Position numbers and translations under genes: made by a program
The notes under the pieces: model-generated
What the model saw: only the letters and a program-made list of their open reading frames with translations
What the model was told of the DNA's origin: nothing
Database searches by the model: none
From: a virus
Direction: 5' to 3' (one strand)
DNA length: 28,468 bases
Virus record (IMG/VR): IMGVR_UViG_3300007028_000002
Location: 1 to 28,468 of that record
Shown: one piece after another, positions 1 to 28,468 of the stretch
How positions within the stretch are numbered: position 1 is the stretch's first letter
Layout of the letters: each line of letters opens with the position of its first letter

Positions 1-99
1 AAGCCCGAAACGAGCTTCCCACGGTAGGGAGACGTGAACAATTGGGGGCATACGGGCTCCGTCTTCGTCGACGAAGTAGGCGTCCGCTTCACCGTCTTG
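1..99. repeat. 99-bp terminal direct repeat (circular join), left copy
   Basis: Bases 1-99 are identical to 28370-28468. The portal frame continues through the join in phase, so the repeat is most simply an assembler overlap of a circular molecule, with a unique length of 28,369 bp. A true short terminal repeat cannot be excluded from sequence alone, but it would lie inside an essential coding region, which is unusual for packaging ends. Confidence 0.93.
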
Positions 100-681
100 G
101 TTCACGGCCCACACGCCGGACTCTAGGAGCACGTCTTTGTCCTCTCCGTCCTCTGTGTCCTTCGTATAGACCTCGTACTCTTCGGGCGTGTAGCGCGTCC
201 AAGTCTTCGTCTCCTGGATGTTATTGAAGACCGACTGCCGGGGCTCCACACGGCTCCCTTTGACTACGTACTCGTCCCGTACCCAATTCGGGACGGACAG
301 AGGACCGACGACCTTCAAGCCGGAGTTGGGCTTAAACACGAGGTAGGCCTCGTGATACGTCAGTAGCTTCGTTGCGAGGTCGATAAGTTGGACGGTGTAA
401 CTCTCTCCGTCGGGGCCGACAGAGGAGAGGTCTAGTAGAGGGGCCGATCGGGAAACGTCGTCGTAGGCCTGGAAGAGCATCCCCACGATACGGGAGACGT
501 GACGCCGTGTGAGAGGCGTAAAGTCGGCGTCCCGCTTCCGCTGCTTAAAGTGGTCGGGGTGCTCCTCAAAGTACCGCTTTGCGAGCTCTGCCTTTGCACC
601 GTCCCCGGTGAGCATACGTCGGATGAGCTCCCAATCTCGTTTGTGTTTGCCGTGGTGGGCGTGTTCTGCCTTTGTAATCAT
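1..681 (-). CDS. portal protein, N-terminal half (gene continues at the other end of the window)
   Basis: The ATG at 681-679 opens a frame of 227 codons to base 1, which continues at 28369-27674 for a total of 458 aa. The portal forms the dodecameric ring at the capsid vertex, through which the terminase pumps DNA and to which the neck attaches. Seen here: a charged N-terminus starting MITKAEHAHHGKH, then an alpha-helical region with RRHVSRIVGMLFQAYDD and LIDLATKLLTYHEAY, resembling the wing of DUF4055-type portals. The call rests on this resemblance plus position, directly after large terminase (15 nt gap) and directly before a MuF-like gene. No clear Shine-Dalgarno precedes the ATG. It is split only because of where the circle was opened. 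Confidence 0.82.
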   Translation of the reverse strand, partial: MITKAEHAHHGKHKRDWELIRRMLTGDGAKAELAKRYFEEHPDHFKQRKRDADFTPLTRRHVSRIVGMLFQAYDDVSRSAPLLDLSSVGPDGESYTVQLIDLATKLLTYHEAYLVFKPNSGLKVVGPLSVPNWVRDEYVVKGSRVEPRQSVFNNIQETKTWTRYTPEEYEVYTKDTEDGEDKDVLLESGVWAVNQDGEADAYFVDEDGARMPPIVHVSLPWEARFGL

Positions 682-695
682 CAGTCGTCTGATAC

Positions 696-2171
696 CTAGT
701 TAATACCTAGAATAGTGTCGAATGCGTCGGAGGTGTCGTCTTCCTTGCCGTCCAAGTCGAAGAGCTCCCACACTGAGTAGACGAGAGCGTCGGCACGGTC
801 GGGGCTGTCCCCGCTCCCGTCCTGCTGGAAGTCGGTAAGCTGATCCTCCAGGTGTGCGAGGTGGCCTCCGTCTCGTGCGTCGTCGCGCTGGTAGACGTGG
901 AAGACTTTGCTGCGCTGGTAGAGGTTGTGCACCGGCTCCGCTCGTACGTCCTTACTCTGGTTGGTGTGCGTGGCGTTGACCGCTGCGTGTTCGTTGTAGC
1001 TGCGGAGTTGTTGCGTGACGAGGGCTCCCCCTTGATTCGTCTCCGCGTGGATACAATCCGCGGGCCGCCAATCGTACGGGGCGTCTACTGCTTTCTGCAC
1101 ATCTTCGGAGAAGGGCTCGTCGAGGTAGTCTGTGATGAGGTCCAGGTCTCCCTGGTACGCTGCGATCGTGATAGCTCCCCATTCCCGCGTTGTGTACTGC
1201 CCAGAGAGATCCGCAAGTACGTAGGCGTTTCCGTCGTTCCCCAGGCCCACAACCACAATCCCGGCCTCGTCTCCCTTACTGTCGGAGACGCTGGGATCAA
1301 GGCCCACGCAGATCCGACGAAGTGGGGGCACGTCGTCGGGGTTGACGGTTTGGATGTCGGCGTATTTCCACAAGTCGCCCACATCCTCCAGGACCACACC
1401 TCCAACCTCTTGTTTGCCTAAACGCGTCCCCCGCATCTTATCAAACTGCCGGAGAATCCGGCTGTCCAGGTTGGCTTCGTTCTCCAGAGAAGAGCCTGTA
1501 ATGACGTGGACCGTGGGGTCCTCTACAAGCTCCTTAATGACCGGGATAGGCCGCGGCGTTGTGGTGATGAGAAGCTGGGAGTCCCCGGCCCCCTTGCCGC
1601 CTTCACGAAGCGTTAGGTTCACCTGATTGAGTACCTTCTCCGCGTAGCGCATCTTTGCGAGCTCGTCAATCCAGGCCACGGAGCCGGAGAAGCCACGGAG
1701 GGAGTCGGGAGAGTCGCCGCTGTAGGTCTGCACACGCGACGATCCCTCCGGCCCAACGAGCTCAATCCGTGACTCACTGCGCTTGTAGTTGGGCTTTAGC
1801 TTCTTATTCCTAGCAAACTCCACGAGACCGGAGCCGATCTCCGCGGGCTCTACGATGTCGTCTCGTACGTCTGCCGCGGTCTCTGCTACTACGGCCGTAG
1901 CACGGTGCCCGCGCTGTATGCGATCGAGAAGCCAATGGGCTCCGGTCCATCCCTTGCCCCAACCACGACCGCACAGGATCAAGATCGTGTCGGCGTCCGA
2001 CTCGATCGCTTCTAGCTGCTTATCACGAGCTAAGATATATGGGGAGCCCGCAATCCGTTGTTGCGCGGTCTTGGGGTACTGTGACAGGACACGGGCACGC
2101 TCCGCGTTGGAAGCGTGACGCACACGCTCCCGTAGCTTCAACATCCCGTCTGTCCACTTACTGTGCTGCAT
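696..2171 (-). CDS. terL: terminase large subunit
   Basis: A 491-aa DNA-packaging motor protein: an N-terminal ATPase drives DNA through the portal and a C-terminal RNase H-fold nuclease cuts the concatemer. The Walker A motif is GRGWGKG (residues 68-74), Walker B is VAWIDE (165-170), and the TTTP coupling motif is at 203-206. Nuclease acidic residues are visible at GLDPS (Asp292), HAETNQGG (Glu377) and SPDRADAL (near residue 459). Length is normal for the family and all key residues are present, so it should be active. It lies between an 87-aa gene and the portal. No Shine-Dalgarno is seen; the start context is AGATAATG. A second ATG at codon 10 is possible, but the upstream one is kept because the gap is otherwise empty. 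Confidence 0.96.
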   Translation of the reverse strand: MQHSKWTDGMLKLRERVRHASNAERARVLSQYPKTAQQRIAGSPYILARDKQLEAIESDADTILILCGRGWGKGWTGAHWLLDRIQRGHRATAVVAETAADVRDDIVEPAEIGSGLVEFARNKKLKPNYKRSESRIELVGPEGSSRVQTYSGDSPDSLRGFSGSVAWIDELAKMRYAEKVLNQVNLTLREGGKGAGDSQLLITTTPRPIPVIKELVEDPTVHVITGSSLENEANLDSRILRQFDKMRGTRLGKQEVGGVVLEDVGDLWKYADIQTVNPDDVPPLRRICVGLDPSVSDSKGDEAGIVVVGLGNDGNAYVLADLSGQYTTREWGAITIAAYQGDLDLITDYLDEPFSEDVQKAVDAPYDWRPADCIHAETNQGGALVTQQLRSYNEHAAVNATHTNQSKDVRAEPVHNLYQRSKVFHVYQRDDARDGGHLAHLEDQLTDFQQDGSGDSPDRADALVYSVWELFDLDGKEDDTSDAFDTILGIN

Positions 2172-2252
2172 TATCTGGGGGCTAGAATGAGTAGCTAGAG
2201 GCTACCTAGCTTGTGGGGTTTTGAGCTCTGGATTTTGGCTATGTGTGAAGCG

Positions 2253-2516
2253 TCAGGCCTTAGCTTTGTCCTCTTCGATCTTGCGGGAGGTGAAGCAAAG
2301 TTGCGCCGCGTACCTAGCTATGTAGTCCATAGGAATCACAAAGTCCCAGGCCACAACCTTCCCGTCGTTACGGTACTCCGTGTACTCGATCTCGTCAGAG
2401 ACAGGTTGGAGACGCTTCTTTGTGAGGTTGGCTTCCCCTTTTCGAGTCGTGTAGAAGCGGACTACGTCGTCGTAGTAGTCGTAGGTGAGCGTGGTTTCTT
2501 CTTCTTTGCGGTTCAT
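2253..2516 (-). CDS. hypothetical 87-aa protein between the terminase subunits
   Basis: A small charged protein, rich in Tyr/Asp near the N-terminus (LTYDYYDDVVRFYTT) and Lys/Glu at the C-terminus, predicted to be soluble with no membrane segment. It is not recognised. Composition (many D, E, Y, few R/P) matches the real genes of this genome rather than the frame shadows. It sits in the packaging module, 81 nt before large terminase and about 330 nt after small terminase, so an accessory packaging role is possible but not shown. Confidence 0.7.
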   Translation of the reverse strand: MNRKEEETTLTYDYYDDVVRFYTTRKGEANLTKKRLQPVSDEIEYTEYRNDGKVVAWDFVIPMDYIARYAAQLCFTSRKIEEDKAKA

Positions 2517-2847
2517 CGCGGTTTGGGGTCAGTTGGAGAATCTGTAAATCGGGGAAGGGGTGGGGCCGAAATCCGACCCTGTTTGGGGGCCCCGCCCCGG
2601 CCCGGTGGGAGGCCGGAGGCTGTGAGGCCGTGACGCGTACCCTAACGAACGCGCCGCGTTGGTAGGCCTGCGTACCTGGGCCGTTAGGCCTGAACACCTG
2701 GGGCTCGTGACGCCTTAACTCCGGCTGTCTTGAACCTGTCCTGTGACCTAAATCACCACCTGTCAAGTTGTCAATCGGAGCCCCGAATAACGAAAACTAA
2801 TTAATGTTAGTTTTCGTTTTCTGTTTGGGCCTTTCCTGTGGTGAGCC
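2517..2847. other. 331-bp non-coding gap inside the packaging module (pac/cos candidate)
   Basis: No protein with native-like composition fits here on either strand; the open frames are Arg/Pro-rich shadows. It holds two 18-bp direct copies of TAGGCCTGnnnACCTGGG-like sequence (2660-2702), a very GC-rich patch (2578-2632), and at its terminase-small end a perfect AT-rich inverted repeat listed separately. Such a gap between the terminase subunits in a compact genome is a reasonable place for a packaging recognition site. This is inference. Confidence 0.45.
2789..2818. repeat. perfect 12-bp inverted repeat, AT-rich hairpin
   Basis: AACGAAAACTAA (2789-2800) and TTAGTTTTCGTT (2807-2818) are perfectly complementary around the 6-nt loop TTAATG. 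It lies 29 bp past the stop of the small terminase. The stem is AT-rich in a GC-rich genome and is not followed by a clean T-run on the minus strand, so it is an unusual terminator. A protein-binding or packaging site is equally possible. Confidence 0.85.
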
Positions 2848-3822
2848 TTAACTATCGGCGTCTAGGTTCTTGAAGAGATCCTCCACCTGCTCTTCGTCGT
2901 TCGGGTCAAACTCAATCCCGCCGCTGTGCTCTACCTGCTGCTTCTGCGTCGGCTTGCCGCGGTTGCGGTTGAAGATCGTCCGCACAGCCTCCAGGACCGT
3001 ACGCTCGTCTCTGCCGTCGTCTAGGAGCCGCTCTAACTCCCGTATGCCCTTGTACTCTAGCTTCTGTAGGGCGTATGCGATCTGATCTTTCTGCTTATCG
3101 AGCATCTTAGAGGCGCACGCCTCGACGTAGTCGGGCCATCCGTACACTGTGTCTCTGTGTATATCTACGTGCTCCGCGGCGTATGCCTTCACGGAGTGGC
3201 TCTGTCGGGCCAGCACATAGCGGCGTTGGTTGTCGGAGAGGTGAGCCCAAATCGTCTCAAAGTCGTCTTGTGACGTCGGTGTGTAATCGGGATCGAGCGG
3301 GCCCGGCTCGTCTTCCTGGTCCTCTGTGTCGACGTCGTCACCGGCTCCGGCCTCCGGCCCGGCCCCACGCGCGCGACCCTCGGAGCGGGCATCGGCGCCG
3401 TCTCGACCCTCCCCAGCCGGATCACCCTCCGAATCTTCCGTCTCAGATCCCGTCCCCTCAATCCCAAGATCCGGCACCTCTCCGGTCCCTCCGTCCCCAA
3501 GTTCACCGTTCCCCTGAGCCTCTAAAGTCTTGCCCTCCTGAGCCCCAGGTTCGGCGCCTCCTTCGTCCCCAGGTTCCAGGCCTTCCGCTTCAAGGGCTTC
3601 ATGTAGATACCGATCGAGCTCCCAGGCCTCTCCCTTTGTGACGAGGTCTTCCATCCATGCCCAGGCCGTCATAGCCTTCACACCGTCTACGGCCCCGTGC
3701 TTCTCTACGTACTTGGAGAGGGTCTCCTCTGCTAGCCCACTGAGGTGTTCTTCTGTGAGGGCTCCGAAGTCTGGGGCCTTTCTTGTGGTGGTGGTGTTGT
3801 TGTCTTTGTCTTCCTTTGACAT
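2848..3822 (-). CDS. terS: terminase small subunit (probable) with long acidic linker
   Basis: A 324-aa protein. Residues 1-79 are helical and residues about 80-183 are a low-complexity Gly/Glu/Asp/Pro linker. Residues about 186-232 hold a helix-turn-helix resembling small terminases (FETIWAHLSDNQRRYVLARQ, then KAYAAEHVDIHRDTVYGWP). After it comes a helical oligomerisation-type region (LEYKGIRELERLLDDGRDE) and a short acidic tail. Small terminases bind the packaging site on DNA and load the large subunit. The HTH-then-helix order and position upstream of large terminase support the call. Oddities are the roughly 100-residue disordered acidic insert and a total length about twice the usual. 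It could be a fusion of an unknown N-terminal domain to a terminase. Confidence 0.8.
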   Translation of the reverse strand: MSKEDKDNNTTTTRKAPDFGALTEEHLSGLAEETLSKYVEKHGAVDGVKAMTAWAWMEDLVTKGEAWELDRYLHEALEAEGLEPGDEGGAEPGAQEGKTLEAQGNGELGDGGTGEVPDLGIEGTGSETEDSEGDPAGEGRDGADARSEGRARGAGPEAGAGDDVDTEDQEDEPGPLDPDYTPTSQDDFETIWAHLSDNQRRYVLARQSHSVKAYAAEHVDIHRDTVYGWPDYVEACASKMLDKQKDQIAYALQKLEYKGIRELERLLDDGRDERTVLEAVRTIFNRNRGKPTQKQQVEHSGGIEFDPNDEEQVEDLFKNLDADS

Positions 3823-3913
3823 CGTGGTGTCTTAGTGTGTGTATGTGGTCTCTGTCGAGGTTGGGTGCGGCTCGTCTCTGAGCTTCCCTGTTTCCGGTGT
3901 CGTGAGTTTGTGC

Positions 3914-4189
3914 TTAGGGCTTCAAGTGTGCTTCACACCGGGGCCATGAACGTGTAAAGTCCCAACCCTGTGATTGAGCTAGGTCTTTATCAATCGTGGC
4001 GTCTGCTGCGTAGCAAAGCCCCTGCGCGTACGTGATTGTGGTGGTGATGAGCGCGTCTTGTGTCTCTGCCATCACGAGCTCGACGAGCCCAGGCCGGAGG
4101 ATTGCGTATCGGGCCTGTCCGATGATCGTGTCTACAGGGTACGTGTGGTCCCAGGTGTCGGACTGTGGGAGGGCTCTGTGTGCTGTCAT
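3914..4189 (-). CDS. hypothetical 91-aa protein, first gene of a late transcript
   Basis: Not recognised. It is soluble, with a central hydrophobic/Ala-Thr stretch (ALITTTITYAQGLCYAADAT) too polar for a confident membrane helix. It is the first gene after the TGTTTATATATAAGTA motif (about 109 nt upstream), followed 91 nt later by small terminase. The start context is AAGCTATG with no Shine-Dalgarno. Its position suggests expression with the packaging and head genes. No function can be assigned. Confidence 0.65.
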   Translation of the reverse strand: MTAHRALPQSDTWDHTYPVDTIIGQARYAILRPGLVELVMAETQDALITTTITYAQGLCYAADATIDKDLAQSQGWDFTRSWPRCEAHLKP

Positions 4190-4222
4190 AGCTTACATAT
4201 CTAAGGTCTAGATACACAGACG

Positions 4223-4245
4223 GCCCCAGGTGTGAGGCCTGGGGC
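4223..4245. repeat. 8-bp GC-rich hairpin in late leader
   Basis: GCCCCAGG (4223-4230) and CCTGGGGC (4238-4245) form a perfect stem with a 7-nt loop, between the late-promoter motif and the 91-aa gene. No T-run follows on either strand, so it is more likely a leader stem-loop or stability element than a terminator. Confidence 0.6.
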
Positions 4246-4297
4246 GTGAAGTGCTGGTGGTCGTCTGTGTGAGGGGCTTCTTTTGCTACCAGCTGCT

Positions 4298-4313
4298 TAC
4301 TTATATATAAACA
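4298..4313 (-). promoter_or_regulatory. putative late promoter, copy 1
   Basis: On the minus strand this reads TGTTTATATATAAGTA, identical over 16 bases to 26661-26676. Both lie 16-17 nt after the stop codon of the preceding gene, with a C-rich stretch starting (G/C)CACCCC between, and both lie about 110 nt before the first gene of a structural operon. An AT-only 16-mer repeated exactly in GC-rich DNA at equivalent places is strong evidence for a shared regulatory element. Promoter identity and direction are inferred. Confidence 0.75.
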
Positions 4314-4329
4314 TCGGCCGTCGGGGTGC

Positions 4330-4872
4330 TCAGATCGTCTCAATCCGTTTCCAGACCTCCGCGGCTGTGCCGTCGATCTCTCCTTCCTCGACAAGCTCCC
4401 CGAAAAGCGTAGGGACACCAAAATCCAGTCCCTCCAGTCCGTTGTCCCCAGGTGTGTACTCAGGAAGCTCCTGTGTGAGACGCGTCGTGTGCTCCACGTA
4501 GCGGCGTACGTACTGCCGAAAAGCGTTCGCAAGGTAGTATTCCAGGCATCCCCGTTCCGCGTCGTACCGGATCATCACGAGCTGAAACAGTTGGTAGGTC
4601 TCCGCTAGTACGTCGTCGAGTGTAAGCGTGGAGTCCTCTGCACGTCCTAGCTCTTTTGCAGCTATGTGGTAGATAGCTTCTATGTGTAGAGCGTAGAGGG
4701 AGTAGAGCGTAGAGGCTTGTTCGTTGGTGGGCGGGCACGAGCGGAGCGCGACAGCCGGAGATTCCGCGTCTGCTACTTGGGAGGCCTCTTCCTGCCAATC
4801 TTCGATCTGCCCCAGGTAGTGCGCTTCGTCCCGGCTCGTGTCCGCGTGTTGTCGTATCTGTGAGGGCGTCAT
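4330..4872 (-). CDS. sigma-70 region 2-like protein, candidate late regulator
   Basis: A 180-aa protein. Residues about 58-128 resemble sigma-70 region 2, the part that binds core RNA polymerase and melts the -10 element: LTLDDVLAETYQLFQLVMIRYDAERG followed by YYLANAFRQYVRRYVEH, matching the usual pattern DDLxQE...RYDPERG...YLxxxIRxxIxRY. No convincing region 4 is seen; the C-terminus is short and acidic. It is the last gene of an early operon (6 nt after the 81-aa gene), and the first putative late promoter begins just after its stop codon. This context suggests a phage sigma or sigma-like activator that switches on structural genes. The resemblance is by eye, and an unrelated helical protein is the alternative. 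Confidence 0.6.
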   Translation of the reverse strand: MTPSQIRQHADTSRDEAHYLGQIEDWQEEASQVADAESPAVALRSCPPTNEQASTLYSLYALHIEAIYHIAAKELGRAEDSTLTLDDVLAETYQLFQLVMIRYDAERGCLEYYLANAFRQYVRRYVEHTTRLTQELPEYTPGDNGLEGLDFGVPTLFGELVEEGEIDGTAAEVWKRIETI

Positions 4873-4878
4873 TGGGTG

Positions 4879-5124
4879 CTAGTCTCTGAGAGAGGACATT
4901 AGGTGAGACTCCACACGGTTCGCTGTGTCGAGGATGTCGGGCGTGTGCGTCGGCACGTCGAAGCCGTCACGGGAGAGCCGGGAAAGGAGCGCACGGAGCT
5001 CGTTCCATCCTAGCCGGACGTAAACACAGTAGACCGCAAGATCGGTCGGACGGTCGTACGTCTGTAGTGCATGTTTTAAAATGACGCGGGCTTCACGGAG
5101 TCGGATTGAGGTGTCGGGTCTCAC
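4879..5124 (-). CDS. hypothetical 81-aa protein
   Basis: Not recognised. It is helical and basic at the N-terminus (MRPDTSIRLREARVILKHAL), with YVRLGWNELRALLSRLSRDGFDV in the middle. It starts with GTG at 5124, overlapping the stop of the upstream 50-aa gene as GTGA, and ends 6 nt before the sigma-like gene. The tight packing shows an operon of three co-translated small genes driven from the early promoter at 5301. A partner or regulator of the sigma-like protein is a guess from position only. Confidence 0.7.
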   Translation of the reverse strand: MRPDTSIRLREARVILKHALQTYDRPTDLAVYCVYVRLGWNELRALLSRLSRDGFDVPTHTPDILDTANRVESHLMSSLRD

Positions 5125-5273
5125 TGTGTGGGCCGGTTGGAGTTGATGAGGCTGCGTAGGAGCTCGACTTCCCCGCGTCGCTTACGGAGACGCTCTGAGA
5201 TGTCGTCGAGATGAGTCTGTAGGTCGTCGAGGTCGTCGAGTAGCTCTGAGAGCTCTGTACTGAGGTCTTTCAC
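5121..5273 (-). CDS. 50-aa coiled-coil protein
   Basis: GTG at 5273-5271 to TGA at 5123-5121. The protein is almost entirely an amphipathic helix with leucine heptads (LSTELSELLDDLDDLQTHL, then ISERLRKRRGEVELLRSLI), predicted to be a dimeric or trimeric coiled coil. Two independent signs make this short frame convincing. Its start lies exactly 28 nt from the early-promoter motif, as in two other genes, and its stop overlaps the next start as GTGA. Function is unknown; small coiled coils in phage early operons often modify host complexes, but nothing here specifies a target. Confidence 0.72.
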   Translation of the reverse strand: MKDLSTELSELLDDLDDLQTHLDDISERLRKRRGEVELLRSLINSNRPTQ

Positions 5274-5300
5274 TTGGTCACTGTCTTGTGTCGCTGTCGT

Positions 5301-5317
5301 GTATACTTATTATGGGC
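5301..5317 (-). promoter_or_regulatory. putative early promoter, copy for the 50-aa/81-aa/sigma-like operon
   Basis: On the plus strand it reads gtatacttattatgggc. Aligned without gaps it matches 6682-6698 and 12683-12699 at nearly every position (consensus GTATAnYTATYATGGG). The distance from the motif's left base to the start codon is 28 nt in all three. Read in the direction of transcription it ends in TATAC, like a -10 element. Confidence 0.72.
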
Positions 5318-5361
5318 ACACCTTATGTGTCCTCTAATCGTGCTGTGGGTGAAAGGTGTGA

Positions 5362-5502
5362 TTACTCCCCTGTCTGGAGTAGGCTTTCTAGGAGGTCTTT
5401 TTTACCTGTACGTCGTGCGATCTCATGCGCTACGTCGAGGGGACTGACTTCGTGGTGGTGCTCGTCAGGGTGTGAGCGTGTGAGGGGATCGAGTCGACGC
5501 AT
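5362..5502 (-). CDS. hypothetical 46-aa protein
   Basis: ATG at 5502 to TAA at 5362. The sequence starts MRRLDPLTRSHPDEHHH and ends with a helical LDVAHEIARRTGKKDLLES segment. It fills the gap between the exonuclease stop (5551) and the next early promoter on the same strand. Residue use resembles the real genes. It is not recognised, and could be a His-rich regulatory peptide. Confidence is limited by the short length. Confidence 0.5.
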   Translation of the reverse strand: MRRLDPLTRSHPDEHHHEVSPLDVAHEIARRTGKKDLLESLLQTGE

Positions 5503-5550
5503 TTCCTTACTGTCTCGCTGTATGTCATGGCTAGCTAGCTTCTATGTATC

Positions 5551-6654
5551 TTACTTGAACGCCTCCGCAATGTACGGTCGTGTCGATGGGATTTTGTTCC
5601 ACATCCACTGTACGAAGTCCCGGTCAACGTTGACTAGGCGCGTCCCTTTGTGTTTGCTGAAGTTCATCACAATGTAACCTTGATCGTCTGTGATGAAACG
5701 TCCGTTATTGTCGAGAGTTCCCTCATACGTAGATACAATGTCGCCACTGCTTATGTGTCCTTCTAAGGGGAGATCCTCTAGCTGATCTAGTAGGATGTCG
5801 AAGGACGCCTTAGCGTCGACCTCCGCCGTGTGTGCGTCGTCGATCGGGCTCCCGAAGCGCCGCTCGTACGTCGCCCCAAGTGTATGCGGGTTAACGATTT
5901 GCTCAATCTTGAGGGTGTCCACAAGGCGCCGATTCGAGGGGCCTGGAATGCCTTGGTATCCTAGGTCGACAAAGTGACGACGAAGAACGGGGACGTCGTG
6001 ACGAGCGATGTTGTGGCCTGCTAGGTCCGCATCCTGTAGCAGATAGGCAAGCCGCTTTGCGATGCCCGCGAAGGCCACGTCCGCTTCTACGAGCTCGTCT
6101 TGTACGTAGAGGTCGCCTCGTTGCTCGACGACACGGAGGGCTGCGATCTCTGTGATCTCCGCTTCCTGGGGATCGAGGGATGTCGTCTCCAGGTCGATAA
6201 TGACGAGGGGCCGTGTGAGTGCGAGGCCGGGCTCGTCGGTGTGGGGTGCGGAGTGGAGTCGGTGGCCTGGGAGCGCACGTGTCTCCGTGGAGGTGTCGAG
6301 CTCCTCTTCCTGCTGCGTGGAATACGATCCGGTCTTCCGAAGCGTGGGGAGCACGTCGTGGGCCAGCCACCGCTTAAAGCGCTCTGCTGCGTCCTTGCGA
6401 GAGGTGAAGATGAGCCGGTAGATGCCCGCCTCGTTGATAATGTTCACTTCACGAAGATGCCCTTTAACGGCTCCTGACCGCGCCTTCATAGTAGTTACCC
6501 CCTTCTCATCATCGTCTAAGCGCGACACCGCTCGTGTGGCGTTGGAGATTGTGAGTGCATCACACACGTCCTTTGCGACGAACCAAACCTCTCCGTCGTC
6601 GTCTTTCGTGATGTGTATCTCGTGCTCGTCAAATGTGCGTGTGAGTGTGTCCAT
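5551..6654 (-). CDS. BRO-N / DnaQ-like 3'-5' exonuclease / ExoX-C-like fusion
   Basis: A 367-aa protein with three parts. Residues 1-113 are a BRO-N (Bro/KilA anti-repressor type) DNA-binding domain (EVWFVAKDVCDAL, then INEAGIYRLIFTSRKDAAERFKRWLAHDVLPTLRKTG). Residues about 150-293 are a DEDDh exonuclease, with Asp154/Glu156 in VIIDLETTSL, Asp220 in AGHNIARHD, and His275/Asp280 in HTAEVDAK. Residues about 315-367 resemble the small C-terminal domain of exodeoxyribonuclease X (FSKHKGTRLVNVDRDFVQWM). All catalytic residues are present, so it should degrade or proofread DNA 3' to 5'. It follows an early promoter by 28 nt. BRO-N fused to an exonuclease is unusual; it may target the nuclease to specific DNA or make it an early effector. 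Confidence 0.9.
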   Translation of the reverse strand: MDTLTRTFDEHEIHITKDDDGEVWFVAKDVCDALTISNATRAVSRLDDDEKGVTTMKARSGAVKGHLREVNIINEAGIYRLIFTSRKDAAERFKRWLAHDVLPTLRKTGSYSTQQEEELDTSTETRALPGHRLHSAPHTDEPGLALTRPLVIIDLETTSLDPQEAEITEIAALRVVEQRGDLYVQDELVEADVAFAGIAKRLAYLLQDADLAGHNIARHDVPVLRRHFVDLGYQGIPGPSNRRLVDTLKIEQIVNPHTLGATYERRFGSPIDDAHTAEVDAKASFDILLDQLEDLPLEGHISSGDIVSTYEGTLDNNGRFITDDQGYIVMNFSKHKGTRLVNVDRDFVQWMWNKIPSTRPYIAEAFK

Positions 6655-6681
6655 GTCGTCGAGGGTCTTTTGTCGAGTGGC

Positions 6682-6698
6682 GTATATCTATCATGGGG
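6682..6698 (-). promoter_or_regulatory. putative early promoter of the BRO-N/exonuclease gene
   Basis: The plus strand reads gtatatctatcatgggg, one of three gap-free copies of the motif GTATAnYTATYATGGG. Its left base is exactly 28 nt before the ATG at 6654. The iteron-like array (6781-6868) lies about 85 bp upstream in transcription terms. Confidence 0.72.
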
Positions 6699-6780
6699 AG
6701 CCTCTGAGAGTAGATGAAAAGCTGAGAGCGTCAAGGGTGTCCGTAAGGGTGCCCACATTGTGAGTACCCCTGTGTCACGT

Positions 6781-6868
6781 CGAGGGGCTGCCTGTGAGGT
6801 GGCGAGGGGCTCCCTGTAACCTGGGGAGAGGTTGCCTGTATCGGAGGGAGAGTGTGCCTGTGTGCCGT
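6781..6868. repeat. four tandem imperfect 22-bp repeats (iteron-like)
   Basis: Units start at 6781, 6803, 6825 and 6847. The shared core is GAGGGGCTGCCTGT with variants (units 1-4: CTGCCTGTG, CTCCCTGTA, GTTGCCTGTA, TGTGCCTGTG) and the 22-nt period is exact. Directly repeated 18-22-bp units are typical of plasmid iterons bound by a Rep protein, but also of repressor arrays. A related pair of units lies at 11394-11437. Confidence 0.7.
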
Positions 6869-7088
6869 TCAGGGGATCGAGGTGAGGCGCCGGGCTACGG
6901 CCGTCGTGGTGCCGTACATCGTGAGTTGGGTAAATGTTACACACCTGGGGCGTTGTGTGTCATTGTGTCAGAGTGACAGGACAGGCTCGTGTCGGAGAGA
7001 GGTGCGGTCTGGTCCTGCTGCCCTGGAGTCGAGGGCTGAGGCTGGGTGCGGTGTGCGGCGTACGTGCGTTACGCGTGCGTGCGAGAGG

Positions 7089-7213
7089 CCCTCTTCTCTT
7101 TCATCCTCCTCCTGCCTCCTCTCCTTTTCCCCTCTTTTTCTCCCCCTCACACTCCCCCTCTATTATCTCCCCATAACCTCACCTCCTGTCCTCCGCCTGC
7201 TTTCTCTTCTCCC
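7089..7213. other. 125-bp pyrimidine tract
   Basis: By hand count about 112 of 125 plus-strand bases are C or T (for example CCTCCTCCTGCCTCCTCTCC). No gene is present. Such strand-biased tracts can form triplexes or easily melted DNA and can act in replication or as unstructured RNA. Function is unknown. Confidence 0.75.
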
Positions 7214-7420
7214 GAAGCCGGAGAGCTAAGGTACAACCCCCCACACAGGACCGACTGAGCCTTACACGATTCTAGGAAGCTTAATGCGCGCATAATGCAC
7301 ACACGCACACGTCCACGCGATACACGCCCACGCGTAACACACACGGACACACACGGACGGGCTGGAGCCGGATTCCTGTCCCAAGACACGCCCTCACAGC
7401 CGCGCAGGCTGCCGAGACTT

Positions 7421-7502
7421 GCCCAGATCGCACGATCTCCCTGAATTGGTATCTAGCCACTAGCTAGGAGAGATCGCCGCTTAGAGACGAATCTGAGGCG
7501 TC
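7421..7502. repeat. compound direct repeat, copy 1
   Basis: It has two conserved blocks. Block 1 (7421-7445) contains AGATCGCACGATCTCCC, itself a near-palindrome, and matches 7751-7775 at 21 of 25 positions. Block 2 (7478-7502), starting CGCTTAGAGACGAATC, matches 7808-7832 at all 25 positions. The blocks are separated by exactly the same distance in both copies. Confidence 0.85.
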
Positions 7503-7750
7503 TGGGGACGTATCGGCGCTTCCTGGGGTCGCTCTGCACCCTCATTTGCTTTCTGAGCTCTCTACAGTCGCCCATGCGGCAATTTGCGGGCCTAACTCTT
7601 CGAGGCAAGGGGTACCCCAAGGCCTACCCCCGTTCGGCTCTTAGAGGCCATCCTGAGCAGTCTGAGAGCAAATGAGCACCTCGTTGGGGGCGTCCTCTGT
7701 AGATCCGGGCCCGCTAAGAGTGCTCAGAGCTCGCTGTGTTGCTCAGATTG

Positions 7751-7832
7751 GCTCAGATCAGACGATCTCCCTTAACCCATACCTTGCCCCAGCTCTCACC
7801 CTTGCGTCGCTTAGAGACGAATCTGAGGCGTC
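7751..7832. repeat. compound direct repeat, copy 2
   Basis: Same two-block design as 7421-7502, displaced by 330 bp, with block starts 57 bp apart in both copies. Between the copies lie inverted CTCATTTGCT-type sequences (about 7541-7550 and 7664-7673) and the palindrome GGGGTACCCC (7609-7618). A centromere (parS) or origin component is plausible. Confidence 0.85.
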
Positions 7833-8073
7833 GTAGTCGACTACGGCCGGACTCCAGGTGTCGGCCGTCGGTGTGTAGAAATTACCCACGTCCAGACTCA
7901 CCGTGACAACATGACAGATTGGCAGAAGTGTGGCACTTGACATTGGGGAGCGTGAGAGCGTTACTGTGCAGCACGTGACGAACGATCGAGTAAGGTGGGG
8001 GCCGAGCTCGATCGGGAGCGTAAAGATGTGGAGATCATATACGACTAAACAAACTGCTTGGGGCTCTGAGCAG

Positions 8074-8159
8074 GGACTCGCGCCGAGTCCGCGCTCTCCT
8101 TCTCACATCGGAAGGGGAGACCGCGTCCCCTAATCGGTGCGGGCTCCTGCTGAGAGCCC
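8074..8159. other. cluster of three stem-loops
   Basis: Three perfect hairpins follow one another: GGACTCG/CGAGTCC (8074-8090), GGGGA/TCCCC (8114-8130) and GGGCT/AGCCC (8141-8159). With the terminator at 8181 and the inverted repeats just beyond, they suggest a structured RNA or a replication-type stem-loop region. Confidence 0.5.
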
Positions 8160-8180
8160 TTTCTCTTTGCCTTGACATAG

Positions 8181-8211
8181 AAAAGCCCCGGCCTGGAGTA
8201 CAGACCGGGGC
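8181..8211 (-). terminator. intrinsic terminator, minus-strand direction
   Basis: On the minus strand GCCCCGG, a 13-nt loop and CCGGGGC are followed by TTTTCT. The stem is 8185-8191 with 8205-8211, and the T-run is 8184-8181. It implies a minus-strand transcript coming from the 8220-9000 region, where no convincing protein gene is seen. Confidence 0.7.
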
Positions 8212-8228
8212 CAATCCTTACGAGCCGA

Positions 8229-8322
8229 CGACGGACACGGTTTTAGTGGACCAGTCCGTCGCGGTAACACCTCACTAGCTTCACACTAGTAAGCCGACTA
8301 ACGATTGTGAACCAACCGTGTC
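8229..8322. repeat. nested inverted repeats
   Basis: CGACGGAC (8229-8236) pairs perfectly with GTCCGTCG (8254-8261). The overlapping GACACGGTT (8234-8242) pairs perfectly with AACCGTGTC (8314-8322), so two mutually exclusive folds are possible. AGCCGAC also occurs twice (8223, 8292). Alternative pairings of this kind are typical of regulatory RNAs. Confidence 0.55.
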
Positions 8323-8855
8323 GACCCATTTCTAAGCCTCTCTCCCCCAGCAGTTCCGTAAAGCCCCCGTAGCGTCATAGGGGATTCAAGCGACGTGCGG
8401 AGGGTTGTTCAAGGTATTTGACGTTGCGTACGTCCGGCGTCTCCAGGGGTAGACTCTAAAGACACCCAAGACAGGGACAACGGGGGCAGTGGTCGCACCT
8501 GTCGCGTACACCGAAAGCCCGAAGCGCAGACCCAGGCGTCTCCCCAGGCGTCTTAAAGTAGCGGGCAAGCGTCCGACGTGGGGACTCGATCGGACGGCTG
8601 TGACGGCTCTCCAGACCTCTACACGGCGTTGCCAGTCACAGGTGGTGCACCTTCGCCGCAAAGTCGTGGTTTTCATCGACTTAGCGGCGGGGCTGCTCCA
8701 CCTATGGCTGATCGAGATCCGACATACACAACGTTGCAATAACGGCAGTAGGTAGAGAGGGGGCAAGGAACGATGCCGTAGGCGAGTGAACGCCCCCGAG
8801 CGGTGGTGTGTAGAGACGCACACACGCGAAGACGAGCTCCGCTGTGTGGGGTCTG

Positions 8856-8951
8856 GAGGCAACCCCGTAACTTCCGGGGATAACCCACCAAATCGCCGTT
8901 TCTCGCCGTTGAAAGGGGGGTAGAGCAACCCCCCAATCGGGAGGGTTGCTC
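8856..8951 (+). ncRNA. repeated structured element, copy A (candidate non-coding RNA)
   Basis: A 96-bp element aligned over its whole length with 12739-12832. Shared parts in order are a first hairpin CCCC-loop-GGGG with a different loop sequence, TAACCC, the invariant AATCGCCGTTT, GTTGAAAGGGG, and a final hairpin with GCAACCC/GGGTTGC arms. Compensated stems with changed loops favour a folded RNA; the last hairpin could serve as a terminator on the plus strand, although only TCCTTTG follows. Strand is not certain. Confidence 0.55.
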
Positions 8952-8973
8952 CTTTGTGAAGACTCTTTGATGA

Positions 8974-9037
8974 TGTTGTCCGTCTAGGGAACACCTAGCT
9001 CACTCACACATCTAAGCCCTTGCATCAAGACAGACAC
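8974..9037 (+). promoter_or_regulatory. duplicated control element upstream of the HTH gene
   Basis: Three boxes: TGTTGTCCG (8974), GGAACAC (8988) and GCATCAAGACAGACAC (9022). The same boxes recur at 9338, 9352 and 9386 upstream of the next gene with identical spacings (14 and 48). The most likely role is a promoter with operator, possibly bound by the HTH protein encoded just downstream. Confidence 0.7.
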
Positions 9038-9072
9038 CGCCCACTCACACACGCAAAATACCGCTAAGATCC

Positions 9073-9327
9073 ATGAACACGAAATCACTAGACGAACTCA
9101 CGACAGCGATTCAGCAGGCCCGCGAAGACACCGGGGACACCTACGCAGAGGCCGCCCGTAGAGTCTCCGACCTACGCGATAACGAAAATATCGACCGCAC
9201 GCACGTCTACAAGACCTTGAACGGCGCCGCAAGTCGCTACAAGCCCGTAGCCCGTGACCTCGCCCGTATCTACCTCGACGTAGAGGTGAAGATCGAGACG
9301 CCACGGTACGAAGTCGTTTCACTGTAG
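9073..9327 (+). CDS. small HTH regulator (Cro/XRE-like, probable)
   Basis: An 84-aa protein. Residues about 20-70 fit a lambda-repressor-type helix-turn-helix: TYAEAARRVSDLRDNENIDRTHVYKTLNG followed by ARDLARIYLDVEV. Such proteins bind operator DNA and set phage gene expression. It is the first plus-strand gene after the large non-coding region, and its upstream control boxes are duplicated before the next gene, so auto- and co-regulation is likely. There is no partner CI-like gene divergent to it. Weak AAGA precedes the ATG. The family is assigned by pattern only; it could equally be a plasmid copy-control protein. Confidence 0.6.
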   Translation: MNTKSLDELTTAIQQAREDTGDTYAEAARRVSDLRDNENIDRTHVYKTLNGAASRYKPVARDLARIYLDVEVKIETPRYEVVSL

Positions 9328-9337
9328 CTTCACACTA

Positions 9338-9401
9338 TGTTGTCCGATGAAGGAACACGGCTTCCTTGTGTCTGTCTAAAGAAACGCATCAAGACAGATA
9401 C
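9338..9401 (+). promoter_or_regulatory. duplicated control element upstream of the 73-aa gene
   Basis: It carries TGTTGTCCG (9338), GGAACAC (9352) and GCATCAAGACAGATAC (9386), with the same spacings as the copy at 8974. In this copy TCTGTCT (9371-9377) and AGACAGA (9392-9398) add an inverted repeat that is absent from the first copy. It lies about 20 bp before the 9422 start. Confidence 0.7.
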
Positions 9402-9421
9402 TTACTAGCTAGAAACGAGCT

Positions 9422-9643
9422 ATGAACGACGCAAGCGAAGCCGACATCCGAATCATCGACGTAACCGGGGACGCGTTCATCGTCGCCACCGAGCACGAGC
9501 TCGACGCGGAGTTTTACATCCGTGAGATTGAGACCCTCACGTCTCAGAATAGATACGAGCTCACAGACGCCCACTTGGAGCGTCTGAACGATCGTCGTGA
9601 GGCACAGGATCTCCCCATCCTGCGCGTTGCGACGGACTTTTAG
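9422..9643 (+). CDS. hypothetical 73-aa protein
   Basis: Not recognised. An acidic small protein (DIRIIDVTGDAFIVATEHEL, then LTDAHLERLNDRREAQDLP), probably an alpha/beta fold with no membrane segment. It has its own copy of the upstream control element and its own terminator (9664-9689), so it can be made as a single-gene transcript co-regulated with the HTH gene. It may be a modulator of lysogeny or plasmid functions, inferred from location alone. Confidence 0.65.
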   Translation: MNDASEADIRIIDVTGDAFIVATEHELDAEFYIREIETLTSQNRYELTDAHLERLNDRREAQDLPILRVATDF

Positions 9644-9663
9644 AGGCCGCCAATCCCTACACG

Positions 9664-9689
9664 GCCCGGCCCTCACAGGCCGGGCTTTT
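9664..9689 (+). terminator. intrinsic terminator
   Basis: GCCCGGCC (9664-9671), loop CTCACA, GGCCGGGC (9678-9685), then TTTT. It has a perfect 8-bp stem, 20 nt after the stop of the 73-aa gene and only 28 nt before the next start. It may therefore act as an attenuator for the downstream unknown-parA genes. Confidence 0.85.
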
Positions 9690-9717
9690 CTATTACCCAC
9701 ACACATACAGAAAGCCC

Positions 9718-10287
9718 ATGAACACGACGACAGAGACCACGAAGATCACGCCCGGCTCCCTCGTGCAGATCGACCGCACGAACGTCCCACGCGGTGTCGA
9801 CATTGACAGTCTCGACGAATACGAGCGGGCCGTGATCGAGCATGAGAGCTTCACCGCTGTAGTGAAGTCGGCAGAGGGCGTATGCTACGCGAAGGAAGTC
9901 GAAGGGGAGCGCGTGCACACATTCCATTGGCCCTGTGAGGACGTGGAGCTTTTGGGTACAGTAGAGCGTGAGGCGTTCCGGTTCGAGGTCCCGACAGACG
10001 GGCTCGTTGGGGAGTATCCCGGCGACACCACGACGTTCGAGGCCGTGCCACGCGACGAAGGTGGTTGGACCATAAAGGGGCCGCACACCTTCCCGATCGT
10101 CAAGGTGGACGCCTGGGGACGCTTTTGGCTTCGGACTCTTGGTGAGGGAGGTGCGTACACCGCACGGGCAGACGATCACGGCTTACGCACAACCTTAGAG
10201 ACGGCTGTGAAGCCTTTGAGACACACAGAGGTAGCGTGTTTAGAACACCTACGCGTCATACGCGACGCCTGCCCTCACCTCGACTGA
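9718..10287 (+). CDS. hypothetical 189-aa protein upstream of parA
   Basis: Not recognised. Acidic, beta-rich and soluble. The N-terminal part (PGSLVQIDRTNVPRG) could start a small barrel; the middle has WPCEDVELLGTV and the end has conserved-looking Cys/His (CLEHLRVIRDACPHLD). No catalytic motif is seen. It begins directly after the terminator at 9664-9689 and ends 65 nt before parA on the same strand, so it probably belongs to the maintenance operon. A replication initiator would be expected near here in a plasmid, but nothing in the sequence shows Rep features. Confidence 0.7.
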   Translation: MNTTTETTKITPGSLVQIDRTNVPRGVDIDSLDEYERAVIEHESFTAVVKSAEGVCYAKEVEGERVHTFHWPCEDVELLGTVEREAFRFEVPTDGLVGEYPGDTTTFEAVPRDEGGWTIKGPHTFPIVKVDAWGRFWLRTLGEGGAYTARADDHGLRTTLETAVKPLRHTEVACLEHLRVIRDACPHLD

Positions 10288-10352
10288 GCTTTACATCCTG
10301 CTACCTCCTTCGTACTTACTTCCTAGCTACACTAAAGCTACAAGCTGATCCT

Positions 10353-11090
10353 ATGCACACGACAATCGCCAATCTCAAAGGTGGAGCGGGCAAGACGACC
10401 TCCGCGGTCTGTTTTGCCGACGTACTCTCCCGTGAGGGCCACGTACTGGTTCTCGACCTCGATCCCCAGGCTACGCTTTCCGCGTGGCTATGTGGGCGCG
10501 ACGTGGGAGCTCGTGAGCTCCTAGTGGGAGACTTTGACCCTGGGGAGCACGTGAAGAGCGTACACGATCGTCTCGACGTAATCCCGGCAAACCGGAGCCT
10601 GGAACGGGCGTCGGGGAAGCGTGCGTCGGAGCTTGCCGCACGCCTCGAACGCCTGTGGGACGCTGTGAGTGGATACGAGTACATCCTTGTCGACACACCG
10701 CCCCAGGCCGGGAAGCTCGTCACGGCTGCGCTTATGTCCAGTGACGACGTACTGTGCCCCGTCGCGCCGGGCCGTGGAGCCGTGGACGGGCTCGTACACC
10801 TACTCGACTACACGCGCCGGATCGGAGGTGCAGAGGTACGCAAAGCGTTCGCGTGCAACGTCGATCTCCGCTCTAAGCTGCATAAGCAGGTCCCCCAGGA
10901 CCTCCAGGATAAGCTAGGGGAGAAGGCGTCTCGCCACTTTGTACGCTCGACTGTGCAGCTACAGGAAGCGGAAACGGCCTCTGAGCTCCCGTCGTCCTAC
11001 TGCCCCGACGCCACGGCCTGGGAGGATTACGAGGCACTTACGGCCGATCTTTTCAACCTCTCTACTGAAAGCAAAGGAACCACGACATGA
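10353..11090 (+). CDS. parA: ParA-family partition ATPase
   Basis: A 245-aa protein. The deviant Walker A KGGAGKTT is at residues 9-16, DLDPQ at 35-39, and the Walker B region is YILVDTPPQ near 109-117. ParA proteins bind DNA non-specifically with ATP and move plasmid copies apart with a centromere-binding partner. The small size and lack of an N-terminal HTH match type Ib plasmid ParAs, which pair with ribbon-helix-helix proteins, exactly what follows. The ATG at 10353 is chosen because it puts the P-loop at the usual place; an in-frame extension to 10236 overlaps the previous gene and adds non-ParA sequence. Its stop overlaps the next start (ATGA). Confidence 0.93.
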   Translation: MHTTIANLKGGAGKTTSAVCFADVLSREGHVLVLDLDPQATLSAWLCGRDVGARELLVGDFDPGEHVKSVHDRLDVIPANRSLERASGKRASELAARLERLWDAVSGYEYILVDTPPQAGKLVTAALMSSDDVLCPVAPGRGAVDGLVHLLDYTRRIGGAEVRKAFACNVDLRSKLHKQVPQDLQDKLGEKASRHFVRSTVQLQEAETASELPSSYCPDATAWEDYEALTADLFNLSTESKGTTT

Positions 11091-11347
11091 GCGACAAGCC
11101 GTCATTCGACTGGAACTCCGACGACGCGGGCTTTGAGGAAGACGAGAAAGGCCCCAAACGTCCCCGCGACTGCGGGCCCCATGCCGATGACTACGACCAT
11201 TTTGAGAAGCCCCGGCGCGTTCAGATGAACGTGAAGATTGCAGACGAGATCAAAGAGCGATTCGCGGAGGCTGTCGAGGCCGACAACAAGACCATGCAAT
11301 TCGTCGTCGAGGATCTGCTCAGGCTCTACCTCAAAGACCGTGAATAA
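11087..11347 (+). CDS. ribbon-helix-helix partition partner (ParB/ParG-like)
   Basis: An 86-aa protein. Residues 1-42 are acidic and probably flexible, and residues 43-86 fit a ribbon-helix-helix (RRVQMNVKIADEIKERFAEA, then MQFVVEDLLRLYLKD): a short beta strand for DNA contact followed by two helices. It overlaps parA by 4 nt and has a good Shine-Dalgarno (AAAGGAA), so the two are co-translated. In type Ib systems this protein binds centromere repeats, represses the operon, and stimulates ParA through its flexible N-terminus; that role is inferred from the pairing. A strong terminator follows directly. Confidence 0.85.
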   Translation: MSDKPSFDWNSDDAGFEEDEKGPKRPRDCGPHADDYDHFEKPRRVQMNVKIADEIKERFAEAVEADNKTMQFVVEDLLRLYLKDRE

Positions 11348-11350
11348 CAA

Positions 11351-11384
11351 AAGCCCCTAGCTCTCACACAGCTAGGGGCTTCTT
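11351..11384. terminator. bidirectional terminator between parA operon and phosphoesterase gene
   Basis: A perfect 12-bp stem, AAGCCCCTAGCT (11351-11362) and AGCTAGGGGCTT (11370-11381), with a 7-nt loop. On the plus strand it runs into TTCTT, and on the minus strand into TTTTGTT. It separates two convergent units. Confidence 0.9.
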
Positions 11385-11393
11385 ACTTGGTAG

Positions 11394-11437
11394 CTAGGGG
11401 CTCCCCAGGTTGCAGGGAGGGGTTGCCTGTGTCCTTA
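11394..11437. repeat. two further iteron-like 22-bp units
   Basis: Units at 11394 and 11416 resemble the array at 6781-6868. The second contains GAGGGGTTGCCTGTGTCC, closest to the 6825 unit. A more diverged third unit may follow at 11438 inside the end of the phosphoesterase gene. Confidence 0.45.
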
Positions 11438-12655
11438 CGAGGGTGTCGCTACAGGCTCGTGCCGGGTTACTGCCGCGCAAGTGTGGGGCTCGATCGTGAT
11501 TGTCTGGAGTCCCTTGCGGCTGATATACCCTTGCTGGTGGTGCCAGTCGTCGGTAGGAGAGGGGCTCGATCCCTGTGCGAAGAGTGTCCCTGTCTCGTCT
11601 GCTAGGTCGTGAGCCTGGAAATGCAGATGTCCCGACACGACCGTCTGCCACGTCGTCGAGGCGAGCTCCGTGCGGGCCTCACGCATCATAAGGCCGGGCA
11701 GTTGCTTCCACTGCCGTTTTTTCATGTCCCCATGCGTGGCAAGAATGAGGTGATCCTCGTACGTCGTATAGATCCGCTCCCCTCGACGACACTGCACGTC
11801 TTCCGCGTCGTGGAACCGCTGCGCAACCGCACAGCCCGCCGCCTGAGAGAGTACACGATCGTGGTTCCCGTTGACCGTGAGCACCTCCACGTCCACGTTC
11901 AAGGCCCGCACGTAGTCGACGCACCACACCACAAGGGCAATAGCTTCCTCCAGAGCGTCGGAGGGGCTACACGTCGTGTCCTGGGGCGTCCCCGACGTGG
12001 TGCCGTTCTTACTGTCGACGTGGATAAGGTCCCCGCCTGTGACTAGATAGAGTTTATCTAGCTTATAGCCCCGTACCGTTTTCTCGATCGACCGCGTAAA
12101 GGCGTCTTTGAGGCTCTGCACGTACGAGCTCGTCCAACCTTCGGGGCTTCCCTTCGGACGCTTACCGATGTGCCAGTCTTGTGCGTTCATAAGCACAGAC
12201 GCGGGCTCTGTCGGCGTGTGAGAGATGCGAACGGTGGGACGTGGGGGCTCGTACTCACGCTCCCGAAAGCCTGCCGCGGCGTCCTCTAGGGCTTCCTCTA
12301 CGCTCCACCACTTCCGCGCTGCCCGGTCCTTCTCCCGTCTGTGCTGCCGACGCGCTTTCCGATCAACTTCCCGCCGCTTCGCTTCCTCCGTGAAGTGCTC
12401 GACTGCCTCTCCAATCGTACTCGACTCGTCTACTATCACGGCCTTTCCCTTGCGGAGTGTGTGAGCCCGGCGAAAGGCCTTGAAGGAAGTAAGGGAGATC
12501 CCCGCTTCCTCCGACGCCCCGGCCATCGTCTCCCCCTGCACGCAGTAGAGGTCCGCTAGGGCCTGCGCTTCGCGCATCGTCAAGTGATGAGGATAGCCGT
12601 CGTAGTCGTCATCTGTAGGAGAGAGGTGGGAGGGGAAGTGCTGCGCTGTGTCCAT
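11435..12655 (-). CDS. HTH-metallophosphoesterase (calcineurin-like)
   Basis: A 406-aa protein. Residues about 24-62 look like a helix-turn-helix (LTMREAQALADLY, then SEEAGISLTSFKAFRRAH), followed by a basic helical linker (85-115). Residues about 153-390 are a calcineurin-like phosphoesterase with all metal motifs: DWH (160-162), GGDLIH (207-212), GNHDR (263-267), HGD (308-310) and GHLHF (342-346). The fold hydrolyses phosphodiesters or phosphomonoesters with two metals; in phages the closest ideas are DNA nucleases of the SbcD/Mre11 type. The N-terminal HTH suggests DNA targeting. It is a single-gene unit with the early-type motif 28 nt upstream and a terminator downstream. Confidence 0.9.
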   Translation of the reverse strand: MDTAQHFPSHLSPTDDDYDGYPHHLTMREAQALADLYCVQGETMAGASEEAGISLTSFKAFRRAHTLRKGKAVIVDESSTIGEAVEHFTEEAKRREVDRKARRQHRREKDRAARKWWSVEEALEDAAAGFREREYEPPRPTVRISHTPTEPASVLMNAQDWHIGKRPKGSPEGWTSSYVQSLKDAFTRSIEKTVRGYKLDKLYLVTGGDLIHVDSKNGTTSGTPQDTTCSPSDALEEAIALVVWCVDYVRALNVDVEVLTVNGNHDRVLSQAAGCAVAQRFHDAEDVQCRRGERIYTTYEDHLILATHGDMKKRQWKQLPGLMMREARTELASTTWQTVVSGHLHFQAHDLADETGTLFAQGSSPSPTDDWHHQQGYISRKGLQTITIEPHTCAAVTRHEPVATPS

Positions 12656-12682
12656 GAGGTCGCGGGCCTAGGTTGGGACTGT

Positions 12683-12699
12683 GTATAACTATTATGGGG
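12683..12699 (-). promoter_or_regulatory. putative early promoter of the phosphoesterase gene
   Basis: The plus strand reads gtataactattatgggg, the third gap-free copy of the motif at 5301 and 6682, again with its left base exactly 28 nt from the ATG (12655). Confidence 0.72.
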
Positions 12700-12738
12700 A
12701 GGGTGTGGGAGTCCTCCAGAAGTGCAGAGACGGAATAC

Positions 12739-12832
12739 GAGGTACCCCACAATGTGTGGGGCTAACCCTCCGAATCGCCGTTTAGAGGTGTTGAAAGGGG
12801 TGGGGGCAACCCCGAAGTTGTCGGGGTTGCTC
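12739..12832 (+). ncRNA. repeated structured element, copy B (candidate non-coding RNA)
   Basis: This element aligns with 8856-8951. Its first hairpin is CCCCacaatgtgtGGGG and its last is GCAACCCC/GGGGTTGC with a 9-nt loop, both with arms kept and loops changed relative to copy A. It ends 2 bp from the stop of the 191-aa lysis-region gene on the opposite strand, so it could also serve as that operon's transcript end. No clean T-run is seen on either strand. Confidence 0.55.
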
Positions 12833-12834
12833 TG

Positions 12835-13410
12835 TCAGAAGCGGTACAAGAGCCCCAGGCTCACACGCTGCTCCGACAGTGTGGGCGTCGTGAGTGCGTT
12901 AATGTGGACTCTGAGCCGCCTGTACCTAAGCCCCAGGCCTGCCCCCAGGTACACACGGTCGAGACGTGGAGAGACGTTGTCCAGGGGAGCCCAGGCCCTT
13001 ACGAGGCCGTGAGCGTAGAGCTCTAGGGCGTCCTGGGGCACCGCAAAAACACGTTGCTCGAATCGCCTTTCCTGGGGATCGTAGTACGTCCAGGTGGCCC
13101 GGTCTTCCGTGATGTCCAGGGGCGTCCGATCGGAGACGACTCCGTCGGAGAGGGACGTGGGGACGAAAAGAGTGTCCCGCACGGTGTCGCGTACGGTCCT
13201 GTATCGGATCTCTGTACGCGGCGTCTCCTGCCCGCTCGTATCCTCTGGGGCCAACCACCGACTGAGCTCGACAGCCTGGAGTCCGGGGCCGTCGTACAGG
13301 GGCCGCGCTTCCGGCTCGTTGAGTAGTAAGTAGCTAGCCCCGGCACCTATTAGAGCTCCTAAGAGGAGGCCCAAGAGGGCCGGTGTCAGGTTACTTGGAA
13401 GTTGGATCAT
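12835..13410 (-). CDS. membrane-anchored lysis-region protein (spanin-like candidate)
   Basis: A 191-aa protein. The N-terminal membrane helix is LTPALLGLLLGALIGAGASYLLL (residues about 8-30; a 20-residue core is clear), followed by a polar periplasmic-type region. The C-terminus has alternating beta-strand character and ends LGLLYRF, a terminal Phe as in outer-membrane barrels. It overlaps the upstream gene by 20 nt; the ATG at 13410 is preferred over an upstream GTG because it puts the membrane helix at the usual place. Last gene of the lysis cassette. An envelope-spanning lysis protein is plausible, but no lipobox Cys is present, so this is not a standard outer spanin. Confidence 0.6.
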   Translation of the reverse strand: MIQLPSNLTPALLGLLLGALIGAGASYLLLNEPEARPLYDGPGLQAVELSRWLAPEDTSGQETPRTEIRYRTVRDTVRDTLFVPTSLSDGVVSDRTPLDITEDRATWTYYDPQERRFEQRVFAVPQDALELYAHGLVRAWAPLDNVSPRLDRVYLGAGLGLRYRRLRVHINALTTPTLSEQRVSLGLLYRF

Positions 13411-13801
13411 CGGCGTCGGAGTCCATTGCAAGAATCGTGAGCTCTTCCTCTCCAAGCCGTGCCAGTCCTTCTTCCTCCCTCATATCATTCAGTAGCCGGA
13501 TCACGAGGTCGAGCTTTGCTTGAAGCACGTCGTTTTGGCGCTCCGCCACGATGCGCCGTTCACGCTCTTCGTCGACGCGATCTTCTAGCTTCGCAACGCG
13601 CTTGTCGAGGGCTTTGCGTTCCGTGCGCTCGTCTTCAAGCATCCCACGGAGCTCGTCTCTTATCTGCCGAGACAGCTCCGCGTCTTGCCGTGTGCCGCGA
13701 AGGTAGGTATCCCAGAGACGTACAACGATCCCACCTGTGAGCGTGGAGAGGATAGTGATCCACGCTTTCGCGGACGTCAGTAAGTCGGTGGGATCGGGCA
13801 T
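13391..13801 (-). CDS. membrane protein with coiled coil (holin or inner-spanin candidate)
   Basis: A 136-aa protein. It has a single hydrophobic segment near the N-terminus (AWITILSTLTGGIVVRLW, residues about 13-30), then a long charged coiled coil (RDELRGMLEDERTERKAL onward, residues about 45-115) and an acidic tail. One N-terminal membrane helix plus a coiled coil is the design of inner spanins and of some phage hemolysin/holin-like proteins. It lies 20 nt after the endolysin and overlaps the next membrane gene, so it is part of the lysis cassette. Which of the two acts as holin cannot be told from sequence. Confidence 0.6.
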   Translation of the reverse strand: MPDPTDLLTSAKAWITILSTLTGGIVVRLWDTYLRGTRQDAELSRQIRDELRGMLEDERTERKALDKRVAKLEDRVDEERERRIVAERQNDVLQAKLDLVIRLLNDMREEEGLARLGEEELTILAMDSDADDPTSK

Positions 13802-13821
13802 AGTTAGGTTTCAGCTATTGT

Positions 13822-14175
13822 CTAGCTAGGGTCGTATTCTACATGAATGTGTGAGGGTGTGCGATCTCCGTCGTGTATGCGCCACTCTGCAATCACGTCG
13901 TACGCCGTGCCTAAGCTCTGTTGTAGCTTGCGGGCAAGGCGTTCGTGATCCGGTACGTTCCACACACGAAGGTCGAGGGCCAGGTCTTCATAATGAAGAG
14001 AGCCGACGGAGTGCGTCCCGTCGTTCGCGCTCGTCACGACTAGGTCCTGGGGTGTGAGGGCGTACAGCGGGCCCGCTGCGTCGAGGATTGCTTCCTGCTG
14101 AGGCGTACCCTCCAGGTCGACGCTACTGTCTTTGAGCCGCGCTGTGGTGCCTGCTTTGGTGGTGTATGTGTGCAT
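13822..14175 (-). CDS. M15-family peptidase endolysin
   Basis: A 117-aa single-domain enzyme that should cut peptide bonds in peptidoglycan at lysis. The zinc site of the D-Ala-D-Ala carboxypeptidase/M15 fold is visible: SVGSLHYEDLALDLR gives His61 and Asp68, and HIHVEYD near the C-terminus gives His111 with catalytic Glu113 nearby. There is no signal peptide and no wall-binding domain, so release needs a holin-type partner, for which the next two genes are candidates. The start overlaps the preceding stop as TAATG. Slightly short for the family but with all ligands present. Confidence 0.82.
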   Translation of the reverse strand: MHTYTTKAGTTARLKDSSVDLEGTPQQEAILDAAGPLYALTPQDLVVTSANDGTHSVGSLHYEDLALDLRVWNVPDHERLARKLQQSLGTAYDVIAEWRIHDGDRTPSHIHVEYDPS

Positions 14176-14381
14176 TACACTTCGTTGAAGTCGTGGAGGT
14201 GATCTTCGATCGGGCCTTGCATCGTCGAGGCGTTGATTGCCGTGTTTGTGTCCACACGTCGGAGCTCTCCGTACCCGTTGTCCAGGTACACGTAGACGCT
14301 CACGAGGCCTCCGTCTTCGTCTTCCGTGCGGGAGGGGTCTTCGGGGAGCTCCTGTAGTGGAATGATTGCTGTGCGGTGCAT
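14175..14381 (-). CDS. hypothetical 68-aa protein between tail and lysis genes
   Basis: Not recognised. Acidic and soluble (LQELPEDPSRTEDEDGGLVS, then VYVYLDNGYGELRRV). It has a clear translation signal, AGATAGGA-N7-ATG, identical in form to that of the 677-aa tail gene, and its stop overlaps the endolysin start, so it is co-expressed with tail and lysis functions. It may be a small tail or chaperone protein. No membrane segment, so it is not a holin. Confidence 0.65.
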   Translation of the reverse strand: MHRTAIIPLQELPEDPSRTEDEDGGLVSVYVYLDNGYGELRRVDTNTAINASTMQGPIEDHLHDFNEV

Positions 14382-14398
14382 AGGTATATCCTATCTAT

Positions 14399-16432
14399 TT
14401 ACGTTTGACTCTGGAAGTAGAAGCCGTACACGACTTCGCCGTTTTCGGGAATGGAAGTCGAGACGCCGCTCTGCGTAGAGCCCGTGTCGATCGTGAGGGT
14501 GAGCTCGTCCGTGGTGGGATCGTAGCTCTGGGAGGCAATCTCAAAGAGCTTATCCGTCGTCGCGCCCCGCAACCGGAACTGCTGCCCTGGTTGGAAGAGA
14601 GGGAGCCACTCGTTGCTTCCCTGCCGGTGTATCCACACCTCCGGCTCATTGGTGTTGGTGTCGTCGTAGACGTATGGGCGTCGCGTCTTGCCGTAGTCGG
14701 AGCCGTCGTTTTCGCTCTTCTTATAGAGGCTCCAGTCGAAGGTTACGGAGTCGGAGGTGTAGCTCTTCGTATCGAAGCTGAGAATGTTGGAGAGGTTGAG
14801 GCTCTGCACGTAGTCGAGGACGCTTTCCCCACCGTTGTCGGGGTGGTAGGAGTAGAGCCCAATCATACGCCAAAGCTCCGACGCCTGTGTTGCCGTGCAG
14901 ACGCGTGGAGTTTCCCCAGGCCCGTTGTCCTGGTACTGGAGGAGAGCCACGTCGAGAGTAGACTTTAGGCCGGTGCGGTTGTTGTAGAGCCCATCCCAGA
15001 ACTTCTGATACTGCGGGACGCCGTTGGTAATGGATAGAGCCTTGCTGAGATTACCTTCCCCGTCCGAGTTGAAGCTCAGGCGGTCCAGCTGTGTGAGCCA
15101 CCCGAAGGTAGAGCCTGCCCCAACGAGGTTAAACCCCCTACCCGCTCCGAGTTCGGTTGTTGTCGGGGGGATAGGATTCACGCCCGACAGATCGAGGCTC
15201 GACCGCGGTCCTATATTGATGATCTGTAGCTTACGCATCGTCCGCATAAGCTCTGCAATCCCGCTTTGTGAGCGGTCAGTCGTCAAGACCTCGACGTTTG
15301 GGGCCGGGCCGTTGTTGTCGATCGTCTCCGACTTGAAATCACTCCCCAAAACGGCGTTAGCACGAAGGAGTCTGCACTTTGTCGTCGAGGGACCGATGGG
15401 CCCGCCCGTCTGGATCACATTTGAGCTAAACGAGGCGTCCTCCAGAACAAACTCTTCCTGATCTGCCGGGAGGTCGTTTACGTTTCCACGAGGCCCCGGC
15501 CCTCCGTCGGATAGAAAGTTGAACACCGACCGTGGTACTTGCACGGCGTCGTAATCGATGTTACTGCCTAAGCTAGTCTGCCAGTAAGAGACCTCCTTCG
15601 GAGCCTTGTTGAGCGTGCCGATGGTCTGCCCCTGTCCGGTTTCCGGGCCAAAGGTGTCTACGGTGATCCCGCTGAAGTCCGTCTGCGTGACGTCGACGCG
15701 GATCGGATCAAAGCGCGGTTCTGGGTTTGCAAGGCCGCCGGAGAAACCTAGGTTGTCGAGCTTGGAGGTGTAGAGCACCGCAGAGATGTCGTACGGCCCG
15801 CCGTCCGGTGGATAGGTGTGTGTTGGATTGAATCCCGTTTCGGTGGTGCCGTCGTCCCAGTCGACATACATCTTAATCTGGGGCATAACGTTGAGGCCCA
15901 CCGTCCACGCGTCTGTAGGGTCGGGGTCGGTGTACAACGCGTAGGCCTTGTAGGTGAGTACCGGAGGCGTCGTGAGGCCGGGGATCTCCTCGTACGTCTG
16001 CATCGTCTCACACTCGACCTCGATCCGGTGCATAACGTCGCCCCCGGCCTGCCGACTGAGATCCGACGTAGAGGGAATAGGGGACGTGACACGTACAGGA
16101 AGGGAAGTCTCCTGTAGGATCAGATCCGGGATACCGTCTCCGTCGTAGTCGATTGCGCCTCCCCCACCGATGTTCTTACGCGGCGTGAGGTTGAGCGTAC
16201 CGTTGCGGAGCTCGTAGAGCACACGTAGAGCCTCGTCAGAGGTGAGCCCGTCAAAGCCGAACTTGAAGCGTCCACGGAAGCGGGGGGGCCCGATATACCG
16301 CTTCGTCCCGTCGAGGGCCTCTAAGAGGCGTCCACTCTTCTCCCGTTCGTCGGTCCAGAGGGCTTCAACTGGAGCGTCCTTCGCGGCGTAGAGCTCGTGA
16401 CTGTTAAGTTTGAGGGGGCCTTTAAGCTGCAT
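14399..16432 (-). CDS. tail-tip/fibre-like protein with PKD-like segment
   Basis: A 677-aa, beta-rich, Asp/Asn/Gly-rich protein. Residues 95-104 (DYDGDGIPDL) form a calcium-binding loop of the EF-hand or FG-GAP type. Residues about 185-225 (KMYVDWDDGTTETGFNPTHTYP) match the core of a PKD domain (WDDG...HTY). The C-terminal 100 residues look like a compact beta domain. By position, right after the tail hub protein and before lysis genes, it is the likely receptor-binding or distal tail component. Translation starts from AGATAGGA-N7-ATG. No known fibre family was recognised and no chaperone gene is evident. Confidence 0.65.
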   Translation of the reverse strand: MQLKGPLKLNSHELYAAKDAPVEALWTDEREKSGRLLEALDGTKRYIGPPRFRGRFKFGFDGLTSDEALRVLYELRNGTLNLTPRKNIGGGGAIDYDGDGIPDLILQETSLPVRVTSPIPSTSDLSRQAGGDVMHRIEVECETMQTYEEIPGLTTPPVLTYKAYALYTDPDPTDAWTVGLNVMPQIKMYVDWDDGTTETGFNPTHTYPPDGGPYDISAVLYTSKLDNLGFSGGLANPEPRFDPIRVDVTQTDFSGITVDTFGPETGQGQTIGTLNKAPKEVSYWQTSLGSNIDYDAVQVPRSVFNFLSDGGPGPRGNVNDLPADQEEFVLEDASFSSNVIQTGGPIGPSTTKCRLLRANAVLGSDFKSETIDNNGPAPNVEVLTTDRSQSGIAELMRTMRKLQIINIGPRSSLDLSGVNPIPPTTTELGAGRGFNLVGAGSTFGWLTQLDRLSFNSDGEGNLSKALSITNGVPQYQKFWDGLYNNRTGLKSTLDVALLQYQDNGPGETPRVCTATQASELWRMIGLYSYHPDNGGESVLDYVQSLNLSNILSFDTKSYTSDSVTFDWSLYKKSENDGSDYGKTRRPYVYDDTNTNEPEVWIHRQGSNEWLPLFQPGQQFRLRGATTDKLFEIASQSYDPTTDELTLTIDTGSTQSGVSTSIPENGEVVYGFYFQSQT

Positions 16433-16448
16433 ATCTAGGTCCTATCTA

Positions 16449-19400
16449 CTAAGGCGAGTTGGCGTGTACGAAGATCGGGGAGCCAACGTAGTACTTTGCC
16501 GAAACCGGGCGTACCGATACCTCTGTCCTGGGGTTGTTCGTTTGTGCCCCTGCCGACGTGTGAGGACTACTGTTCGAGTCCGTGACGTTGCGCATATCGT
16601 ACGCAATGGAAGTGCCGGGAACGTAGAGCGTCCTAGAGGCCCACGTACCGGCCATTAGAATCACGATATACCCGATTAGGTGTGCTACTTGTTGCTCCGG
16701 TGGCTTCCACGTCGCAACGAGGAACCAATCCCCTCCCGATCCATCAATCTTGTGGTTTTGGTACGTCGCGCTGAGGCTTCCCTTTGCGATCGTCCATCCC
16801 TCCTTCTCCTCATCAAGTAAGTTAGGCCCCGCTGTCCATCCGTCGGGCTCTCTGCTGGGGCTAGCCGGTTTGTGTCCTGGGATCTGCGTAGGCCGGGCCG
16901 CTTCGATGTCGAGTGCGTCCGTCTTCGAGTCCCGTACGAACCGCTGCGCAAACCACTGATTCCCGTCTAGTTCATACCGATCGGTCGGGTCTCCAATAGA
17001 GGGAGTTTCCGTCGTGAACCTCCCTTCTAGGATCTGGAGGTCTGTACGCCGTAGTGTGGGGTTTTGGTAGGCCGCCCGAGCCGTTGCCGGTGTGATTACA
17101 TCAAGACTCTCTATCTCTGCGTCACTGGTTATGTGTGTCGGTGCTGTCTCGTCAGAGATCGTCCCTGTGGTGTCGAGTGGGATTGAACGGTTGCGCCAAT
17201 AAACGCCCCCGTTCTCGTCAATGACAGTAAGGCGAATGTCGTACACTCCAGGCCCGATGTAAGAGAACGTGTGTGGGCCGGTGCCGCGCCGCATCACCGA
17301 TTCCTCCATCGTGTTGTTCGTGTTGTTGAATCGGTAGGAGGGAATCCGTGCCGACGGAGCGTACCAATGAAGCTCTTTCCCTGTAGGGTCTCCGTCGAAC
17401 TCGACTGTTATTTCTCTCCTGGGGGCGTTCACAAACGTCGAGACGTTGAAGTCTGCCTCCGGCCTCGTTGTCTGCCGGGGCCAATACCGACGGTGGATTG
17501 TGGCGTACGTTACTTGACGGTTCGCTCCGAACGGGTCGGTCTCACTGTAGAGGGACGTTCCCCCTCCGTTAAAGAACGGGTCCACAATGAAGACGGAGTC
17601 GTCTCCCAAGTCTTCGTTACGCTTCACAGGGGGACGTGCTATGCCGTAATAGTCCTCCCCCGCGTCGTACTCTACAAAGCCCTCTAGGTCTGTATTGGAG
17701 TTGAACGCCTGGGGGTGTAGAGGAAAGCCGGTCCTCACGTACGGGTTATCTTGTGTCGCACTCGACTCGACGTGCCGTATTGCAGGGAGACGAAACTTCG
17801 ACTCCACGACTTTGTCGAGGTCAATCTCACGAGGGTCGTCGACCGTCCCGTTCGCAAAGCCGCCCGTCTCACTCTTTTCATCCTGGATTGTGACACTGGA
17901 TTCGACCGCGTCCCACTCCGACGCGCCCCAGAACATCCACGGGGCCGCCTGTCCAAAGTAGACAGGTGTTTCCCCGTCTGCTAGGTTGTCGTTTCTAGTG
18001 ACGAACTCCAACGCTGTCGGGTCTGGTACGGAGTCAGGGTCTCCCTTTAGCTTGATGCCCCAGGACTCCACACTACGCCCCGCACGGATGCCCCATCCCT
18101 CCTTTGTAGCCTCTCCGTCGAGCCTGTTTACTGCCTGCCGGGGTCCGTCCCATTCCTGAGGGAAGAACCGGAGCACGATCCGACGCTCTGGGAAGCTCGT
18201 GAACTGCACCCGCATACGCCACCCTGTCAGTTTAAGCACCTCCTGAATGTAGGCGTCAACCGTCCAACCTGGGAGGCCAAAGTATCCGGCCCCACCGATC
18301 CAGGGAGTGTATCCAAACGAGACAGGCCCGTCCGCTTTGTCGTACTTGAGCTCCCAAACCGGTTCCGGCCATTCGGAAGTTGAAGCGCGTGTGTGGTACT
18401 CTACCGACGACTTCACAGTCAAGGTCTTGGAGCGTGCGAACGGGACCCCTGAAATCGGTCCAGACGGGCCGCCGCTTGGGGCCCTGCCGATCGTTCTGGT
18501 AACACTGTCGGAGTTCCCGTTGGAGTCTATAACCTCGTGTGTTATATCAATTTGGCTTGCATCGTTGAGGTTGTGATCTAAGTCCGCTGAGTAACCGGTG
18601 GTGGTTTTGCCGTCCGGCCAATACCATTTGTACGTCTCAATATCTCCGTCGGGGTCGGATGCCGTCGACTGTACAGCAACTACAAAACCATCCTGTCCAG
18701 TCACATCAAAACTTGCCACCGGAGGTTCGTTGTTGTTTCCACCACCACCGTCGTCTCCACCACCTCCCCCGGTGTCGCTCCCGCTGGTGTCCAAAGACAC
18801 CCACAACGTCGTCCGATCCTTTAGGCCGTCGTTGCTAATGACAATAAGATCCACACGGTACAGACCGCTCGATCCGTACGTGTGGGAGAACTGAGAGCCC
18901 GGAGACTTCTTATTACTCGTACTCCCATCACGCCAATCGACTTGTACGGTGTCGATCCCCGACGAACTGTTTGAAGACGTATCCTTCACCGTGACAGAGA
19001 AGTTCGTCTCATCCTTCGACACGAGCTCCAAAGAGGCGTTAAGGGGAAAGCCTCCGAGCGGGGTCTCACTGCCGTCCCAGGTGTCCCCAGGTGTGTCGAC
19101 TGAGAAACTATCTGCCCGCTGTCCCACCTCATAGATTGCGTGGTCGAGGATGTCGGTGAGCCGGTGGTACCTCCAATTCTCCACACCGTACGCGTCTCTG
19201 GAGTCGAGACTGTCACTCACAGAGTCCCACCGTCCTTTGAGTCGGACGTGTGTGGTGATCCGTTTGGGGTCTAGTCGTGGGACACTCCCGTCGTCGTCGT
19301 ACCGCTTCTTTGCGAGACGGTCGACGTAGTAGTTGTTTGCCTCCTCTTGAAAGAGGGCCGAGGCCCGGTCGTACACACGGAGGCCGAATGTCTTCGTCTT

Positions 19401-19697
19401 GCCGTCGTAATCAATATCCTCCCACCGAACCGCGCCGTTTAGGAGCACCTCACCACCACGACGTTGCACCTGAGCCCGCCAAATAGTGTCGTCGGGGATG
19501 TCTGTGATGTCATTATACCCGGCAAGCTCTGGAGTCGCGTTCGGGCCTTCACCCTCCGGCAAGATCGTAAGCTGAATGTCTTCAAGCTCCACACGGTACT
19601 CCGTTATCTGCGTCTCGACAGACGCGGATTGTTCTACAAGCCGGTCAGGGCCGTAGGTGTAGGCACTCGTACCGTCGTGGATAAGGAGTTCGATCAT
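16449..19697 (-). CDS. large tail hub/tip protein with PKD domains
   Basis: A 1082-aa protein. The N-terminal roughly 200 residues resemble the hub domains that follow tape-measure proteins (IWRAQVQRRGGEVLLNGAVR, then FGLRVYDRASALF). It carries three PKD-like Ig folds: about 222-305 (VQVDWRDGSTS, then FSHTYGSSGLYRV), about 325-404 (PPVASFDVTGQDG, then SDPDGDIETYKWYWPDG) and about 748-843 (FSYIGPGVYDIRLTVID). A Gly-rich linker (309-322) separates the first two. PKD domains bind sugars or surface polymers, so the protein probably joins tail-tip assembly and host adsorption. The start overlaps the tape-measure stop (TAATG). The insertion of adhesion-type domains into a hub is notable. Confidence 0.72.
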   Translation of the reverse strand: MIELLIHDGTSAYTYGPDRLVEQSASVETQITEYRVELEDIQLTILPEGEGPNATPELAGYNDITDIPDDTIWRAQVQRRGGEVLLNGAVRWEDIDYDGKTKTFGLRVYDRASALFQEEANNYYVDRLAKKRYDDDGSVPRLDPKRITTHVRLKGRWDSVSDSLDSRDAYGVENWRYHRLTDILDHAIYEVGQRADSFSVDTPGDTWDGSETPLGGFPLNASLELVSKDETNFSVTVKDTSSNSSSGIDTVQVDWRDGSTSNKKSPGSQFSHTYGSSGLYRVDLIVISNDGLKDRTTLWVSLDTSGSDTGGGGGDDGGGGNNNEPPVASFDVTGQDGFVVAVQSTASDPDGDIETYKWYWPDGKTTTGYSADLDHNLNDASQIDITHEVIDSNGNSDSVTRTIGRAPSGGPSGPISGVPFARSKTLTVKSSVEYHTRASTSEWPEPVWELKYDKADGPVSFGYTPWIGGAGYFGLPGWTVDAYIQEVLKLTGWRMRVQFTSFPERRIVLRFFPQEWDGPRQAVNRLDGEATKEGWGIRAGRSVESWGIKLKGDPDSVPDPTALEFVTRNDNLADGETPVYFGQAAPWMFWGASEWDAVESSVTIQDEKSETGGFANGTVDDPREIDLDKVVESKFRLPAIRHVESSATQDNPYVRTGFPLHPQAFNSNTDLEGFVEYDAGEDYYGIARPPVKRNEDLGDDSVFIVDPFFNGGGTSLYSETDPFGANRQVTYATIHRRYWPRQTTRPEADFNVSTFVNAPRREITVEFDGDPTGKELHWYAPSARIPSYRFNNTNNTMEESVMRRGTGPHTFSYIGPGVYDIRLTVIDENGGVYWRNRSIPLDTTGTISDETAPTHITSDAEIESLDVITPATARAAYQNPTLRRTDLQILEGRFTTETPSIGDPTDRYELDGNQWFAQRFVRDSKTDALDIEAARPTQIPGHKPASPSREPDGWTAGPNLLDEEKEGWTIAKGSLSATYQNHKIDGSGGDWFLVATWKPPEQQVAHLIGYIVILMAGTWASRTLYVPGTSIAYDMRNVTDSNSSPHTSAGAQTNNPRTEVSVRPVSAKYYVGSPIFVHANSP

Positions 19698-22132
19698 TAC
19701 GCTTGGTCCCTAATGCTTGCGCGACTTTCGGTTACGGCCTGCTGTGCGTCTTCCACAAAGCGGCGTTTCGTGCGTCGGTCTGCTCTGAGCTCTACGCTCT
19801 TCTGTACCTGTTCTAGTCGTCTCGTCTGGTCCTCAATCGCTTTACGCACGCCTGTCCCCGAAGGGATTGGAGGTAGAGACGGAGCTCTGAGAGCCCCATT
19901 CGGAACGATCGTACCGGGCTCGTCAGGGACGAAGAGTTCGGGGCCGCGCTCCCCTACGACGGAGGGTTTGCCAACTGGAGGGCGTCCCCCGTCGGCAAAG
20001 AATCCTCCCAGGCCGCCAAGTGCTGCCGCTCCCAGGATCAGAGGAATCCCGGCGCCGCCTGTCGCGGCAATAAGTCCCGCCGTCGCTGCGCCTGTGAGAG
20101 CTCCGGCCACCTTGGAGCCGGAAGCCTGCTGCACGCCCTGTCCTAGGCCCGTGCCGAGTCCTGCGCCGAGGCCTGCCCGTCCTAGGCCTGTGAGGTTCCC
20201 GCTCGACTGCGCCGCACCACTCTTAGTTGCCGTCTTTGCCGCCCCGCTGGTTGCCGTGCCCCCAAGTCCCAACGCCGCCTGTGGGCGTCTTGCCGGGCCG
20301 CTTTGGGCTGATCCGAAGAGACCTAACAGACCACTCCCGTCGGAGCCGTTGAAGAGTACATCACTAAGCTCCTTCGCCGCATCGGACACGACGGCCTGTG
20401 CCATTGCGGAGATAAGAGCCCGCGCAAAGTCGTTCTCGATCGTGTCGAAGAGCGGTTGGAGTTCCTGGTTAATCCCGCTCTGTAGGCCGCTAGAAAAGCC
20501 CTGCTCAAATGCACCGGCCGTCTCCTCTTCCACACGCTTCGGAAGCGCGTCAAGCTGTACTTGGGCCGCCCGTGCTTCGTCGACGTTGCCCGCCTGAATT
20601 GCGGCGTCACGGGCCTGTCGGTAGAGGTTGCGTTTACGTCGGATCGCTTCCTCTTCTGGGAGAACGCCCGCGGCGTCGATGTTCTGAGCCTGTGCCTTTG
20701 CTCGTTCGAGCCTAGAAGCCTCCTCACGCGTCCCACGTAGGGCCTGTAAGAGCTCCTGTGCTTCCTGCTGAGAGAGCCCCAGGTCTTGAATGAAGCCCTT
20801 TAGGGCCTCCTCACTAAGAAGCTTGCCTTCTGCTTGGAGACGCTCGACCTCCTGCCGTGCGAGCTCGACCCTACGTGCCGACTTCTGTGTGTCGTCGAGG
20901 AAGGGTTTGAGGTTGATAAGTGCGAGCTCACTACGGAGCCGCCCGAACGCCCGCGCTGCCTCCTGTGCCCGCGGCGTAAAGCCGGAGCTCGTCGAGGTCG
21001 TCGAGGATGTCGAGTCTTCCGTCTCTTCCTCTTCGTCGTCTGCCCGTAGGTCCTGGGGAAGCTGCTCGTACACGCTGCGGAGGGTCTCCGCTTGGTTGAT
21101 CTGCGCCTGTAGCCGCTTCTCCTGCTGCCGGAGAACAGGGAGCTGCGCCTTACGCGCTTCAAGCTCCTCGTTGATGATCCCCAGGCCTTGTTCACGTAGG
21201 TCCTGGAGTGTGAGGCCGCTTTCCTGTAGAGCCTGGGCAATGTCTCCCGCGTCCCCGAGTTCGTCGAAGGAGTCGGCACGTCCAGACGCAACGAGCTCTT
21301 GGGCAACTTCGACTTGATCGAAGACCCTTTCCGCGTCACGCGTCCGCACTCGTGCAGGACGATCGGACTCGAACTTCTCTTGTAGAGACTCCAGGCCCTC
21401 GATCTCTGTAATCTGCCCCTGGATTGTGCCCAGAAGTTCACGGGCCCGGTCGAGGTCGTCGATCGCTTTCGTGTCGAAGCCGAGATCAACGTTTAGCAGT
21501 TGGGAGGTGGCCTCTTTGAGGGCCTTCGTCTTCTCCTCTGCGGTCTCCGCTCCCTCTGTGAAGGAGCTAAAGAAACCAACGATCTCGTCTTTGAAGGTGA
21601 GCAGCAACGTAAGGGCCGCAATGATGCCGGTGGGCCCTTTGATCGCTGAGAAGAGGGCTCCAAGTGCTCCAGAGGTGCTTCCTGTGCGGCTCTGTAGTCT
21701 TGTAAACTGTTCGGAAATCAGGGGGATCTGATTAGCTAGGCCCACTAATCCGAACTTCGCGTCAGCCGTCGCTTGTGTTAACTCAAAGCTAAGATTAGTA
21801 GCCGTAGACTTTGCGCCTCGACTGAGCCCGGAGCTTGCGGCTTGTGCTCGTCGGGCCGATTGAGCGTAGGAATCCATCCCCGCTTCTGCCCGCTTCGTAG
21901 CACTAGGAACGCCGCTCATCCCCCGCTCTGCGTCGTCTCCTGCTTCCTTTGCCGCGCTCCCGGCCTCGTCCGCTTTGTCCGCTAGGCCTCCCAGGGACTT
22001 GCTCGTACGGTCGGTGGTCTTTTTGAGGGTGCGTTGGGACTTCGTGAGCGCGTCCGTCTGTTTGTCCAGTCCAGACAGAGACCTCTCCGCTTGAGAAGCC
22101 CCTGGAAGTTTGACTGGAATACGGATCGACAT
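19697..22132 (-). CDS. tail tape measure protein
   Basis: An 811-aa protein. It sets tail length and is ejected ahead of DNA. Visible parts are a helical N-terminus (QTDALTKSQRTLKKTTDRTS), a hydrophobic segment (GPTGIIAALTLLLTFKDEIVG, residues about 167-187; 20 of these are clearly apolar or membrane-like), long coiled coils, a Gly/Ala-rich C-terminal stretch, and the typical ending FADGGRPPVGKPSVVGERGP. At about 1.5 Angstrom per residue it predicts a tail near 120 nm. It lies immediately after the frameshifted chaperone pair, as in long-tailed siphoviruses. A Ser/Thr/Glu low-complexity patch near residue 370 is probably a linker. Confidence 0.95.
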   Translation of the reverse strand: MSIRIPVKLPGASQAERSLSGLDKQTDALTKSQRTLKKTTDRTSKSLGGLADKADEAGSAAKEAGDDAERGMSGVPSATKRAEAGMDSYAQSARRAQAASSGLSRGAKSTATNLSFELTQATADAKFGLVGLANQIPLISEQFTRLQSRTGSTSGALGALFSAIKGPTGIIAALTLLLTFKDEIVGFFSSFTEGAETAEEKTKALKEATSQLLNVDLGFDTKAIDDLDRARELLGTIQGQITEIEGLESLQEKFESDRPARVRTRDAERVFDQVEVAQELVASGRADSFDELGDAGDIAQALQESGLTLQDLREQGLGIINEELEARKAQLPVLRQQEKRLQAQINQAETLRSVYEQLPQDLRADDEEEETEDSTSSTTSTSSGFTPRAQEAARAFGRLRSELALINLKPFLDDTQKSARRVELARQEVERLQAEGKLLSEEALKGFIQDLGLSQQEAQELLQALRGTREEASRLERAKAQAQNIDAAGVLPEEEAIRRKRNLYRQARDAAIQAGNVDEARAAQVQLDALPKRVEEETAGAFEQGFSSGLQSGINQELQPLFDTIENDFARALISAMAQAVVSDAAKELSDVLFNGSDGSGLLGLFGSAQSGPARRPQAALGLGGTATSGAAKTATKSGAAQSSGNLTGLGRAGLGAGLGTGLGQGVQQASGSKVAGALTGAATAGLIAATGGAGIPLILGAAALGGLGGFFADGGRPPVGKPSVVGERGPELFVPDEPGTIVPNGALRAPSLPPIPSGTGVRKAIEDQTRRLEQVQKSVELRADRRTKRRFVEDAQQAVTESRASIRDQA

Positions 22133-22136
22133 AGCA

Positions 22137-22759
22137 CTAGTCCATTTGACGTTCGCGCTCCTCTGCGACTAGGAGCGCATCTTGATAGGAGATGAGAAAC
22201 TCGCCGTATTCCATCCCCATCGCTTCTTTCCTGGAGATGCCGGTCGAGTCAGAGAGGGATACAGCCAACGCCCCCAAGTTCAGGGTGCCGCCGCCACTGT
22301 TTGACCGCTTTACTCCGTGGCGTTTCGCGTGCCGGTCAGCTCGATTATGCGTTTGCTGTATCCCACGATAAAAACCACCGTGCCGTGGGTAACGATATTC
22401 AGAGGCACGTCCCCAGGGTCTTTCCACCTGGGGAGGTCGAGAACAGTGTCCGCAAGCTCTTCGAGACGGTCCTCCTTCATGAAGGCGTTGCGGATCTCCT
22501 GGGCCTTCTCTGCCGCCCGTTCGTCCTCGCCCTTTTGCTTCTCTGCTTCTGCCATCTGGGAGGTGTCGACGGGGCCTTGTGGGGTCTCCATAAGGACCTC
22601 CGCCTCTTCGGGCCCGCCCTGTACCTCGTGCATGAGGTCGTAAAACCGTTGCACGCGTCGGGGCGTGGGGTCCGCGGTGAGGTATCCGGGATGGATAAGA
22701 TCCACCAACGCCCCAAGACGCTCCCACACCCAAAACCGTAGCTGTTCTAGGTAGCTCAT
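22137..22759 (-). CDS. tail assembly chaperone, frameshifted long form (GT-like)
   Basis: The frame one base back (-1) from the short form is open to a stop at 22137 and encodes a native-looking C-terminus (LNLGALAVSLSDSTGISRKE, then MEYGEFLISYQDALLVAEERERQMD) but has no good start of its own. A slip near 22370 would give about 207 aa. In known siphoviruses the T extension recruits the tube protein to the tape measure. The region between the slip and the clearly native part reads as basic, low-quality sequence, so the true slip point may lie closer to the short form's stop at 22310. Confidence 0.72.
22310..22759 (-). CDS. tail assembly chaperone, short form (G-like)
   Basis: A 149-aa acidic, helical protein located between tail tube and tape measure, where siphoviruses encode the chaperone that coats the tape measure during assembly. 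Translation starts from AATAGGA-N7-ATG. The C-terminal part (LPRWKDPGDVPLNIVTHGTV) is followed by an overlapping minus-one frame that extends to 22137, giving the long form. No membrane segment. The assignment rests on position, size, and the overlapping extension frame. Confidence 0.8.
   Translation of the reverse strand: MSYLEQLRFWVWERLGALVDLIHPGYLTADPTPRRVQRFYDLMHEVQGGPEEAEVLMETPQGPVDTSQMAEAEKQKGEDERAAEKAQEIRNAFMKEDRLEELADTVLDLPRWKDPGDVPLNIVTHGTVVFIVGYSKRIIELTGTRNATE
22370..22376 (-). other. candidate slip site GGTTTTT
   Basis: In the short-form frame this reads G GTT TTT A. The A-site codon re-pairs fully after a -1 slip, but the P-site pairing is imperfect, so it is not a canonical XXXYYYZ heptamer. 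No better heptamer was seen in the overlap. Confidence 0.3.
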
Positions 22760-22771
22760 AGGTAGCTCCTA

Positions 22772-23452
22772 TTAAATTGCGGAGTCGGCGTAATCGCTGT
22801 ACGGAGTGACGCTCCAGTCTGCGCGTAGAGCCCGATCCGCTTCCGTGGTCACGGTCTGCGACGTGTCGAGCGGTAGGAGCTCCTGGAAATAGATGTCTTG
22901 TTCACTCGCCTGTGTCGGCTTGGAGGCTTCAAGAACCACCTGAAGGGCCCGCTGGGAGCCGTTCTCTACGTCCATGCTCCACTCTTCCTTAGAGGCCGAG
23001 ACGCGGGGAAGCATCCACCAATGAGCCACCGGATGGATGTTGTCCGTGGTGGTGGAGTCGATGTCCATCTCTTTGTAACCTCCGTCGGGGCGCGTCGGGA
23101 GGGCGTAGCGGACCTTGAAATAGTTGTTTTCCATCCACTCCAGAAGGTTGAAGCGGAGAGGGTCGACAACAAGGGAGGTGTTCGTTACGACGATCTTGTC
23201 ATCGTCGACGATCTCCACCCATTCCACGTCGTTCTCCAGACGCACCTTATTTACGTTCCGGCTGCGCCCGAGAGAGCCGCCTGTGAGGGCCGGAGAGACT
23301 TCGTGCCAGCCTGCGGTTGCGAGAGGGTGGGACGAACCAACGCCCCAGGCTGCCGCGGCTTCGTCGGCCGTTTCAAGGCCAATCTGGATGGACGAAGAGC
23401 CGCCCTGTCCTGCTTTGTAATCGTACTGAGAAGTAACTGTCGGGTCGGACAT
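22772..23452 (-). CDS. major tail tube protein
   Basis: A 226-aa acidic, beta-rich protein located two genes after the neck proteins and just before the tail chaperones, the standard place for the tube subunit. Features include an early SIQIGLETADEAAAAWGVGS segment and LALLEW-like strands (FNLLEWMENNYFKVRYALPT), consistent with a tube-type barrel, but no family signature was recognised. The start is TAGGATACTATG with a close Shine-Dalgarno. Many copies would polymerise into the tail shaft. Confidence 0.78.
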   Translation of the reverse strand: MSDPTVTSQYDYKAGQGGSSSIQIGLETADEAAAAWGVGSSHPLATAGWHEVSPALTGGSLGRSRNVNKVRLENDVEWVEIVDDDKIVVTNTSLVVDPLRFNLLEWMENNYFKVRYALPTRPDGGYKEMDIDSTTTDNIHPVAHWWMLPRVSASKEEWSMDVENGSQRALQVVLEASKPTQASEQDIYFQELLPLDTSQTVTTEADRALRADWSVTPYSDYADSAI

Positions 23453-23458
23453 AGTATC

Positions 23459-23851
23459 CTAGTATGTGTAACTAAAGTCGGTGGGGAGAGGGGTTAGATC
23501 CAGTCCTGTCCCCGTCTGGATTTGGAGCTTGACGAGGCGTAGACCGGACGCGCCCCGACCGAGCTCGATTGAAGTGATGTTGGTAGCTGGGGCCTGCTCT
23601 TTGAGGGCGTTGATAAAGGCTCCGGCCACTTGTTCAATATCTTCCCAATGGAAGCCCGAAGGGTAGGCCAGAAAGACCTCCGTATTGGACTGTCCACTAA
23701 GCTGCAAGGGGTTATTGTTGTCGGGATTGACTGTCTCCCGCTCGACCACGACACACGGGGCGTCGTCTTCGTCGAGTGGATCGTCCTGCACCGGCAAGTC
23801 TACGAGGAGACTGTCCGCTGCGGATTCCAAGTCTTTGAGGAGACTATCCAT
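23459..23851 (-). CDS. tail terminator/completion-like protein
   Basis: A 130-aa acidic protein overlapping the preceding neck gene by 8 nt and ending 6 nt before the tube gene. Order (connector, gp10-like neck, this gene, tube) matches the tail-terminator slot. The middle part (EDIEQVAGAFINALKEQAPA) is a helix flanked by strands (TEVFLAYPSGFHW; LRLVKLQIQTGTGLDL), compatible with the small alpha/beta fold of tail terminators. Assignment is mainly positional. Confidence 0.65.
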   Translation of the reverse strand: MDSLLKDLESAADSLLVDLPVQDDPLDEDDAPCVVVERETVNPDNNNPLQLSGQSNTEVFLAYPSGFHWEDIEQVAGAFINALKEQAPATNITSIELGRGASGLRLVKLQIQTGTGLDLTPLPTDFSYTY

Positions 23852-24284
23852 TGAGCTCGTCTTCTAGTGCGTTGATGAGTCGCGCCTCTAGTCGCTTCGC
23901 AATGTCGTCGGCACGTCTTTCAAGGGGCTCCCGAATGAAGGGAGACGCCGAGGTGCCCGTCTCTGCGATCGACTTCCGTGCGAGATAGTCCCTCGACCGG
24001 ATCGAGAGGCCTGGAGCGAAGCCTACACGTTGCACCCAATTCGTCAAGGCCCCAGGTGGGGGCCAATGTGGATCGGTGCCCTCGTGTACCCAATAGCCGT
24101 GCTTTGCGGTGGCATAGAAGACGATCTCGTCTTCCCCGATCTCATAGCCCAGGCTTTGCAGTAAGTCGCCTGTGACCTCCTTCCCTTCGTCTCTTAGGTA
24201 CTGCTCCATGCGCTTGACCATAAGGCCCCCGATCTTGTGGAGGGCCTCTTCAAGCGCGTTATTGTAGGTCGATACGAGACCCAT
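23844..24284 (-). CDS. neck protein, HK97 gp10-like
   Basis: A 146-aa protein. The signature of the HK97 gp10 family is visible: a helical N-terminus, VTGDLLQSLGYEIGEDEI, then YWVHEGTDPHWPPPGALTNW, and a C-terminal helix after SPFIREPLERRADD. These proteins form a ring between the head connector and the tail. The start immediately follows the connector stop (TGAATG), and the end overlaps the next gene. Length is normal. Confidence 0.82.
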   Translation of the reverse strand: MGLVSTYNNALEEALHKIGGLMVKRMEQYLRDEGKEVTGDLLQSLGYEIGEDEIVFYATAKHGYWVHEGTDPHWPPPGALTNWVQRVGFAPGLSIRSRDYLARKSIAETGTSASPFIREPLERRADDIAKRLEARLINALEDELNG

Positions 24285-24833
24285 TCAGAAGCGGAGTCTA
24301 CGTGTGTCGAAGGGACGAAGGTGTCGGTATAGGCTCGTCGGACGTCGTGCGGTGTTGTATGTCTCCGAGCTCCCTCCCTGTGACTTACTTTCCAGGTGTC
24401 GAGGTGGGAGGCCGGTGTCATGCTCCGCTACGTCTGCGATCGTTTTGCGAAGCGCGAAAAGGAGGTCCGTATCCATCGTCTTCGGATTCGGATCTCCGGC
24501 CTCATAGCTCGTACCGTCTGGGAGCGTCGGCTCCGTGCCGTCCGTGATCTGTTGCTCTGTGACTTCCCGGTAGCCGCGAAGCCGAACACCGAGGCCGCGA
24601 AGAACGCCGAAAGCACCGAGCGGTTGATTACCGCTTCGGTTGCTGAACTTCGACAGGACTTCCCGCTCGATCGAGAAGACGTAGAGCCGGAGGTCTTTGC
24701 GTGCGTCCACAAGCCCTTCGTCCGCGGTGGAAAGGTCCGCATCTAGGTCGGACACGTCGCGGAGGTAATCGAGGATCACACTGTCCGCTAGGAAGCGGCT
24801 GAAGAGGTCCTCTGTGAGGATCTTGGGGCGCAT
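24285..24833 (-). CDS. head-tail connector (adaptor) protein
   Basis: A 182-aa protein. The helical N-terminal part (LTEDLFSRFLADSVILDYLR) and the C-terminal Gly/Ser-Tyr segment (SQGGSSETYNTARRPTSLYRHL) ending LRPFDTRRLRF resemble gp6/gp15-type connectors that dock under the portal. It is the first gene after the capsid gene, the usual connector slot, and is separated from it by a perfect inverted repeat. Confidence 0.72.
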   Translation of the reverse strand: MRPKILTEDLFSRFLADSVILDYLRDVSDLDADLSTADEGLVDARKDLRLYVFSIEREVLSKFSNRSGNQPLGAFGVLRGLGVRLRGYREVTEQQITDGTEPTLPDGTSYEAGDPNPKTMDTDLLFALRKTIADVAEHDTGLPPRHLESKSQGGSSETYNTARRPTSLYRHLRPFDTRRLRF

Positions 24834-24854
24834 AAAGACAGGCTGTTGTGAGGA

Positions 24855-24878
24855 GGTGAGGCCTACATAGGCCTCACC
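24855..24878. repeat. perfect 11-bp inverted repeat after the capsid gene
   Basis: GGTGAGGCCTA (24855-24865) and TAGGCCTCACC (24868-24878) around CA. It sits in the 60-bp gap between capsid and connector genes. On the minus strand no T-run follows. The most likely role is a partial terminator or RNA-stabilising hairpin that lets capsid mRNA accumulate above downstream genes. Confidence 0.7.
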
Positions 24879-24893
24879 TATCCTCTATCTAGC

Positions 24894-25706
24894 TTACTCC
24901 GTGATCTGAGCTTCGACGAAACCGTTCGGCTGCGTGAGGGTCGAGCCCGCAACGTGGAGGCCCTGAATCACCGTGCCGCCGGGGTAGCCGGGCGCGTTCT
25001 CAATCACCTGGAGGTCGACAACCGTGTCCGCATATGTCTGGTGGAAGCGGGAACCGAAGAGCGAACGAATCTCACTTGTGCCGGTGACGTCGAAGAAGCT
25101 CGTAGGCCGTCCATAGACCTCAAAGCCGTAGTAACGGCCAATCAGTCCCGACATGAGGGCCTCGTCTCCGCGCTCCGTGCCGCGTGCAGCGATCTCGTCA
25201 TACACGAGCCGTGCAGTAGAGGCCGGAACGACTGCGAACCGTTGGGCCTGGGGCACACCCTCGTTGTTGAGCGTCTCCTGTGCCTGTCCGAAGAGGTCGG
25301 ACACGTCAGGGGAAGCAATCGACTGGTCAAAGTCGAAGTTGTTGCCCGCGTCGGAGGCGTTGGTGAGGATGTACTTATCGGCCTGCTCCAGGACCTCCGC
25401 AAACGTCTCGCCTGCGAAGTCTTCCGCGTACGCCTCCAGGTTCTCAGAGCCGTCGAGAACGAAGGCAAAGGCTTTCTTGTGGTCTGGGGAGATCGTGCGC
25501 GGGGTGGCGTCGACGTTCTCCTCAATCGAGATAGCGCCGCCCGTGTAGTCCTGAACGGTACCGCTCTGGGCAATTGTGACCTTCACGGAGCTCTCCGGCC
25601 CGAGGGTGCCCTCGTAGTTCCGGTTTGCAATGCCGTTTGCAAGCTGCTCGTGACGGAGCTTCCGCTCCAGAGAGCCGGTGAGAAGTGTTTCTGTGGCTGA
25701 ACTCAT
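24894..25706 (-). CDS. major capsid protein (HK97-fold, probable)
   Basis: A 270-aa acidic protein with many Asp/Glu and few Lys. Order scaffold, this gene, connector is the classic head cassette. Segments such as LFGQAQETLNNEGVPQAQRF followed by AVVPASTARLVYDEIAARG read like the long 'spine' and P-domain parts of small HK97-fold capsids in which an assembly tag is absent. The C-terminus is beta-rich (IQGLHVAGSTLTQPNGFVEA). No protease gene or N-terminal delta domain is seen, consistent with the separate scaffold. Family assignment is by context. Confidence 0.82.
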   Translation of the reverse strand: MSSATETLLTGSLERKLRHEQLANGIANRNYEGTLGPESSVKVTIAQSGTVQDYTGGAISIEENVDATPRTISPDHKKAFAFVLDGSENLEAYAEDFAGETFAEVLEQADKYILTNASDAGNNFDFDQSIASPDVSDLFGQAQETLNNEGVPQAQRFAVVPASTARLVYDEIAARGTERGDEALMSGLIGRYYGFEVYGRPTSFFDVTGTSEIRSLFGSRFHQTYADTVVDLQVIENAPGYPGGTVIQGLHVAGSTLTQPNGFVEAQITE

Positions 25707-25728
25707 CGTTTAAGATGTGGTGGTGTGA

Positions 25729-26550
25729 TTAGGTAACTCGCCCCTCTTTTAGGGCGCTACGAAGTTCGTTGTACTCGTCCTCTGAGAGCTCTGCGGCGTC
25801 CTCCATTTTGGACTCCCACTCTTCGCGTGTGTAGGTGCGTCCTCCAGACGATCCACTGCCGGGGTCGTCGTCGGGACCTCCTTCCATCTTCGTACTCTCA
25901 AAAGCGAAGCTGTGGGCTGTGGGGAGCTCGTCGGAGAGGGTTGTGATGTCTTCGGGGGCGTGGACTTCGTTGCGCCGAATGTTGCCGTTTTCGTCAACCG
26001 GGACAACCGTGTCGTCTTCGATCGTGACGCTGTCCTCGAACTGCCGACGGAGCATCTCTTCCGCACCGTCGCGGATCGGAGGGGCGTTCTTTTTGACCTT
26101 CTCCCACGCCTCGTTGAGTCGCCGTGTCCGGTCTTTCTGCCGGAGGTCTTCAAGCTCCTCTTTTGCGCTTTCGTACTTGGAGGCCCGCTCCTGTAGGTCT
26201 TGGATCTCGTCATCCTTCAAAGAGCCTTTGGGCCGTCCGTCCTCCCGGAGCTCGATCCCACGGTCTGTTGCGAGAGACTTAAAGAGTGTGTCGGGGTCGA
26301 GGCCGTCGAGGTCGACGTTGCCGTCTTCGTCCGTGTACTCCTGGGGATCGAGGCCCACGCTTTCAAGGGTCTGTTTGTAAGCGCGGGGAAGCCGGTTCGA
26401 GATCGCCTCGTTGATCGTGTCTTGCGTGACGAGGCCGTCGGGGAGCTCTTCGTTTGTGAGCTCTTCGTCTTCACCGATCTCGATTGCCGAGGCCGGGACT
26501 TCGACTTCGTTCTCTGTGCCGTCTTCGTTTTCGAGCCGTACGATGGGCAT
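25729..26550 (-). CDS. capsid scaffolding protein
   Basis: A 273-aa, very acidic protein with a central coiled coil (DDEIQDLQERASKYESAKEE to about residue 155) and a flexible Gly/Ser-rich stretch (PDDDPGSGSSGGRTY) before a C-terminal helix (EDEYNELRSALKEG) that could bind the capsid subunit. It directly precedes the capsid gene (22-nt gap) and is the first gene after the second late-promoter motif. Scaffolds guide procapsid assembly and are then lost. There is no protease motif. Confidence 0.85.
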   Translation of the reverse strand: MPIVRLENEDGTENEVEVPASAIEIGEDEELTNEELPDGLVTQDTINEAISNRLPRAYKQTLESVGLDPQEYTDEDGNVDLDGLDPDTLFKSLATDRGIELREDGRPKGSLKDDEIQDLQERASKYESAKEELEDLRQKDRTRRLNEAWEKVKKNAPPIRDGAEEMLRRQFEDSVTIEDDTVVPVDENGNIRRNEVHAPEDITTLSDELPTAHSFAFESTKMEGGPDDDPGSGSSGGRTYTREEWESKMEDAAELSEDEYNELRSALKEGRVT

Positions 26551-26660
26551 AGTGTGGGGTCCAATATGTAGCCAGAGGAGACTTGTGTGGGCGCCCTCTG
26601 TGAGGCGCTAGCCGTCGTGCGTGACGTGGTCGTCTCCGGGGTTTCCGTGTGGAGATCACG

Positions 26661-26676
26661 TACTTATATATAAACA
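26661..26676 (-). promoter_or_regulatory. putative late promoter, copy 2
   Basis: The minus strand reads TGTTTATATATAAGTA, identical to 4298-4313. It is 17 nt after the stop of the MuF-like gene and 111 nt before the scaffold start, so it would boost scaffold, capsid and tail genes separately from terminase and portal. The preceding CTCCCCAT also resembles the left side of the early motifs. Confidence 0.75.
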
Positions 26677-26693
26677 AATGGGGAGGGGGGTGG

Positions 26694-27674
26694 TCAGCCT
26701 CTAGGGGACTCGTGTACGAGCCCGATAACGTCCCGCATCTCCTTCGCTTGTTTCTCTGCGTGGGCGTCTGTGACGGTCCTGTCTCCGCTGTACTGCTTCA
26801 TGCGGGACTTTAGAGCCTGGGGCTCGATTGCAGGACGATCGGGAGCCGGTCGCCTGGTACCCCAGTTCTCCGGTGATTTGAGCACCGCCACGACAGAGCA
26901 CTTACAACGAGGGTGCGGTTGTGAGGGAATGTAGCTGGGATGATACAGGCCCCCTCCGAAGCCGTGGAGGTCTTCCTGTGCGAAGAGGTCGCACGCGTCC
27001 GGTGCGTGACGCCCGCCGTGTGCTGGGCTTAGAGTCCACTCTAGGAGGTCGATCGCTGGGTTCTTCGCTGCTACTTGTTTGGAGGTCTCGTCGACGACTG
27101 CCGAGAGCTCCGTCTCTCCCATACGTTCAAGGTTGCCGAATACGTGGGGCCCGGTCCCAATCCCCAGGTCTACTTCCGTTTTTGCATCGGCACCACGTTC
27201 GAGAAGACGCCCCAAAGCCTTACTATACTCGTTCTCCGATACCTGGGCCTTGATCGTGGGAAGCGTACGGCGTAGGGGCTCTATGCCGTCCTCCAGAGCT
27301 TTCCGTACGAACCTGGGGGCTGTTGCGTCCAGGCCTCGACGCTTGTACGGATCTACGTCTATACTCGTCGGGTCGAAGGAGGGCGTAGCTAGCTGCACGT
27401 CCTTCGAGATGGAGCGATACGCCTCCGCGTGGGCCTGTTTGATCCGGTTTTCCGCGGTGGCCCGTGCGGACTGCATCGACCGCGTAGCGTTCACCTGGAG
27501 CTCTCGTAGGCCCTCCTCTAGTGCCCGCTCCGGCCTGTCGGATCTACGCACGCGCTGCACGAGGATTGCGTATTGCTCCTCTGTGCTGGATAGGAGCTCC
27601 GCTAAAAGGCTGCCGGTGCCCCAGATGAGGGCCGTAAGTGCGTCCTCTAAGAAAGCGTTGAAGTCGTCTTCCAT
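26694..27674 (-). CDS. MuF-like minor head protein
   Basis: A 326-aa protein with a helical N-terminal half and a C-terminal MuF/SPP1 gp7 head-morphogenesis domain: LLEWTLSPAHGGRHAPDACD, then YHPSYIPSQPHPRCKCSVVA, the usual Cys/His-containing P-HPRC-C pattern. Such proteins are minor capsid components injected or bound near the portal. Its start overlaps the portal stop (TAATG) and its stop lies just before the second late promoter. Length is normal. No toxin domain is fused at the C-terminus. Confidence 0.88.
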   Translation of the reverse strand: MEDDFNAFLEDALTALIWGTGSLLAELLSSTEEQYAILVQRVRRSDRPERALEEGLRELQVNATRSMQSARATAENRIKQAHAEAYRSISKDVQLATPSFDPTSIDVDPYKRRGLDATAPRFVRKALEDGIEPLRRTLPTIKAQVSENEYSKALGRLLERGADAKTEVDLGIGTGPHVFGNLERMGETELSAVVDETSKQVAAKNPAIDLLEWTLSPAHGGRHAPDACDLFAQEDLHGFGGGLYHPSYIPSQPHPRCKCSVVAVLKSPENWGTRRPAPDRPAIEPQALKSRMKQYSGDRTVTDAHAEKQAKEMRDVIGLVHESPRG

Positions 27675-28468
27675 TAAGCAATACCGAAGCTGCTAGTACG
27701 GGACTCGTTTGCGAGATACTCTTCCACGGCTCCCCGAATCGCCGCCCGATCGAGCTCCGCTTCACTGTATCCGTGGTCTTCGAGGTGGTCAACAATCACC
27801 CGTGTCGCCGTACCCGCGTCGACAGGCATCCCCTTCGGGAAGAGACGGTCGATAAGTGCGTGCGCGTCTGCAATGCCGGTGTAGTCTTTCGGCCAGCTCA
27901 CAGAGACGTCGAACTCACTTCCAATCTCGATCGGGTTGGGCCCGGCGTATCGGAAGTCCTGGGCCTGCGTCATAATCTTCAAGATCCGACGCTCTGCGTC
28001 CTCGATCGTCGAGGCCAGGACCGTAAGGGCCGCGGCTGCACCTCCTGTGTGTTGGAGACGTGCTTCCGTCGCGGTCTTACGTGTCGCCTCGTTGAGTGTC
28101 TTGAAAGCGATCTCGTCAAGCTCCTTTTGCTTCTCCTCTATGACGGCCGTACCCATCTTAATTCCGTCTGTAGGGTACGCTATACCCTGGTGTTTGCCCG
28201 CGTCCTTCTTGAACGGGAGAATCCGGCTGTTCTCAATTGCGTCTTTGATCTGCTCTGCAATGTCTTCCCCGTCGACACCCACTTGTAGGAGTCCGTTCAT
28301 GGACGTGGACGCCGCGAAGTCCCGACGGCTCCGCATCTCAAAGATAGCCCGGTGTTTCCGTGCGAGTAGAAGCCCGAAACGAGCTTCCCACGGTAGGGAG
28401 ACGTGAACAATTGGGGGCATACGGGCTCCGTCTTCGTCGACGAAGTAGGCGTCCGCTTCACCGTCTTG
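27674..28468 (-). CDS. portal protein, C-terminal half
   Basis: The frame is open from the window edge at 28468 to a TAA at 27676-27674. It is the continuation of the gene that starts at 681, and its first 33 codons duplicate the codons lying in bases 99-1. Visible features are the PWEARFGLLLARKHRAIF segment, helical regions rich in Ala and Glu (EATRKTATEARLQHTGGAAAAL) typical of portal stem and crown, and a Ser/Phe-ending tail. The stop overlaps the next start as TAATG, indicating translational coupling to the MuF-like protein. Function is inferred from context and general resemblance to phage portals, and no alignment was run. Confidence 0.82.
   Translation of the reverse strand, partial: QDGEADAYFVDEDGARMPPIVHVSLPWEARFGLLLARKHRAIFEMRSRRDFAASTSMNGLLQVGVDGEDIAEQIKDAIENSRILPFKKDAGKHQGIAYPTDGIKMGTAVIEEKQKELDEIAFKTLNEATRKTATEARLQHTGGAAAALTVLASTIEDAERRILKIMTQAQDFRYAGPNPIEIGSEFDVSVSWPKDYTGIADAHALIDRLFPKGMPVDAGTATRVIVDHLEDHGYSEAELDRAAIRGAVEEYLANESRTSSFGIA
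28370..28468. repeat. 99-bp terminal direct repeat (circular join), right copy
   Basis: This is the second copy of the first 99 bases. Removing one copy joins the two halves of the portal gene into one uninterrupted frame, with codon 227 ending at base 1 and codon 228 starting at base 28369. Confidence 0.93.

Follow-up and report, generated by a model that had tools for sequence, protein, structure and literature searches.

The window analysed here is the whole of record IMGVR_UViG_3300007028_000002 (positions 1 to 28,468; 28,468 nt), with a GC content of 59%. Its first 99 bases recur at its end, and this 99-bp terminal repeat shows it to be a complete tailed phage genome. TerL is 62% identical to that of the Salinibacter phages M1EM-1 and M8CR30-2 (genus Holosalinivirus), a kinship that points to Salinibacter or a near relative as the probable host. 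The minus strand carries the late genes, namely a 91-aa ORF, terS, terL, and the portal, minor head, scaffold, capsid, and tail genes. A sigma-like gene lies next to the first of these. Two relatives carry a homologue of it, G004 (37.5 kb) and G005 (33.4 kb), whose proteins are 34% and 26% identical to that of the window, respectively. In all three genomes, the sigma-like gene is followed by packaging genes and, farther on, by the scaffold and capsid genes. The features of the window considered below are as follows:

2848..3822, minus strand: terminase small subunit gene (terS; phrog_2538, E=2.2e-7), second gene downstream of copy 1 of the repeated element
3914..4189, minus strand: 91-aa ORF, first ORF after copy 1
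4214..4271, minus strand: strong hairpin within the copy 1 leader, ahead of the 91-aa ORF (z-score of folding -3.7; none of 200 shuffles was as stable)
4298..4313, minus strand: copy 1 of the element TGTTTATATATAAGTA, beginning 16 nt beyond the stop codon that ends the sigma-like gene
4323..4329, minus strand: C-rich box GCACCCC, just after the stop and 9 nt before copy 1, with 6 of 7 bases common to the copy 2 box (suggestive only)
4330..4872, minus strand: sigma-like gene, 180 aa, ATG start; region 2 spans approximately residues 50-137, and region 4 is absent (NCBIfam, AlphaFold/Foldseek, homologues)
4879..5124, minus strand: 81-aa gene that immediately precedes the sigma-like gene, a placement also seen in G004 and G005
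5304..5310, minus strand: partial match ATAAGTA upstream of the operon of 50-aa, 81-aa, and sigma-like genes (could be chance)
24894..25706, minus strand: major capsid gene (phrog_267, E=2.5e-10), second gene after copy 2
25729..26550, minus strand: probable scaffold gene, the first downstream of copy 2, named from its position before the capsid gene
26577..26640, minus strand: two-hairpin leader element (about 60 nt) that follows copy 2 and precedes the scaffold ATG, conserved in four phages
26661..26676, minus strand: copy 2 of TGTTTATATATAAGTA, beginning 17 nt past the minor head stop codon, with a 110-nt leader between it and the scaffold ATG
26687..26693, minus strand: C-rich box CCACCCC, just after the stop and 10 nt before copy 2 (suggestive only)
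26694..27674, minus strand: minor head gene, whose stop precedes copy 2

Pfam and PHROG searches returned no family match for the 91-aa ORF. The scaffold gene has homologues at the corresponding position in Holosalinivirus, L123, G004, and G005. Elsewhere in the genome, a single gene (5551..6654, minus strand) fuses a Bro-N antirepressor domain with an RNase T/DnaQ-type exonuclease domain. Between it and a plus-strand block lie about 2.3 kb (about 6700..9070) lacking convincing coding genes, which could hold a replication origin or unannotated RNAs. Genes for ParA-type ATPases were found in the window (10236..11347, plus strand) and in G004 (L135:1118-1729, minus strand), which suggests a plasmid-like latent state.

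Sequence and predicted fold of the sigma-like protein

In the preliminary description, the segment DDVLAE..RYDAERG..YYLANAFRQYVRRY of the 180-aa product had been read as sigma-70 region 2 in a protein lacking region 4. The segment is present, and the reading was borne out by NCBIfam, by matches of the homologues, and by AlphaFold and Foldseek. The NCBIfam profile TIGR02937 (sigma70-ECF) matched residues 58-141 of the window protein at E=3.6e-4, with a score of 20.2 bits, below the curated cut-off of 42.9. This alignment covered only positions 5-83 of the 165 in the profile, that is, its first half, corresponding to region 2. The G005 homologue matched the same profile (E=6.6e-4) and PHROG sigma family 1740 (E=7e-4), and its best Pfam match was Sigma70_r2 (PF04542; E=0.03). 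Every sigma profile match fell below the curated cut-offs, so that similarity to region 2 is seen at the level of E-values and not at that of the curated thresholds. Direct searches of the window protein in Pfam, PHROGs, and PDB yielded no sigma match, and hhalign against small sets of gp55 and E. coli sigma sequences gave nothing significant. The best local alignment to E. coli RpoS was in the correct register (LDDVLAE to LDLIEE and YDAERG to FDPERG), with z=1.9. The C-terminal part of the window protein matched no HTH family, and no region 4 was detected there. As the match to the ECF profile ends at position 83 of 165 and region 4 with its HTH is missing, assignment to the ECF sigma factors was rejected.

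Structure prediction, a check that had been proposed, recovered almost only sigma factors. The AlphaFold models of the window and G005 proteins had pLDDT values of 62 and 75, respectively. When searched against PDB with Foldseek, the 50 matches listed for the G005 model appeared all to be sigma-factor chains, and such chains made up most of the matches listed for the window model. The best domain match was the N-terminal domain of SigE (TMt 0.77, rmsd 2.4). The region 2 fold is indicated by lists dominated by sigma factors for both models, although individual E-values were weak (0.16 or worse). A viral-structure search with the G005 model likewise placed many phage sigma factors among the matches. 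Judged by its region 2, the protein is a divergent member of the sigma-70 family at scores below curated cut-offs, and from the profiles and models together we consider it highly likely that it is a sigma-70-type protein with region 2 identity.

G004 also encodes a second sigma-like paralogue of 271 aa (L135:5784-6599, plus strand), whose tail resembles region 3 by eye and in which region 4 is not apparent. The two sigma-like genes of this phage flank one for a GIY-YIG-like protein with a region-4-like HTH (L135:6647-7459, plus strand), a probable homing endonuclease.

An exact repeat upstream of two late gene blocks

The element TGTTTATATATAAGTA occurs exactly twice in the 28,468 bases, and no other site was found even with 3 mismatches allowed, where shuffles predict 0.03 sites. 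This confirms the earlier statement that the motif following the sigma-like gene is repeated exactly only before the scaffold and capsid genes, and the distances of 16 nt (copy 1) and 17 nt (copy 2) from the preceding stop codons agree with the 16-17 nt originally given. None of 5,604 control comparisons was as good as the exact repeat. Both copies are oriented toward the downstream genes, and they account for the only two AT-only runs of at least 11 bases in the window. The shorter sequence ATAAGTA occurs four times, every time on the minus strand (4298, 5304, 25372, and 26661). Each copy had been placed about 110 nt before the first structural gene; the leaders are indeed 108 and 110 nt long, but the first ORF after copy 1 is the 91-aa ORF, which is not recognisably structural, with terS next. 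Ahead of both copies, at a distance of 9-10 nt, stands TGA[G/C]CACCCC, which starts within the stop codon. When the 16-mer was searched in all viral contigs, the matches lay almost all in AT-rich contigs and none in relatives; scans of the genome collection likewise found none.

The element had also been described as an extended -10 promoter. In it, two bases rather than one separate TG from TATATA, and the correct register would put T at -11; it is therefore not a canonical extended -10. An archaeal TATA box was considered from the sequence and dropped because the relatives infect Salinibacter, a bacterium.

G005 and G004 each have a two-copy element of their own, with one copy after the stop of the sigma-like gene and the other in the gap that leads up to the scaffold gene. 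In the window, G005, and G004, these pairs are the best two short-element matches of the genome, and they are directed toward the genes. The G005 element (TTTATTGAYAMGAYGAGGG..CACTTCTC) is an imperfect repeat of 39 nt (0 of 6,594 controls as good), and the G004 element (CCCCCCATASCTAC) is a weak repeat (11 of 7,412 controls as good) whose scaffold-side copy is also seen ahead of the L123 and L150 scaffold genes. The sequence thus differs among the phages (TGTTTATATATAAGTA versus TTTATTGAYAMGAYGAGGG..CACTTCTC versus CCCCCCATASCTAC), and the notion of AT-only promoters holds for the window phage alone. Since the sequences are not conserved between phages, the common identity of the elements rests mainly on position. 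Homology of the window and G005 elements was not accepted, as the similarity of TTTATATATAAG to TTTATTGATAAG (10 of 12 bases) is suggestive and not significant.

Structured leaders

The leader element before the scaffold gene has a mean column identity of 76% across the window, L123, G004, and G005; the scaffold proteins are less conserved (27-39% identical to that of the window). It had no match in Rfam. Two base pairs have changed on both sides, a covariation drawn from four sequences only and thus from little data, and the fold of the window sequence alone is not unusually stable. We regard this leader element as a candidate RNA regulator. It shares ACGACCAC with the hairpin in the copy 1 leader (4214..4271). 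A similar hairpin precedes the capsid gene in both G004 and G005, and in Holosalinivirus one precedes the scaffold gene.

A C-rich tract comes after the stop codon at each of the six sites. It is highly improbable that the sites act as RNA or terminators (for example, through C-rich rut-like stretches after the stops) with the AT motif incidental: such tracts and the structured leaders that come next would fit, but an exact 16-nt repeat unique in 28 kb would be hard to account for, and neither window site showed a terminator-like hairpin with a T run.

Interpretation of the repeated sites as late promoters

A sigma-like gene with region 2 only, together with an identical element heading two late gene blocks, suggests a compact late-gene switch. 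The computed basis for this reading comprises the region 2 similarity, the lack of a detectable region 4, the exact, unique, and oriented repeat, and the position-matched pairs in two relatives, strong in G005 and weak in G004; from these we infer promoter activity at the sites, their recognition by this sigma, and late timing. We favor, with a fair measure of confidence, a switch in which a minimal phage sigma with region 2 alone serves the repeated element at two late promoters. The self-contained minimal-sigma switch put forward at the outset is retained in its main parts, the region-2-only protein and the oriented element at the head of two late gene blocks, and loses the canonical extended -10.

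Under this late-switch reading, the host polymerase would transcribe the upstream operon, including the genes of the 81-aa and sigma-like proteins. The phage sigma would then take the place of the host sigma, with region 2 docking on the host core RNA polymerase and reading a -10-like element, and there would be no region 4 to read a -35 element. Late promoter 1, just after the sigma gene, would drive the 91-aa ORF and the terminase, portal, and minor head genes, and late promoter 2 the scaffold, capsid, and tail genes. Transcription would be expected to start 6-12 nt downstream of TATATAAG. The weak TGA[G/C]CACCCC box lies 18-19 nt from TATATA on the upstream side and might serve as a -35-like signal, one that a sigma lacking region 4 would be unable to read alone.

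A weak upstream box (CTGASC, 18-19 nt before TATATA at both copies) also speaks for an unlikely alternative, in which both sites are ordinary strong promoters of the host housekeeping sigma and the phage protein competes with the host sigma or serves other promoters. TATATA is a generic -10 in a genome of 59% GC. However, no TTGACA/TATAAT-type promoter was called at either site, and the Bacteroidota -7 pattern TAnnTTTG is absent from both. Moreover, the elements differ in three related phages, all of which have the sigma-like gene adjoining one copy.

Alternatively, the repeat could be an operator for another phage regulator, such as a late-gene repressor in a latent state, which we consider very unlikely. 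TTATATATAA is a perfect palindrome, 12 of the 16 repeat positions are symmetric, and the presence of an 84-aa HTH protein (9073..9327; HTH_31, E=0.004) and of a ParA homologue (10236..11090) hints at latency or a plasmid-like existence. Yet the position-equivalent elements of G005 and G004 are not palindromic, and every copy shares the orientation of the downstream genes.

Comparison with known phage sigma factors

The proposed late-gene switch is probably of a kind already known from phages T4 and phiEco32. The phiEco32 protein phi32_gp36 has no region 4 and recognizes promoters made of one element, tAATGTAtA, located ahead of middle and late genes (PMC8948821). The window phage would resemble it if its element is such a promoter: region 4 is absent and the element precedes the late blocks, though the weak upstream box is also present. 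In phages 7-11 and phiEco32, late promoters lie at similar genome positions and their sequences differ along with the diverged sigma (PMC8948821); in the window phage, G004, and G005, the positions of the putative promoters are likewise kept while their sequences change. The 7-11 protein gp47 has region 4, whereas the window protein does not. The sigma factors of phiEco32 and 7-11 have been proven experimentally, in contrast to that of the window phage, which we infer by computation.

The T4 late promoter, TATAAATA, differs by one base from TATAAGTA. The late sigma gp55 of T4 is a 185-aa protein whose sigma similarity is confined to domain 2 and which serves a -10-like late promoter without a -35 (PMC2988020, PMC7892883). 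At 180 aa, the window protein is similarly very small, with its sigma similarity in domain 2, and both families have an N-terminal helix with an invariant W. However, hhalign against six gp55 sequences gave no significant match (E=0.23 over 16 columns), and shuffle z-scores against gp55 were not consistent. A search of the window, G004, and G005 for a homologue of the Holosalinivirus sliding clamp found none, and a T4-like clamp coupling is for this reason not favored. As the profile comparison fails and no such clamp homologue was found, membership in the gp55 family is not shown. If the late-switch reading holds, the window protein would work by analogy like phi32_gp36 and gp55.

In T4, gp33 stands in for region 4 (PMC2988020). 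By analogy with gp33, and because its gene is kept in three phages, the 81-aa protein is a candidate partner of the sigma-like protein. It is 33% identical to its G004 homologue (E=3e-8), with a weaker match in G005, and neither it nor the G004 homologue had a family match. We mention only tentatively, as a rather doubtful extension, a split sigma that arose separately from that of T4, in which the 81-aa protein would substitute for region 4 beside the region-2-only protein, and sigma and promoter sequences would have diverged together at fixed positions.

Neither Pfam nor PHROGs matches the window protein, and no holder of its sigma family had been labelled before. If the late-switch reading is true, it would define a late switch for phages of Salinibacter-like bacteria with genomes of 28-38 kb, much smaller than that of T4. 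The three phages, with two promoters each, would provide a natural test of joint change in a one-domain sigma and its promoter.
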